From the NCBI GenBank assembly GCA_001789045.1, contig MFYG01000001.1, forward strand, positions 1-49,275: a stretch of DNA of 49,275 bases, given 5' to 3'. The notes beneath the pieces were generated by a model. That model did no database searches. It was not told the DNA's origin and saw nothing but the letters and a program-made list of their open reading frames with translations. The stretch is from Candidatus Peribacteria bacterium RIFCSPLOWO2_12_FULL_55_15. Lineage in GTDB: Bacteria > Patescibacteriota > Gracilibacteria > Peribacterales > Peribacteraceae. Position numbers and translations under genes: made by a program. Shown one piece after another: positions 1-49,275 of this stretch; within the stretch, counting starts at the first letter, position 1, and every line of letters begins with the position of its first letter.

Positions 1-111
1 GGTGTCTCCCATCTGGGCGACGACCGACGCGTTCGCCTGGTTCGCGAGAAGTCCGGTACGAACGATGAAGGGCTTGTTCCCAAGCTCTAGAGAATATTCT
101 TTCTGCGACAT
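1..111 (-). CDS. pnp: polyribonucleotide nucleotidyltransferase, N-terminal fragment
   Basis: The first 37 codons of a reverse-strand gene that leaves the window at base 1. The translation starts MSQKEYSLELGNKPFIV and continues with a GLLANQAN stretch and a final GDT, which matches the start of the first RNase PH-like domain of PNPase (pattern TGxLAxQAxGxVxxxxGDT). PNPase degrades RNA 3' to 5' using phosphate. It lies directly downstream of rpsO on the same strand, the classical rpsO-pnp order. No good ribosome site is visible before the ATG. Confidence 0.85.
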   Translation of the reverse strand, partial: MSQKEYSLELGNKPFIVRTGLLANQANASVVAQMGDT

Positions 112-277
112 ATGAATGAGGGGGAAATACTTCCCATCCCCTCATCGTGGATTCACACGCAAGTGTCGCTCTGCAAATGGCGGCACTTACGCGTAAATCC
201 AGGGAAGAAAGGGTTAAAGGGAAAGAACGAGAGCATTGTACACGCTTTTCCCCTTGTGTAAATAGCTTTCTTCCGCT
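112..277 (-). other. rpsO-pnp intergenic leader
   Basis: About 165 bases between the rpsO stop and the pnp start. It contains a short inverted repeat just upstream of pnp (GGGGAAATACTTCCC near 120-134) but no clear terminator or protein-coding frame. In other bacteria this leader is where RNase III and PNPase autoregulation act; whether that applies here is not shown by the sequence. Confidence 0.35.
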
Positions 278-547
278 CTACTTCTTCAATTTATTCCCCT
301 CCAAAACCTTCTGGTACTCCTTTGGCGCATTCATCCGCAAGTAATTGAGGAGCCGCCGTCGCTGGGCCACCTTTGCAAGTAATCCACGACGGGCAGAATG
401 ATCTTTTTTATGCTCCTGAAGATGCTCTGTAAGAAGACCAATTTCCTTAGTGAGGATCGCTACTTGTACATGGGGAGAACCCGTATCCTTCGTATGGAGA
501 CGGTGCTTCGTGATGAGGTTCTTCTTTTGGATACGCTTGAGCACCAT
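278..547 (-). CDS. rpsO: 30S ribosomal protein S15
   Basis: An 89-residue protein that binds 16S rRNA in the platform of the small subunit. The S15 signature is clear: DTGSPHVQVAILTKEI, then EHKKDHSARRGLL and QRRRLLNYL. Length fits the family (about 88-90). I chose the ATG at 547 (MVLKRIQKKN); a GTG seven codons upstream (568) is also possible. Neither start has a convincing Shine-Dalgarno site. It is followed on the same strand by pnp. Confidence 0.93.
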   Translation of the reverse strand: MVLKRIQKKNLITKHRLHTKDTGSPHVQVAILTKEIGLLTEHLQEHKKDHSARRGLLAKVAQRRRLLNYLRMNAPKEYQKVLEGNKLKK

Positions 548-662
548 AGAGACAGGGGAAAATGTCACAAAGACCTGGCCACGAGAGCGTCGTCTCTTTC
601 TTGGGAACGCACCCCGTAGCGCGGACGGAACATCCTCCCATAGGAAACGGGAAAAAGCAAGC

Positions 663-668
663 TAGAAT
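663..668 (+). promoter_or_regulatory. -10 box (TAGAAT) of rmuC, probably leaderless
   Basis: TAGAAT ends 8 nt before the rmuC ATG, so transcription would begin about at the start codon. No -35 box and no Shine-Dalgarno site are evident. The same arrangement recurs at many first genes in this window. Confidence 0.45.
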
Positions 669-676
669 GAGCATAT

Positions 677-1750
677 ATGGAACTCACCCTTCTCATTGGC
701 CTCCTCGCTCTCTGCGCCTTCATCGCATGGAAGCTCCTCATGCCAGCACACAACACGAAGGAGGACGTCGTTCTCCGGGAAATGCTGGAAAACATCCGAC
801 GAGAGCTCACGGAGACGAAAGATAAACTGCACGACCGCATGGGAAAAAATGCCGAGCATATCCAGGAACGCCTGGAGAAGACCCTCGATCTCGTCGGCAA
901 GCAACTCGGCGGCATGGATAACCGGATCGACAAACGCGTTGGGGAGATCAACAACCGCCTCGACGCCGCGGCAAAGCTCATGGGCCTCGTGCAAAAGCAA
1001 TATGGGACGGTGGAGAGTCTCAGCCAGAACATCCGGCAGCTCCACGAAGCCTTCAAGGCGCCCAAACCCCGGGGCAGCTTCAGCGAGAAAGCCCTTGTGG
1101 ATATGGCACAGCAAATGCTCCCCGTACAACGCGTCCATGCGCAGTACGCCTTCCGCTCAGGAGTCATCGTGGACCTCATGATCGAGACCGCTCACGGGAA
1201 ACTCTGCATCGATGCGAAGTTCCCGCTGGAGAATTACCTCCGCCTCATCGAGGAACCGGAGAGCGAAGAACTGCGACGGGCATTCCGCAATGATGTCCGC
1301 AAGCACATCCGCGATATCCGGAAGAAATACATTCTGCCCGATGAGGGCACGCTCGATACGGCATTCATGTACGTCCCATCCGATGCGGTGATGTATGAAA
1401 TCCTCCAGGAGAGCGAGCTCACAGACCTCGCGGCTCTGGAGCACGTCACGATGCTCTCCCCCCACACGTTCCATGCTTTCCTCACTGTTCTCTATTCTGC
1501 CTACCAGAGCCAGCAATTTGCCGAGAATGCGAAGCAGGTTCTTTCCCTCATCCGCGGCATCCGGCAGCAAAACGGAAAACTTGGGGAAGAGCTGAATGTC
1601 CTCCAGCGCCACCTCACAAACGCCACAAACAAGATGGGTGATGTTACCACCGAACACTCGCGCCTCGATCTCCAGATTGGACAGGCAAATTCCATGGAGG
1701 CTCCCACTCCACAAAAGGAACTACAGGAGCGGGAACCGGCAATGGTGTGA
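677..1750 (+). CDS. rmuC: RmuC-family DNA recombination protein
   Basis: A 357-residue protein. Residues 3-20 form one membrane anchor, 25-125 are a long charged coiled coil, and about 130-330 form the RmuC nuclease-like core, recognisable by GSFSEKALVDMAQQMLP and the LCIDAKFPLENY motif that carries a conserved acidic/lysine pair of the PD-(D/E)XK-like fold. RmuC limits inversions at short inverted repeats, which is notable in a genome rich in them. The stop codon overlaps the start of the helicase gene (GTGA), so the two are probably translationally coupled. Confidence 0.88.
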   Translation: MELTLLIGLLALCAFIAWKLLMPAHNTKEDVVLREMLENIRRELTETKDKLHDRMGKNAEHIQERLEKTLDLVGKQLGGMDNRIDKRVGEINNRLDAAAKLMGLVQKQYGTVESLSQNIRQLHEAFKAPKPRGSFSEKALVDMAQQMLPVQRVHAQYAFRSGVIVDLMIETAHGKLCIDAKFPLENYLRLIEEPESEELRRAFRNDVRKHIRDIRKKYILPDEGTLDTAFMYVPSDAVMYEILQESELTDLAALEHVTMLSPHTFHAFLTVLYSAYQSQQFAENAKQVLSLIRGIRQQNGKLGEELNVLQRHLTNATNKMGDVTTEHSRLDLQIGQANSMEAPTPQKELQEREPAMV

Positions 1751-4161
1751 AAAGGGAGGCATCACCGTATGATGCACGGGTGCCCACCACAACCGATCTC
1801 ATTCTCAGTTCCCTCAATGCAGAGCAGCGCAAGGCCGTCGAGCACACCGAGGGGCCAACGTTCATCCTCGCGGGAGCCGGCAGCGGCAAGACGCGCGCCC
1901 TCACCCATCGCATCGCCTACCTCATCCATAAAGGAGTGCCACCCTGGCAGATCCTCGCCGTCACGTTCACGAATAAGGCGGCGAAAGAGATGAAGGAAAG
2001 GATACAAAATCTGTTACATATCACGGAAGAAAGCAGTGTCACCCTGAGGGGCCAGATGGTCGCACTTCGAGACGATTCGTCGCTTCGCTCCGAATCCCTC
2101 AGTGTGACACATCGGGCCGTCACGAAGGGCGACACTACCACTTTCTCACCAAGACTCCCAGCGACAGGAACATTCCACAGTATCTGCGTCCGCATTCTCC
2201 GCCGTGACATTGAACACCTCGGCCGCGAGCGGACATTCGTGATCTACGATACGGACGATCAAGAAAAACTCATGAAGGAGGTTTTCAAGGAATTGAAGAT
2301 CGATGAGTCCGACTGTAAGGTCCGCCCGGCACTCGGATACATCGGCCGCTTCAAGGCGGAGGCCCTCGGCCCAAAAGAGGTTGCCGAACAAGCCACGAAT
2401 CGCCGATCAGAGCTCATCGCGAGCGCCTACGAACGGTATCAGAAGAAACTCCGCACCTGTAACGCTCTCGATTTCGATGACCTGATTCTCGAGGTAATCC
2501 GTCTCTTCCACGAATGCCCCGCTGTCCTCGAGCGGTATCAACGAACATGGCGGTACCTCCATATCGACGAGTACCAGGATACGAACCATGCGCAGTACCT
2601 CTTCGCAACGCTCCTCGCAAAGACGCACCGCAATCTCTGCGTCATCGGCGATCCCGATCAATCCATCTACGGCTTCCGCGGCGCCGACATCCGCAACATC
2701 CTCGAGTTCCGGAAAGAATACCCCGATGCGTTCTCCGTCACGCTCGAACAGAACTACCGCTCCATCCAACCGATTCTCACTGCTGCGGATACGGTCATCG
2801 CCGCAAATCCCCATCGTCCGGAGAAACGCATGTGGACCGACCAGAAGGAGGGGCCGAAGGTCATCCTCCAAGAGGTCGACAGTGAACGAGCAGAGGCGGA
2901 GGAGGCGATTCGTACAGTCGAAGAACAGAGAAAAAACGGCCTCGCGCTCGCCGAGCAGGTCATCCTCTACCGGACCAATGCGCAATCGCGCCTCTTCGAA
3001 GAAGCCTGCATGCGGCGTGGTCTCCCCTACCGCATCGTCGGAGGCTTCAAATTCTACGCACGAGGGGAAGTGAAGGATGTCCTCGCCTACCTCCATGTTC
3101 TCCAAAATCCAGAGGACACCGTTGCGCTCCTCCGGATTCTCAATGTCCCTTCCCGGAAAATCGGCGCGATCACCCTCGGTCGTATCCAGTCGCATGCCAG
3201 CGCACACTCGCTCACCCTCTGGGAAACGTTACGATCCGTGAACAACATCGAGGACATCGAAGAGGGGCCACAAAAACGTATCGGGGATTTCGTCGATTGC
3301 CTGCAGCATTTCCAAAAACGAGCAGCGGAGATCCCTGTCCGTCACCTCACACAAGAACTCCTCGAAACTATTGGCATGGAGAAGTGGATCCGCGATCAGA
3401 CGGAAGAGGGAGAGGAACGATGGCGGAATATTCAAGAGCTCCTCACTGTCATGCAAAAATACGATGCTCTCGAACCGCAGATATCGCTCGTAAGTTTCCT
3501 GGAAGAAGTCGCGTTGATCTCTGAAGTGGATAAGATGAATGACATGCAGGATGACGCCCTCACCATCATGACCCTTCACCTCTGTAAGGGACTCGAATTT
3601 GAACACGCCATCATTGCAGGCTGTGAGGAGGGACTCCTCCCACACAGTTCGAGCCTCTTCGACAAAGAACAACTGGAAGAGGAGCGGCGCCTCCTCTACG
3701 TCGGCATGACGCGCGCGAAAACGCACCTGCGTCTCCTTTGCGCGCGCGGTCGCTTCCTGTGGGGACAGACGCAGACGAATGCTCCGAGCCGCTTCCTCGA
3801 TGATCTGCCGGAAGAGGTGATCGAGCGCCGCAGCGACGATGTGCTCAGTGCCTTCGCATGGGCTGTGACACGAGGAGAACGACTTGCAAAAAAATCACCA
3901 ATGGAACACCTCGTGTCATCCCGAGCGGATTCGAGGGACGAACTACACTCCGTCGAACCGTACAGACAAGTGGAACCCGCTTCCGATTTTAACCAGGAAA
4001 CCGTCATTCACGACGACATCCAGGAGGGAACGCGCGTCCACCACCCGACCCACGGCCACGGCACCGTCACCGCCCGCCGCGGCGACGTCGTAGAAATCGC
4101 CTTTGACTCCGGGAAGAAAAAGAAATTCGCCACGAGTATCGCGCCGCTGCGAATACTCTAG
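1747..4161 (+). CDS. pcrA: UvrD/PcrA-type superfamily 1A DNA helicase
   Basis: An 804-residue 3'-5' helicase for repair and replication restart. Walker A is GAGSGKT at residues 43-49, motif Ia is TFTNKAAKEM (73-82), motif II is DEYQD, motif III GDPDQSIYGFRGA, motif IV QNYRS, motif V TLHLCKGLEFEH and motif VI VGMTRAKTHL. The C-terminus has a Tudor-like KOW-type end (GTRVHHPTHGHGTV), as in PcrA. Start is GTG at 1747, overlapping the rmuC stop; GTG 1780 is an alternative. Two insertions derived from genomic repeats are read in frame: residues about 94-138, between motif Ia and TFHSICVRILRR, and about 722-735 in the C-terminal linker. Confidence 0.93.
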   Translation: MKREASPYDARVPTTTDLILSSLNAEQRKAVEHTEGPTFILAGAGSGKTRALTHRIAYLIHKGVPPWQILAVTFTNKAAKEMKERIQNLLHITEESSVTLRGQMVALRDDSSLRSESLSVTHRAVTKGDTTTFSPRLPATGTFHSICVRILRRDIEHLGRERTFVIYDTDDQEKLMKEVFKELKIDESDCKVRPALGYIGRFKAEALGPKEVAEQATNRRSELIASAYERYQKKLRTCNALDFDDLILEVIRLFHECPAVLERYQRTWRYLHIDEYQDTNHAQYLFATLLAKTHRNLCVIGDPDQSIYGFRGADIRNILEFRKEYPDAFSVTLEQNYRSIQPILTAADTVIAANPHRPEKRMWTDQKEGPKVILQEVDSERAEAEEAIRTVEEQRKNGLALAEQVILYRTNAQSRLFEEACMRRGLPYRIVGGFKFYARGEVKDVLAYLHVLQNPEDTVALLRILNVPSRKIGAITLGRIQSHASAHSLTLWETLRSVNNIEDIEEGPQKRIGDFVDCLQHFQKRAAEIPVRHLTQELLETIGMEKWIRDQTEEGEERWRNIQELLTVMQKYDALEPQISLVSFLEEVALISEVDKMNDMQDDALTIMTLHLCKGLEFEHAIIAGCEEGLLPHSSSLFDKEQLEEERRLLYVGMTRAKTHLRLLCARGRFLWGQTQTNAPSRFLDDLPEEVIERRSDDVLSAFAWAVTRGERLAKKSPMEHLVSSRADSRDELHSVEPYRQVEPASDFNQETVIHDDIQEGTRVHHPTHGHGTVTARRGDVVEIAFDSGKKKKFATSIAPLRIL
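2036..2110. repeat. palindromic repeat inserted in frame in pcrA
   Basis: Arms GTGTCACCCTGAGGG (2036-2050) and CCCTCAGTGTGACAC (2096-2110) are inverted copies with one mismatch, around a 45-bp centre. The same family occurs between genes at 4185-4237 and 25967-26082 and in the oxidoreductase gene at 40547-40577. Here it is translated, adding residues that other PcrA proteins lack just before TFHSICVRILR. Confidence 0.8.
3913..3945. repeat. partial palindromic repeat in pcrA linker
   Basis: Begins GTGTCATCCCGAG and contains TCGAGGGACGA, the half-element of the family seen complete at 25967-26082. It is read in frame in the poorly conserved linker before the C-terminal domain of the helicase, where it does no obvious harm. 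Confidence 0.55.
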
Positions 4162-4184
4162 GAAACCATTGAAAAAGGTGCACA

Positions 4185-4237
4185 GTTTGTCACCCTGAAG
4201 TACGAGCGGAGCGAGCCTCGCACCTCACCATGACACA
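4185..4237. repeat. intergenic palindromic repeat
   Basis: Starts near TTTGTCACCCTGAAG and ends CTCACCATGACAC, imperfect inverted arms around a GAGCGGAGCGAG centre. It fills the gap between the convergent helicase and exported-protein genes and may act as a transcription end signal, although there is no T-run. Confidence 0.6.
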
Positions 4238-4243
4238 GCGGCG

Positions 4244-5392
4244 CTACTTCCACCGTATCCCCCTCACTACCGGCTGCTCAAATGGGACCCAGGTGAAGGT
4301 CGTGGTGCCGTCGGTCCACGTAATATGTCCTACGGTATCCACGGTCCCGGGATTATTGAGAGTGATCTGGAGAATGGGAGAACTGACTGTCCCCGTCGAC
4401 ATGACATCGGCATAGAGCTCAATGACACGGCTACTGTCCCCGATGACACCGTGGGAAGCAGGAATGTCACTGCACGTGATCGTCGTTGATCCGACCGTAC
4501 ACCCATAATCCTCCACCGCGTCCCGCCCGCGCACCACGGCATTGCTCAACGTGATATCGGAGGATGCGCTCACTTGGAACGTGAGGGACGTCACGCGGAG
4601 CTCTGTAGATCCGTCGCTCCGCTCCCCCGTGAAGCGGAACGACGCAATTCGCTGGGAAGGCCCCAAGGAAATAGGACCCGTCAGCGCATCGGCATTGGCA
4701 ATACTCGTAAACCGTGCCCGCGCGGTTTGGAATGTCGGGAACGTTTCCGTGAGCGGCTTGACGTACTCCGCGTTGCTCCATACGCCGTCCCCCTCGATCC
4801 GGAATTCGTACACCCGGAGTTCCTCCCCGCTCACGCCACCCGCATCACGCTCCTTGAGAAGCGCACGGACGTACACCGACCGCTCCTCGCGCTGGGGAAT
4901 GACGAACGTGCCATTGGCGAAACGGAGTGTAAACCGCCGGTTCCCGCTCACGGACGCATCAAACATCGCCCGACCAAGGAAGCGGCGGTCGCCGTCGTAG
5001 ACAAGGAGAGAGTCGACGCTCAAAGGAGCGACGAGGAAATCGACGGAAATCCTCCGGACATCGAGTGGCTCCTCATGAGGGAAAATGCGGATGCTCCCAA
5101 GAATGGGCATCGTCGTCCCGAGGAGGAGAATTGCGGCGCGGACGTCGGTAGCGGGGAGAGGATCGGTGGACGGGGGGGCGGGTATTGTGGATAAGGTAGG
5201 TACAGTAAGTACGGTGGGAAGAGAGGACGATGAGGAAGAGGGAAAGCGACGAGCAAGGCGCGCTCTGCGGCGTTGCTCCCTCCTCTGCTGCATGTGTGCG
5301 ACGCGCGAAACAGGCAGAGATTGCGTAGCATGGAGTGGAGGAACCGAGAAAGCGGTGAGGAATGTGAGGAGAAGAATCAGAAAACGCACCAC
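4244..5392 (-). CDS. exported protein of unknown function
   Basis: A 382-residue protein with a signal peptide (residues 1-22, ending PPLHATQ), an Arg-rich stretch (36-49), then a Ser/Thr/Pro-rich linker, and a beta-rich extracellular part of about 300 residues. That part looks like two or three immunoglobulin-like or carbohydrate-binding-like modules (repeated xRFTLRFANGTF, ITLSNAVVRG, LQITLNNPG patterns). There are two cysteines in CTVGSTTITC that could form a small disulfide loop. I do not recognise the family. It stands alone, divergent from ksgA, and is probably a cell-surface protein. Confidence 0.75.
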   Translation of the reverse strand: MVRFLILLLTFLTAFSVPPLHATQSLPVSRVAHMQQRREQRRRARLARRFPSSSSSSLPTVLTVPTLSTIPAPPSTDPLPATDVRAAILLLGTTMPILGSIRIFPHEEPLDVRRISVDFLVAPLSVDSLLVYDGDRRFLGRAMFDASVSGNRRFTLRFANGTFVIPQREERSVYVRALLKERDAGGVSGEELRVYEFRIEGDGVWSNAEYVKPLTETFPTFQTARARFTSIANADALTGPISLGPSQRIASFRFTGERSDGSTELRVTSLTFQVSASSDITLSNAVVRGRDAVEDYGCTVGSTTITCSDIPASHGVIGDSSRVIELYADVMSTGTVSSPILQITLNNPGTVDTVGHITWTDGTTTFTWVPFEQPVVRGIRWK

Positions 5393-5429
5393 GGCATTAT
5401 AACAAAATCGCTATGCTCTCCTCTATCCT

Positions 5430-6239
5430 ATGTCCCTTGCTCAAGAAATCGGCAGCTTCCTCCGGGCTCACAACATCCGCCTCTCCAGGGAAATGGGTCA
5501 ACATTTCCTCATTGATGAGCGCGTGCTCCGATGCATTGTGAATGCAGCAAACATTCAACTCTGCGATCATATTGTCGAAATCGGAGCCGGTATCGGCGTC
5601 CTCACGCGGGAACTGCTGAAACGCACTCCTCACGTCACCGCCATCGAGTGCGACCGCCGCCTCATACCACTCCTCCAAGAATTCATCCACACCCAGAATC
5701 AAGAAGTAAGAAGTAAGAATTTGGCCATTGTTCAGGAAAATGCCCTGAAATTTTCCTATCCAGAGACTCCCTACAAAATCGTCGCGAACATTCCCTACCA
5801 GATCACCTCCAATCTCTTTCGGACGGTGTTTCGGAAGAACAAGCGTCCACCTCTCTCACTCACGCTCCTCATTCAGAAGGAAGTGGCAGAAAAGATCATG
5901 GGGAAACCGGAACGGAGCCTCCTCACGCTCCTCGTCGAACTCTACGGCACTCCTCGTATCATCCGCACTGTCTCTCCCAATGCATTCCTTCCACCACCCA
6001 ACGTGGAGTCCGCGATCATCCACATTGAGTGTTTCCCTCATCCACTCGCCGACGAGAAAACACTCTCTATGTTGTTCGAATTGGCCACAATCGCCTTTCG
6101 GAAGAAACGCAAGATGCTCCGCGCATCCCTTGGAAAATTCACCAGCATTTCCGCAACGCTTGCCACGGCTAGTATCGATCCCACACGCCGCCCCGAAACC
6201 CTCACAACCGACGAGTGGCTTTCTCTCGCTCACTCCTGA
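5430..6239 (+). CDS. ksgA: 16S rRNA (adenine1518/1519-N6)-dimethyltransferase
   Basis: A 269-residue enzyme that dimethylates two adjacent adenines in the 3' terminal helix of 16S rRNA. The SAM-binding motif I is VEIGAGIGVLTREL (49-62), the acidic loop IECD follows (72-75), and the catalytic motif IV is NIPYQITSN (120-128). Residues about 90-97 (NQEVRSKN) come from a heptamer repeat in a surface loop. The stop and the comEC start overlap as TGATG. A TATGCT hexamer lies 12 nt before the ATG and there is no Shine-Dalgarno site. Confidence 0.93.
   Translation: MSLAQEIGSFLRAHNIRLSREMGQHFLIDERVLRCIVNAANIQLCDHIVEIGAGIGVLTRELLKRTPHVTAIECDRRLIPLLQEFIHTQNQEVRSKNLAIVQENALKFSYPETPYKIVANIPYQITSNLFRTVFRKNKRPPLSLTLLIQKEVAEKIMGKPERSLLTLLVELYGTPRIIRTVSPNAFLPPPNVESAIIHIECFPHPLADEKTLSMLFELATIAFRKKRKMLRASLGKFTSISATLATASIDPTRRPETLTTDEWLSLAHS
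5702..5719. repeat. short heptamer array (AGAAGTA) inside ksgA
   Basis: Two full copies and a partial third of the 7-nt unit AGAAGTA, the same unit found in long arrays at 31971-31998 and 32268-32302. It is translated here as part of a loop between beta strands of the Rossmann fold. Confidence 0.7.
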
Positions 6240-7729
6240 TGTCTCTCACATCCTTTGCCTCCTCATTCATCTTCACCACTTTCCTACTCCAGTGGTGGCT
6301 TCGTCCATCGTACCCTCCCACACTTTGGCTTTCCATCGGTTGCCTCGGTTTCATCGGTTGTTTCGGTTACCTTCACCACGCATGGAAACGAAAAACTACA
6401 CTTCTCCTCTCCTGTATCTTGGCTATCTCCCTCGCTCTATGGAACATCGCACGAACAGAACAATCCATCATGACTTCTCTGGAACATCTCCCAATGGGAA
6501 CCAAACTCCAGATGGAAGGAATGGTCACTGGCCTGCCCGAATCCAGACAAGGAACCATCACCTATATCATTGAGCTCCGCACAATTGCCAACGAACAGAA
6601 ACGTCTCCCCGCAAATGGAAAAATCACCGTACGCACGAGGGACATACGGGCACGATTCGTCCATGGAGACATGGTCAACATCGATGGAAACATCGAACGT
6701 ATCCCTCACCCTTATGAAAAGTATTTACGCGCACAAAGCATCCTTGGTTCCATCTCATACGCAACAATCACCAGAACAGGGAAACGAGAGGGATCCATCC
6801 TGATCCGAGCACTCGCTCGCTGGAACAACGCGGTCTCAGCTCGCATCCGTGACCTATTCTCCGAACCAGAGGCCTCGCTCCTGACAGGATTGCTCCTGGG
6901 GAAGAGGGGGGGGTTCTCTAGAGAGACACTGACAGCATTTCAAACGGCTGGCCTCACACACATCCTCGCCATCTCCGGCTACAACATCACTCTACTCCTC
7001 ATCGCCATTTCCATCCTTCTGACAAGACTTCCTTCCATTCTACGACTCATCGTAGCACTCACCGGAGTGACGCTCTTCACGCTGTTCGTCGGCGCAAGTC
7101 CATCGGCTGTCCGCGCTGCAGTCATGGGAAGCATCGGCCTCATCGCACTCCACTCACGGCATCTCCCGGAAACACGGCGCATAATTCTCTGGACAGCATG
7201 TCTCATGCTTCTCTGGAACCCCATGCAACTCTGGTGGGACGCGTCGTTCCAGCTCTCCTTTCTTGCAGTGATCGGCATCACCGAACTCCAACCGATTCTA
7301 AAAAAAATCCTCCAGAATATTCCTGAATACTTCGGAATACGGGAGACACTCATAGTGACTCTGGCAGCTCAGTGCACAGCGCTTCCATGGGCAGCTGCAC
7401 TCTTCGGAAACGTTCCACTCTTAAGTCCAATAGCTAACATCCTCGTCGCCCCCGCCATTCCATTCATTATGTTCATGGGACCACTCGCTCTCATCGGTGG
7501 AACTGTGCACGATCTCCTGGGTCGCATCCTCGCATTTCCCTGCTGGATCGTACTCCAATGGATCATCCGCGTCACCGAGACGATCGCCCTCTTTCCCATG
7601 GTCTCCATCCAATTTCCACAACAAACACTCCTACCACTCCTGGTGTACTACACGGCGCTCCTCCTGTTCCTCCAGCACAAAAAAGCACCCACCACTCCAG
7701 TGCATCCTACACCTTGGGAGGAGGATTGA
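6239..7729 (+). CDS. comEC: ComEC/Rec2 DNA-uptake channel protein
   Basis: A 496-residue polytopic membrane protein. Three hydrophobic segments near the N-terminus are followed by an OB-like soluble loop (residues about 85-185) and the Competence domain, marked by GLLLGKR and LTHILAISGYNITLLL, with about seven more membrane helices. It lacks the C-terminal metallo-beta-lactamase domain present in long ComEC proteins, as is common in minimal genomes. It forms the channel for single-stranded DNA entry. The ATG overlaps the ksgA stop, so the two are coupled. Together with the PilN/PilO-like genes at 45.5-47 kb it hints that the cell can import DNA. Confidence 0.9.
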   Translation: MSLTSFASSFIFTTFLLQWWLRPSYPPTLWLSIGCLGFIGCFGYLHHAWKRKTTLLLSCILAISLALWNIARTEQSIMTSLEHLPMGTKLQMEGMVTGLPESRQGTITYIIELRTIANEQKRLPANGKITVRTRDIRARFVHGDMVNIDGNIERIPHPYEKYLRAQSILGSISYATITRTGKREGSILIRALARWNNAVSARIRDLFSEPEASLLTGLLLGKRGGFSRETLTAFQTAGLTHILAISGYNITLLLIAISILLTRLPSILRLIVALTGVTLFTLFVGASPSAVRAAVMGSIGLIALHSRHLPETRRIILWTACLMLLWNPMQLWWDASFQLSFLAVIGITELQPILKKILQNIPEYFGIRETLIVTLAAQCTALPWAAALFGNVPLLSPIANILVAPAIPFIMFMGPLALIGGTVHDLLGRILAFPCWIVLQWIIRVTETIALFPMVSIQFPQQTLLPLLVYYTALLLFLQHKKAPTTPVHPTPWEED

Positions 7730-7762
7730 GGATAGGGAATCTTGTCCCACTCCAAAGAATAC

Positions 7763-8314
7763 TTACCAACGATACAGGAAGAGTTTGGCATCCCCCCTCC
7801 GGAGAGGAACCCGACGCTCCTCGATTGGATGACGATCGGGAAAGCGAAACGTATGTGATACGACGAACGTCCCCGGACGCAGTTCCCGATCGAACTTCAC
7901 CGCAAATTTCTCCATGTAAGCGGGAGACATGTAAAGGAAAATAACATCTGCCATCCGCACATCCACCCTGAATGCATCACCGAATTTCAGATGCACGCCA
8001 CTCCGCGTCAGTACGCACCGGAGAAAACCAAAAAACCACACCGCAGGAACAATCTCATACCCCATGGCAGTAATATCCGGGAACATCCGCTTAGCCGTCC
8101 TCAGCACCCGACCGTCACCTGCTCCAAGATCGAACACGAGCTCGTCTCCGCAAATACGCGCAAGTTCTACCATCACTCGCGCAACACGCCGAGGCGTTGG
8201 CACATACGGCACACCGAGAACGGCGTGATGGCATACCGTCAGCACCAGCACAAGGAGGAGAAAAAAAGCAGTGAGGAGAACGGAAAGAATCATACGAAGG
8301 TGGTCGATCTTCAT
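7763..8314 (-). CDS. membrane-anchored class I SAM-dependent methyltransferase
   Basis: A 183-residue protein with one N-terminal membrane helix (residues 8-32), a conserved PYVPTPRRV segment, and motif I FDLGAGDGRVL, followed by GYEIVP. This layout matches the small FAM173/ATPSCKMT-like methyltransferases (lysine methyltransferases in eukaryotes); the bacterial substrate is unknown. The start ATG overlaps the stop of the upstream DEAD-box helicase (ATGA), so it is the second gene of that operon. Confidence 0.75.
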   Translation of the reverse strand: MKIDHLRMILSVLLTAFFLLLVLVLTVCHHAVLGVPYVPTPRRVARVMVELARICGDELVFDLGAGDGRVLRTAKRMFPDITAMGYEIVPAVWFFGFLRCVLTRSGVHLKFGDAFRVDVRMADVIFLYMSPAYMEKFAVKFDRELRPGTFVVSHTFRFPDRHPIEERRVPLRRGDAKLFLYRW

Positions 8315-9570
8315 CTCCGCGATCTTCGCTGATGGAAAGCTCGGCGAGGCCTATTATGATAATGGGTCGGTGACCGAGGAACATGGTGACGGTGATGTGG
8401 CGTCACAGCAACATCGAGATCGAGAGAGAGCGCAGGCAAAGAAGAGTGCACTCTGCGAGGGAGAGGCGCGCGGATGAGCCTCTCGATATCCCGAATGTGA
8501 TGCGCCTGACTGGGGGTAGAAAAGGAAATCGCACGTCCTTCACGACCGGCACGTGCCGTGCGGCCGATCCTGTGAATATAATCTGACGGATCGTCCGGCA
8601 AGTCGTAATTGATGACCACCTCGATATCCATGACATCTATGCCACGAGAAGCGATATCTGTTGCAACCAAAATGCGGCATTGCCCAGACTTAAAACCAGC
8701 AAGCGCTGCGCGACGCTGCGCGAGAGATCGGTTTGCGTGAATTTCGGCGGAGTGGAAACCTGCCACGTTCAAAACACGCGTGATCTTCTTCGCACCGTGC
8801 TTCGTACGAGAGAACACAAGAATTGACCCACGATACTCTTTCACAAGAGAAATGAGGAGCGCACCCTTGTCCTCCTGTCGCACGATAATGAGTTCTTGCT
8901 CTACCTTTGCCACCGTCGTCCCTGTGGGTGCCACCTCAATACGCAGAGGCAGATGCATCTCTCCTGTCGCGAGTTGCATAATTTCCCGAGGCATCGTGGC
9001 AGAGAAGAGAAGCGTCTGACGCTCCCGCGGGACGTGTGCGAGGATTCGATCGATCTGAGGCTTGAATCCCATATCGAGCATTCGGTCTGCCTCATCGAGC
9101 ACCAGAATACGCACTTCCTTGAGTGTAATGGTCCCCTGCCGCAGATGATCATTAAGGCGCCCGGGAGTAGCGACGAGAATGCGTGGATTCATCCGAAGCA
9201 TCTGGCGCTGCAGGTGCATGGAAGCACCTCCAACGAACGTTGCGATGCGAATGAAGAAGAGGGCTGCAAGAGGAGCGAGTGCGTCATCGATTTGCTGGGC
9301 AAGCTCGCGCGTCGGCACAATAACAAGTCCCCTTCCCTGCGTTCGCGCAAGTTGCTGAAGCATGGGGAGACCGAAGGCAAAGGTCTTACCAGTGCCTGTC
9401 TGTGCGATACCAACAAGATCTTTCCCCTGGAGCGCCGGTGGAATGGCCTGATGCTGGATAGGCGTCGGAACCGTGATGTGATGCTGCGCAAGGAGCGTGG
9501 CAAGTCGTGGATCGACCCCGAGGGTCTGAAAACCCGATGGCTGCAATGACGGAAGTGGATTGGATTGCAT
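8311..9570 (-). CDS. DEAD-box RNA helicase (RhlE-like)
   Basis: A 419-residue ATP-dependent RNA helicase. Q motif PTPIQHQAI, Walker A AQTGTGKT, PTRELAQQ, TPGRL, DEAD motif as VLDEADRMLDMGF, SATMP, then the second RecA domain with ATDIASRGIDV and HRIGRTARAG. The C-terminal 45 residues are rich in His and Arg, an unstructured RNA-binding tail. ATG at 9570 chosen; GTG at 9579 is possible. It lies just downstream of the cold-shock gene but is separated from it by a terminator-like hairpin; both fit a role in RNA unfolding. Confidence 0.92.
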   Translation of the reverse strand: MQSNPLPSLQPSGFQTLGVDPRLATLLAQHHITVPTPIQHQAIPPALQGKDLVGIAQTGTGKTFAFGLPMLQQLARTQGRGLVIVPTRELAQQIDDALAPLAALFFIRIATFVGGASMHLQRQMLRMNPRILVATPGRLNDHLRQGTITLKEVRILVLDEADRMLDMGFKPQIDRILAHVPRERQTLLFSATMPREIMQLATGEMHLPLRIEVAPTGTTVAKVEQELIIVRQEDKGALLISLVKEYRGSILVFSRTKHGAKKITRVLNVAGFHSAEIHANRSLAQRRAALAGFKSGQCRILVATDIASRGIDVMDIEVVINYDLPDDPSDYIHRIGRTARAGREGRAISFSTPSQAHHIRDIERLIRAPLPRRVHSSLPALSLDLDVAVTPHHRHHVPRSPTHYHNRPRRAFHQRRSRR

Positions 9571-9584
9571 GTCCCGCACTAGTA

Positions 9585-9638
9585 CTCAAAAAATAATAAT
9601 GGCCCCACCCTGTGCTCCACTGACAGCGGAGCACAGGG
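9585..9638 (-). terminator. rho-independent terminator of the cold-shock gene
   Basis: An 11-bp perfect stem (CCCTGTGCTCC at 9608-9618 and its complement at 9628-9638) with a 9-nt loop. On the reverse strand it is followed by a T-rich run (ATTATTATTTTTTG) at 9600-9586. It lies directly after the cspA stop. Confidence 0.75.
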
Positions 9639-9652
9639 ATAACGCACTTGTA

Positions 9653-9847
9653 TTAAACGGCAACAACGTTAGCGGCCTTCGGTCCCTTTTCGCCTTTCTC
9701 AACATCGAACTGGACTGTTTGGCCCTCATGCATACTGTCATACTGCCCATTACAAGCGCTGTTATGAAAAAAAACATCAGCCGATCCTTCGACGGAAATG
9801 AAACCGAATCCTTTCTCGGTTTTCTTCTTAATGGTTCCTGTAGGCAT
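9653..9847 (-). CDS. cspA: cold-shock domain RNA chaperone
   Basis: A 64-residue protein, nearly the standard Csp length. The RNA-binding motifs RNP1 (KGFGFISV) and RNP2 (VFFHNS) are present, with an acidic C-terminal end and the typical final NVVAV. The ATG at 9847 gives MPTGTIKKKTEKGFGF, the usual Csp start. It has its own promoter and terminator. Confidence 0.93.
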   Translation of the reverse strand: MPTGTIKKKTEKGFGFISVEGSADVFFHNSACNGQYDSMHEGQTVQFDVEKGEKGPKAANVVAV

Positions 9848-9880
9848 GAGAGAATAGGGGGAAAGAAAAAATACTGCAGC

Positions 9881-9910
9881 AGTGTACATCTAGTCATTCA
9901 TCAAAGCCAA
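9881..9910 (-). promoter_or_regulatory. promoter of the cold-shock gene
   Basis: On the reverse strand TTGGCT (9910-9905) is followed after 18 nt by TACACT (9886-9881). Predicted start is near 9874, giving a leader of about 26 nt. Unlike most first genes here, this one has a real 5' leader, as expected of a cold-shock mRNA. Confidence 0.5.
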
Positions 9911-9934
9911 CTTGAATCGAATTCACGCAATTTC

Positions 9935-9940
9935 TTGACA
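9935..9940 (+). promoter_or_regulatory. possible -35 box (TTGACA)
   Basis: A perfect TTGACA lies upstream of the Cys-rich frame. A matching -10 at the right distance is not obvious (AAAATA starts 12 nt on), so the promoter is uncertain. Confidence 0.25.
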
Positions 9941-9985
9941 TTTATAGAGAAAATAGACCTTTTTGGAAAAAATCTACGGAGGGGG

Positions 9986-10264
9986 TACAATCAACAATGC
10001 GCGTATTGCGAGCCTCTTCCCACTCTTCCCATTCAGAAAAAATATGCTGTTTGTCTCGTGAAAGAGTGCGGCAAAGATTCCTACGGAAGGCAGTACTGCG
10101 AGAAACACACGTCAGTAGATCTTCGACGAAGACTACCGAACACATTGCGTGCTCATATTCGTTCCCACTGCTGCAGCGCAAAATGTGTCAGCGGAAAAGC
10201 TCATGAGAACGGAGAACAATACTGCGCAAAATGCAAAGAGCCATGCTGTTGGAAAACACAGTGA
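9986..10264 (+). CDS. small Cys/His-rich, probable zinc-ribbon protein; start unresolved
   Basis: This frame reads about 90 residues rich in Cys and His: CAYC, then CLVKECG, QYCEKH, SHCCSAKC, YCAKCKEPCC, ending TGA. The spacing of CxxC-like pairs suggests two zinc ribbons or treble clefs, so I trust this frame. No ATG, GTG or TTG sits near its beginning; a GGAGGGGG ribosome-site-like run (9978-9985) precedes an ATG at 9997 that is one frame off. The gene may start at a rare codon, use a frameshift, or be a broken remnant at the edge of the mobile island. No function can be assigned. Confidence 0.4.
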   Translation, partial: YNQQCAYCEPLPTLPIQKKYAVCLVKECGKDSYGRQYCEKHTSVDLRRRLPNTLRAHIRSHCCSAKCVSGKAHENGEQYCAKCKEPCCWKTQ

Positions 10265-10344
10265 GTTTAGGAGATACTCTTCTCGTCTGGCTTTTCATGC
10301 TCGGCTCATTGGATTCCCAGACAATTCAGGAACTTTTACGAGGA

Positions 10345-10449
10345 AAAACGATCGGCTCGAACGTTCTTCTCAAAGGGCAAACGCTGCGGCCGCAAGCCGC
10401 AAAAGGGTGGCGCGTTCTGCTGCAAAACCGGCGATTTCGTAATTGGCAG
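10345..10449 (+). repeat. left copy of the exact 105-bp direct repeat (att-like)
   Basis: Identical over 105 bp to 14951-15055, beginning AAAACGATCGGCTCG and ending GTAATTGGCAG. The two copies bracket 4.5 kb holding a restriction-modification operon and a serine recombinase. The right copy ends six bases inside tRNA-Glu; the left copy continues into more repeat sequence instead. Confidence 0.9.
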
Positions 10450-10503
10450 GCTGCGTTCGCAAAAATTCGAACAGATTTTAGCACTTCCGGCTGCGGCGGC
10501 TGA
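10345..10503 (+). pseudogene. 3' remnant of a serine recombinase gene
   Basis: The frame reads TIGSNVLLKGQTLRPQAAKG and on to FRNWQAAFAKIRTDFSTSGCGG followed by a stop. The first part is identical to the C-terminus of the intact recombinase at 13619-15085; the last 20 residues show what that C-terminus probably looked like before its 3' end was replaced by tRNA sequence. The N-terminal 90 percent is absent. Confidence 0.65.
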
Positions 10504-10556
10504 AATTTTGGGGGCACCAGCCGCCGCGGCTCCGACGAAGATTGACCGTTTCGGGC
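10372..10556. repeat. extended repeat, inverted relative to 13407-13586
   Basis: About 185 bp shared, in opposite orientation and with roughly a dozen to twenty differences, with 13407-13586. It includes a strong internal hairpin (GGCTGCGGCGGCTG near 10490 against CAGCCGCCGCGGCT near 10520). Just beyond it, at about 10557-10578, lies an inverted piece of the recombinase coding region (compare 13716-13739), so the repeat is a mosaic. Confidence 0.75.
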
Positions 10557-10560
10557 AATT

Positions 10561-10956
10561 TCAAGGTGTTCTCTGGCGATCTTCACTTTCAGACGGCACT
10601 TTATCGATCCCTTCTCCTAGAAATATTCTGTTTTCCAAACGCTCGATTCTATTCTCAATCTTGCCAATTGATTCTTGTACGTTAACCACCTTTTCCTCCA
10701 ATTTTGCCACCGGCACAATCAAACGATATGCCAAGAAACCTATAGTGGGTATGGCAGAAATTCCGATGATCCAAAGCACTATTCTGATGGTATTATAAAG
10801 ACGAGCAAGAGCACGATCCGATAGCTTAATAGGAGTACCCTCTCCCCTTGTGCCTATTTTATCCAAAGCTTCATCACCAGTTCTGTATATCGCTCGTTGG
10901 ATCATGCCGTTTCCGGTTGCTCCATCTACCGGAGGTTCCTGTGTAGTAGGAGTCAT
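10561..10956 (-). CDS. single-pass membrane coiled-coil protein of unknown function
   Basis: A 131-residue protein: a soluble N-terminal half, one membrane helix at about residues 57-82 (IVLWIIGISAIPTIGFLAYR), then a heptad-like coiled coil (KLEEKVVNVQESIGKIENRIE). Its last residues (REDRQRTP region) are encoded in the repeat mosaic, suggesting its 3' end was remade by rearrangement. ATG overlaps the stop of the preceding gene (ATGA), so it is the last gene of the restriction-modification operon. Function unknown. Confidence 0.7.
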   Translation of the reverse strand: MTPTTQEPPVDGATGNGMIQRAIYRTGDEALDKIGTRGEGTPIKLSDRALARLYNTIRIVLWIIGISAIPTIGFLAYRLIVPVAKLEEKVVNVQESIGKIENRIERLENRIFLGEGIDKVPSESEDRQRTP

Positions 10957-11648
10957 GTTTGTTCAGTAATGGTAATCCAATCAACAATTGTTTTATTGAT
11001 CTCCTCACCCTTAAGAATACCCTTAGCTATGAATTCCAATATTGCTTTTTGCCTTATGCCCGATGACTGTTGTTTGGTGAAGTAATCAACATCCACATAG
11101 ATGCCTTGCTCGGGAATTTCATCGTCTTCTGTGCGTAGCATCCATTTTGACTGCTGCTTTTCCATAGGCCCCGAACTCACATTAAAAAAATCATCTCCAT
11201 TTTTGAAGTTAAGCAGAGTTCCTATGTCTATCAATTCACCACCAAATTGCCCCATCTCTGCATCACTTAATCCTAAGAATTTCTGCCTGTACTTTTTCAC
11301 AGTAACATCAAAAGAATCTACCTCTGTAAGGAAGGAGGATCGCACTCCAATTCTTTTGATTTGTGTGTATGGAAACCAAGTCCAAGTTTTTCTGCACATG
11401 TTTTTTGCACCCTCAATGAAAAAGTCCGCACTTTGTTGCTTGTTTGCCACAAAAGCGAACGAGTTGTGACGGAATATCATAACAATGTCCTTATTTGCAT
11501 CACTGTTGAGTTGTATTGCATCTGCGGAAATGAACCACTTATTGAACAAATCATCTGTAAGTGCCTCAGCGATTTGCCCTCTTGTATCGAGCACTTTTGG
11601 GGATGGCTGGAATCGAAGCTCGAAGATGTAAGATGAAAATCTACTCAT
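10953..11648 (-). CDS. unknown protein in restriction-modification operon (TIGR04255-like?)
   Basis: A 231-residue soluble protein starting MSRFSSYIFELRF. It has an alternating beta/alpha look and a C-terminal part DVDYFTKQQSSGIRQKAILEFI. The pattern faintly resembles the sporadically distributed TIGR04255 family, but I am not sure. It sits between the endonuclease gene (6-nt gap) and the membrane protein gene (4-nt overlap), so it is co-transcribed with the restriction-modification system and may modulate or accompany it. Confidence 0.7.
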   Translation of the reverse strand: MSRFSSYIFELRFQPSPKVLDTRGQIAEALTDDLFNKWFISADAIQLNSDANKDIVMIFRHNSFAFVANKQQSADFFIEGAKNMCRKTWTWFPYTQIKRIGVRSSFLTEVDSFDVTVKKYRQKFLGLSDAEMGQFGGELIDIGTLLNFKNGDDFFNVSSGPMEKQQSKWMLRTEDDEIPEQGIYVDVDYFTKQQSSGIRQKAILEFIAKGILKGEEINKTIVDWITITEQT

Positions 11649-11654
11649 AGAACG

Positions 11655-12440
11655 TTAAATAATAGTCGTTGCTTTTTTGTATAACATCGGCAAACAGTTC
11701 TGCCTCAATCGGAATTTTGTACCATGATTGTGTCCAGTGCGAGCATCAAAATCCACGAGGATTTTCCCATCTTCTAATGCTTTTAAAAATCCTTCAAAAC
11801 TAAAATTCCGCAGCATCATTACCTTTGCATAGTGGTAGTACTCACTCTTATTCTTTATTTTAACCTCCGCCTGAACGTAAAAGGTATTGAGTAGTTTTGT
11901 GCCAGCCTTGTGTTCCAAATCGTCAAAACCCCAATATGGTTGCGGATTGAGTTCACCAAGGCTAACTCGTTTTTTCACGGACTGCACCCAGTCCTTATGC
12001 CGTCGATCAACACTCTTCGCGTCAAAGGAAATCAAAATCTTCTTCGATTCCCGATCAATCACCACCTTGAAGCCACGATCACTTCGAGATTTTCCATGTA
12101 TTGTTTGTCGGAAGCTCATTTCACCTTTTGCGTATTTTTTGCCGTCCTCTTGGTGCGCCCAACCGTATTTCGGTAAGAGTACTTGCGGCACAAAACGTAT
12201 GGCACGTGGCGAGGGTTCAATATGGAAAAGTGTTGTGAGTGAGGTGGAATTGAGACGTTGTGTCTTTAGCTCCCATTCAGCAGCATTTGGAATAGGCAAA
12301 TTATTTTCTTTGATTCCAAGCAAGTCTTCAAGTGTATTGCCAATCCCACCATGATTCCCGTGACGGTTATTTGAGATCCACCCCTGTTTAACAATCTCTA
12401 ATAACTTTTCGATAAGAGATTCTTTTGTATAGATTTGCAT
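11655..12440 (-). CDS. MvaI/BcnI-like type II restriction endonuclease
   Basis: A 261-residue protein. The N-terminal half has HGNHGGIGNTLEDLLGI, then IPNAAEWELKTQRL, whose E-x-K is the metal-binding catalytic signature, and SLTTLFHIEPSPRA; this order is characteristic of the MvaI/BcnI restriction endonuclease family, monomeric enzymes that cut CCNGG-type sites. The paired methyltransferase at 12444-13223 is three bases upstream. Base composition is lower in GC than neighbouring chromosome genes, in keeping with acquisition. The exact recognition site cannot be read from the sequence. Confidence 0.8.
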   Translation of the reverse strand: MQIYTKESLIEKLLEIVKQGWISNNRHGNHGGIGNTLEDLLGIKENNLPIPNAAEWELKTQRLNSTSLTTLFHIEPSPRAIRFVPQVLLPKYGWAHQEDGKKYAKGEMSFRQTIHGKSRSDRGFKVVIDRESKKILISFDAKSVDRRHKDWVQSVKKRVSLGELNPQPYWGFDDLEHKAGTKLLNTFYVQAEVKIKNKSEYYHYAKVMMLRNFSFEGFLKALEDGKILVDFDARTGHNHGTKFRLRQNCLPMLYKKATTII

Positions 12441-12443
12441 AGT

Positions 12444-13223
12444 CTAGGCGTGGAGTAACGCGAGTTGTTTTTGAGGAAGGCTATACACTTCTCTGGTCTT
12501 CGCTATACCTATGCGTTCTTCTGCCATTTGGCAATAGTCAGGAGATATATCTATTCCGATAAAATGTCGACGAAGCTCCTTGGCAGCCACAGCTGTTGTA
12601 CCTGAACCCATGAATGGATCAAGAATTATCTGTGCTGTGGTAGATGAGATAATCCGATCAATGAGAGCAGCGGGGAACGCAGCTGGATGAGGATTATTCA
12701 TCTCCTGTGTAAACTCCCAGACATCTCCAAATGCATTTGCTTTAGGAACAAGTTTGAATTTTGGCTTTGCAATAAGGTAAATAACCTCATATGTAGGGAG
12801 AAAGTACCCTGCATTAAAGTTAAAGCCACCCTTTCGCTTCCAAATGATGATCTGTCTTATAGGGAAGCCAGATACAATGTCTTGTCTATCTTGCAGAAGC
12901 CCTGCCTGCACTCTCCATTTATGATTATAGAAAATTGCGCCATCATCCTTGGTGACTCTAAGCATTTCTGTAAGACATTCGCGTTGCCATTTAGCATACT
13001 CGTCATGTGGCATAGCATCATGGTGATGGGAGTATCCATTCATTAGTGCGGCTCCTGACCATTTGCCTCCTCTACCATCTTTCATGCCGTTTCCTGTTGA
13101 ATTTTTTAAATTATAAGGAGGACTCGTCACGACAAGATCGACACTTTTATCCGGCATTTTCTTCATCAATTCAATACAGTCTCCACACAGTATTCTATCG
13201 ATAAAGTCATTTGGAAATTCCAT
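12444..13223 (-). CDS. beta-class DNA methyltransferase, N4-cytosine or N6-adenine
   Basis: A 259-residue methyltransferase. The catalytic motif IV is VTSPPYNL near residue 30 and the SAM-binding motif I comes late as DPFMGSGTTAVAAKEL, the permuted order of the beta class. SPPY favours N4-methylcytosine, which fits the known partners of MvaI/BcnI endonucleases. The ATG at 13223 gives MEFPNDFIDRILCGDCIELM, a typical start; upstream in-frame codons look like leader. It is the first gene of the reverse-strand operon and divergent from the recombinase across the inverted-repeat region. Confidence 0.88.
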   Translation of the reverse strand: MEFPNDFIDRILCGDCIELMKKMPDKSVDLVVTSPPYNLKNSTGNGMKDGRGGKWSGAALMNGYSHHHDAMPHDEYAKWQRECLTEMLRVTKDDGAIFYNHKWRVQAGLLQDRQDIVSGFPIRQIIIWKRKGGFNFNAGYFLPTYEVIYLIAKPKFKLVPKANAFGDVWEFTQEMNNPHPAAFPAALIDRIISSTTAQIILDPFMGSGTTAVAAKELRRHFIGIDISPDYCQMAEERIGIAKTREVYSLPQKQLALLHA

Positions 13224-13335
13224 AGTGAATAATATAGATCGACTTACATAAAACTTGTAGTGCGTTATTAGAATAAATGTTTTGGTGTACGATTGTACAC
13301 TCACTAAAAGGTGGTAAGATTTGTGTGTGAGTATT

Positions 13336-13609
13336 CAGAAAAAGTTTGCGTTTGGCGGACCGAAGAACGTTCGAGCCGATCGTTTTCCGGGTTCTTTGAC
13401 GGTTTTCCGAAACGGCCAGTCGTCGGAGCTGCGGCGGCTGGTGCCCCCAAAATTTCAGCCGCCACAGCCGGAGGTGCTAAAATCTGTTCGAATTTTTGCG
13501 AACGCAGCCTGCCAATTACGAAATCGCGGATTTTGTACCAGTACGCGCCACCCCTTCGCGGCTTGCGGCCGCAACATTTGCCCTTTGCCGCCAAACGCAA
13601 ACTTTTTCT
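13336..13609. repeat. inverted-repeat-bounded segment upstream of the recombinase
   Basis: Two 22-bp arms, 13336-13357 and 13588-13609 (core TTTGCGTTTGGCGG and its complement), are perfect inverted copies enclosing 230 bp. Inside are a 25-bp match (13361-13386) to the start of the 105-bp repeat in reverse, a fragment resembling recombinase codons at 13754-13775 in reverse, and the 180-bp copy of the extended repeat (13407-13586). The segment fills most of the 395-bp gap between the methyltransferase start and the recombinase start. I see no intact gene in it. Confidence 0.8.
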
Positions 13610-13618
13610 CCTGATCCC

Positions 13619-15085
13619 ATGAGATATTTTCTCTACGCACGGAAATCATCGGAGAGCGAGGAGCGTCAGACGCTCTCGATTGAAGCGCAGCTTACGGAGC
13701 TGCGACAGTTGGCCACCAGAGAACACCTTGAAATTGCCGCCTCCTTCGAGGAGGCGAAAACCGCCAAAGAACCCGGACGAACCGTGTTCGCGGAAATGCT
13801 GCGAAAGATTGAGCGAGGGGAAGCGGAAGGGATTTTGGCATGGCACCCCGACAGGCTCGCACGGAACTCTGTTGATGGTGGACAGATCATCTATCTCCTT
13901 GATACAGAAAAGCTCAAGGCCTTGCGGTTTCCGACTTTCTGGTTTGAGCCAACACCGCAGGGAAAGTTCATGCTCAATATTGCTTTCGGTCAGAGCAAAT
14001 ACTACGTGGACAACTTGAGCGAGAATGTGAAGCGTGGCATCCGGCAGAAGCTGAGACGCGGTGAGTGGTGCTGGACTGCGCCTTCGGGATACCTCAATAA
14101 CCGATACACCAAGCAGATCGACATCGATCCCGAACGCGCACCACTCATCCGCAAGGCCTTTGAGCTGTATGCCACCGGGGAGTACACATTCCAGTCGCTG
14201 ACATGGTGGCTGAAGGAGCAGGGACTAAGAAGTAGAAAAGGGAATGCCCTCCACCTCTCCACCATCCAGAAGATTCTCCGGCGTCCCTCCTATTACGGGA
14301 TGCTGGAGTTCCGTGGCGAGCTCTATGAAGGAAAACACGAGCCACTCATTGCCAAAGACCTGTTCGACGAAGTGCAGCGGGTGATGGCGAACCGAGGAAA
14401 GAAGCAGCGCAGGCGCAAACACGATTTCCCATTCATCGGACTCATGCAATGTGGCGTTTGTGGCTGCGCTGTCACTGCGGAGATACAGAAAGGCCATCAT
14501 TACTATCGTTGCACCAAAAAGAAAGGTAGCTGCTCCGAAAAATACCTTCGTGAGGAATCATTGCTTGAGCAGGTGAGAAAGATCGTCGAAAAGGTCTCAC
14601 TGCCCGACAACTGGGCGGAGAACATGCTCAGAGAGCTTGATAGGGAAGAGTCTCACGATCGCACAGATGGTCGGGCAGCCGTTCGCTGTCTCGTGGAAGA
14701 AAAGGAGCAGATCGAGCGGAAGCTGGAGAAGCTTCTGGATATGAAATTGGAGGGAATGATCGAAGCCGAGGAATACATTCAGAAGAAGAACAAGCTTCTC
14801 CAGCGAAAGGTGGACCTCGATCAGAGAATCCGAAACAGCGAACGGAATGGCAATGAGTGGCTCGAACCGATGAGGGAGTTCATTATTCGTAGTTGTCAGG
14901 CCAAAAAACTGCTGTCACAGGATGATCCGCAGGAATTTCGCGCATTTCTCAAAACGATCGGCTCGAACGTTCTTCTCAAAGGGCAAACGCTGCGGCCGCA
15001 AGCCGCAAAAGGGTGGCGCGTTCTGCTGCAAAACCGGCGATTTCGTAATTGGCAGCCCCACGGGGAATCGAACCCCGGTTCCTAG
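13619..15085 (+). CDS. large serine recombinase/integrase
   Basis: A 488-residue site-specific recombinase. Resolvase-like catalytic domain at 1-150 with the nucleophile region YARKSSESEE (Ser 10), ARxx arginines and WHPDRLARN; recombinase domain about 160-260; a zinc ribbon (CGVCGC then CTKKKGSC) about 280-315; a long coiled coil about 350-425. ATG at 13619 gives MRYFLYARKS; no Shine-Dalgarno site is visible. The last 9-10 codons (HGESNPGS end) are read out of the antisense of the tRNA-Glu gene, replacing the ending seen in the remnants at 10503 and 13455. Confidence 0.92.
   Translation: MRYFLYARKSSESEERQTLSIEAQLTELRQLATREHLEIAASFEEAKTAKEPGRTVFAEMLRKIERGEAEGILAWHPDRLARNSVDGGQIIYLLDTEKLKALRFPTFWFEPTPQGKFMLNIAFGQSKYYVDNLSENVKRGIRQKLRRGEWCWTAPSGYLNNRYTKQIDIDPERAPLIRKAFELYATGEYTFQSLTWWLKEQGLRSRKGNALHLSTIQKILRRPSYYGMLEFRGELYEGKHEPLIAKDLFDEVQRVMANRGKKQRRRKHDFPFIGLMQCGVCGCAVTAEIQKGHHYYRCTKKKGSCSEKYLREESLLEQVRKIVEKVSLPDNWAENMLRELDREESHDRTDGRAAVRCLVEEKEQIERKLEKLLDMKLEGMIEAEEYIQKKNKLLQRKVDLDQRIRNSERNGNEWLEPMREFIIRSCQAKKLLSQDDPQEFRAFLKTIGSNVLLKGQTLRPQAAKGWRVLLQNRRFRNWQPHGESNPGS
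14951..15055 (+). repeat. right copy of the exact 105-bp direct repeat (att-like)
   Basis: Identical to 10345-10449. It encodes the end of the intact recombinase and its last six bases (TGGCAG) are the discriminator and CCA end of the tRNA-Glu gene on the other strand. This is the expected geometry of an element integrated at a tRNA 3' end. Confidence 0.9.
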
Positions 15086-15124
15086 GCTGAGAACCTAGTG
15101 TCCTAACCGCTAGACGATGAGGCC
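15050..15124 (-). tRNA. tRNA-Glu (anticodon CTC)
   Basis: A 75-nt tRNA with encoded CCA. On the reverse strand it begins GGCCTCATCGTCTAG, has the D-arm GCGGTTAGGAC region, anticodon stem CTAGG/CCTAG around loop TTCTCAG (anticodon CTC, reads GAG), and T-arm GGGGTTCGATTCCCC. The acceptor stem pairs GGCCTCA with TGGGGCT, with two G-U pairs. The gene serves as the integration boundary of the recombinase island; its 3' end is still complete. Confidence 0.93.
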
Positions 15125-15157
15125 GCGCTACCGCAAGTATACGACATCCAAACATCA

Positions 15158-15685
15158 TCACAACGCGTGCGATTGCGTCTCTCCTGATTGCCATTGGAAC
15201 ACCTCCGCATCGCAGCATGGACAGGTATCAATGGAACGAAATGCCTCCCGAAGGAAGATCGTACGCTCAGCCTCCTGCTCCGAGAGAAAGCTCGCGCGAA
15301 GCCCATCCCAGAGTTCCTGACAACACTCTTCCTGCCACCTCCGAATGAGCGCGGTGCGAATGGAATCCGGGTCCTCCTCCGCACAGGAGACAGCGAGATT
15401 CTTCAGCACACCATAGACCTCTCCGTCATCATCACGGTCAACATCGGACACGAGGAACCCCATCAAATCACCCTCTCCGCGAGGATCGTCCTCCGGAAAA
15501 TCCACGAGCTGCGGATAGACCGCTGTCGCCACCAAAAACATCGCACTGCCCTTGTAATGTCGCTGAAGAACATCAATGTCATAACAGCAGCACTCTTCAA
15601 GAAGGATGGCATCATGAAACGGAAAATCCTTCGCAACAACGCGCTGGATGTGCGGAACGGGAGCTGGAACTTGAGAATGATACAT
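15158..15685 (-). CDS. unknown acidic protein
   Basis: A 175-residue soluble protein with many acidic residues and a C-terminal CPCCDAEVFQW that could bind metal. Another cysteine group (EECCCYDID) lies near the N-terminus. I do not recognise the family. ATG 15685 (MYHSQVPAPV) is preferred to 15706 because a GATACT -10-like box at 15704-15699 overlaps the longer reading. It follows the tRNA-Glu gene in coordinates but is upstream of it in transcription. Confidence 0.6.
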   Translation of the reverse strand: MYHSQVPAPVPHIQRVVAKDFPFHDAILLEECCCYDIDVLQRHYKGSAMFLVATAVYPQLVDFPEDDPRGEGDLMGFLVSDVDRDDDGEVYGVLKNLAVSCAEEDPDSIRTALIRRWQEECCQELWDGLRASFLSEQEAERTIFLREAFRSIDTCPCCDAEVFQWQSGETQSHAL

Positions 15686-15729
15686 ACGAGAAAAGGACAG
15701 TATCATTGGATACGCAGAGGTACAAGAGT

Positions 15730-17190
15730 TTATTTCTTCTGCAACACACTGACAGTCTCGATGTGCGCCGTGTGCGGGAATATATCGACAGGTTGCACTG
15801 AGCGAAGCTCATATCCATTCTTGAGGAACCCCCCAAGATCACGGGCAAACGTCGCTGTATTGTAGGAAATATACACAATCTGTCGCGGTGCATGGGCGAG
15901 AACAGCATCCTTGGCGACAGGATGCAAACCGGCACGCGGAGGATCGAGAATGATCACATCAAAGGTGTACTTTCCACCGGGTTTGAGTTGCACAGAGAGA
16001 AGTTGCTCCGCCAGTCCACGGTAGAAACTGATATTCCCAATCCGATTCTTTCCGCTGCTCCGCAACGCATCCTCAATCGCCGACGGATGGCTTTCAATCC
16101 CCACAACCTTCTGACAAAACCGCGCAAGGTACTGACCGATAGCCCCAATGCCACAATATGCATCAAGCACAGTATCACGCTGGGTAATATCGACGGAATC
16201 GACGAGCGCCTGGTACAGTTTCTCGGTTCCAAGCGTATTCGTCTGAAAAAAGGAAAAGGGAGAAATCTCAAACTCAAGATCAAAGAGACGTTCGGTAATG
16301 GATGCTTTCCCAACGAGACAGTGAACACGAGGAGATTCGGGCTTGTCATTCACACCGCAATTCTCAGCAACGAGTAGGGAGACAAGTCCTGAACGCCCAC
16401 CGAAACGGAGAAAGTACTGAAAGAGAGGCTCCAACTCACGCTTCCGTGCATTCACCATGAAACAGATCATCTGTTCTCCAGTATGGACTCCACGACGAAG
16501 AAGAAGGGTACGGAGAAGACCTCGATGTGTTTTTGGATTGTAAACGGATAGATGTCTGTCCCCAATAAAACGCCGAACATCAAGAAGGAGGGCGGACAAT
16601 TGTTCATCGTACAAATGACACTCCGTCACCGGCATGACCGTTTCCAATTGACCGGAAGGATGGAAACCGATCGTAGAATTCTCATTTAAATAGATCCGCT
16701 TCCCACTGTGTTCTTTCGTCCGCATCGCCGCATATCCGAAGGAAAGTTCGAGCTTATTCCGATAATTAAAAACCTGGGGACTGGGAATGATCTTTAAAAC
16801 ACGCCCAGAAAGAGTACTGCGGAGGCCCGCATCGACCGGAGTCAGGTGCTCAAGAGTCTCGCGGACAATATCCTCCTTATACTGGAGCTGCTTGACGTAG
16901 GGAAGATTCTGCCACAGGCATCCACCACATTCATGCGCATGAGCGCATCGTGGTCGTATTTCATCTTTTGCAAGCTTCAGGAGTCGTTCCACCCTAGCCT
17001 CCGCATAGGCCTCCAGCCTATTAGTGACCGTAATCTCAACCTCCTGACCAGGAATAGTCCGTGGAATGAAAATAGGAAATCCCCCTATATGGGCAAGACC
17101 CGCACCACCATGCGTAACCTTTTCTACCGTCACTGTATACCTCTGTCCAGCCTGTAGTGCAGAGAATGCCTCTTCCGAAGGCATTGACAT
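15730..17190 (-). CDS. TrmA/RlmD-family RNA m5U methyltransferase with altered active site
   Basis: A 486-residue protein: N-terminal TRAM domain (about 8-65), a 4Fe-4S motif CAHAHECGGCLWQ, a central domain, and a SAM-dependent Rossmann domain with VLDAYCGIGAIGQYLA and DPPRAGL. RlmD/RlmCD/TrmA enzymes methylate C5 of uridine in 23S rRNA or tRNA. The usual nucleophile motif SCNP is here SYNT (VYISYNTATFARDL), so the catalytic cysteine is tyrosine. The final base VLQKK end is intact. Start ATG 17190 (MSMPSEEAF) overlaps the divergent promoter; ATG 17184 is an alternative. Confidence 0.85.
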   Translation of the reverse strand: MSMPSEEAFSALQAGQRYTVTVEKVTHGGAGLAHIGGFPIFIPRTIPGQEVEITVTNRLEAYAEARVERLLKLAKDEIRPRCAHAHECGGCLWQNLPYVKQLQYKEDIVRETLEHLTPVDAGLRSTLSGRVLKIIPSPQVFNYRNKLELSFGYAAMRTKEHSGKRIYLNENSTIGFHPSGQLETVMPVTECHLYDEQLSALLLDVRRFIGDRHLSVYNPKTHRGLLRTLLLRRGVHTGEQMICFMVNARKRELEPLFQYFLRFGGRSGLVSLLVAENCGVNDKPESPRVHCLVGKASITERLFDLEFEISPFSFFQTNTLGTEKLYQALVDSVDITQRDTVLDAYCGIGAIGQYLARFCQKVVGIESHPSAIEDALRSSGKNRIGNISFYRGLAEQLLSVQLKPGGKYTFDVIILDPPRAGLHPVAKDAVLAHAPRQIVYISYNTATFARDLGGFLKNGYELRSVQPVDIFPHTAHIETVSVLQKK

Positions 17191-17212
17191 GATTGAAAAA
17201 AAATTATATAAT
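17184..17212 (+). promoter_or_regulatory. consensus sigma-70 promoter TTGACA-17-TATAAT
   Basis: TTGACA at 17184-17189, exactly 17 nt, then TATAAT at 17207-17212. Transcription should start near 17219, 15 nt before the protease ATG at 17234. The -35 box overlaps the first codons of the divergent methyltransferase gene; the -10 region ATTATATAAT also reads TATAAT on the other strand. Confidence 0.85.
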
Positions 17213-17233
17213 ACAACCTTTACCTTTCTGAAC

Positions 17234-18085
17234 ATGGAACCACAGAGAACGCACACGCTCATGCGCCGACATCCGCAATGGGGAAGAGTCTTCCTCACCG
17301 TTACACTCGTGATTCTTGGAACAAGCATAGCACAGGACCGTGGTAGTGCAAGTCTTCAGAGCCATGCGGCCGCCCCACTCCCTGCCAATGCCCTCCTCTC
17401 TGTCGTCAACCACCCCAACATCCGCTCGGACCACCAAATCCTTCTGAGCAACACTATCCGTGCACTCCCAGGACAATGCCAGGCAAGTCTCCGGAATCTT
17501 TACGTTCGGTACGACCGCCCGAATGAGCGAGGCCTTGCGGGAAAAGGAACAATTATCCTCAGTGGAAATGTGCGGAATGCGGAACTGCGGGCACTCTTCG
17601 TCCATGAATTTGGACATATCACCGACCTCGGCTGTCTCAGTGGAACACCGGAAAGCGGACCCAGCCTCTTCCACGATGGTCCGGAAATCATCTTCCAAAA
17701 TGATCCCAGTACGAGCTTCTACCGAATCTCCTGGGTACAGGAGACAACACGGAAACTCGGAAGCTCTCCAGAAGATTTCGTCTCAGGATACGCAGCGAAG
17801 GATGCCTTCGAAGATTTTGCAGAAACATTCGCATACTTCGTCCTCCAGCCAGAAGCCTTCAAGACCCGCGCTCAAGGAAACATTGCTCTCCAAAAAAAAT
17901 GGACATGGATGCAGGAATACGTCTTCCAGAAAACCCCATCCATTGCCTCCGGAAAGCCATGGAACAATGTGCTCCCTTGGGATGTGACAAAAATATTCTA
18001 TACCTGGCACGGTGAACCGAAGAACGTCGTATACTCCCTACATGCGTCGGCATCAAACCCTCGTCGCCCTGTGGATTCTCAGTGA
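17234..18085 (+). CDS. membrane-anchored or secreted HExxH zinc metalloprotease, putative
   Basis: A 283-residue protein. One hydrophobic segment at about 18-34 acts as signal or anchor. The zinc site is VHEFGHITD (HEFGH at 124-128) and a downstream KDAFEDFAETFAYF about 70 residues later supplies a likely third ligand glutamate, the pattern of small gluzincins such as the lethal-factor-like (ATLF) domains. Substrate unknown; it should act outside the membrane. Its last 44 bases overlap the next gene, so the two are coupled. Confidence 0.75.
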   Translation: MEPQRTHTLMRRHPQWGRVFLTVTLVILGTSIAQDRGSASLQSHAAAPLPANALLSVVNHPNIRSDHQILLSNTIRALPGQCQASLRNLYVRYDRPNERGLAGKGTIILSGNVRNAELRALFVHEFGHITDLGCLSGTPESGPSLFHDGPEIIFQNDPSTSFYRISWVQETTRKLGSSPEDFVSGYAAKDAFEDFAETFAYFVLQPEAFKTRAQGNIALQKKWTWMQEYVFQKTPSIASGKPWNNVLPWDVTKIFYTWHGEPKNVVYSLHASASNPRRPVDSQ

Positions 18086-18848
18086 CGCCGCAATCTTCAT
18101 TGGCACCTACGCCCTCGCATACTTTATCCGCGTTGGATGGATTCTCTCAACGGATTTCCCCCTGAGTAAACTCCTCGCCGTTATCGTTGGAGTTACCCCA
18201 TTCTGGCTCATGATCCTCCTCGCTCTCGGTGTATTCCATCCCCTACGGAACCAAAAAACTCTCGTCACTCTCTCACACATTATCACCGCAACGCTCCTGG
18301 GAGTCGCACTCTTCACCCTCGGATACTACTTTCGCTTTACGGCCTTCTTCAGTCGCCTGCTTCTCATCGAAGCTTTTTTCCTCAGTAGCATCGGCATATG
18401 GGCATGGCACATCATCATGCAAAGAATCATCCGGCATATCCTGCGCTCTCCTCCTCTGAGTTTCCCTACACTCATCATCGGTGCAACGCGAGAGACCGCC
18501 CGCCTCATCCATACCCTCGAAAGACAACGGAGTCCCCTCACCCCGATCGGCATTCTCGATAGCCGCAGCGTTCGGGAAGAACGCATTGCCGGTGTCCCGG
18601 TCCTTGGCAAACTGAACATCTTGGACACCATCCTCACCGAGAAAAGCATCACCCACCTTATCCAATGCAGCAATGTGGAACACACCATCAACCTCCTCAG
18701 TGCGTGCCGCATGCACGATGTCACTTACATGCTCCTCCCCTCTGTCCTTGGAATCATGGAGCGCGATGAACGGATTGAATCCCTGGAAGGCTTCCACGTG
18801 ACGGTCGTCCGCCCAAGGGCATCGTGGTGGTCATTCTTCTTTATATAG
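18042..18848 (+). CDS. polyprenyl glycosylphosphotransferase N-terminal part without catalytic domain
   Basis: A 268-residue protein with four to five membrane helices (residues 5-145) and a nucleotide-binding-like Rossmann segment (FPTLIIGATRETARLIHTL, then GIPVLGKL-like GVPVLGKLNILD). This equals the membrane plus CoA_binding_3 part of WbaP/EPS sugar transferases, but the C-terminal bacterial sugar-transferase domain is missing. It may be a regulatory or scaffold protein for surface polysaccharide assembly, or a truncated gene. ATG 18042 (MRRHQTLVAL) lies inside the protease gene. Confidence 0.75.
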   Translation: MRRHQTLVALWILSDAAIFIGTYALAYFIRVGWILSTDFPLSKLLAVIVGVTPFWLMILLALGVFHPLRNQKTLVTLSHIITATLLGVALFTLGYYFRFTAFFSRLLLIEAFFLSSIGIWAWHIIMQRIIRHILRSPPLSFPTLIIGATRETARLIHTLERQRSPLTPIGILDSRSVREERIAGVPVLGKLNILDTILTEKSITHLIQCSNVEHTINLLSACRMHDVTYMLLPSVLGIMERDERIESLEGFHVTVVRPRASWWSFFFI

Positions 18849-18908
18849 TTCATGTGTGCCTTCATCTTCGCCATTCGACAAGCTCATAATAAACAGGCAT
18901 AGTACGCC

Positions 18909-19907
18909 ATGATGCAGGCATTCATTCTTGCAGGAGGTTTTGCTACCCGCCTCTGGCCACTGACAGAAAAACGGTCAAAGCCCCTACTCCCTCTCATAGG
19001 AAAGCCCCTCCTCACACACATTGTGGGAAAAATCCCCCAAGGGATGCAAATCACTGTTAGTACAAATGCCACATTCGCGGCAGGATTTGCTGCGTGGAAA
19101 GAAACACACAAGCAGCCGATCACTATCGTCGTAGAGAAAACAACGAAAGATACAGAAAAACTTGGCGCTCTCGGTGCAGTGGCCCAGTGGATACGCCAAG
19201 AAGGCATCATCGATGATGTCCTCCTCCTCACTGGCGACAACTACTTTGGTTTTTCTTTGAAGGACTTCCTCAACACATACCATAGAGGCATTCCAATTAT
19301 TGCGGCATATAATATTGGCGATACAGAAAAGGCAAAAACGTTTGGGATAGTCACAATCAAACACAAAAGCGACAATCCGCTGTCCACAAGCAACATCGTT
19401 GCTGCATTCGAGGAAAAGCCCACACATACTCTGTCCACTCTCGTGAGCACCGGCTGCTCAATTCTCCCTCACGAGACTCTGCCCATCCTCGTAGAATACG
19501 CACGAGAGCATCCAGACAATATTGGAGGAATTTTTGAAGAACTCCTACGACGAGGAAAACGCATCGACTGCTTCATCTTCAATAAACCATGGTTCGATAT
19601 CGGCTCGTACGATGCATATCTCGAAGCCACACGAGCGCTCGTGCCACCAGGAAAACCTGTCATCCACCCAACAGCCAGCATCGATGAAGAGAGCCGAAAA
19701 AACCTCGCAGGAAGCATCGTGATCGGTGCTGGGACAATGGTAACCCACTCCTCACTCCAAGACACTATTCTCTTCGACAACTGTCGAGTCATTGATTGCG
19801 TCCTCGATCGGTGCATTCTCGACGATGAATGTAAACTCCACGGCATCGATCTAGCTGGAAAAATGCTCCGGTCCGGTACGACCCTCACCAACACACCTCT
19901 TCCATAA
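18909..19907 (+). CDS. sugar-phosphate nucleotidyltransferase
   Basis: A 332-residue enzyme of the glucose-1-phosphate thymidylyltransferase / mannose-1-phosphate guanylyltransferase family. Signature FILAGGFATRLWPLTEKRSKPLLPL at the start (GG...T.R..P.....K), metal site LLTGDNYF, FEEKP, and a WFDIGSYDAYLEA region, then a short left-handed beta-helix-like C-terminus (SIVIGAGTMV, ILFDNCRVIDC). It activates a sugar for surface polysaccharide. Which nucleotide it uses cannot be told. A fragment of a genomic repeat (ATTCGACAAGCTCA) lies in the 60-nt gap upstream. Confidence 0.85.
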   Translation: MMQAFILAGGFATRLWPLTEKRSKPLLPLIGKPLLTHIVGKIPQGMQITVSTNATFAAGFAAWKETHKQPITIVVEKTTKDTEKLGALGAVAQWIRQEGIIDDVLLLTGDNYFGFSLKDFLNTYHRGIPIIAAYNIGDTEKAKTFGIVTIKHKSDNPLSTSNIVAAFEEKPTHTLSTLVSTGCSILPHETLPILVEYAREHPDNIGGIFEELLRRGKRIDCFIFNKPWFDIGSYDAYLEATRALVPPGKPVIHPTASIDEESRKNLAGSIVIGAGTMVTHSSLQDTILFDNCRVIDCVLDRCILDDECKLHGIDLAGKMLRSGTTLTNTPLP

Positions 19908-19921
19908 GCTAGTGGAACACC

Positions 19922-19927
19922 TATACT
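19922..19927 (+). promoter_or_regulatory. -10 box (TATACT), leaderless type
   Basis: TATACT ends 11 nt before the lipoprotein ATG; no Shine-Dalgarno site intervenes. It would drive the lipoprotein-secD-thyX transcript. Confidence 0.45.
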
Positions 19928-19938
19928 CTAACTCCTCT

Positions 19939-20601
19939 ATGCTCAAACGCATCCTCATCTTCTCCACCCTGCTCATCCTCACTGCCTGCGGCGCCACAAA
20001 GGTGGCGTACAAGATTTCCTTCAATATTGATGATGCCGAACAACAGAGTTCACTCACTATTGCAAGTCTTCGGGTCATCGAACGACGACTCTCACGTATG
20101 GGAGACCAGCTCCTGGAACAAGATATGAAAACGCGCGATCAGGAAGTAATCATCTCCCTGAAAATCCGCGACAAAGAAGCGGGAGAAACACTCACGACGG
20201 AGCTAGTGAAACCTTTCTCCCTCAACATCATGGAACAGAGTCCAGAGAAAACAGCGGACACTGTTGTGGAAGATCATGGAGGCTTTCGTAAAACGGATAT
20301 CACGCAAGAACACCTACAGTGGGTTGAAGCCCGCACATATGGCCCAGAGGGAAAACAAGGAATGGTCATTCTCTACTTTAGCCCAGATGGACGCACTATC
20401 ATGCAGAAAATTTTCAAGAGGAACAAAGGGAAAGCCATTGGCATCTTCGTTCGCAACCAATTGGTGAGTAAACTCACGGTCGATACGGACAAGGTAAAAG
20501 ATGATATTGTCATTCAGAACATCCCTTCCTACGAAATTGCCCGCATGTTCGCGGATGACATGAACGTCGGACTGCACGTCACCTTCACTCTTATCGAATA
20601 A
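19939..20601 (+). CDS. SecD P1-like lipoprotein
   Basis: A 220-residue protein with a lipoprotein signal (LLILTACG, Cys 17). The mature part repeats the logic of the SecD periplasmic P1 region: SLRVIERRLSRMGDQL resembles the SecD base helix IIRNRVDALGV, and VILYFSPDGRTIMQK, GIFVRNQLVSKLTV and IQNIPSYEIARMFADDMNVG resemble the SecD head (FDEEGG, AIFVGGQLISAPVV, SGSRNVDEARTFAQDLNTG) encoded by the next gene. It has no membrane domain. I infer an extracytoplasmic partner of SecD. ATG 19939 chosen; ten bases separate it from secD. Confidence 0.7.
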   Translation: MLKRILIFSTLLILTACGATKVAYKISFNIDDAEQQSSLTIASLRVIERRLSRMGDQLLEQDMKTRDQEVIISLKIRDKEAGETLTTELVKPFSLNIMEQSPEKTADTVVEDHGGFRKTDITQEHLQWVEARTYGPEGKQGMVILYFSPDGRTIMQKIFKRNKGKAIGIFVRNQLVSKLTVDTDKVKDDIVIQNIPSYEIARMFADDMNVGLHVTFTLIE

Positions 20602-20611
20602 CATTCGCACC

Positions 20612-23035
20612 ATGCCATCGTCTTCGCCCCTTACGCTTCGACGCCTTGCAGGAACCATCCTCGTGATAACAGTTATCATCGTTGCAATACCATCGTCATG
20701 GAAGGAATGGATGCCGGTAATTTTGCAGGCTCCCAGATTCCACCTTGGACTTGATCTCGCCGGCGGCACGCAGATCGACTTTCGGATTTCCGAAGATGAG
20801 ATAAACGACCAAATCGATGATGTCACGCAGAACATCGCCACACAAGAAGCAAGCGGTTCTCCCACAAAGAATGTTAGGCCTCTTCAAGAAGAACTACAAA
20901 TTCTCATCGAGCAAAAACGCAACCTCATCGAGGCGATCCGCATCGTCCTTGAACGACGACTGAATGCTCTCGGAGTGAGCGAAACGACAATCACCCCCTC
21001 CTATGTGGGAAACGAGAAACATGTTCTCGTGGAATGTCCCGGCATCGTGGATCCACAGAAATGCGTCGACACCGTCGGCAAAACCATCCAGCTGGAATTT
21101 AAAGAGGAATTTCGAGCACCGACGGAAAAATTCGCCCTCGAAGTGCGAGAGAGCGTTCGGCATGCTCAGAAAAGGCTGCGTGACGGGGAAACCCTCGTCA
21201 ACATCGGACAAGATATCGGCGATGAACTTGGCATGCAGTATGTCCCGGAACGCCCGTACTTCCGCGAAGAGCTTCCGCTAAGTCTTGTATCTCTCTGGAC
21301 AGCCTCTCCCACCGGCGGTGTTGTCCAAATAGAAGGGAAACTCCAAACAGAAGAAACTGATGATGCGGGAAAGCAAAGTCAGAATAACATCCCCGGCATT
21401 TTTCTCGCAGAAATCGTGCAACCGAAAACTCAGACGGGGAAAGTGATCAATGAGGCGCCAAAAGCCTTCCAGGAACTGGAACACCGTGAACGCGGCTCAA
21501 AGTACACTCTAAAAGAACGCTGGCCACTCGATACGTTACCAAAAACTGTGGCAGATGCCCTGCAAAGTATGCGCGCTGGCGACCTTCGTGTGGTACCGGG
21601 AGAAAACGGAGGAGGAGAGCTTCTCTTCCTCCGTCTCTTGGAACCAGCGCAGGAAGAAGTCGACGTCAGCCATATCCTCGTTGCATACCACGGAGCTATC
21701 GCGGCAGATTTGAGCGTCACACGGACAAAAGAGGACGCCGGAAAGAAAATCCAGAACATACAGAGAAGACTACAAAACGGAGAAAGTTTCGAACGCATCG
21801 CCCGCCAAGAATCCGATGGACCATCGCGAAAGGACAGCGGCTCCCTTGGGTCAATTGCCAGAGGAGAAACCGCGCCAACCTTCGAAAAGGCTGCTTTCAG
21901 CCTCCAACAGGGAGCAGTGAGCGACCCCGTGGAAACACCGTACGGATTCCATATCATCCGGGTGAACTCCCTCCCAAAGCTTTCTGCCGCCCACGCGAGT
22001 TTCGATTCTCTCAACCTCCCCGGACATGATGGAAAAGAGCGTTCCGAGCGTCTCCTCTCCGCTCTAGAGCGTGGCGATGTGCGTGGCACAGAGGAGGTTC
22101 TTCCTCTCCGCTACCTGTTCTTCTCTCTTGTGCCTTCCGGCTGGCAAGATACATCGCTCGATGGAAAGCACTTCCAAACGGCATCGGTCGTCTTTGATCC
22201 GACTACGAACTTTCCCGTAGTCAGCATTCAATTCGACGAAGAAGGAGGAAAAATTTTCCAGGAACTGACACAAAAAAATGTAAGCAAGCGCATTGCAATC
22301 TTCGTGGGAGGTCAACTCATCTCTGCCCCAGTAGTACAGGAAGAAATCATCGGCGGATCGGCAATTATCTCCGGAAGCCGCAATGTTGACGAAGCGCGCA
22401 CCTTCGCCCAAGACCTCAATACCGGAGCAATCCCAGCCCCAATCCACCTTGTAGGACAGCGCACAGTGGAAGCATCCCTCGGCGCTGATTCTCTCCGCGC
22501 CTCGGTGCTTGCTGGTCTCACGGGTTTAGCAATCGTTCTCCTTTATTTGCTCATCATGTACCGGCTTCTCGGCCTCGTCGCATGCTTTTCCCTCCTATGC
22601 TACTGCCTCCTCTTCCTTGTTTTCCTCAAACTGCCCCTCTTCTTCTTCTCCGGCCAGTACATCGTCCTTACCCTCGCGGGCATCGCGGGATCCCTCATCT
22701 CCGTCGGCATGGCGATTGATACTAATGTCCTCATTTTCGAGCGGATCAAGGAGGAACTCCGAAAAGGGAAACTCCTCCGGACAGCGATTGAGACCGGCTT
22801 CGAACGATCGTGGTCCGCCATTTTGGATAGCAACCTCACAACGATCATTACCTGCGTGATCCTCTTCTTGATCGGCACGTCCATCGTCCGCGGCTTCGCC
22901 CTCACTCTCGGCTTTGGCGTCCTCCTCTCCATGTTCACCGCCATCACCGTGACCCGCTGGATACTTCGCCTCCTCCTCCAAAACCTCTCCCTGACCCAGG
23001 AACGAGAGGCCATGCTCCTCGGTATTACCCGATGA
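20612..23035 (+). CDS. secD: SecD protein-export subunit with inserted parvulin (PpiC) domain
   Basis: An 807-residue protein. TM1 at 12-28 and the SecD signature LGLDLAGGTQ (45-54) open it; the P1 base runs to about 165. Residues about 350-452 are a peptidyl-prolyl isomerase of the parvulin type (VSHILVAYHG, ERIARQESDGPS, GSLGSIARGE, AFSLQQGAVSDPVETPYGFHIIRV). The preceding 170-345 stretch looks like one or two degenerate parvulin repeats. The P1 head resumes at about 495-605 (FVGGQLISAPVV, DLNTGAIPAP), then five helices with the D4 motif GMAIDTNVLIFERIKEE. Usual SecD is 500-620 residues; the extra 300 are the insert. No secF follows. Confidence 0.9.
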   Translation: MPSSSPLTLRRLAGTILVITVIIVAIPSSWKEWMPVILQAPRFHLGLDLAGGTQIDFRISEDEINDQIDDVTQNIATQEASGSPTKNVRPLQEELQILIEQKRNLIEAIRIVLERRLNALGVSETTITPSYVGNEKHVLVECPGIVDPQKCVDTVGKTIQLEFKEEFRAPTEKFALEVRESVRHAQKRLRDGETLVNIGQDIGDELGMQYVPERPYFREELPLSLVSLWTASPTGGVVQIEGKLQTEETDDAGKQSQNNIPGIFLAEIVQPKTQTGKVINEAPKAFQELEHRERGSKYTLKERWPLDTLPKTVADALQSMRAGDLRVVPGENGGGELLFLRLLEPAQEEVDVSHILVAYHGAIAADLSVTRTKEDAGKKIQNIQRRLQNGESFERIARQESDGPSRKDSGSLGSIARGETAPTFEKAAFSLQQGAVSDPVETPYGFHIIRVNSLPKLSAAHASFDSLNLPGHDGKERSERLLSALERGDVRGTEEVLPLRYLFFSLVPSGWQDTSLDGKHFQTASVVFDPTTNFPVVSIQFDEEGGKIFQELTQKNVSKRIAIFVGGQLISAPVVQEEIIGGSAIISGSRNVDEARTFAQDLNTGAIPAPIHLVGQRTVEASLGADSLRASVLAGLTGLAIVLLYLLIMYRLLGLVACFSLLCYCLLFLVFLKLPLFFFSGQYIVLTLAGIAGSLISVGMAIDTNVLIFERIKEELRKGKLLRTAIETGFERSWSAILDSNLTTIITCVILFLIGTSIVRGFALTLGFGVLLSMFTAITVTRWILRLLLQNLSLTQEREAMLLGITR

Positions 23036-23053
23036 ACCAAACCCTGCAACAAA

Positions 23054-23587
23054 ATGGACATCCTCCAGAGGAACGCGCGTGCCGTCTACGAAGAACGACT
23101 CCGCTCCGGCGTGGCCCGCGAGCAGGCGCGCAAAGACCTGCCGCTCTCGACCTACACCGAAGCGTACTGGAAAATCGACCTGCATAATCTCTTCCATTTT
23201 CTCCACTTGAGAATGGATGATCATGCGCAATTGGAGATTCGTAATTACGCCAAAGTCATCGGCTACGAGATCGTCGCGAAATGGTGTCCCATAGCATGGG
23301 AATCCTTTCTCGACTATCGCCACCACGCCCTCCGTCTCTCCCGCATGGATACCGCGCTCATCCAAGCCATTGTGGAAAAGGATGCGACGAAGGCAAAAAC
23401 GCTCGCGATGCAGTACGGATTCCTGACGGAGGAAGGCCTCCCCCGCCAGAGCCGTGAGCGTGGCGAATTCGAAGAAAAAATCCGCCAACTGGGGCTTGCG
23501 GCGCCATGGGATACACAAGACACGCTCTCTTCAAAGAGGAAGGACAAGGTGGGGGGAGTGCACAAAAAATCCCTCAGCCGTAGCTGA
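23054..23587 (+). pseudogene. thyX: ThyX (flavin-dependent thymidylate synthase), N-terminally truncated
   Basis: A 177-residue frame that begins inside the ThyX fold: RSGVAREQARKDLPLSTY and HFLHLRMDDHAQLEIRNYA are the C-terminal ThyX motifs (substrate and FAD contacts). The N-terminal third with the RHRxxSxNxxSxR signature is missing; upstream is the secD 3' end only 18 nt away. The C-terminal tail (KKSLSRS) is translated from a terminator hairpin. Probably a decayed gene, unless a separate protein supplies the missing half. ThyX makes dTMP from dUMP using FAD and methylene-tetrahydrofolate. Confidence 0.75.
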
Positions 23588-23591
23588 GGGA
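23562..23591 (-). terminator. rho-independent terminator for the small membrane gene
   Basis: Stem TCCCTCAGC/GCTGAGGGA (23570-23578, 23583-23591) with loop CGTA. On the reverse strand it is followed by ATTTTTTG, so it mainly ends transcription of the gene at 23622-23843; it also overlaps the end of the thyX remnant. Confidence 0.8.
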
Positions 23592-23621
23592 CACCGTTTC
23601 CCACCCGCCCGCCCCCCTCTA

Positions 23622-23843
23622 CTAGAGAAGAAGGAACGGGTAGATGCAAACGACGACGATGGCGCCACTGGCCACCCATGCACCAACAAGGCATAGACAA
23701 CGGCACCGGGAGTACCGCGCTACCGCGGATCCGTCCGCCCTATGCTTTGCTTCCATGGCCAACTGGCCAAAAAAATGACCAAAGCAGAAGAGGGCGATAG
23801 CTGCTCCATACATAACCAGAGCCACAAAAACTTGCATGTACAT
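23622..23843 (-). CDS. small two-helix membrane protein
   Basis: A 73-residue protein, MYMQVFVALVMYGAAIALF at the N-terminus, with membrane helices at about 4-24 and 51-71 and a basic loop containing CRCLC. An AAGGAG ribosome site stands 6 nt before the ATG, unusually strong for this window. Family unknown. It lies downstream of another small membrane gene on the same strand, after that gene's terminator. Confidence 0.6.
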   Translation of the reverse strand: MYMQVFVALVMYGAAIALFCFGHFFGQLAMEAKHRADGSAVARYSRCRCLCLVGAWVASGAIVVVCIYPFLLL

Positions 23844-23957
23844 CTTTTTCTCCTTCTTCCAGCAGCAAAGCTGAAAAAAACAGGGCGAAAATGTGAAGAA
23901 ACAGCGATTTATATCATAAATGAAAAGTATAAAAATGCAAGAGTAAATGAGGCACAT

Positions 23958-23983
23958 GAAAAAGGGGCAGCCGAAGCTGCCCC
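23958..23983 (-). terminator. rho-independent terminator of the 140-residue membrane gene
   Basis: Perfect 8-bp stem GGGGCAGC/GCTGCCCC with a TTCG tetraloop (reverse strand), followed by TTTTT. It starts 5 nt after the stop codon of the gene at 23989-24411. Confidence 0.9.
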
Positions 23984-23988
23984 ATCCA

Positions 23989-24411
23989 TCACTCTTCCTC
24001 GAATTTCCCATCCTCGAGCGGGAGAATCTTCTCCCGTACGACACCATACCCAAGGTATCCAACCCCAAGAAGCGCCGACAGCCCACCGAGGATGGATAGG
24101 AGGAGATGCAGCAAGAATGGCCACTCCCACGTCCAGTGCGATACGGCACAAAATGCTGCGAGGCCGAAGAAGACGGACCCCATGAGCAGGCACCAATGGT
24201 ACCGCGTGTACCATGCGCCTTCCCGGTCACAGCATTCCTCATAACGAATGAAGAGCGGCTGTAACTCCTCAAAAGATCGAAGGCCAGGGCGATTGAGTAA
24301 TAAGGCAACCTCCCGCATGCGCCAGACCCAAAGCCAGTAGCGCAACCAGCAGAGGTAAAGGCAATATATTACGAGACCGCCTATCCCTGAAAACACGCCC
24401 GCAAGGACCAT
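23989..24411 (-). CDS. membrane protein of unknown function
   Basis: A 140-residue protein with about three membrane helices (residues 5-27, 74-92, 97-122), a soluble Cys/Arg/Glu-rich segment between the first two (RYEECCDREGAW), and an acidic tail ending EDGKFEEE. A perfect AGGAGG lies 6 nt before the ATG, and a strong terminator follows. Family unknown. Confidence 0.7.
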   Translation of the reverse strand: MVLAGVFSGIGGLVIYCLYLCWLRYWLWVWRMREVALLLNRPGLRSFEELQPLFIRYEECCDREGAWYTRYHWCLLMGSVFFGLAAFCAVSHWTWEWPFLLHLLLSILGGLSALLGVGYLGYGVVREKILPLEDGKFEEE

Positions 24412-24607
24412 CGTACACCTCCTGAGGAAAAAGTGAAAAATCCGCTAGTACTTGCCGAAGTTTATATGCTACATCGGTGAAATCAATACCAAATCTTCCC
24501 ACGACAAAACCCTGAGCCATCTGGCTCGAGCACTGTGCAAAGCAGCTTCGGAATTCTTCGCGCAAGCGAGAGCTGGATGGCGAAGTGGCAAAGAGAGGAA
24601 ACAAACT
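24412..24607. other. intergenic region, nothing recognised
   Basis: About 195 bases between the membrane gene and the end of nth. It contains one short hairpin (GAGCCATCTGGCTC near 24514) and no convincing coding frame or RNA gene. Confidence 0.3.
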
Positions 24608-25282
24608 CTATTTTTGAGCCAGATCCTTCCGCTCCATCGTGAGGGAGGAGGGACACTCCTTCTGAAACACACACAGATCGCACTTCCGGCTCCTTGCCGT
24701 GCACACGGCACGGCCGTGGCTGATGAGGAGAGGATTGATGACCCCCCACTGACGTCGCGGAAGGAGACGCATAAGGTCGATCTCGATCTTCTTTGGATCG
24801 TGATGCCGCGTGAGACCAAGACGCTGGGACAAACGGATCACATGTGTATCGCAGGCAATGCCCTCGTTCTTCCCAAATGCCGCCGAGAGGATGATCGCCG
24901 CGGTTTTTCGCCCAACACCCGGAAGCTCTGTGAGTTCCTCCACCGTCTGCGGAACTTTCCCACGAAACCGTGTGACGAGGAGTTGACACATCTTCTGAAT
25001 GTTCTTCGCCTTCGTCCGATAGAAACCACACGTCTGGATATCCCGCTCGAGTCCACGCCGGGAAACGTCCAGATAATCGCGCGCCGTCCGGTACTTCGGA
25101 TACAGAATCGTGCGCGTCACAAGATTCACACGAACATCGGTGCACTGCGCGGAGAGGATGGTGGCGATGAGGAGATCGAGCGGCGTGCGGAAGTGGAGAA
25201 AGGTCTTCGGCGGATGATAGAGTTTCCGCAGCTCCAGCAACACCCGCCGAATGGGCACACCGAAAATTCCTCGTCGTTGCAT
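24608..25282 (-). CDS. nth: endonuclease III, DNA glycosylase/AP lyase
   Basis: A 224-residue base-excision repair enzyme removing oxidised pyrimidines. Helix-hairpin-helix LPGVGRKTAAII supplies the catalytic lysine, and ACDTHVIRLSQRLGL the catalytic aspartate. The 4Fe-4S cluster motif C-x6-C-x2-C-x5-C is complete (CTARSRKCDLCVFQKEC). ATG 25282 (MQRRGIFGVP) is preceded 6 nt upstream by a TATACT -10 box and has no ribosome site. Confidence 0.94.
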   Translation of the reverse strand: MQRRGIFGVPIRRVLLELRKLYHPPKTFLHFRTPLDLLIATILSAQCTDVRVNLVTRTILYPKYRTARDYLDVSRRGLERDIQTCGFYRTKAKNIQKMCQLLVTRFRGKVPQTVEELTELPGVGRKTAAIILSAAFGKNEGIACDTHVIRLSQRLGLTRHHDPKKIEIDLMRLLPRRQWGVINPLLISHGRAVCTARSRKCDLCVFQKECPSSLTMERKDLAQK

Positions 25283-25288
25283 GATTAC

Positions 25289-25294
25289 AGTATA
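25289..25294 (-). promoter_or_regulatory. -10 box (TATACT) of nth, leaderless type
   Basis: On the reverse strand TATACT ends 6 nt before the nth ATG, placing the transcript start at or very near the start codon. Confidence 0.45.
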
Positions 25295-25346
25295 AACCAA
25301 TCGGTGGCTCAACTCCTTCTCCTAGCCACGGCCCTCACCTTCACCC

Positions 25347-25352
25347 TATATT
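25347..25352 (+). promoter_or_regulatory. -10 box (TATATT) of the exonuclease gene, leaderless type
   Basis: TATATT ends 9 nt before the ATG at 25362, with no Shine-Dalgarno site. Confidence 0.4.
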
Positions 25353-25361
25353 CCGTTTCCT

Positions 25362-25943
25362 ATGCCCATCCCCTCTCTCACCGTATTCGACATCGAGACG
25401 ACGGGACTCGATCCGAAAAGAGGACACCGTATCATCGAAATCGGCGGCATACGGGTGGAACAGGGACGCATCGATCAGACAAAAACCTTTTCTTCATTCG
25501 TAAATCCTGAATGTCTGATTCCACCGAATGCCAAGCGGATCAACAAGATCACTGACGATGCATTGCGCGATGCACCGACCATTATGACCGTTCTCCCCGA
25601 ATTCCTTGCATTCGCAAAGAACTCTCTGCTTGTTGCACACAACGCCGCCTTCGATAGAGGTTTCCTTGAGGTGGAGAAGGAATGCTGCTGGGGATACGTC
25701 GAACTCCCGCTGTGCTTGTGCACAATGCTCCTCAGTAAAAGCCTCTTCCCAACAGTATCTCGTCATAGTCTCGATGCTCTCTGCGAACGCTTCCAAATTC
25801 CCATTCCCCCCGACCGCCACCGGGCCATGGCCGATGTACTCCTGACTACGCAGGTGCTCAGAAAGCTCCTGGAACACGGGCATATCCATTCTTTTGAAGA
25901 GCTACAACGAAGGGCAGGATTGCCAGAAATGGTAAAATCGTAG
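25362..25943 (+). CDS. DnaQ-like 3'-5' exonuclease (Pol III epsilon type)
   Basis: A 193-residue DEDDh exonuclease. Exo I is VFDIETTGLD, Exo II is VAHNAAFDRGFL, and Exo III is HRAMADVLLT, giving all four acidic residues and the histidine. Such stand-alone proteins proofread for DNA polymerase III alpha or act in repair. The length matches a single exonuclease domain. It is followed by an intergenic repeat and then def. Confidence 0.9.
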   Translation: MPIPSLTVFDIETTGLDPKRGHRIIEIGGIRVEQGRIDQTKTFSSFVNPECLIPPNAKRINKITDDALRDAPTIMTVLPEFLAFAKNSLLVAHNAAFDRGFLEVEKECCWGYVELPLCLCTMLLSKSLFPTVSRHSLDALCERFQIPIPPDRHRAMADVLLTTQVLRKLLEHGHIHSFEELQRRAGLPEMVKS

Positions 25944-25966
25944 AAATACCAAAGAAAAACGCCAAT

Positions 25967-26082
25967 GTGTCATGGTGAGCGTAGACGAACCATCACATTG
26001 GCACATCATTGTATCGCCCTTCGTCCCTCGACTACGCTCGGGATGACACGGAGCTCGGGATGACACGGAGCTCGGGATGACA
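25967..26082. repeat. composite palindromic repeat between dnaQ-like gene and def
   Basis: Begins TGTGTCATGGTGAGCGTAGACG and carries CTTCGTCCCTCGACTACGCTCGG, then two tandem 18-nt copies of ATGACACGGAGCTCGGG followed by ATGACAC. The outer GTGTCAT and ATGACAC are inverted. It is the same family as the elements inside pcrA. It ends only about two bases before the def ATG. Confidence 0.75.
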
Positions 26083-26084
26083 CA

Positions 26085-26579
26085 ATGTACATCTTTTGTA
26101 GTGATTCCTATAAAATCCCCCACATCGCTGTCCTCCCAATCCTCATTGGCAAAGATAATCCCATCCTACGCAAAAAAACGCAGGAGGTTCCGCGTGTAAC
26201 GAAGGACATTCGTACACTCCTTAACACTATGGAGGAAACAATGAAGAAAGCGGAAGGAGTAGGCCTTGCGGCCCCACAGATTGGACTCTCGCTCCGCGTC
26301 TGCATCGCAATCCTTCATGGAAAAGTGACTGCATTCGTCAATCCAAACATCACCTGGAACAGCCGTAAAAAGGAAACAGCAGAAGAAGGATGCCTCAGCC
26401 TCCCTGATACATGGGTTCTTGTGCCACGCTCGTGTGCAATCACTGTGCGATTCCGAAACAGAAAGGGGAAAGAAGAAGAACGGAAACTCGAAGGACTCCC
26501 GGCACGAATTCTCCAACATGAAATCGACCATCTCGAAGGCATACTCATCGTCGATTACCAACAACGGATACATGCGTAA
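26085..26579 (+). CDS. def: peptide deformylase
   Basis: A 164-residue metalloenzyme that removes the formyl group from new proteins. The three family motifs are GVGLAAPQIG, EEGCLSLPDT (metal Cys) and HEIDHLEGIL (two metal His and catalytic Glu). The ATG at 26085 lies right at the end of the upstream repeat, so the element may have supplied or reshaped the start; the first 15 residues (MYIFCSDSYK) are not typical. It overlaps gatB by 8 nt. Confidence 0.93.
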   Translation: MYIFCSDSYKIPHIAVLPILIGKDNPILRKKTQEVPRVTKDIRTLLNTMEETMKKAEGVGLAAPQIGLSLRVCIAILHGKVTAFVNPNITWNSRKKETAEEGCLSLPDTWVLVPRSCAITVRFRNRKGKEEERKLEGLPARILQHEIDHLEGILIVDYQQRIHA

Positions 26580-28032
26580 TCTCGAAGTCATCATCGGCCT
26601 TGAAATCCACGCACAGATGAATACGAAGACGAAGATGTTCTGCGGCTGCGATAATAATGCATGGAATAAGAAGCCGAACACGACTGTATGTGAAATCTGC
26701 ATGGGGCACCCAGGAACCCTCCCAGTCCCGAATCGCGAGGCCATTGGGAAAGCAGCTCGTGCCGCGCTCGCTCTCGACTGTACTGTCGCTTCCGATTGCC
26801 ACTTCGACCGCAAGCATTACTTCTACCCGGATTTACCGATGGGATTCCAAATCTCCCAGTACGATTTCCCATTGGCATCCAAAGGGTACGTGGACTATGA
26901 CCTGCCAGAGGGATTCCCCTCTCCCCACGGGAGAGGGCATGGTGAGGGGAATCGCTGCAGAATCCATCATCTCCACCTCGAAAACGATGCTGGGAAGCTA
27001 ACGCATGTGGGAGGGAAAACACTCTGCGACTTTAACCGCGCCGGCACTCCCCTCATGGAAATCGTGACGGAGCCGGATCTTCGCTCGGCTGTGGAAGCCG
27101 TCGCCTTCGCACAGGAACTCCGCAGCATCCTCGTCACAATCGGTGCATCGGAAGCAGACATGTTCAAGGGCATGATGCGATTCGATGCCTCCATTTCTCT
27201 CCGGGAAAAAGGGATAGAAAAACTCAACCCACGGAGCGAGATCAAAAACCTCAATTCGTTCAAGGCGCTTGAACGTGCCCTCACGTACGAAGAGGAACGA
27301 CTCCGGAAACTCTGGGAAGAATCCGGTGGTCCACTAAAGGGCAACATCACCGTCGGCTGGCTCGACGATACGGGGTGTACGCGCGTTCTACGAGAGAAGG
27401 AAGATGCCCAGGATTACCGCTATTTCCCCGAACCCGATATCCCTCCCCTCACGTTCTCTGCCAAAGAGATCGAAAATGTGCGCGCCTCCCTTCCTCACCT
27501 CCCACGCATGCAGCGGAAGTCATATCTCATTCATGGTCTCGACACATCGCAAGCACAAATCCTCCTCGATGAACCGAAACTACGGAGCATTTTCGATGCG
27601 GTTCTCGACTATACAAAGGATGCCCATAAGACTTCCGGTATTGTTCTCACTCAACTCCTCGGCGCCATGCAAAAACATGGGAAAGCAATGAAAGACCTCC
27701 CACACCCGGACAGTATTCTCGACCTCCTCGACCTTGTCGCCTCTGGAGCAATATCGAGCAACGCTGCAAAGAGGGTCATCGAAGACATGGTAAAAACAGG
27801 AAAACCTGCGGGAGAAATTGTCGAAGAACATGGACTCACGCAGATCGCAGATAGCCGAGAACTCCAGGACATCGTCGCCAGTGCCATTGCCGCGAACCCG
27901 AACGCCGTTCTCTCTTTCAAGAAAGGAAAAACTCAAGCCCTCGGCGCGATCGTCGGGTGGGTGATGAAGGAAACGGGGGGGAAAGTAGACCCGGCGAGGG
28001 TGAGCGAGATGTTACAAAAGGGAATTTCCTAA
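26572..28032 (+). CDS. gatB: aspartyl/glutamyl-tRNA amidotransferase subunit B
   Basis: A 486-residue subunit that makes Gln-tRNA(Gln) and/or Asn-tRNA(Asn) by transamidation. Motifs: VIIGLEIHAQMNTKTKMFCGC, VCEICMGHPGTLPVPN, KHYFYPDLPMGFQISQY, HLENDAGKLTH, DFNRAGTPLMEIV and EIKNLNSF; the C-terminal YqeY-like tail domain ends LGAIVGWVMK. Residues about 115-127 (FPSPHGRGHGEGN) come from a palindromic element inserted in frame before the IHHLHLENDAGK strand. It starts inside def and ends overlapping efp by 4 nt, tail to tail. Confidence 0.94.
   Translation: MRNLEVIIGLEIHAQMNTKTKMFCGCDNNAWNKKPNTTVCEICMGHPGTLPVPNREAIGKAARAALALDCTVASDCHFDRKHYFYPDLPMGFQISQYDFPLASKGYVDYDLPEGFPSPHGRGHGEGNRCRIHHLHLENDAGKLTHVGGKTLCDFNRAGTPLMEIVTEPDLRSAVEAVAFAQELRSILVTIGASEADMFKGMMRFDASISLREKGIEKLNPRSEIKNLNSFKALERALTYEEERLRKLWEESGGPLKGNITVGWLDDTGCTRVLREKEDAQDYRYFPEPDIPPLTFSAKEIENVRASLPHLPRMQRKSYLIHGLDTSQAQILLDEPKLRSIFDAVLDYTKDAHKTSGIVLTQLLGAMQKHGKAMKDLPHPDSILDLLDLVASGAISSNAAKRVIEDMVKTGKPAGEIVEEHGLTQIADSRELQDIVASAIAANPNAVLSFKKGKTQALGAIVGWVMKETGGKVDPARVSEMLQKGIS
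26912..26953. repeat. palindromic repeat inserted in frame in gatB
   Basis: Perfect arms GATTCCCCTC (26912-26921) and GAGGGGAATC (26944-26953) enclose CTCCCCACGGGAGAG-like sequence. A related CCCTCTCCCC...GGGAGAGGGG element follows prfB at 48106-48128 and another lies at 35979-36057. It adds about 13 codons to a loop of gatB. Confidence 0.8.
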
Positions 28033-28625
28033 CTCACTCTCTCCTTATACGCCCCAGTCTCCGTATTGATCCGCACGGTGTCCCCATCATTGATAAAAAG
28101 AGGAACATTGATGGTAAGACCGCTCGCAAGCTTTGCAGGCTTGCCACCACCGGTGGCGGTATCGCCACGGACACCAGGTGACGTTTCCACGACCTTGATA
28201 TCCACCGTCGGCTTCAACTTGATACCTATGGGTTTCTCCCCAAAAACCAATGCATCAACTTCGCCGCCTTCGATGAGGTACTTCGCCGCCTCTCCCACCG
28301 TTCCCGTATCAAGCATAAATTGGTCGTAGTTCTGGAGATCCATGAATATATACGACCTATCGCTGCCTATGCTGAGCGGAGGCGAAGCATAGAGATACTG
28401 GACACGTCGGAATCCGATATCAGCAGGCTCAATCTTCTCACTCCCCTGAAAATTGCGTGCAACGATTGCGCCCGTTTGAATATTCTTCAATTTACATTGC
28501 ATGTTCGCCTTGCTCTGGCTCTTGCGACCGAATTGAGAAGAAAGCACAAGGTAGGGATCACCATCGATTTGGATCGCGGTGCCCGGTTTGAGATCGGTAA
28601 TCTCATACATATTACAATCGTACAT
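28029..28625 (-). CDS. efp: translation elongation factor P
   Basis: A 198-residue factor that relieves ribosome stalling at polyproline. KOW-like domain I, then OB domains II and III ending GDTVRINTETGAYKERV. The domain-I loop that normally bears the modified residue (PGKGQA or GRGGA type) reads FGRKSQSKANMQCKLKN, an unusual version. Start ATG 28625 follows ATAGGAGTG, a plausible ribosome site; ATG 28610 (MYEITDLKPG) is an alternative. It overlaps the end of the FecR gene by 14 nt and so belongs to the sigma-factor operon. Confidence 0.93.
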   Translation of the reverse strand: MYDCNMYEITDLKPGTAIQIDGDPYLVLSSQFGRKSQSKANMQCKLKNIQTGAIVARNFQGSEKIEPADIGFRRVQYLYASPPLSIGSDRSYIFMDLQNYDQFMLDTGTVGEAAKYLIEGGEVDALVFGEKPIGIKLKPTVDIKVVETSPGVRGDTATGGGKPAKLASGLTINVPLFINDGDTVRINTETGAYKERVS

Positions 28626-30468
28626 CACTCCTATCTCCTATCCGCTGAACACGCAGGTTCTGCATCGTCGAACGTACGTAGCGCGTAAGATCACTCCCCT
28701 CGGGAAAATCCCAATACACTCGCCGGAGAATACGCCCCTCGTCCGGATGTCCACGGAAACGACGCAGTTCTGCGACAAGTTGATTGATACGACTCTTCGG
28801 CATCTTGTAAGTCGTAAAGACCCGTGCATGTATTTCTGCACTGAGCTTGGCGATTTCCTCATCACTCAGCAATGCATGCGGTGAGAGCAATGGTGCAGGA
28901 ACATACGCAAGAACATCATTGAGAAGCGCCTGCCCTTCTTTTGTTCTATCCTGATCTGCACTAAGGAGAAGCACTGCCTGCGAAAGGAGAGATAATGCCT
29001 CCGTACGAACAGGGAGAGAGATGACATTCTCTCCGGGCTGTAAATATGCGAGCTGCTCGCGTACCGTATCCAATGCACTGCGTGCACGAACGGGATCATT
29101 GGTCACAAGTTCACGCAGGAGCACGAGGGAATCAAGAAGAAATACCTCCTGTACATCCCCACCCTGTACAAGGAGCACCGCCTGCTTTAGGACATACCCA
29201 TCATCATCAGGAAGGACAGCAGCAAGATCTGCAACACTCTCGGCCATTTGATCGTGAAGGAGAGCTTCCCCTCCCGAACCGTTTGCAACACCAAAAAGAG
29301 CCTCCTTGTACTCCCCAAGTGCATGGGTCGCGTCTTCCCCATCTTTCAGAAGGGCGGCAGCTTCATTGAGACGATTCTCTGCATAGGAAAGTTGCTTTCG
29401 GGTGCGTTCAACATCGTCAAATGTAAAGAAGACATCGACCGCCTCCGCTGCGCGCTTGACTGGATAGAGGGAAGAGGTCGGAAGAATACCTGCGAGCGCC
29501 GCACGGCGCTCGCGCTGGAGCTCCACAATCTCCCGACGATGCACAGCATCGCGGTCAAAGTTCTGCACAGCCCAGCGTTCGATATACTCTCTTGCAGGAA
29601 TACGATGGACGCTGGGGATATTCTTCGACCACAGCTGCACTCGCTCCCCCGCATGAATCACCATAGAATCCTCCGCGCGATCCACGGTGACATGACGATC
29701 CCACACCGCAACATCAACAACGGTGTCGACACGAAGACCAACACTCCCCTCATGAATACGGATATCACCAAATGGCGTCGACACAACGATCGCACCAAGA
29801 GTGCGGGGAACAAGACCCTGCACCCAGAGTTGACCATGATCAAAGAGAACCGTCGGGACTCCACTGGACTGTGGCCGATCGAGGATATCCCGAAGGAAGA
29901 GCTCCGTTTCTGGTCCAAGACGAAGGACGCCATCATCGTGAAGAACAACCGTCGCCTCTCCATCGCGCGTACGAATATGCATCGAGTCATCCAGAACGAG
30001 TTCTGAGCGAACACGCACCCATTCCTCTCCCATGCGCACTTCCACCTCACCACGAGTCGGAAGGAGAAAAACCGTAGAATCGGCAATACCAGATGCAGCG
30101 AAAAAAAGGAGAGGACTCGACTTGATAACCAGAGCCACCACTGCGCATGCGGCAGCCCATTTTACCCATTGGAACGAAGAGCGACGATGGGCAATGAATA
30201 CTGTTGCAAACGACGGAGTAGGCATCTCGACATTACCAAGAGCACGCCGAATGTCTACAAAAATGGAAGACACATGAGGAGAGTCAATACGCTGAAGAAC
30301 CTTCTGCCAGAGACGCGCAAATGCATGAGCATCCGGAGAAAGATGAGAATGAAGAGACGTAAGAACAACCGGAGCGGCAATACAGTGAGAAATACGAGCC
30401 CACAGAGCACTCTCCGCCCCAGTGGGGGGAGAGGACGCGGCGCAGAGAATACAGAGAGTTCCATCCAT
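28612..30468 (-). CDS. FecR-domain membrane protein with DUF5667, putative anti-sigma factor
   Basis: A 618-residue protein: a cytoplasmic N-terminal part of about 100 residues, one membrane helix (WVKWAAACAVVALVI, 101-127), an extracytoplasmic FecR-like beta domain about 135-265 (TRGEVEVRMGEEWVRV, MHIRTRDGEATVVLHDDGVLRLGPET, VSTPFGDIRI), and an alpha-helical DUF5667-like part from about 330 (LPTSSLYPVKRAAEAVDVFFTFDD, ENRLNEAAALL) to the end. It lies 36 nt downstream of the sigma-factor gene, which suggests it holds that factor and senses something outside the membrane. Confidence 0.8.
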   Translation of the reverse strand: MDGTLCILCAASSPPTGAESALWARISHCIAAPVVLTSLHSHLSPDAHAFARLWQKVLQRIDSPHVSSIFVDIRRALGNVEMPTPSFATVFIAHRRSSFQWVKWAAACAVVALVIKSSPLLFFAASGIADSTVFLLPTRGEVEVRMGEEWVRVRSELVLDDSMHIRTRDGEATVVLHDDGVLRLGPETELFLRDILDRPQSSGVPTVLFDHGQLWVQGLVPRTLGAIVVSTPFGDIRIHEGSVGLRVDTVVDVAVWDRHVTVDRAEDSMVIHAGERVQLWSKNIPSVHRIPAREYIERWAVQNFDRDAVHRREIVELQRERRAALAGILPTSSLYPVKRAAEAVDVFFTFDDVERTRKQLSYAENRLNEAAALLKDGEDATHALGEYKEALFGVANGSGGEALLHDQMAESVADLAAVLPDDDGYVLKQAVLLVQGGDVQEVFLLDSLVLLRELVTNDPVRARSALDTVREQLAYLQPGENVISLPVRTEALSLLSQAVLLLSADQDRTKEGQALLNDVLAYVPAPLLSPHALLSDEEIAKLSAEIHARVFTTYKMPKSRINQLVAELRRFRGHPDEGRILRRVYWDFPEGSDLTRYVRSTMQNLRVQRIGDRSDVRL

Positions 30469-30504
30469 ACCAACACTGAGTAAAACGGAAAAAGAGGGCT
30501 TCTG

Positions 30505-31068
30505 TTACGCGGAATTGCGGTATTCCGGCGGAAGGAGCGTCTCGAAACGCCGAAGCGCCCGAAGTTTCAGTACCCGCACACCACCTTCGGTCATATGGAG
30601 CACACGCGCAACCTCGCTATGAGGCAATTCTGCAATAAATGTCAGAATAAGGACCTCCCGGTACCGACGGGGAAGTTCTGCGAGAGCCGCACGTACAACA
30701 CGGAGAAGTTCTCCCTGCTCCACCGTCCGCGACGGATGATTGAGAGAATCGGAATCTGGAAGATTCTCAGGAACCTCCTCGAATCCACGCTGAGAGCGGT
30801 AAACATCGATAATAGCATGACGCGCAATCCGGAATAACCACGCACCAAAGGGTATCCCTCGCCGCTCCTTATACCGGTGCAACTTCTCCCACACCTTCAC
30901 GAAAATATCGGCAACGGTATCTTCCGCCACTTCACGTGGAAGACGGAAAGCCGCATACCGGTACACTGGCACGAAGAAGTGCTTATAGAGCTTCTCAAAC
31001 GCATCGACTTCCCCATCCTGCGCCCGACGAACCAGCGCAAGAAGTTCAATATTGGAGAATTCATTCAT
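30505..31068 (-). CDS. ECF-type sigma-70 family RNA polymerase sigma factor
   Basis: A 187-residue sigma factor with only regions 2 and 4. Region 2: EDTVADIFVKVWEKLHRYKERRGIPFGAWLFRIARHAIIDVYR (in parts); region 4 helix-turn-helix: LPRRYREVLILTFI, HSEVARVLHMTEGGVRVLKLRALRR. ATG 31068 is preceded 9 nt upstream by a TATACT box. Its operon goes on with the FecR protein and efp, an arrangement I would expect to be autoregulated. Confidence 0.92.
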   Translation of the reverse strand: MNEFSNIELLALVRRAQDGEVDAFEKLYKHFFVPVYRYAAFRLPREVAEDTVADIFVKVWEKLHRYKERRGIPFGAWLFRIARHAIIDVYRSQRGFEEVPENLPDSDSLNHPSRTVEQGELLRVVRAALAELPRRYREVLILTFIAELPHSEVARVLHMTEGGVRVLKLRALRRFETLLPPEYRNSA

Positions 31069-31077
31069 GGAAAGCGC

Positions 31078-31083
31078 AGTATA
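31078..31083 (-). promoter_or_regulatory. -10 box (TATACT) of the sigma-factor operon
   Basis: On the reverse strand GGGTATACT ends 9 nt before the ATG; there is no clear -35 and no Shine-Dalgarno site. Confidence 0.45.
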
Positions 31084-31128
31084 CCCAAGGAAACGGGAAT
31101 AGAGTGATGACTCTCCATCACTTCAAAG

Positions 31129-31157
31129 TTGCTAACTTATTCACAAAATGTTATAAT
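31129..31157 (+). promoter_or_regulatory. strong promoter TTGCTA-17-TATAAT
   Basis: TTGCTA at 31129-31134, 17 nt, TATAAT at 31152-31157. The predicted start (about 31164) falls at the ATG of a 19-codon frame at 31166. No longer gene on the forward strand follows before the convergent O-antigen ligase. Confidence 0.7.
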
Positions 31158-31165
31158 ATATAATA

Positions 31166-31225
31166 ATGGAAAACAAAAGAACATACCGGGACAGCGAGGA
31201 ATGGCGCGAACAACACGATGCATAA
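31166..31225 (+). CDS. very short leaderless ORF or start of a small RNA
   Basis: Nineteen codons, MENKRTYRDSEEWREQHDA, directly at the start site of a strong promoter. The strongly polar sequence is not a membrane peptide. It may be a small protein, the 5' end of a regulatory RNA, or the stub of a deleted gene. An ACGCGC...GCGCGT hairpin follows at about 31239-31258 without a T-run. Confidence 0.3.
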   Translation: MENKRTYRDSEEWREQHDA

Positions 31226-31294
31226 TCACCCACGCACACGACGCGCGAGGAAATGCGCGTACTGACCCCCCTAAGTCGAGAACAGAATGGTACA

Positions 31295-32740
31295 TCAACA
31301 GAAGCAACGCTTCCGTCCTACAGGAATAATGCTCGCAAGGAGAATCCACATAGTGTACGAAACAGCACTATCCTCCCATGTGTGGAGGAAGAGAGCGGCA
31401 GTACTGATCCCTACAAATACAAGGAACCACGGAGACAATGGACGAGTAACCAGTAACCAGTAACTAGTAACTCCCACCAGCAGGAGATATAAAACCAATC
31501 CAATGACTCCAAGCTCCACTCCCACTTGTAGGTACCAGTTTTCTGGAAGAAATGGACATCGGCACACACGACCAGTGGGTTGGACTTGTACAGCGCCACT
31601 GAACACACAGAGATTCGGATGGTTCTTTGCCCACGATGTATCCGCACCCTCCGCAAGGAACACGCAGGAGTCACTCAGACGATTCTGCGCTGGTCCGGCG
31701 CTCCCAAGCCCAAGACCAAAGGGATGCGCAGCGATCACCCGGATCGCCTCCACAGGCCTGCGCCAATGCCCACTCGTCGACACTTCGCGAAGGAAAATTT
31801 CTGGGAACGCTATGACACCGATCAACCCAACACAAAGTAACCCAGTAACCCAGTAACCCAGTAACTTCCAACGAGTGAGTAGTTTGTAATGAGTAGTGAG
31901 TAGTACAAACACAATCACTGCAGCCCCCATCCATGCGGCACGGGAGAAGGTGAAAGAGAGAGAAAGAAGCAGAAGTAAGAAGTAAGAAATAAGAAGTAAG
32001 AACTCCTTACTCCTAATTCTCTCCAGCTCCCGCAAAAGAAAAACAACTAACACACTCCATGGGACCAATAACCACATCCCCAATTGATTCGGCCCACTGA
32101 ATGTCGACTGAATCCTCCGGATTCCCGTCCCCCCAATCTGCTGGAACGCTGCCAATGGCCCCTCGGGGAAATAGAGCGAATGAAGATCGCTGTACCCAAG
32201 CCAGATGAAAAAGGATTCCGGAAGAAAGAGGGTGAAAATGCCATACGCAGCAACAACCGCACCGGTGAGAAGTAAGAAGTAAGAAGTAAGAAGTAAGAAG
32301 TATTCCGACCACGGCACGCGACGGAAAATGAGGAAGAGAAGAAGAGGAAAGAGGGTGTACTTCGCGCCAAGCGCGAAAGGGAGAATGGAAAATTGCTTGC
32401 CAGCCGTAGCCTCGGCGAAGACCGGAGAATGAACAATGGAGATACCGATGCCAAGAGCAAGCAATCCCACTATCACCCAATCGAGCACATCGAAGGGGAA
32501 TACCAGTATATTAATATATTGGTATTTTCGCCGGACGAGTTCCGAAACGACAATGAGGAGAATGAATACGAGAAGAAATTCCTTCCAGAGAGCAAGCCAC
32601 CAAAAGGGGGCATTCCCCGGTCCCGCAATCCACCGGGTCACTACCGTCACAAGGAACGCATGGAATGGGAGGAGAGTTATGAGAATGAGAACGAGCCCCT
32701 CACGAAGTTTCTGCAGCACGGAGACAGTGTACAATGTCAT
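31295..32740 (-). CDS. O-antigen ligase/polymerase-like membrane protein
   Basis: A 481-residue protein with about ten to twelve membrane helices. The Wzy_C/O-antigen ligase marks are SFTFSRAAWMGAAV and, after a long external loop, HPFGLGLGSAG and NHPNLCVFSG ... PENWYLQVGVELGVIGLVLYLL. It would join or polymerise surface glycans. Four heptamer/octamer arrays and one palindromic element (VFAEATAGKQF) are translated within it; most of the resulting peptides (YFLLLTS, GYWLLVT types) are hydrophobic and fall in or beside membrane helices. ATG 32740 chosen; its start is three bases from the divergent epimerase start. Confidence 0.82.
   Translation of the reverse strand: MTLYTVSVLQKLREGLVLILITLLPFHAFLVTVVTRWIAGPGNAPFWWLALWKEFLLVFILLIVVSELVRRKYQYINILVFPFDVLDWVIVGLLALGIGISIVHSPVFAEATAGKQFSILPFALGAKYTLFPLLLFLIFRRVPWSEYFLLLTSYFLLLTGAVVAAYGIFTLFLPESFFIWLGYSDLHSLYFPEGPLAAFQQIGGTGIRRIQSTFSGPNQLGMWLLVPWSVLVVFLLRELERIRSKEFLLLISYFLLLLLSLSFTFSRAAWMGAAVIVFVLLTTHYKLLTRWKLLGYWVTGLLCVGLIGVIAFPEIFLREVSTSGHWRRPVEAIRVIAAHPFGLGLGSAGPAQNRLSDSCVFLAEGADTSWAKNHPNLCVFSGAVQVQPTGRVCRCPFLPENWYLQVGVELGVIGLVLYLLLVGVTSYWLLVTRPLSPWFLVFVGISTAALFLHTWEDSAVSYTMWILLASIIPVGRKRCFC
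31445..31472. repeat. heptamer array, 4 x AGTAACC/T in the ligase gene
   Basis: Four tandem 7-nt units (AGTAACC, AGTAACC, AGTAACT, AGTAACT). On the coding strand the unit GGTTACT reads as the heptapeptide GYWLLVT in any frame. Confidence 0.85.
31836..31867. repeat. octamer array, 4 x AGTAACCC in the ligase gene
   Basis: Three exact 8-nt units and a fourth ending TT. It is an 8-nt variant of the AGTAACC heptamer and reads on the coding strand as a GLLGYWVT-type hydrophobic peptide. Directly downstream (31868-31914) is a degenerate GAGTAGT-like run. Confidence 0.8.
31971..31998. repeat. heptamer array, 4 x AGAAGTA in the ligase gene
   Basis: Units AGAAGTA, AGAAGTA, AGAAATA, AGAAGTA. The coding strand reads TACTTCT units, giving the heptapeptide YFLLLTS with one change. 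Confidence 0.85.
32268..32302. repeat. heptamer array, 5 x AGAAGTA in the ligase gene
   Basis: Five exact tandem 7-nt units; translated as SEYFLLLTSYFLLLT, which serves as a membrane helix of the ligase. Confidence 0.9.
32730..32735 (+). promoter_or_regulatory. -10 box (TACAAT) of the epimerase gene, leaderless type
   Basis: GTGTACAAT ends 8 nt before the ATG at 32744 and lies within the first codons of the divergent ligase gene. Confidence 0.45.
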
Positions 32741-32743
32741 CCT

Positions 32744-33739
32744 ATGCCCAAAAAACGCATTCTCGTCACGGGCGGCGCCGGATTCATCGGATCGAATTTT
32801 TGCAATGCACACAGTGAGGCATACGACATCATTGCGCTCGATAATCTCCTCCTCGGTGACCAGCAGCACCTCTCTCCCTCCGTAAAATTCGTCGAAGGGG
32901 ATGCGGCCAACCGCGAGACACTTGATGCGCTTGGTCAGTTTGACTACATCGTTCACTTTGCAGGCACGTCTTCCGCGCCAATGTTCCATAAGGACATCGT
33001 CGACTCCTACAGGAACAGTATCCTCTCCTTCCTCGAAGTCCTCGAATACGCCAACCGCAGTGGAGCGAAAAAAGTCCTCTTCGCCTCTACCTCTTCACTG
33101 TACGGAAACACCACGCCACCCCTCACAGAAGATCAACCGCCAGTCCCGACAAATCACTACTCCGTCACGAAGATTGCAATGGAGAACATCAGTGTGTGCT
33201 ATCACCACACGCATCCGGCGCTTGAAATAATCGGATTTCGGTTCATGTCGGTCTACGGCCCGCACGAAGAACATAAGGGGGTCTACGCAAACCTCATCAG
33301 CCAATTCGTCTGGGGCATGATGCGCAATGAACAGCCAATTATATATGGCGACGGAACACAAACGCGAGACTTCACGAACGTCATAGATGTCGTGCAAGGC
33401 ATCACACTCGCTATGGAAACCGACAAACACATTGGAAACGACATCTTCAACATCGGCACCGGGACCCCACTCGCAGTGCTTGAACTCGTTCGAGTGATCA
33501 ACAAAGTCATCGGAACAGAGATCAAACCTCGGCACATCGAAAATCCTGTGACGGAGAACTACATCCGCACACAGCAGGCGGACATCACCAAAATTCAGTC
33601 GACCCTTGGGTTCGCGCAGTCAATTTCCCTCGAGGACGGCATCCGACACCTCGTCGAGGAGCACCGCAACAAGAATCAGAAGTCCACACGTAACCGGACG
33701 CACGAAGCGAATGCGATCCCGAAAAAAGGGCCTCCATGA
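32744..33739 (+). CDS. NAD-dependent nucleotide-sugar epimerase/dehydratase (extended SDR)
   Basis: A 331-residue extended SDR enzyme of the UDP-glucose 4-epimerase type. NAD-binding GGAGFIGS near the N-terminus, ASTSSLYG, catalytic YSVTK, and RFMSVYGP with the TRDFTNVIDVVQG and FNIGTG motifs. It likely makes a sugar donor for surface glycans, in keeping with the neighbouring ligase and glycosyltransferases. The last 10-15 residues (NAIPKKGPP) run into the terminator hairpin of the next, convergent gene. Confidence 0.88.
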   Translation: MPKKRILVTGGAGFIGSNFCNAHSEAYDIIALDNLLLGDQQHLSPSVKFVEGDAANRETLDALGQFDYIVHFAGTSSAPMFHKDIVDSYRNSILSFLEVLEYANRSGAKKVLFASTSSLYGNTTPPLTEDQPPVPTNHYSVTKIAMENISVCYHHTHPALEIIGFRFMSVYGPHEEHKGVYANLISQFVWGMMRNEQPIIYGDGTQTRDFTNVIDVVQGITLAMETDKHIGNDIFNIGTGTPLAVLELVRVINKVIGTEIKPRHIENPVTENYIRTQQADITKIQSTLGFAQSISLEDGIRHLVEEHRNKNQKSTRNRTHEANAIPKKGPP

Positions 33740-33747
33740 GGAGGCCC
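33722..33747 (-). terminator. rho-independent terminator of the EamA gene
   Basis: Perfect 8-bp stem GGGCCTCC/GGAGGCCC (33728-33735, 33740-33747) with a 4-nt loop, followed on the reverse strand by TTTTTTC. It starts 4 nt after the stop of the EamA-like gene and overlaps the epimerase 3' end. Confidence 0.9.
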
Positions 33748-33751
33748 AGAA

Positions 33752-34192
33752 TTAGGGAGATATCTGCCCCCTACCACCCACCACGAGCCACACTGCACAG
33801 AGCGCAAGCACCAATCCCACCCACTGCCGCAGCGTCGGCCATCCCCCTCCGAAGAACGCAAGGAGGAGAACAGCACAGACCGGAGCAAGGGAGAATATTG
33901 TCAGGATGCTCATCATCCCGCCTTCGTAATGGAACGCTGCAAAGAAGCAGTACGCACCGATGGCGACGATGAAGCCTCTGAGGAGAAGCCATCCCCACTC
34001 TCCACCCTTCGGCCACGCAGATTCAGGAACACCTTGCGCCACGAGGAAGCCCGCAGCAAGTCCGATACACACAACATCCGTCACGAGGAGCAAGAGCCAT
34101 GCAGAAATGTGGCGAACCTTCATCTGGAGCATTACACTTGCAATGGACCCGAGGAGCATCGCAACAATGGCGAACCATAACGCTGACTTCAT
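33752..34192 (-). CDS. half-size EamA/DMT-superfamily membrane protein
   Basis: A 146-residue protein with five membrane helices, one EamA repeat rather than the usual two. It starts MKSALWFAIVAMLLGSIASV and ends AVWLVVGGRGQISP, with ALAPVCAVLLL-like FSLAPVCAVLLLAFF. A GGAGG ribosome site precedes the ATG by 6 nt. Such half-size proteins act as dimers, either as drug/metabolite exporters or as undecaprenyl-arabinose flippase-like (ArnE/F type) pairs; a second half-size EamA protein is at 36819-37229. Confidence 0.78.
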   Translation of the reverse strand: MKSALWFAIVAMLLGSIASVMLQMKVRHISAWLLLLVTDVVCIGLAAGFLVAQGVPESAWPKGGEWGWLLLRGFIVAIGAYCFFAAFHYEGGMMSILTIFSLAPVCAVLLLAFFGGGWPTLRQWVGLVLALCAVWLVVGGRGQISP

Positions 34193-34266
34193 GAGAAACC
34201 TCCGTTGAACGAAAAGAACATCCAAGGCGCAAACAACCACCCTGGACTAGCCATTATACACCCTGC

Positions 34267-34272
34267 TAGGAT
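34267..34272 (+). promoter_or_regulatory. -10 box (TAGGAT) of the HAD gene, leaderless type
   Basis: TAGGAT ends 8 nt before the ATG at 34281; no Shine-Dalgarno site. Confidence 0.35.
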
Positions 34273-34280
34273 CGCCTGTC

Positions 34281-34976
34281 ATGCGAAAAGTTCGTCTCAT
34301 CATCTGGGACTGGAACGGAACGCTCCAGAACGATGCAACGCACATCTACGAATGCGTGCGGAGGATTTTCCGACACTTCGCTCTCCCCTGCCACTCTTTT
34401 GAGGTCTATCGCAGTGAGATTGTCCACAATTACATGGAGTTCTACCAGCGGCACGGTATCCCGTCGCACATCACCAATGACGATCTGAATAGTATTTTTC
34501 GGAGTGGAGTAGAAGAAAGAAGCCACCAACCAAATCTCTTTCCTGACACACGACATACACTCCAAAAAACGGCGGAGATTGTGGAGAAACAACACCTGGT
34601 CAGCGGCTGCCCAGAGGACATCCTCAAGAAAGAACTGCTGCACCACAACCTCACACACTTCTTCGCACGCATTGTCGGGGACGCATGCGACAAGGCAGAG
34701 ATTTTCGGAAAACTCATGGAAGAACACCGGGTACGTGGAGAGGAGACGCTGGTGATCGGAGATTTCAGCCATGATGCCTTGGCAGCGAAAGCCGCAGGGG
34801 CACAGGCCATTCTCTGCACACGTGGCTTCCACTCTCGCCCATATCTTGAATCGTTGGGCAACAAGCTTGATGGTGTGACGCTCGTCGAAAACCTCAAGGA
34901 AATCCCACGCCTTATCGCGCATCTCACACCCGCCCTCCATGCACTATCGCTTCCGTCTGCGACGCGCCCTTCGTGA
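34281..34976 (+). CDS. HAD-superfamily hydrolase (phosphoglycolate phosphatase-like)
   Basis: A 231-residue phosphatase. Motif I is IWDWNGTLQND (the second aspartate of DxD is asparagine, as in several HAD proteins), a helical cap follows, motif II/III regions are near VSGCPEDILKKEL and motif IV is VIGDFSHDALAAKAAG. The substrate is unknown. Its 3' end overlaps the convergent phosphoglycerate mutase gene by 53 nt. Confidence 0.82.
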   Translation: MRKVRLIIWDWNGTLQNDATHIYECVRRIFRHFALPCHSFEVYRSEIVHNYMEFYQRHGIPSHITNDDLNSIFRSGVEERSHQPNLFPDTRHTLQKTAEIVEKQHLVSGCPEDILKKELLHHNLTHFFARIVGDACDKAEIFGKLMEEHRVRGEETLVIGDFSHDALAAKAAGAQAILCTRGFHSRPYLESLGNKLDGVTLVENLKEIPRLIAHLTPALHALSLPSATRPS

Positions 34977-35592
34977 CAATGCCAGGGATCTCACGCACCT
35001 CCTTCTTGGCAACTCTCCCGCCCTCGAACCAATAGATATAGGGGGTGCAGAGACCGATTTCCATCGTCGCCGTTGTAGGAGCATCGAGGTCTTCGAGATA
35101 TTTCACCATCGGCCGCATGCTGTTCCCGTGCGCCACGACGAGAACGGTCTTTCCCGCAACCACTTCGGGGAGGATGTGTTCGACGAAGTACGGGGTCACC
35201 CTCTTCACACAATCCTCAATACTCTCCCCCCCCGGTGGCCGATTGCTGTAGCCACGACGCCAGCGATACACCTGTTCCTGACCGTACTTTGCCGCAAGCT
35301 CGGCCTTATTGAGCCCCTGGAGATCGCCGTAGTGCCGCTCATTGAGGGACTGATCTGCAATGACATGGACACACTGCCGCTGAAGTTCCTGGAGAATGAT
35401 GTGCAACGTCTCGGATGCCCGCTGCAGCTTCGATGTGAAAGCCACATCGAAATGAAAATCCTGGAGATGGTGGGCAACAACCGCAGCATCATTCCGTCCC
35501 TGCTCCGTGAGAGGGATATCTGACCACCCAGCAAATAGATTCTCAAGATTCCACTGCGATTGCCCATGACGGATGATGACAAAGACTCCCAT
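34924..35592 (-). CDS. gpmA: 2,3-bisphosphoglycerate-dependent phosphoglycerate mutase
   Basis: A 222-residue glycolytic enzyme interconverting 3- and 2-phosphoglycerate. Motif IIRHGQSQWNLENLFAGWSD bears the phospho-histidine; LNERHYGDLQGLNKAE, RGYSNRPPGGES and VVAHGNSMRPMVKYLE complete the active site. ATG 35592 (MGVFVIIRHG) lies 10 nt after a CATACT -10-like box. It is the only central-carbon gene here besides the 2-oxoacid oxidoreductase. Confidence 0.93.
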   Translation of the reverse strand: MGVFVIIRHGQSQWNLENLFAGWSDIPLTEQGRNDAAVVAHHLQDFHFDVAFTSKLQRASETLHIILQELQRQCVHVIADQSLNERHYGDLQGLNKAELAAKYGQEQVYRWRRGYSNRPPGGESIEDCVKRVTPYFVEHILPEVVAGKTVLVVAHGNSMRPMVKYLEDLDAPTTATMEIGLCTPYIYWFEGGRVAKKEVREIPGIVTKGASQTEAIVHGGRV

Positions 35593-35602
35593 AGCAGATA
35601 AA

Positions 35603-35615
35603 AGTATGGTACAAT
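35603..35615. promoter_or_regulatory. divergent -10 boxes for gpmA and the small membrane gene
   Basis: Reverse-strand CATACT (35608-35603) stands 10 nt from the gpmA ATG; forward TACAAT (35610-35615) stands 20 nt from the ATG at 35636. The two boxes are adjacent back to back. Confidence 0.35.
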
Positions 35616-35635
35616 AATGGACTACCATCTAACAC

Positions 35636-35953
35636 ATGGAATGGCACTCCTTCTACAAGCCACGGCTCCTCGCAGGCATGGGATGGGCGCTCCTCGGGAG
35701 CGGAATCGTCGTCGGCGCTACTGCATTTCTTGGAAGAGCGGCTCTCAATCTCCGTGCAGCCCTTACGGACAAGCCTGACATTGGAATCTACATGCTGCTG
35801 CCCGATGAAGGGATACGGAATACAACGCTGCTACGGAGCACGACTATCGAGCGCCACTACCTCGCAGAAACACGCGAAGGCAAAAAGCTCATTATCCTCC
35901 GAAAACAGGGGGAGGAGTGGGGAGTGGTACGCATTGAAAGATTACGAGAGTAA
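35636..35953 (+). CDS. small membrane protein of unknown function
   Basis: A 105-residue protein with one membrane helix (GMGWALLGSGIVVGATAFL, about 14-32) and a soluble C-terminal domain of 65 residues (YMLLPDEGIRNTTLLRS ... KLIILRKQGEEWGVVRIERL), mostly beta strands. Family unknown. It is divergent from gpmA. Confidence 0.6.
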   Translation: MEWHSFYKPRLLAGMGWALLGSGIVVGATAFLGRAALNLRAALTDKPDIGIYMLLPDEGIRNTTLLRSTTIERHYLAETREGKKLIILRKQGEEWGVVRIERLRE

Positions 35954-35978
35954 ATAAGAGAGAAATCGGCTCGTTCAT

Positions 35979-36057
35979 CCCTCTCCCCGCGCCTGCCCGC
36001 CGGAGTCCGCCTCAGGCGGACGAAGGAGGGGGAGAGGGAAGGGTGATAGTTGTTAAT
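35979..36057. repeat. nested palindromic repeat between genes
   Basis: Outer arms CCCTCTCCCC and GGGGGAGAGGG enclose CCGCCTCAGGCGG-type inner palindrome with the TGCCCGCCGG arm. It is related to the elements at 48106-48128 and inside gatB. A further small palindrome (CTTCCCTCC/GGAGGGAAAG, 36072-36101) follows inside the end of wecG. Confidence 0.75.
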
Positions 36058-36058
36058 A

Positions 36059-36826
36059 TTAAACCCTCTCTCTTCCCTCCACCTTAAAAGGGGGAGGGAA
36101 AGCCTTGTACCGCAGAACCAGCCACGGAAACACCACCACGGCATTCCAAATCCTCCGGAATCGCTGCGGTTCATGAATGAACCGCCACAACCACTCAAAC
36201 CCTAATTTCTGGACAAGCACCGGCGCACGCTTCTGCACGCCGGCAAGAAAATCCAGTGTCCCCCCAATTCCTATAGCAACACGTACGCTCGGCATTGCGG
36301 GAAGATGGCGATCTATCCAAATATCCTGATGCGGCGCTCCAAACGCGACAAGGAGAAGATGGGGCTTTGCATCGTTGATGCGCCGAAGAATCTCCTCTAC
36401 ATCCTCCTCCCGCGGCGATCCCGCACATGTTCCCACAACTCGCAACCGTGGATTCCGCGCACAGAGAATTTCCGACGCCCTACCCCCTACCCCCTCCACC
36501 CCTCCAAGGAGAAACACCGGATGTTCCTCCGTGAGCTCCGCACAGAGGCGTTCAACCGTATCCACCCCCGTCACACGCTCCGCAATTTTTTGTCCCGTCC
36601 ACCGGGCCATCCGGATGAGACCGACGCTATCGGGAAGATTCAGTGCGCTCCGTTGAAGAACAGCACGAAAGACAGGATTCCGCGCCGCTTCGGTGAACAT
36701 CTCGCTATTCGGCGTCATGACGTGCATCGCTCGACCATCATCGAGAAACCGGTGCAGCATCCGCACGGCCTCCTCCTGCGTCACAGAATCGACGGGAATG
36801 CCGAGGAGGGTGACACGATCATCCAT
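36059..36826 (-). CDS. WecG/TagA/CpsF-family glycosyltransferase
   Basis: A 255-residue GT26-family enzyme that adds N-acetylmannosaminuronate/N-acetylmannosamine-like sugars to lipid-linked glycans. Motifs: MTPNSEMFTEAARNPVF, LNLPDSVGLIRMARW, VFLLGGVEGVGGRA, LLLVAFGAPHQDIWI and GIGGTLDFLAG, EWLWRFIHEPQRFRR. The last dozen residues (PPPFKVEGRERV) are translated from a palindromic repeat. Its ATG overlaps the stop region of the EamA gene by 8 nt, so they are one operon. Confidence 0.9.
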   Translation of the reverse strand: MDDRVTLLGIPVDSVTQEEAVRMLHRFLDDGRAMHVMTPNSEMFTEAARNPVFRAVLQRSALNLPDSVGLIRMARWTGQKIAERVTGVDTVERLCAELTEEHPVFLLGGVEGVGGRASEILCARNPRLRVVGTCAGSPREEDVEEILRRINDAKPHLLLVAFGAPHQDIWIDRHLPAMPSVRVAIGIGGTLDFLAGVQKRAPVLVQKLGFEWLWRFIHEPQRFRRIWNAVVVFPWLVLRYKAFPPPFKVEGRERV

Positions 36827-37229
36827 TTATGAGGATCACCGCAAAGATGGCAAGGAGCATGCCCAAACCTTGGCGCACGGTGATCATCTCGTGAAGGAAA
36901 AGGAACGCGAGAATGAGTGTCACCAGAGGATAGAGCGCGGTGACCGTGACGACCATCGATGCTCTCCCCTTACTGAGAGCCAGGATAAATGGGATAAACA
37001 CGAGACTCGCAATGACGCCGACGATAAAGGAAAAAAAGGCGCCGTTCCATACCACAGGAAAAGAAGGTTTGCGAAAAAGAGCAAGAACCCCCACCGTGCA
37101 CACCCATCCAAGCATGGTGTAGAACACAGAGTCGAATGGATTGATGGAATGAGAGACGATTTTCGCAAAGAATCCCCACAACCCCCAACCCACCATCACG
37201 ATGCCGCTGTAGAGCAACCACTCTGGCAT
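36819..37229 (-). CDS. half-size EamA/DMT-superfamily membrane protein
   Basis: A 136-residue protein with four to five membrane helices. It starts MPEWLLYSGIVMVGWGLWGFFAKI and has the EamA ending ALYPLVTLILAFLFLHEMITVRQGLGMLLAIFAVI. Like the gene at 33752-34192 it holds one repeat of a normally two-repeat carrier. It is co-transcribed with wecG, so it may move a glycolipid or sugar. TATGAT at 37241-37236 lies 6 nt upstream of the ATG, inside the end of trmD. Confidence 0.78.
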   Translation of the reverse strand: MPEWLLYSGIVMVGWGLWGFFAKIVSHSINPFDSVFYTMLGWVCTVGVLALFRKPSFPVVWNGAFFSFIVGVIASLVFIPFILALSKGRASMVVTVTALYPLVTLILAFLFLHEMITVRQGLGMLLAIFAVILING

Positions 37230-37236
37230 GTGCAAA

Positions 37237-37941
37237 TCATAGCGTATGTGCCCGTCGCCAAAGGGCTATGGCTGCATGGTCCCCCTCAAGCAACACCGAA
37301 GGAACGCAGTGTCCGCGGAACTCCTCCGGCCGCGTGTAGTGCGGGTACTCCCGCTTGCGTCCAAGAATATGCGAAAAACTCTCCTCCTCAGCGGATGCAT
37401 CCTTTCCAAGGACTCCGGGCAATTGCCGCGCCACGGCATCAATGAGCACCATCGCCGGAAGTTCCCCGCCAGTGAGAACATAATCGCCGATGGAGACTTC
37501 CTCATCGATCCATCCACCATCGATCACCCGCTGATCAATCCCCTCATAGTGTCCGCAGAGAAGAAGGAGCCACGGCTTTTTCGCAAATTTCTCCACCTTT
37601 ACCTGCGTAAGTCTCTTCCCGCGCGGACTCAGGTATACCCTAAACGGTCCTCCTCGGTTTTCTTCCACGCCGTCTTTCATGACAGCTTCCACAGCAGGAA
37701 CTATCACATCGGCCCGCATCACCATCCCCACTCCTCCTCCATAGGGACTGTCGTCCACCTGTTTGCACTTTCCCTTCCCCCACTGGCAAAGATCATGGAG
37801 ATGTATCTCCATTGGTTTATCATCCTGCCTGTCCCGCAGAGTCCCCCATAGGGGGACGACGTGGGAAGCTCGCCCGAGGATGCTCTCTGTAAGCGGTCCA
37901 TGGAACATTGCAGGAAAGAGAGTGAGAATATCGATGCGCAT
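37237..37941 (-). CDS. trmD: tRNA (guanine37-N1)-methyltransferase
   Basis: A 234-residue SPOUT (trefoil-knot) enzyme that prevents frameshifting. Motifs: MRIDILTLFPAMF, QVDDSPYGGGVGMVM, LLCGHYEGIDQRV and EVSIGDYVLTGGELPAMV; a YPHYTRPEEFRG end. Between SILGRA and MEIHLHDL there are about 12 extra residues (PLWGTLRDRQDD region) translated from a palindromic element. ATG 37941 is 6 nt from the shared AGTATACT box. Confidence 0.94.
   Translation of the reverse strand: MRIDILTLFPAMFHGPLTESILGRASHVVPLWGTLRDRQDDKPMEIHLHDLCQWGKGKCKQVDDSPYGGGVGMVMRADVIVPAVEAVMKDGVEENRGGPFRVYLSPRGKRLTQVKVEKFAKKPWLLLLCGHYEGIDQRVIDGGWIDEEVSIGDYVLTGGELPAMVLIDAVARQLPGVLGKDASAEEESFSHILGRKREYPHYTRPEEFRGHCVPSVLLEGDHAAIALWRRAHTL
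37793..37862. repeat. palindromic sequence translated inside trmD
   Basis: Contains GTCCCCCATAGGGGGAC-type palindrome near 37842-37858 and GGAGATGTATCTCC near 37797-37810. It encodes residues absent from other TrmD proteins. Confidence 0.6.
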
Positions 37942-37947
37942 GTGTGG

Positions 37948-37955
37948 AGTATACT
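37948..37955. promoter_or_regulatory. palindromic AGTATACT serving as -10 box for both trmD and GT2
   Basis: AGTATACT is its own reverse complement. Read forward, TATACT (37950-37955) ends 11 nt before the glycosyltransferase ATG; read in reverse, TATACT (37953-37948) ends 6 nt before the trmD ATG. The whole gap between the two start codons is only 25 nt. Confidence 0.55.
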
Positions 37956-37966
37956 GCACTAACAGC

Positions 37967-38953
37967 ATGCGCGAGCCACTGATCCACATCCTCCTTCCAA
38001 CCTACGAACCGCGTCCGGACTTTTTACAAGCGGCAATGGAGTCGGCTATTACCCAAACAGAAAAACGGTGGACACTCCATATCAACGATGACGCATCGTC
38101 TGTAGACGTCCATACTGTCGTGAAACAATACCTAGAAAATCCTCACATCACCTTCGCACGCAATCCAACGCGCCGCGGCATCGGCGGCAACTGGAACGCT
38201 TGTCTCGGCGAAGCCCGAAGGGCAAAGCCGGACATTCCCTTTCTCCAGTTCCTCTTCCAAGATGACATCTGGCATCAGAACTACCTCGAGCGCTCTCTGC
38301 ACATTCTCGAAACACACCCAACCGTTGGGTTCGTCTCGAGCGATCATGAATACGATTGCGAGGAAAATATCGCAACGGCACACCTTTACAAAAAACTCCG
38401 GCAATTCCGACGGCAATACATCGTCCCTGGACTTCATGACGGAAAGGAATTCCTCCGCTGGTGGCTCGATCATGATTTGCACCCCAACATCATCGGAGAA
38501 CCAAGCTTCGTGATGTTGAGATGGAACGCCATGAAAGACATCGGTATCTTCGACAAACACATGTACCAGTGCCTCGATATCGAATACTGGACCCGGTGCC
38601 TCACGATCACCGACTGGTACTCCATCGGAGAAAATCTTGGCACGTTCCGCGTCCATGCCAAAGGAGCAAGCGAGCAAAACCGAATCGAAGGTCGCGGAAT
38701 GTTCGATCACATCCTCTGCATCGAACGGGCAATCCGACTGTTGCCGATGGACACGCATCCAAATCCACTGAATATTCTCTCCCGCACACTCGAAGACATG
38801 ATCGGAAAGTTCCGGAGAGAAAAGGAGAAAAGAAGTGCATCAAAAAATCCTCTCCGCCTCCTCCCCATTCTCCACTTCTGCCTGCGACACCCAATCATCG
38901 TCGGATCTGCGCTCCTCAGCGCCACACGACATCACACTACGTATAATGAATGA
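37967..38953 (+). CDS. family 2 glycosyltransferase
   Basis: A 328-residue GT-A enzyme. It starts MREPLIHILLPTYEPRPDFLQAAMESAITQT; the metal/nucleotide motifs are INDDASS and FQDDIWHQNYLE, and DIEYWTRCL supplies the acceptor-side acidic residues. Probably builds surface polysaccharide. Its 3' end overlaps the convergent unknown gene by 17 nt. Confidence 0.88.
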   Translation: MREPLIHILLPTYEPRPDFLQAAMESAITQTEKRWTLHINDDASSVDVHTVVKQYLENPHITFARNPTRRGIGGNWNACLGEARRAKPDIPFLQFLFQDDIWHQNYLERSLHILETHPTVGFVSSDHEYDCEENIATAHLYKKLRQFRRQYIVPGLHDGKEFLRWWLDHDLHPNIIGEPSFVMLRWNAMKDIGIFDKHMYQCLDIEYWTRCLTITDWYSIGENLGTFRVHAKGASEQNRIEGRGMFDHILCIERAIRLLPMDTHPNPLNILSRTLEDMIGKFRREKEKRSASKNPLRLLPILHFCLRHPIIVGSALLSATRHHTTYNE

Positions 38954-39305
38954 GACCGGCCGCCTCCATCAGGCGATAACGCACTTGTCTCGCACAATCT
39001 TGGTCAGTAAGAAGGTACGAGTAATGCATATCAACAATACCATTGAGAACGGCGATACGACGCTCATATTCACCCATATCGTACGGGCGGCGCGGGTTGT
39101 GTTTGCGATCTTCCTCTAACTCTCTATCCCACGCAGCGAGAATCTCCTCCGTAAGTTCCGGCGTAAGGAGCTTCCCGACAGGATCGTGCACGATCCGATG
39201 GAAGGCAGCACGAACACACGCAGTAACCCGCTCCGGAAGCCTTTGCCACCATGGACAAGGACTTTCGTTGGATGAACTGGGAATTTCAGACATTAAGTAT
39301 ATCAT
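38937..39305 (-). CDS. unknown protein downstream of the 2-oxoacid oxidoreductase
   Basis: A 122-residue soluble protein, MIYLMSEIPSSSN at the start, then mostly helical (LPERVTACVRAAFHRIVHD, PELTEEILAAWDRELEED, MEAAGL). Family unknown. Its ATG overlaps the stop of the beta subunit gene (ATGA), so it is the last gene of the flavodoxin-oxidoreductase operon. Confidence 0.65.
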   Translation of the reverse strand: MIYLMSEIPSSSNESPCPWWQRLPERVTACVRAAFHRIVHDPVGKLLTPELTEEILAAWDRELEEDRKHNPRRPYDMGEYERRIAVLNGIVDMHYSYLLTDQDCARQVRYRLMEAAGLIHYT

Positions 39306-40198
39306 ACCATCCTCTTCATAAACCTGCAAACATCAATTTTCCCAACCTCCTGAACGAGCGTTGTCTCCTCCCCAATCCGCGGCATCAGACGATCGTAGAA
39401 ATTCTGTATATCGGTACGTTGATAGAGAACCCCACAGGCAATGCGCTTCTGTGTATCTATTGCAAGAGTACGGGCCTTCACAAAATGACTGGGGTCGTGC
39501 TTGCCAAGACTCACATCGTAACAACGTTCCAGCAAATACTCGTGCGTTGCGAAGTGATTGTATGTCGGGCACGCCTGGAGAACATCGACTAACGCAAAAC
39601 CATGCGCCTGGTGTTTGATTGCCTCTATGAACACCTTCGTCATATGCGGAATGTCCCCACTGAACGTGCGCGCGACGAATGTTGGCTCCAGTGAAAAGAT
39701 AAAATCCATGGAATTGAGTGTGTGCTCCGGAATCCCATTCGGAGAGGCGGTCATCGGTTGCCCCTGCCAGGTCACCGCACTCGCCTGCCCAGTCGTGAGA
39801 CCGTAGTTCCCGTTATTGTGGAGAATGAACGTCAGGGGGTAGTTACTACGAAGCGCATGCACGAGGTGACCAACCCCCTCGGAGAACGTCGCTCCGTCGC
39901 CGCCGAAAGCGAGCACCGGCACACGCATGTTCGCGAGCTTCGCACCCACAGCAAAGGGGATCACGCGCCCATGCAACCCATGGAACCGGTACCCAAGGAG
40001 CTTGTCGCTCATGTTCCCATGACACCCAACGTCATAACAGAGGAGAACTTGCCACGGAGCAATCCCAAGTTCCGTGAGTGCGCGCTTCACCGCAGTCCAG
40101 ATCCCGTAATCCCCGCACCCATCACACCATGTGCACTGATTCGCACAGGAATACTGCTTCAATACCTTTATACCTGCTGCATCCAAGGGGATATTCAT
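39302..40198 (-). CDS. 2-oxoacid:ferredoxin/flavodoxin oxidoreductase, beta subunit
   Basis: A 298-residue thiamine-diphosphate-binding subunit of the KorB/PorB family. WCDGCGDYGIW lies at the N-terminus, CYDVGCHGNMSD next, and the ThDP/Mg motif is GGDGATFSEGVGHLVHALRSN with NNGNYGLTTGQAS. It oxidatively decarboxylates a 2-oxoacid to acyl-CoA and passes electrons on. The ATG overlaps the stop of the alpha subunit (ATGA). Which oxoacid is used cannot be told. Confidence 0.9.
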   Translation of the reverse strand: MNIPLDAAGIKVLKQYSCANQCTWCDGCGDYGIWTAVKRALTELGIAPWQVLLCYDVGCHGNMSDKLLGYRFHGLHGRVIPFAVGAKLANMRVPVLAFGGDGATFSEGVGHLVHALRSNYPLTFILHNNGNYGLTTGQASAVTWQGQPMTASPNGIPEHTLNSMDFIFSLEPTFVARTFSGDIPHMTKVFIEAIKHQAHGFALVDVLQACPTYNHFATHEYLLERCYDVSLGKHDPSHFVKARTLAIDTQKRIACGVLYQRTDIQNFYDRLMPRIGEETTLVQEVGKIDVCRFMKRMV

Positions 40199-42024
40199 GG
40201 GGATGAAAGATGAAAAATGAAAGATGAAAGCTTCTCCGCTAATTCATCCACAAAGAACGGCCTCCCATCGTACTTCAGAATCTTGTGCGGAATATCGATG
40301 CCGCACTGCATCTTCAGGAGCATCCCAAGCTGCCCCTGGTAATTCTGCTCAATGAGCACTACCTTCTTTACCTTCTTCACAAGCTTTTCAAGACGCTCGA
40401 TCTTGAGCGGCCAAAGGTAAGTGTAATGCAAGTAGCCAATTGCAGGATTTCGGACTTCGGACTTCGGACTTCGGACCAATAATGAAATAGCATCAAGAAT
40501 AACACCCTTATTGCTTCCCCAGGATACAATAAGAGTACCTACAGTCGTGTCGCCCTTAGACGAGCTCAGGGTGACACTCCTATCTTTGCTTACGATGTAC
40601 AACTCCGGTTCCGGCAATGTCTTCCGTATCGCTTCTATTTTTCGCATGCGTTTCTCCATCTGCATGCGCGCATTCGGAGCGGATTCATCGACGGACCCGT
40701 CGGCGGCATGCTCATCGCCCTGCGCGCAAAACGTCGCCGCTTCCGCGCCCGGAAGCCATCGCGGTGAAACGCCGTCGGGGGTCGTGGGATCGTACCGATC
40801 CGTGCTTTGAAGTTTCCGGAGTTCCGCGGGACGGACGACGAGCCGCCCACGCTCGATCGTCGCCGTCTTATGATCGAAAGGAGCCTGCGTGAAGAGCGCT
40901 TCGGCAAGCTGCTTGTCCGTGAGGACGATAACCGGCGTCTGCCACTCTTCCGCAAGATTGAAAGCGGTAGGCATGAGAGAGAAACAATCATGCGCATCGC
41001 TCACGGCAAGGACGATCCGCGAGAATTCTCCATGCGCGCCGGTAGCGGCGAGGAGAAGATCGCCCTGCGCCGTCCATGTGGGGAGCCCCGTCCCCGGCCC
41101 CGGCCGCTGCGCGACGATGAAGACGGATGGATTTTCGATGATGGCATTGAGCGACACCGTCTCCGTCATGAGATCGAACCCGCCGCCGGAAGTCGCGGTC
41201 ACCGCGCGCGTCCCCATGAACATCGCCCCGCTCATCATCTGCGCGGCGGTGATTTCATCCTCCGCCTGCTTCACGAGCATGCCAGTTGCGTTCTGACAGG
41301 CAGCAATGAACGAGAGGAGCGGCGAACTCGGCGTCATAGGATACCCGGCGTACAGCCGGCATCCGGCATGGATGAGTCCAAGACCCATCGCCTGGCTTCC
41401 AGTGACGAGGAGGTGATCTTTCCAGCGTGCGCTGGAGCTTGAAAGCTTGATTGTCAGGTGATCAGAATGGGACGTTGCAAATGCAAAGCCCTCGACAACG
41501 CAACGGAAATTGAGCATGAGAAGTTCCCTCCCCTTGTGCCCAAATTGCTCCCGTACAAGCGCTTGTAGCTCCGATTCCTTCCGACCAAGGAGTGCCCACA
41601 CCACACTCGTAATAAGGACATTGCCGAGGATCGGTTTTGCTTCGAGTTTTTTGAGAATCATCTCATTCGGAAGATAGAGGACACGCACATGACGACGATC
41701 GAGCAACTTCTGCACACTGGCAGCAAACGACCACTGCGGTGTTTGGTGGAGAATGATTCCTCCCCGTTTTACTTCATGTGCATTCTTCCCAAGACCGAGA
41801 TGATTGAAACAGATAAGAATATCAACCTGTGCCTCCGCACTCTCGATCTGCTCGCCACTGATATCAAGTTGGTAACTCGAGTGTCCACCCTTAATGATCG
41901 ACATGTACTCCCGATAACCGAAGACACAGTATCCGGCGCGCTTCAACCCTTTTGCACACATCTCCCCCACAGAGTTGACCCCCTGTCCTTGTGCGCCGGT
42001 GATTTTGATGGAAACACGATTCAT
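40195..42024 (-). CDS. 2-oxoacid:acceptor oxidoreductase, fused gamma-alpha subunit
   Basis: A 609-residue fusion: gamma domain at 1-190 (ITGAQGQGVNSVGEM, IIKGGHSSYQLDIS) and alpha domain from about 205 (GSQAMGLGLIHAGCRLYAGYPMTPSS, KQAEDEITAAQMM, GPGTGLPTWTAQGDLLL). This is the KorA-type organisation. The far C-terminal part carries repeat-derived peptides: SVTLSSSKGDTT from a palindrome, LVRSPKSEVRN from a heptamer array, and the last residues SSFIFHLSSP from another array at the stop codon. It is preceded by a flavodoxin gene, a likely electron partner. Confidence 0.9.
   Translation of the reverse strand: MNRVSIKITGAQGQGVNSVGEMCAKGLKRAGYCVFGYREYMSIIKGGHSSYQLDISGEQIESAEAQVDILICFNHLGLGKNAHEVKRGGIILHQTPQWSFAASVQKLLDRRHVRVLYLPNEMILKKLEAKPILGNVLITSVVWALLGRKESELQALVREQFGHKGRELLMLNFRCVVEGFAFATSHSDHLTIKLSSSSARWKDHLLVTGSQAMGLGLIHAGCRLYAGYPMTPSSPLLSFIAACQNATGMLVKQAEDEITAAQMMSGAMFMGTRAVTATSGGGFDLMTETVSLNAIIENPSVFIVAQRPGPGTGLPTWTAQGDLLLAATGAHGEFSRIVLAVSDAHDCFSLMPTAFNLAEEWQTPVIVLTDKQLAEALFTQAPFDHKTATIERGRLVVRPAELRKLQSTDRYDPTTPDGVSPRWLPGAEAATFCAQGDEHAADGSVDESAPNARMQMEKRMRKIEAIRKTLPEPELYIVSKDRSVTLSSSKGDTTVGTLIVSWGSNKGVILDAISLLVRSPKSEVRNPAIGYLHYTYLWPLKIERLEKLVKKVKKVVLIEQNYQGQLGMLLKMQCGIDIPHKILKYDGRPFFVDELAEKLSSFIFHLSSP
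40203..40230. repeat. heptamer array, 4 x ATGAAAG at the end of the oxidoreductase gene
   Basis: Units ATGAAAG, ATGAAAA, ATGAAAG, ATGAAAG. The coding strand reads CTTTCAT units (LSSFIFH heptapeptide in any frame), which forms the protein's C-terminus. Confidence 0.85.
40449..40476. repeat. heptamer array, 4 x TTCGGAC in the oxidoreductase gene
   Basis: Four exact tandem copies. The coding strand reads GTCCGAA units, giving VRSPKSE in any frame, in a loop of the C-terminal domain. Confidence 0.9.
40547..40577. repeat. palindromic repeat in the oxidoreductase gene
   Basis: Arms GTGTCGCCCT (40547-40556) and AGGGTGACAC (40568-40577), one mismatch, around TAGACGAGCTC. Same family as in pcrA; read in frame. 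Confidence 0.8.
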
Positions 42025-42054
42025 AGTTCCAATAACCAGTAATCCACGCCGCTT

Positions 42055-42597
42055 TTATTGCGTTTCCGCGGAGCCAGGCTGCGCAAGCGCAGACCGACGC
42101 GGTTCGGATTCGTCGGGCAAGCGAGCGCTGCTTGGCGGAGCGAGAAGAGCCTTCTGCAATTTGTTACTCCACAACCGGATCTTCTCCTCCTGCCCGTAGG
42201 GTTCATTCACGATCAGGAGCGCGGGTTCCATCACCTCTCCCCCATGCGTCTGGACAAACCGTCGCAAGTGCTCGCCGGCACGACAGGTGTAAAAGTACCG
42301 ATCATCGCCGAGCGCAATGATTGCAACCATCGTACCTTGGAGATCGGCATTCTTGGCACGATCGAAGAGAAACTCATGCATGTGAAGATTGAGATGCCCT
42401 TCTTGACCACCCGCATTCCAGGTTCCCGAAGCAAGAACGAGGATATCGGATCCAAGGAGATCATCCGACCTTGCCACTTCCGCACGGATACGTCTCACTG
42501 CGAGAGATTTCTCATCATGCCAGCACTCTTCGAGCAGCTGTGTGACGTATTCTGTGTGTCCGCTGGTGCTGGCATAGAGAATGGTGACTGTCGCCAT
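42055..42597 (-). CDS. flavodoxin
   Basis: A 180-residue FMN-binding electron carrier. MATVTILYASTSGHTEYV has the phosphate-binding TSGHTE loop; VLASGTWNAGGQEGHLN and ALGDDRYFYTCRAGEHL contact the flavin. The last 25 residues (PPSSARLPDESEPRRSA region) are translated from a palindrome-rich repeat and are not part of the fold. It leads the operon with the oxidoreductase genes and is the probable electron acceptor. A TACAAT box ends 10 nt before the ATG. Confidence 0.9.
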   Translation of the reverse strand: MATVTILYASTSGHTEYVTQLLEECWHDEKSLAVRRIRAEVARSDDLLGSDILVLASGTWNAGGQEGHLNLHMHEFLFDRAKNADLQGTMVAIIALGDDRYFYTCRAGEHLRRFVQTHGGEVMEPALLIVNEPYGQEEKIRLWSNKLQKALLAPPSSARLPDESEPRRSALAQPGSAETQ

Positions 42598-42607
42598 GGC
42601 AAGTAGT

Positions 42608-42613
42608 ATTGTA
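42608..42613 (-). promoter_or_regulatory. -10 box (TACAAT) of the flavodoxin-oxidoreductase operon
   Basis: Reverse-strand TACAAT ends 10 nt before the flavodoxin ATG with no ribosome site between, another leaderless-type start. Confidence 0.4.
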
Positions 42614-42657
42614 CATGCCCTTGAATCCGACAGTCACTCCAGGCTACCGTGTGCTGC

Positions 42658-43623
42658 ATGAAGTTGAAGACCTTCTTTCAGCGCGCGGTCGAGATTGGCA
42701 TCAGTGCAGACCCCCGAGGAAAAACACTCGTTGCAAAAATGCTGCGGAAGGAACAGGAACGCCAGAAAAAACTGGAAGGGAAAGAGAAGGAACTCGCCGA
42801 TGAAGAGCGCACGTGGAACCCGTACGCCGACTCGCGGATCATTAACGGTACCGGAGAAGAAGAGGTGCGACACTTTATGGTTGGCATCGATATCGAAACG
42901 CAGGAAATACTCCTCGCAGACAGACTCCGTGAACGGGGAGAGACCATTGACTGCATCTTCATTCACCACCCCGAAGGTCGCCCACTTGCCGACCTCGGTC
43001 ATGTCATGTCCATACAAATCGATGTTCTCGGCTGCATCGGGGTCCCGGAAAATCAGGCAGAGTGGCCTCTGGGTCCCCGCATTGATCGCATCCACCGCTC
43101 TATCCATGCTGATAACCTCTTCAGAACAGAACGCGCTGCAGAACTCCTCAACTTCCCGGCATTCTGCTGTCACACTGTGACGGACAACCTCGTCTACCAG
43201 TTCATCGAAAAAACCATCTGTAAAAAAAAATACGACGATTGCGGAGAAATACTCAACACGCTCCTGGACATCCCCGAATACGCCTACTATGCGAAAAAGG
43301 GGAATCCTCCCATCATCGTCAACGGCAATCGCGCCGGACGTCCCGGGAAAATCGTCGCATCGGAATTCACAGGGGGAACCAATGGACCGGAAGAATTTAT
43401 CGAGAAACAGGCACATGCAGGAGTAGGAACAATCCTATCGATGCACGTGACAGAGAAATCTCTGGAAGAGGCCAAAAAGCACCATGTGAATATGGTGCAG
43501 TGCAGTCATATGGCCAGTGACGCCATTGGCATCAATCTCCTCCTTGACCGACTGCAGAAGGAAGAGAAACGACTGACAACGCTCGACGTCTCTGGCTTCG
43601 TTCGCATTGCACGCACGAAGTGA
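42658..43623 (+). CDS. NIF3-family (DUF34) protein
   Basis: A 321-residue protein of the NIF3/GTP-cyclohydrolase-I-type-2-like family, dinuclear-metal proteins of unclear reaction. Metal-site signatures are IFIHHPEGRPLADLGHVM, CCHTVTDN, EYAYYAKKGNPP, GTNGPEEFIEKQAHAGVGTILSMH (in parts) and QCSHMASDAIGINLLLD. ATG 42658 (MKLKTFFQRAVEIG) is chosen. It is divergent from flavodoxin and followed closely by a membrane protein gene. Confidence 0.82.
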   Translation: MKLKTFFQRAVEIGISADPRGKTLVAKMLRKEQERQKKLEGKEKELADEERTWNPYADSRIINGTGEEEVRHFMVGIDIETQEILLADRLRERGETIDCIFIHHPEGRPLADLGHVMSIQIDVLGCIGVPENQAEWPLGPRIDRIHRSIHADNLFRTERAAELLNFPAFCCHTVTDNLVYQFIEKTICKKKYDDCGEILNTLLDIPEYAYYAKKGNPPIIVNGNRAGRPGKIVASEFTGGTNGPEEFIEKQAHAGVGTILSMHVTEKSLEEAKKHHVNMVQCSHMASDAIGINLLLDRLQKEEKRLTTLDVSGFVRIARTK

Positions 43624-43627
43624 ACCC

Positions 43628-44362
43628 ATGATGTCCTTTCTCGCCCCACTTGATTCCGCGTGGCGCTCCTACAGAAAACAGCGCCTCTTGTGGTGGGTAA
43701 CGCTCCTCCTCCTCTTCCCCTCTCTGACGATCGGGGACATTGTCCAAACCTTCCTTTTCCAACACGAATTCTTTCCAATCGCTCTCATCATCTTGCTTGC
43801 AACGATTGGGCTCCACACCTGGGGCCAAGCATGTGTCCTTAGTATCGGAAATGGCCGCCGATCGCTCCATATCCTGCTTAGAGATGCCCGGTCTCTCATC
43901 ATTCCACTCCTCCTCACAGGCATTCTCCGCCAGTGCCTCATACTCCTCTGGGGCATCCTCATTATTTTTCCGGGCATTATTTACAGCATCCGTACGATAC
44001 TGTTCGATGTTGTGATTGCGACAGAAGGACGGCAGTACCGTCCGGCTCTACAAAGGAGTGCATTCATTGTACGAACTCATGTGTTCAAAACCTTAACGAT
44101 CATCATCGTAATCTATCTCCTCTTCTTTCTCCCTGCTTTCCTTCTCGGAATCCTCCAGCACTTTCTTCCATCCAATCTCCTGGGAATCCACATTTGGAAG
44201 ATTTTCCTCCTGATCGCAAAAAATCTTCTCCTAGCAGGTGCTGTTGCTCTGTCCCTCCTTGCCCGCATCGCCCTCTACCGAGAACTCCTCACGGCAGGCC
44301 TGGCTTCTCGGCGCCAACTTGCGCTTCCTGAAGAATACGACGAAACACCTGCGGATGACTGA
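43628..44362 (+). CDS. polytopic membrane protein of unknown function
   Basis: A 244-residue protein with about six membrane helices (for example LLWWVTLLLLFPSLTIGDIV, LLTGILRQCLILLWGILIIFPGIIY, TLTIIIVIYLLFFLPAFLLGIL). The IFPGIIYSIRTILFDVVIATEG segment resembles the DUF975/YciC-like membrane families. It begins 4 nt after the NIF3 stop and overlaps the end of rplT by 74 nt in convergent orientation. Confidence 0.7.
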   Translation: MMSFLAPLDSAWRSYRKQRLLWWVTLLLLFPSLTIGDIVQTFLFQHEFFPIALIILLATIGLHTWGQACVLSIGNGRRSLHILLRDARSLIIPLLLTGILRQCLILLWGILIIFPGIIYSIRTILFDVVIATEGRQYRPALQRSAFIVRTHVFKTLTIIIVIYLLFFLPAFLLGILQHFLPSNLLGIHIWKIFLLIAKNLLLAGAVALSLLARIALYRELLTAGLASRRQLALPEEYDETPADD

Positions 44363-44657
44363 TCGCAAGCTCGCTTAAGACCTTCCTGTCCAACTGAACA
44401 TTGCTGCTACTAAGGAGTCTGACGAACACATTATATGGAATTCCCTCCGAGCGCACTGCCGCATTGAGACGGACGATCCACAGCGCACGGAATACGCGCT
44501 TCTTCTTCCGGCGATCGCGAAACGCATGCTGACCCGCCTTCAGGACTGCCTCATTCGCCTTCGCAAACGTTGCATGACGCAGGTCCAGATACCCCCGCGC
44601 AAGAGCGCGAATCTTCTTATGTCGACGCCGTCGGACTGTGCCGCGTTTTACGCGCAT
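44289..44657 (-). CDS. rplT: 50S ribosomal protein L20
   Basis: A 122-residue protein: MRVKRGTVRRRRHKKIRALARGY start, then HAFRDRRKKKRVFRALWI and LNAAVRSEGIPYNVFVRLL, typical L20. It binds 23S rRNA early in 50S assembly and in many bacteria represses its own operon. Last gene of infC-rpmI-rplT; the final 25 codons overlap a convergent membrane gene. Confidence 0.96.
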   Translation of the reverse strand: MRVKRGTVRRRRHKKIRALARGYLDLRHATFAKANEAVLKAGQHAFRDRRKKKRVFRALWIVRLNAAVRSEGIPYNVFVRLLSSSNVQLDRKVLSELAISHPQVFRRILQEAQVGAEKPGLP

Positions 44658-44660
44658 GAA

Positions 44661-44855
44661 CTAGAGATAGGGAACAAGATGAGGAAGAGAACGACGCTCA
44701 CGAGAAGAAACAACAAGAGAACGATGCAGACGCTTCTGCCGCTTCGCCTTCTGGAGAAGAAGATGATTCCGGCTGTTGCGGCGAAAGATCCACTTTCCTC
44801 CACCTGACCGCCTAACCCGCTTCTTGGCCCCGCTATGAGACTTCAGCTTCGACAT
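44661..44855 (-). CDS. rpmI: 50S ribosomal protein L35
   Basis: A 64-residue basic protein, MSKLKSHSGAKKRVRRSGGG, with HLLLQKAKRQKRLHRS in the middle, typical L35 length and order. Three bases separate it from rplT. Confidence 0.95.
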   Translation of the reverse strand: MSKLKSHSGAKKRVRRSGGGKWIFRRNSRNHLLLQKAKRQKRLHRSLVVSSRERRSLPHLVPYL

Positions 44856-44885
44856 GACCGGCCAACTCTAGCGAAGAAAAGAGGC

Positions 44886-45479
44886 CTACGAAAGGGCATT
44901 TTTTCCCCCCTTCCGTGGACGGAGAACCACAATGAACTGATTTCCCTGGAGCTTGACCTCCTGTTCGATGTCCGCCACATCCTGTAACACTGCAATAGCC
45001 CCCCGGAGCTTCTGCGAAGCATAGTCTTTATTGGAAAGCTCTCGACCACGCATGCGCACGACAAACTTCACGGAGTGCTTTTCGCCGAAAAACTCACGGG
45101 CGCGAAGAATGAGCCGCTCAAGATCGTGCCTATCTGTGCGAAACCCGAAGCGAAGCATCTTCACTTCTGATTGTTTACTGTGTGACCGTTGCTTCTTCTC
45201 CTTTTTTTGCACCTGATACAGGTAATGCCCCACATCGCCGATTTTCACCACAGGGGGAGAGGCCTTCGGCGATATCTCGATAAGATCGAGTTCCTGCAGG
45301 CGAGCCCGAACAAGAGCCTCCGCAGGAGAAAGGGTCTCAGTCGTTCCATCCGCACTCACTAAAAGCACTGTCGGCACTGTAATCTGTTCGTTTATGCGCG
45401 GACGCTTCTCGAACTTTGGATATCGTGATGGAGGACGACGTCGCTGACGCAGAAAAGGAAGGAGAAAAAAGAAGTACAA
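44886..45479 (-). CDS. infC: translation initiation factor IF-3
   Basis: About 197 residues. N-domain: RINEQITVPTVLLVSADG, AEALVRARLQELDLIEISPKASPPVVKI; C-domain: EVKMLRFGFRTDRHDLERLI and FFGEKHSVKFVVRMRGREL. No ATG is available: the frame opens right after a stop with ATT (45485), then TTG (45479), then CTG further in. Rare AUU-type starts are known for infC, where IF-3 represses its own translation, so ATT or TTG is plausible. First gene of infC-rpmI-rplT; 29 nt after the PilO-like gene. Confidence 0.93.
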   Translation of the reverse strand: MYFFFLLPFLRQRRRPPSRYPKFEKRPRINEQITVPTVLLVSADGTTETLSPAEALVRARLQELDLIEISPKASPPVVKIGDVGHYLYQVQKKEKKQRSHSKQSEVKMLRFGFRTDRHDLERLILRAREFFGEKHSVKFVVRMRGRELSNKDYASQKLRGAIAVLQDVADIEQEVKLQGNQFIVVLRPRKGGKNALS

Positions 45480-45508
45480 GAGAATCTACGCAGGAAGAAG
45501 GGATACCG

Positions 45509-46372
45509 TCAAGACTCCGCCCGCGAATAGGCCTCGAAATCGAGGGAGAGATGATGCACGTCTCCATCCATGCGCACATCGCTTCGGAGAATCCGCATGG
45601 CCCTGAGAGGCCACAAACGTTCCTTTTCGAGCGCCATGCCAAAGCGCCCGCCGAGGAAGGAGCGCGCGGTGGCGAGATATCCGTCGCGCACGCCGGCGAA
45701 AGCGACGCGGAACCCGTCGCCGACGAGCGATCGCTGGACCTGCTCCTCGAACGGCTTGGGTTCGCGGACATAGCGAAGAACATCCGTCGAGAGAAACTGC
45801 TCGAGAGCGACGATGCTGGATGGATTTTCTTCCTCCGCGCGCAGGAGGAGAAGGTCAATCTCCTCCGGAAGAAGAACATCGGCAACAGTCACGGCGCCGG
45901 CATGGTCCAAAAACCAGAGCACGCGTTCTAATCCCCCCGGGCGGAGACGCGCGGTAAGGGAAAGGGGAACGCGGCGGAAATCGGGACTATCCGCAACGCC
46001 CGACGCTTCCCCCACCGTGAGTTCCGACATGTCGAGAAGGAGCCTCTGGGACAGAAGATCGTCGCGCAAAACGTCGAAAAACGCCACCAGGCGCGGGACA
46101 GCAGGATCGGATGGAAAAACGAAGACGCGCACCGCCTCTTCCTCAGCCGCCTCCGCAAGCATTGCCTGAAGTTCCGCCGCCTGCACCTGATCCTCCAGAA
46201 CGCGCAAGCGCCGCTCCAGAGACGGAATCTCCGCCGCCAAAGGGAACGTCAGCGTCGTAAACTGCCGCACCGCCGCGGCGTGTTCCGCGAGGAGAAAGGC
46301 GGAAAAAAGGAGAAGAACACACCCGAACAAATAGAGCGTCACGGGATGCCGGAGGAAAGACGGCACGTTCAT
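45509..46372 (-). CDS. PilO-like type IV pilus inner-membrane protein
   Basis: A 287-residue protein with one membrane helix (residues 9-32), a coiled coil about 50-80 (LERRLRVLEDQVQAAELQAML), and a ferredoxin-like periplasmic domain with LVAFFDVLRDDLLSQRLLLDMSELT and LERVLWFLDHAGAVTVADVLL, the PilO pattern. PilN and PilO form the alignment complex of the pilus machine. ATG overlaps the preceding PilN-like gene (ATGA). Confidence 0.65.
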   Translation of the reverse strand: MNVPSFLRHPVTLYLFGCVLLLFSAFLLAEHAAAVRQFTTLTFPLAAEIPSLERRLRVLEDQVQAAELQAMLAEAAEEEAVRVFVFPSDPAVPRLVAFFDVLRDDLLSQRLLLDMSELTVGEASGVADSPDFRRVPLSLTARLRPGGLERVLWFLDHAGAVTVADVLLPEEIDLLLLRAEEENPSSIVALEQFLSTDVLRYVREPKPFEEQVQRSLVGDGFRVAFAGVRDGYLATARSFLGGRFGMALEKERLWPLRAMRILRSDVRMDGDVHHLSLDFEAYSRAES

Positions 46373-46950
46373 GGAAGGACGGAGGAAGAACGGAGGCGCA
46401 GGAGGAGGGAAAAGGGGGAATGAAACGCCCCGCTCGCATCTTCCTCACGCAGAAAACGCTGATGTTCCACCGCATCCACAAAGGGAATGCGCTGGAGCGT
46501 TTCGATGAACTCCGCGAGAACGGTCATGCTCCGCGGACCGACATGCCGCACGTCGCCAGCGAGCGCAAGTGTTCTGCCGGCGGCGTCATAGTGAAAGGAT
46601 TCCAGAAAAACGGCGTCGGGACGATCGCGCACGGCATTCTCCGCTCCGCGCGCGACGGCTGCAAAAAGGAGCGCTGTGGAAACATCGGAGCGGCGGAGCC
46701 GGCGGAGAAACAGGGAAAGAGGATCCCGCCCCGGAAGAACAAGATGATTCCGCGCTTCCTCCTGCGCATCGACACGATCGCGAAGATCCGCGTAGAACCG
46801 GGTGAGGGAAGACCCGTACATCGTCTCCCCATGCAACCGCACGCCAGCCAGGCGGGGCAGGAACAGCAACCGGGAAAGGAGAAGCGCACAGACAAGAGCG
46901 GCGGCGAAAGCGAAGAGTGGAAAAGCGATGCGCGCATCGGGAGATGACAT
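46369..46950 (-). CDS. PilN-like type IV pilus inner-membrane protein
   Basis: A 193-residue protein: short cytoplasmic start, one membrane helix (8-33), a charged helical region (FYADLRDRVDAQEEARNHL), and a C-terminal domain with VFLESFHYDAAGRTLALAGDV and LAEFIETLQRIPFVDAVE, as in PilN. Directly followed by a PilO-like gene. The PilM partner is not in the window. Divergent from prfB across 58 nt. Confidence 0.62.
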   Translation of the reverse strand: MSSPDARIAFPLFAFAAALVCALLLSRLLFLPRLAGVRLHGETMYGSSLTRFYADLRDRVDAQEEARNHLVLPGRDPLSLFLRRLRRSDVSTALLFAAVARGAENAVRDRPDAVFLESFHYDAAGRTLALAGDVRHVGPRSMTVLAEFIETLQRIPFVDAVEHQRFLREEDASGAFHSPFSLLLRLRSSSVLP

Positions 46951-46978
46951 ACGTCTTCCCCATTATACAGAAATCCGC

Positions 46979-46984
46979 TAGAAT
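46979..46984 (+). promoter_or_regulatory. -10 box (TAGAAT) of prfB
   Basis: GCTAGAAT lies 24 nt before the prfB ATG, with GGAGG at 46988-46992 downstream; the gene would have a short leader. Confidence 0.4.
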
Positions 46985-47008
46985 ACGGAGGATATTACCC
47001 CCTTCCCC

Positions 47009-48101
47009 ATGGAGGAACTCCTCAAAAAGCTTCGGGAACTCCAGAGTGCCATACACACGGGGAAGGACTCTCTTTGAGGCAAGAAACTACCCGCAAAGAA
47101 TCGCCGACCTGGAGGCCAAAAGCCGGGACCCCCGCATATGGGCCGATCAAAAAGCCGCCAACGCGCTCTTTGAGGAGCTCCGCGGCTTGAAAAAACTGTG
47201 GGAACCGCTCGCGCGCATTGCGGCCGACGCCGAAAATCTCATCGAACTTTCGGCATCAGCGGAGCCCGGCGATCTCCCGAGCCTGCAATCGGAAACAGGA
47301 AGGATAGAAAAAACATGGGAGGGTATCGAGCCGCAACTGTACCTTGGCGGTGAGTTCGATCTCCGCAACTGCTACCTCTCCATAAGCGGCGGCGCGGGAG
47401 GAACCGAAGCGCAGGATTGGGCGGCTATGCTGCTCCGCATGGAACTGCGCTACTGCGAACGGCAAGGCTGGAAAACCACGCTTCTCGAAAAAACCGACGG
47501 CGCGGAGGCCGGCATCAAGTCGGCCACAATCTTCGTGGAGGGCGATCCCGCCTACGGATACCTAAAATGCGAGAAGGGTACCCATCGCCTCGTGCGCCTC
47601 TCCCCCTTCAACGCAAAGAATCTCCGCCAGACGAGCTTCGCGCTCGTCGAAGTCCTCCCGGAAATCGGCGACGGCGGGGAGATCGCCATCGACCCCAAAG
47701 AACTCCGGATCGACACGTTCCGCAGCGGGGGGGCGGGCGGCCAGCACGTGAATAAGACCGAAAGCGCGGTGCGCATCACCCATGTCCCGACGGGGACGGT
47801 CGTCGGCTGCCAAAGCGAACGCAGCCAAATCCAAAACCGCGAGCACGCGATGCAGATGCTGAGGAGCAAGCTCCTCGAGAAAAAACGCACGGAAGACCAG
47901 GAGAAGAAAACGGAACTCAAAGGGGCTTCCGCAAGCGCGGACTTCGGGCAGCAAATCCGCAGCTACGTCCTTCACCCCTACCAGATGGTGAAGGATATCC
48001 GGACGAACGTCGAAACAAGCGACACGCAGGGCGTCCTCGACGGCGATCTGCAACCATTCATTGATGCGGAATTGAAACGAATGGCAAAGGAAAAACGGTA
48101 A
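47009..48101 (+). CDS. prfB: peptide chain release factor 2, programmed +1 frameshift
   Basis: The zero frame from ATG 47009 gives 22 residues (MEELLKKLRELQSAIHTGKD, then SL) and meets TGA at 47075-47077 preceded by CTT. A +1 shift at CTT-TGA joins it to the long frame continuing EARNYPQRIADLEAKSRDP, for a 363-residue RF2. A purine-rich GGGGAAGGA a few bases before CTT is the expected stimulatory Shine-Dalgarno-like element. Domain marks: RLSPF (stop-codon specificity for RF2) and SGGAGGQHVNKTESAVR with the catalytic GGQ. RF2 reads UAA and UGA, so UGA is stop here. Confidence 0.95.
47072..47077 (+). promoter_or_regulatory. programmed +1 frameshift site CTT TGA
   Basis: Slow decoding of the in-frame UGA when RF2 is scarce lets the ribosome slip to the +1 frame, the classical autoregulation of prfB. 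The internal GGGGAAGGA lies at 47058-47066. Confidence 0.92.
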
Positions 48102-48105
48102 GATT

Positions 48106-48170
48106 TCCCTCTCCCCGCGGGAGAGGGGAGACCGAAAAAGCACCCTCTTCAGAGAAGAGGGGCCTTCCGG
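48106..48170. repeat. tandem palindromes after prfB
   Basis: CCCTCTCCCCGCGGGAGAGGG (in parts) near 48108-48128 is followed by CCCTCTTCAGAGAAGAGGG at about 48143-48161. Either hairpin could end transcription of prfB or of the convergent histone gene. Same family as the insert in gatB. Confidence 0.75.
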
Positions 48171-48185
48171 AAACGAGGAGTATGT

Positions 48186-48356
48186 TTACAGATCGCGCTT
48201 CTGGACGGTGCCGCGGCCGTTCTCCTTACAACGCCAGCAGGCCCGCTTCACCTTGTGCGCGACAGTCTCATCGAGACCGTCGCAGAAATCTCCCGCGCAG
48301 CGCAGACCTTCAGCGTTGACGAGTTCCTTGACCTTCGACGCAACAGTGTAACTCAT
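48186..48356 (-). CDS. bacterial histone-fold protein (Bd0055-like)
   Basis: A 56-residue protein, MSYTVASKVKELVNAEGLRC at the start and RACWRCKENGRGTVQKRDL at the end. The layout is a minimal histone fold: short helix 1 (SKVKELVN), long central helix (DFCDGLDETVAHKVKRACWRCKENG), then the RGTVQKRDL strand-loop equivalent to the histone R-T pair and last helix. This matches the short bacterial histones typified by Bdellovibrio Bd0055, dimeric DNA-binding proteins. Four cysteines are unusual. It stands alone after prfB in convergent orientation. Confidence 0.8.
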   Translation of the reverse strand: MSYTVASKVKELVNAEGLRCAGDFCDGLDETVAHKVKRACWRCKENGRGTVQKRDL

Positions 48357-48597
48357 AGAAAAGGGGTAAAAGGGATAAAACAGGGGCATTCTAGGGACAT
48401 CCTGCGCACAATCGCAAGAGATTCCGCCTCTTTCGCAGAAAAACGGCAAAATAGAGCCATTCCAAGGGAATTAGCCGATAGACTTATTACTTCGATTCTG
48501 CCTCTCCAGTGCGTTTCTGGCACATATTCCTCACAGCACAGTAGTACTTTGACAAAAATAGTGCTATAATATCTCTGCAAACATCAACAACACTCTC
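48357..48597. other. intergenic region between histone gene and small peptide gene
   Basis: About 240 bases. It must hold the promoters of two divergent genes; only the one toward 48598 is clear. Inside are no convincing coding frames. Confidence 0.3.
48562..48570 (+). promoter_or_regulatory. extended -10 promoter (TGCTATAAT)
   Basis: TGCTATAAT is an extended -10 (TGnTATAAT). A TTGACA occurs at 48549-48554 but only 10 nt upstream, too close for a standard -35. The start near 48577 leaves a leader of about 20 nt before the ATG at 48598. Confidence 0.6.
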
Positions 48598-48705
48598 ATG
48601 CAGAAAATGACCCCCTGGCAGACGACGTTCGGTGCACTGATCGTTGTCTCCGCCTGCGCCGCTATCAGCGCGGTACTTGTCGGGAACCTCGCTGCTAAGT
48701 CATGA
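48598..48705 (+). CDS. 35-residue single-helix membrane peptide
   Basis: Sequence begins MQKMTPWQTTFGALIVVS and continues with a hydrophobic stretch to GNLAAKS, one membrane helix at about 10-31. It follows a strong promoter. A perfect 8-bp hairpin (48706-48724) begins at the base after the stop codon. Function unknown; peptides of this kind can be toxins of type I systems or small membrane regulators, but nothing here proves either. Confidence 0.5.
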   Translation: MQKMTPWQTTFGALIVVSACAAISAVLVGNLAAKS

Positions 48706-48750
48706 CTACCGGCAGAGCCGGTAGCTTGGGAAAAGCCCCTGGAAGGGGCT
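48706..48750. repeat. two hairpins at the 3' end of the IS200/IS605 remnant
   Basis: CTACCGGC-AGA-GCCGGTAG (48706-48724) and AGCCCCT-GGA-AGGGGCT (48734-48750). Subterminal hairpins of this sort mark the ends of IS200/IS605 elements, where TnpA binds. The first may also serve as terminator for the small peptide gene. Confidence 0.6.
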
Positions 48751-48752
48751 AG

Positions 48753-49055
48753 CTAAAGAGACTCAGAGCTACCGGCTGTGTTGATCAACCCCACCGCAGA
48801 TCCAACTCTGGACCATCGAAGAATGATGTAGGCCACCGAATGTTTGGGCGGAATCTTGAGAACCATGTGCATGTGATCGGGACAGGCTGTTCCTTCCAAT
48901 ACCTCCACTTCCTTCTGTTTTGCCAACTCTCGGATGATCTTGCCGATCTGAACCCTGACGAGTCCGTAGAGTTTGTGCTTCCGATACTTTGGTACAATGA
49001 CCACGTGGTATTTGCAGTCCCACACCACATGGCTCTGTGATTCGAAGGAGCGCAT
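48753..49055 (-). pseudogene. tnpA: IS200/IS605-family TnpA transposase, C-terminally truncated
   Basis: About 100 residues: HVVWDCKYHVVIVPKYRKHKLYG and the HUH metal motif CPDHMHMVLKIPPKHSVA are intact. Normal TnpA is 130-155 residues and continues with a WxRGY-type segment and the catalytic tyrosine helix; here the sequence diverges after SRVGSAVGL and stops. Without the tyrosine it should be inactive. An upstream ATG at 49100 would add 15 residues. Confidence 0.8.
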
Positions 49056-49140
49056 GTTGAAACGGGGAAATGCTCCTTGCAGGGGCTTTTCCTCGTGCAA
49101 CGTACAGCAAACGCCGGAACGGTAGAACCTGCGGATGTCT

Positions 49141-49157
49141 CACCGCCAGAGGCGGTG
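49141..49157. repeat. hairpin at the 5' end of the IS200/IS605 remnant
   Basis: CACCGCC-AGA-GGCGGTG, a perfect 7-bp stem with the same AGA loop as the hairpin at 48706-48724. Confidence 0.6.
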
Positions 49158-49275
49158 GTTTACTGGAGGATTATTAATCAAGGGGCTGGCCTAGGAAATG
49201 CTAGTAGAGTCTGAGGATTTTCCGCAAGGAGGAGAGCATTTCTCTGGATGTGCGACAGTTAAACCTCCATTCGCA
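49158..49275. other. end of window, nothing recognised
   Basis: About 118 bases after the IS remnant. An AAGGAGG is present near 49228-49234 but no convincing start or frame follows within the window. Confidence 0.2.

Follow-up and report, generated by a model that had tools for sequence, protein, structure and literature searches.

Heptanucleotide arrays read in frame at shared sites of a putative O-antigen ligase gene and in other genes of Peribacteraceae

Results

The ligase gene and its arrays

The window, that is the whole stretch of 49,275 nucleotides analyzed here, belongs to a genome assembly (G000) of Candidatus Peribacteria bacterium RIFCSPLOWO2_12_FULL_55_15 comprising 895,810 bases over 24 contigs. 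One of its minus-strand genes encodes a membrane protein that matched the Pfam family PF04932 (Wzy_C) with an E value of 3.6e-8 and 33.8 bits, against a cut-off of 31.7; no match to this protein was found among the NCBIfam profiles. The AlphaFold2 model (pLDDT 90.9, pTM 0.90) had as its top fold match WaaL 7tpg (E 3.5e-5, TM 0.50/0.57). By profile and fold the gene product is thus a putative O-antigen ligase of the Wzy_C/WaaL type, its activity being predicted. Ligase matches are encoded by 69 of the 74 genomes of the GTDB family Peribacteraceae, whose members are tiny and uncultured; the orthologues share no more than 42-56% identity with the window protein, and the relatives carrying them are, where named, Candidatus Peribacteria or Peribacteraceae metagenome-assembled genomes (MAGs). 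The gene and the arrays within it, labeled by the site they occupy among orthologues, are as follows.

32740..31295, minus strand: gene for a Wzy_C/WaaL-type (O-antigen-ligase-type) membrane protein, putative, single open reading frame of 481 aa
32268..32302, minus strand: site C array, TACTTCT, 5.0 exact copies; aa 147-158 YFLLLTSYFLLL, within predicted transmembrane helix 146-172
31971..32002, minus strand: site D array, TTCTTAC, 4.6 copies with one mismatch; aa 247-257 FLLLISYFLLL, within predicted helix 244-264
31874..31904, minus strand: degenerate heptamer array, ACTACTC/ACTCATT; about aa 279-289, at the end of predicted helix 267-284
31836..31865, minus strand: site E octamer array, GTTACTGG, 3.8 copies; aa 292-302 KLLGYWVTGLL, within predicted helix 287-311
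31445..31472, minus strand: site F array, AGTTACT/GGTTACT, 4.0 copies; aa 423-432 GVTSYWLLVT, at the end of predicted helix 402-432

Five arrays thus lie in the ligase gene, all in one open frame: a clear heptamer array at each of sites C, D and F, the octamer array at site E, and a weaker heptamer array (75% matches over 4.4 copies by TRF, with an exact core at 31890-31904). The original prediction, made from the letters of this DNA, had placed heptamer repeats in the open frame of the gene and proposed that they form membrane segments. Both points hold, since the frame is the 481-aa one on the minus strand and the four clear arrays map to transmembrane helices 146-172, 244-264, 287-311 and 402-432 of the model. 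Chance would give far fewer such repeats: in the whole window 2.5 exact period-7 arrays with 2 copies or more were expected and 18 observed, and for 2.5 copies or more the figures were 0.05 and 6.

It had also been argued that a heptamer array reads as the same heptapeptide in all three frames and meets no stop if its unit lacks one. This arithmetic is correct. GGTTACT and TCTTACT are stop-free in every sense-strand frame; the AGTTACT variant does hold TAG in one frame, a frame unused by the ligase gene. The site F array reads, in sense order, AGTTACT AGTTACT GGTTACT GGTTACT. The unit AGTAACCC is an octamer, and as 8 equals 2 modulo 3 the frame logic holds for it as for heptamers.

Two other kinds of repeat were seen in the window. 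At 32396-32419 (minus strand), in the same ligase gene, lies TTCGCCGAGGCTACGGCTGGCAAG, coding FAEATAGK, a separate repeat dispersed inside genes; four more copies with 3 mismatches occur elsewhere in the genome, and none was found with the reversed control. A perfect 17-bp tandem repeat, GCTCGGGATGACACGGA, is present in 2.8 copies at 26036-26083.

Same sites and different units among orthologues

Counting the window copy, 60 ligase orthologues were compared; 34 of them carry 76 arrays and 26 are array-free. L146 and L147 are identical and L117 and L119 nearly so, which leaves about 32 independent array-bearing orthologues. Five short segments making up 21% of the gene hold 75 of the 76 arrays, and when sites were defined on half of the species, 97.7% of the arrays in the remaining species fell within them, compared with 30.3% of arrays placed at random. 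Site F is the commonest (27 arrays at F1 and F2 together) and site D has 19 arrays from 16 orthologues, while the octamer of the window is the only array at site E. The units, by contrast with the sites, are mostly distinct: 11 unit classes in 15 arrays at site A, 18 in 19 at site D and 14 in 14 at F1. Even in one genus (g6) the loci differ at site F, with TTGCAAC and its reverse complement in L114, CAGCTGT in L115, and AAGAATG and its reverse complement in L123.

The segment containing site C, W144-G167, is 24 aa long in 60/60 orthologues with the array present or absent, so that an array there replaces a segment of equal length. Segment lengths with and without an array were 24 and 24 aa at site C, 29.3 and 29.0 at B, and 37.8 and 42.9 at D; net lengthening with an array was seen only at sites A (+3.7) and F (+9.2). 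Array span is unchanged in close pairs, namely L117/L119 (98% protein identity), L117/L133 and L119/L133 (88-89%) and L127/L137 (74%); in the last pair each internal array copy differs by one base. The records of L119 (NYYK01000002.1, titled Euryarchaeota) and L127 (JAIPIN010000058.1, titled Kiritimatiellales) both hold a Peribacteraceae ligase, with relatives within this family that are 98% and 74% identical, respectively; these records are probably misnamed or contaminated MAGs.

Period and length of the arrays

Among 59 ligase genes, period 7 accounted for 65 arrays, period 8 for 5 and period 6 for 1, and period 9 was absent; codon-shuffled controls of the ligase genes gave no arrays at any period. 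Periods 6 and 9 are safe for the frame and would be expected if the frame alone decided; thus the array-forming process itself appears to prefer seven. In 374 kb of Peribacteraceae stretches picked regardless of arrays we counted 17 period-7 arrays, compared with 0.3 in shuffles; such arrays are at background level in other families of the class and patchy in other Patescibacteria. Exact period-7 arrays reached a maximum of 37 nt over all the sampled loci, with a second length mode at 30-32 nt for those within genes, and exact arrays of at least 30 nt made up 43/131 in genes versus 6/45 outside genes.

A MutS_V domain was detected in 1 of 40 Peribacteraceae genomes, in comparison with 11 of 14 control genomes. 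Seven-base loops are poor substrates of MutS, and hence the loss of MutS alone does not account for period 7.

Arrays in other genes

Arrays are not confined to surface-glycan genes. Of 57 homologues of the GMP synthase gene (guaA), 21 carry them, in three loops that stay constant and match gaps or insertions in comparison with GMP synthases of solved structure; of 59 homologues of the UDP-GlcNAc 2-epimerase gene (wecB), 14 do, mainly in a single loop. Single arrays were found in the genes of DNA ligase (LigA), KsgA, TrmD, a Mur ligase, riboflavin synthase, an amidohydrolase and a pyruvate:ferredoxin oxidoreductase. The window itself has further heptamer arrays inside ksgA, a WecG/TagA glycosyltransferase gene and the gene of a pyruvate:ferredoxin oxidoreductase subunit, at these positions.

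5701-5719: heptamer array inside a gene (ksgA)
36478-36495: heptamer array inside a gene
40202-40230: heptamer array inside a gene
40445-40476: heptamer array inside a gene

Array density per 10 kb was 7.6 in the ligase, 2.7 in intergenic DNA and 1.0 in neighbouring genes. Over ten sampled genomes 72 of 100 arrays lie inside genes; per base, density is greater outside genes in all ten. Among the points by which the original prediction was to be judged were array density outside genes and a bias toward stop-free units; on these the outcome is mixed, as density ran against it and the bias, described below, is present in genes.

Reading frame, stops and hydropathy

In the ligase, guaA and wecB genes of about 58 species, 61 copies carry arrays and every one of them keeps a single frame; the copies were located by tblastn, and the count is hence independent of gene calling. 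Three copies flagged as broken owe this to stops beyond their coding ends, each being one tblastn match in one frame that either overruns the terminal stop or begins upstream of the start of the open reading frame. Stop-free units were found for 56 of 72 arrays in genes read in the sense direction, versus 38 of 72 for the antisense and 25 of 56 strands for intergenic arrays. Units bearing a stop occur in genes only as short arrays or as arrays interrupted at the stop; for example, AAGAATG arrays show AAGAATT where TGA would be read.

Arrays are oriented in keeping with the protein around them. Of 15 arrays at site A, 14 encode a sense peptide that exceeds its antisense counterpart in hydrophilicity (KNEELRM, KMENGKW); of 19 at site D, 16 encode one that exceeds it in hydrophobicity. 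Heptapeptide runs such as KNEELRM probably occur in other phyla too. As arrays of sites A and F1 mostly code hydrophilic peptides, the idea that array peptides are hydrophobic as a general rule has to be given up; the hydrophobic peptides first noticed in the window represent one side of a strand choice.

Sharing of units within genomes

The 127 arrays compared fall into 78 unit classes, and array pairs share a class in 18% of cases within a locus but in 1% between loci. Unit-sharing pairs are in opposite orientation in 23 of 39 cases; reverse-complementary pairs were found at F1/F2 in 4 of 7 cases versus 6% between species (p = 0.00045), and at A/B in 4 of 8 versus 13% (p = 0.012). AGAAGTA is present at 7 places in the window's genome, the ligase (twice), ksgA at 5701 and ligA among them, and three exact copies of it occur in only 2 of 287 sampled genomes of the phylum. 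The unit AATGGAA is more widespread, being found in 17 of 70 genomes of the family, with 0 for the reversed control. Genome G204, from another family of the phylum (loci L180-L185, L196 and L197), has AGAAGTA arrays at several places, on one contig strand only, and L197 by itself holds three.

A phage vector for the arrays was considered and received no support, exact 28-mers of two units being very rare among viral contigs. The search of plasmids with a heptapeptide repeat returned weak matches only.

Discussion

Origin of the arrays

The frame, stop, orientation and position statistics show selection on the protein. We regard as the best account, with a probability of about 0.62, that the arrays arise from a 7-bp-specific array-forming process in a lineage without MutS and are filtered by selection at the protein level; we infer the copying process, and likewise that selection is purifying with no function specific to the arrays. 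A DNA process specific to 7 bp would create coding heptamer arrays and spread units among the loci of one genome, most likely by slipped-strand or template-switch copying in which the opposite strand is included. Purifying selection would then retain those arrays that leave the frame intact, are read without a stop in the frame used, occupy one of the few segments tolerant to insertion or substitution (loops, helix ends) and, as oriented, code a peptide of suitable hydropathy. After fixation the copy number would be held while point mutation ages the array, and in the longer term one unit may be supplanted by another at the same site.

The arrays had been proposed to work as an on/off or structural switch, a contingency locus where free change in copy number toggles a surface-glycan enzyme or alters its membrane segments. 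The ligase, by prediction, and the adjacent wecB act in surface glycans, a computed gain or loss of 7 nt at an array truncates the ligase to 228-440 codons, and heptanucleotide phase variation is known for HMW1A of Haemophilus influenzae, going by what is said of it in PMC8262952. Nevertheless, the idea fails where it was tested most directly, the chance of finding 61/61 array-bearing genes in frame being (1/3)^61 if copy number were free; span is equal in L117, L119 and L133 and in L127 and L137, exact arrays do not exceed 37 nt, the length of site C is constant, and LigA, TrmD, KsgA and GMP synthase, housekeeping enzymes, have arrays likewise, all of which makes a switch highly improbable. 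We find it quite unlikely as well that the arrays are adaptive, heptamer copying serving exposed proteins as a quick means of rewriting their variable loops and the ends of their helices: the ligase is a hotspot even in comparison with intergenic DNA, arrays are longer in genes than outside, and units supplant each other at one site within one genus (L114, L115, L123), yet cytoplasmic housekeeping enzymes have arrays too, the sites may simply be the variable ones, and 26 of the 60 orthologues do without. As for assembly or binning artefacts, which nearly all of these sequences, being MAGs, might invite, they are scarcely credible given that sites and frames agree between independent projects, that a site F array is present in the single-contig 1.24 Mb genome G017 (L022), and that an artefact would not respect the reading frame.

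Filtering of a copying process by protein-level selection leaves some observations aside, as a pure tolerance sieve predicts neither a ligase density above the intergenic one nor the greater frequency of long arrays in genes. The hotspot, the longer in-gene arrays and the 30-32 nt mode thus make room for readings in which an element or dedicated machinery takes part. One is a selfish element resembling the Rickettsia palindromic elements, an array or hairpin mobilised by some enzyme into tolerated coding places, and this we hold to be doubtful though worth keeping in view. It would suit the way in which a unit recurs across a genome's loci yet is seldom met in other genomes, the inverted pairs (the hairpin being an array plus its reverse complement), the in-frame arrays within conserved enzymes, and the size ceiling with its second mode; on the other hand, the arrays have nothing in common beyond heptamer sequence, insertion should lengthen the gene while sites B, C and D show little or no net gain, and viral contigs very rarely contain the 28-mers of the two units mentioned above. 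Also conceivable, if rather unlikely, is an active machinery specific to 7 nt (e.g. a templated repair polymerase or a reverse transcriptase) that would overwrite coding segments at preferred sites, with exact arrays of at most 37 nt and a genome-private unit copied from locus to locus, often as inverted pairs.

Significance of the arrays

Peribacteraceae offer a natural example of repeat DNA whose period is no multiple of three and which has been turned into protein time and again, at homologous places in many species, with the genes unbroken. The arrays allow a direct study of where proteins tolerate arbitrary segments, of how the strand orientation of one DNA word gives a hydrophilic or a hydrophobic peptide, and of why seven bases are favoured in some bacteria, a matter unsettled since heptamer excess was first reported. 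They also advise caution, as an intragenic heptamer array is not automatically a phase-variable locus.

Comparison with known systems

The open-access literature yielded neither a paper on repeats of this kind in Peribacteria or CPR nor an account of heptamer arrays that recur between species at homologous positions of coding sequence. The excess of heptamers in bacteria, together with a proposal of slippage governed by polymerase contacts, was already known (PMC4692102, PMC4679880), and heptanucleotide SSRs include the STRRs of cyanobacteria, GGGAATC of Xanthomonas and TAACTGA of Beggiatoaceae (PMC4692102, PMC4679880). Like these, the arrays described here are tandem, of few copies, dispersed, in both orientations and over-represented relative to other periods, with an excess of period 7 over both chance and other periods. 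Studies of heptanucleotide SSRs emphasize intergenic copies and one or a few units per genome, and TAACTGA inside genes is found chiefly at protein ends (MacGregor, PMC4679880), whereas Peribacteraceae arrays are often in conserved genes and in frame (72 of 100 in genes, hence not mainly intergenic), and share sites between species while their units differ.

With SSR contingency loci such as those of Haemophilus and Neisseria the arrays have in common a tandem unit whose length is no multiple of three and a place in a surface-glycan gene; they differ in having 0/61 out-of-frame alleles, in being short and, in the close pairs compared, unchanged in length, and in including housekeeping genes. 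The Rickettsia palindromic elements are repeat DNA in coding sequence, to go by the account for which PMC6649704 cites Ogata et al. (2000, 2002), and as there described they too are in-frame repeat DNA tolerated in conserved genes, with a neutral or selfish origin presumed. Our arrays agree with them in being in frame in GuaA, LigA, KsgA, TrmD and the ligase, and depart from them, on that same account, in their 7-bp tandem unit, in a sequence that differs between species (78 unit classes in place of one conserved palindromic family) and in occupying several sites without net insertion.

The coding palindromes of nematomorph mitochondria are likewise inverted repeats in coding sequence with both arms translated and with gains and losses between species, but they are perfect repeats of considerable length, reaching 284 bp (PMC6649704), in contrast to the short heptamer arrays that form the arms in Peribacteraceae. 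Finally, the PARCEL palindromic amphipathic repeats resemble our arrays in that repeat DNA codes membrane-associated segments; PARCELs share one 25-residue motif (PMC2996958), while the arrays of Peribacteraceae share only their 7-bp period.

Follow-up and report, generated by a model that had tools for sequence, protein, structure and literature searches.

A Four-Cysteine Bacterial Histone of Probable FtF Type Encoded Next to prfB

The Histone Locus

The window, that is, the whole stretch of 49,275 nucleotides that was analysed, contains at positions 48186-48356 an ORF for a 56-residue protein, MSYTVASKVKELVNAEGLRCAGDFCDGLDETVAHKVKRACWRCKENGRGTVQKRDL. The ORF had been recognized in an earlier note made from the sequence alone, which did not state that it is read from the minus strand. 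The gene and its surroundings are composed of the following features.

48356..48186, minus strand: histone gene, 56 codons plus stop, ATG at 48356
48388..48393, minus strand: -10 box TAGAAT, ending 31 nt before the histone ATG
48412..48417, minus strand: -35-like box TTGCGA, with an 18-nt spacer to TAGAAT
48143..48161, minus strand: terminator-like hairpin followed by a T run, between the histone gene and prfB
47009..48101, plus strand: prfB (release factor 2) with PCRF and RF-1 domains, convergent with and downstream of the histone gene

A longer frame of 87 amino acids with a TTG start exists for the same ORF; translation probably begins at the ATG at 48356, since the relatives begin there and the -10 box sits inside the longer frame. 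The gene is present as a single copy in the 0.9-Mb genome. In comparison to the closest relative, 13, 7, and 28 differences are found at the first, second, and third codon positions, respectively, the codon changes being synonymous in 19 cases and non-synonymous in 15. The promoter layout (TTG, a spacer of 16-18 nt and TAnAAT, located 28-35 nt 5′ of the ATG) recurs at 62 of 69 histone loci, one of the 70 loci (L009) having been omitted as too short, while mononucleotide shuffles of the same upstream stretches give a mean of 0.05 and a maximum of 2 out of 69. By its homologues, its codon pattern and this common promoter layout, the ORF is more than a chance frame. Terminator-like hairpins number two in the region, with 1.0 expected.

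Among the 70 histone loci, prfB lies convergent downstream at 46 and upstream at six; it was not found at the other 18 within the available 0.1-3 kb. The prfB gene of the window contains, at 47009-47080 on the plus strand, an in-frame TGA after CTT of the release factor 2 type (translated as MEELLKKLRELQSAIHTGKDSL up to the stop), and the main frame resumes at +1, so that a programmed frameshift is likely. Elsewhere in the window, an IS200-like transposase is encoded near the contig end (48753-49100, minus strand; Y1_Tnp, 1.9e-18), which is perhaps cut short, as the match spans 69 of 121 profile positions, and a two-subunit 2-oxoacid:ferredoxin oxidoreductase (POR, POR_N, TPP_enzyme_C, PFO_beta_C) is found at 39302-42024 on the minus strand.

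Histone Identity

In a phmmer search against solved chains, the window protein matched the histone HLp of Leptospira perolatii with 5.3e-5, HTkC of Thermococcus kodakarensis with 0.012, and, weakly, HBb (Bd0055) of Bdellovibrio bacteriovorus with 0.16-0.18. A profile of relatives comprising 59 rows matched the same three proteins with 6.9e-16 (61.7 bits), 7.6e-13, and 7e-11, respectively. The AF2 model of the window protein (pLDDT 92.2) has helices at residues 6-15, 22-45, and 53-55, and its top match in Foldseek is HLp (TM 0.96, 0.7 A). With VIA, the model gave Z 9.2 for HLp, 8.7-8.8 for HBb, 8.3 for HTkC and about 6-6.2 for nucleosomal archaeal histones. The window protein alone matched nothing in Pfam and nothing useful in NCBIfam; among the 59 relatives, 34 match PF00808 at E<=1.

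At the level of sequence and of the predicted fold, the 56-residue protein is thus confirmed as a bacterial histone. This agrees with the earlier note, which had described a minimal, single-fold bacterial histone and had named structure prediction and an HMM search as checks; the two motifs it had pointed out are likewise in place, SKVKELV at residues 7-13 and the NGRxTVxxRDL end as NGRGTVQKRDL at residues 46-56.

Three other identities were discarded. A match to NrfH reached 15.5 bits, far under the family cut-off of 134.2; a ZZ histone would carry an N-terminal ZZ-type zinc finger domain, which the 56-residue protein lacks; and the pseudodimeric DUF1931 histones contain two folds per chain, in contrast to the single fold found here.

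Distribution and Relatives

Of the 353 genomes of the class, 70 gave homologues in a search with the window protein. Within the window's family, 68 of 74 genomes encode the histone (55 of the 57 of good quality), while outside the family, in the same class, a match occurs in two of 279. The six family genomes lacking a match remain so with the profile; two of them (G200, G211) are near-complete, from which it follows that the gene is not indispensable in all family members. HU (PF00216) is encoded by 67 of the 74 family genomes, including that of the window. In a sample of the phylum, 28 of 379 genomes gave a match, 17 of which belong to the window's family or class and are all among the matches of the class search. 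Another class contributes matches in nine of 13 genomes, and all nine proteins carry the pattern R...N.R.T....D. The nearest named record is Candidatus Peregrinibacteria bacterium CG10_big_fil_rev_8_21_14_0_10_49_16.

For residue counts, a table of 66 single-fold proteins was used, from which four two-fold proteins are excluded; one row (L003) was dropped for being on the same contig as another (L004). The two-fold proteins are fused histone doublets of 119-121 amino acids, occurring in four of the 70 genomes (L048, 2989-3351, minus strand; L057; L071; L072, 3001-3357, plus strand), and in each the same single-fold type is present twice. For one of them (L072), the AF2 model has a pLDDT of 92 and the first Foldseek match is the doublet histone of Methanopyrus kandleri. 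The three family doublets have lost the equivalent of R42 from the first half. Furthermore, a 64-amino acid histone that has one cysteine and bears the signature of face-to-face (FtF) histones is encoded on a contig classed as viral (L120, 1965-2159, plus strand; IMGVR_UViG_3300009506_000024).

No description of histones of Peregrinibacteria, Patescibacteria or Peribacter was found in the main texts of the histone papers searched or among the paper titles listed, although supplementary tables may include members; further histone papers, used in excerpt, are PMC10627809, PMC11317129, and PMC13260811.

Assignment to the FtF Type

The excerpts of Schwab et al. (PMC11390915) used here give R41, N45, R47, T49, and D54 of D4GZE0 as the residues of the FtF tetramer and describe the bacterial dimers as lacking the FtF residues R48 and N52 (profile numbering). 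In the window protein the FtF signature is present as R42, N46, R48, T50, and D55, and these five residues are identical in all 66 single-fold relatives. The modelled histone fold has a short α2 and a single-turn α3, as in the FtF α3 type.

The closest solved counterpart is HLp, whose tetramer is held by R49, S52, N53, R55, T61, and F63 and which wraps about 60 bp of DNA, according to the sections of Hu et al. 2025 (PMC12701072) drawn upon. Residues 1-56 of the model align without gaps to residues 8-63 of HLp (9qt0), and R42, N46, and R48 of the window protein correspond to R49, N53, and R55 of HLp. From the nine DNA contacts of HLp given in those sections, six are kept in the window protein (A6, S7, K8, K10, G22, and T50), while three are altered (K21 to N14, T27 to C20, and T56 to G49).

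The earlier note had assigned the protein to the Bd0055 type, and a dimeric, DNA-bending histone of this kind would share the monomer fold and the significant profile match to HBb; it is, however, very improbable, because HLp outscores HBb by sequence, profile and fold, and because the equivalents of R42 and N46, whose lack separates bacterial dimers from the FtF type in the excerpts of PMC11390915, are both present in the window protein and invariant among its relatives, while the profile-search alignment of HBb, in keeping with the parts of PMC11390915 and PMC12701072 used, has S and D at these places. As far as sequence can tell, the window protein would work like HLp rather than like Bd0055.

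The preferred reading, to which we assign a probability of roughly 0.8, is therefore that of an FtF α3 bacterial histone, predicted to form a tetramer that wraps about 60 bp of DNA beside HU. Tetramer formation, DNA wrapping and abundance are expectations taken over from HLp. In the proposed mechanism, handshake dimers would join via R42, N46, and R48 into a ring-like tetramer, which would contact DNA irrespective of its sequence through A6-S7-K8, K10, loop L1 (C20, G22) and loop L2 (T50) and would wrap it to the extent known from HLp; the histone would act as a nucleoid protein next to HU. C20 would be located where T27 of HLp touches DNA and C43 beside the tetramer interface, where a redox or metal effect is conjectured. 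If this assignment is correct, DNA-wrapping FtF histones would extend to a Peregrinibacteria-type family of small genomes, in which the gene is nearly universal beside HU.

Cysteine Residues

The four cysteines are encoded as follows.

48297..48299, minus strand: C20 codon; loop L1, aligned to HLp T27, a DNA contact in the sections of PMC12701072 used
48282..48284, minus strand: C25 codon; first turns of α2
48237..48239, minus strand: C40 codon; aligned to HLp L47, dimer core
48228..48230, minus strand: C43 codon; adjoins the tetramer residue R42

The earlier note had counted four cysteines and placed C20 and C25 correctly, while the residues it gave as C41 and C44 are C40 and C43, one position lower. 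Four cysteines in a 56-residue protein are uncommon without being extreme (P 0.013 given the 1.6% background of the window, which includes some doubtful long ORFs). The same note's view that they set the protein apart from the known histones holds against the aligned stretches of the solved chains, with one cysteine in HBb and none in HLp and HTkC, but not within the family, where a six-cysteine lineage is found.

Among the 66 single-fold proteins, cysteine occurs at position 20 in 13, at 25 in nine, at 40 in 11, at 43 in nine, and at 54 in 33. C25 and C43 occur in the same nine proteins, always together with C20; these are the window protein and eight six-cysteine proteins (C20, 25, 32, 43, 54, and 56) from three genera. 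The latter (L006, L007, L009, L010, L012, L014, L030, and L036) are 54 amino acids long, with cysteine making up 11% of the residues. The two nearest relatives of the window protein (74% and 63% identical) have C40 as their sole cysteine. The cysteine pattern is therefore real and lineage-specific, not family-wide. It provides a natural series of cysteine counts from zero to six in otherwise similar histones of 54-57 residues, in which the effects of thiols on assembly can be compared.

On balance, the cysteines are somewhat better explained by neutral drift, in a lineage with a small genome and at sites where small residues are tolerated. In the family, position 40 is occupied by C, A, or V, position 43 by C or A, and position 20 by C, S, T, or A, and the number and place of cysteines vary widely among genera. 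Drift is less readily reconciled with the recurrence of the same three positions in a separate lineage and with position 43 being either A (57 of 66) or cysteine (nine of 66) only.

The recurrence of C20, C25, and C43 in one other lineage suggests, from the sequence comparison, a common thiol or metal function. An intersubunit metal site, or a disulfide that locks the histone or senses its redox state, is nevertheless unlikely. The strict co-occurrence of C25 and C43 with C20 speaks for it, as does the location of C20, which would lie at a subunit junction: in HLp, L1 and L2 of different subunits pair with each other (sections of PMC12701072), and the AF2 model of a two-fold relative has DSSP strands at L1 (19-20) and L2 (50-51) in the first fold and at equivalent sites in the second. 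Against it stand the nearest relatives, with C40 only. Moreover, C20 occurs without C25 in four of the 66 proteins, and three of the other class's nine histones (L121, L122, L123) have a lone C43 (RCKGNKR), so that the set is not strictly coupled.

The history of the cysteines bears on the same question. In the rpoB tree, built from 40 of the 63 genomes with a match to the rpoB domain, the window groups with its two nearest relatives, apart from the six-cysteine group, and two changes each are implied for C25 and C43, in favour of a functional site. In AU tests, from which two genomes with partial rpoB (G153, G173) were left out, a group of the window and the six-cysteine lineage alone was rejected (p 2e-8) and the wider group weakly so (p 0.028). 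The histone tree, unlike that of rpoB, joins the two cysteine lineages within the wider groups, even without the cysteine columns (97/89; G148 left out for its long branch), which makes shared ancestry or transfer possible and weakens the case for a functional site; without these columns the rpoB arrangement is weakly rejected (p 0.032), and a group of the window protein with the six-cysteine proteins to the exclusion of the window's nearest relatives gives p 0.05. With two origins only, no correlation test reaches significance (sign test for the correlated gain of the cysteine pair on the rpoB tree, p 0.5). The window and both of its nearest relatives have retained the convergent position to prfB, while prfB adjoins none of the eight six-cysteine loci (flanks of 1.5-3 kb); this favours descent at an unchanged locus in the window's lineage. 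Repeated gain, losses from an ancestral set, and transfer may each account for the pattern; the window's genus is represented by one genome only.

Doubtful to a still higher degree is the more specific proposal of a thiol or metal centre made up of C20, C25, and C43 between L1 and the α2 end plus L2 of the other subunit, which would have been gained in two lineages and would make the protein a redox- or metal-gated FtF chromatin protein. If true, DNA wrapping or tetramer stability would depend on the state of this centre; more generally, if the cysteines bind metal or form bonds, bacterial chromatin would here be under redox or metal control.

Comparison with Known Histones

The closest known system is the bacterial FtF histone HLp (PDB 9qt0-9qt2). 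The folds are alike over 56 of 56 residues, ungapped, at 0.7 A, and both proteins have the RD clamp (R48-D55), the tetramer residues R42, N46, and R48, and the SK motif of α1. With 36% identity, the window protein differs from HLp in lacking the N-terminal tail, in three of the DNA contacts (C20, N14, and G49), and in its four cysteines, as against none in the aligned stretch of HLp. Moreover, HU is also encoded in the window genome, whereas the hosts of HLp are devoid of it, according to the sections of PMC12701072 used.

The archaeal FtF histone HTkC (PDB 9f2c) has a like fold, R at the place of R42 and the RxT motif; it differs by E at the place of N46 and by an L1 that is two residues longer. 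The bacterial dimer HBb (PDB 8cmp, 8fvx) has the monomer fold, the short α3, the SK motif and the RD clamp in common with the window protein, but bends DNA as a dimer, is without equivalents of R42 and N46, and has an L1 longer by one residue; its single cysteine aligns with none of the four. The ZZ histones are likewise cysteine-rich and have a fold like that of the bacterial dimers; their cysteines, as far as described in the excerpts of PMC11390915, belong to a distinct zinc finger domain at the N-terminus, which the window protein does not have.
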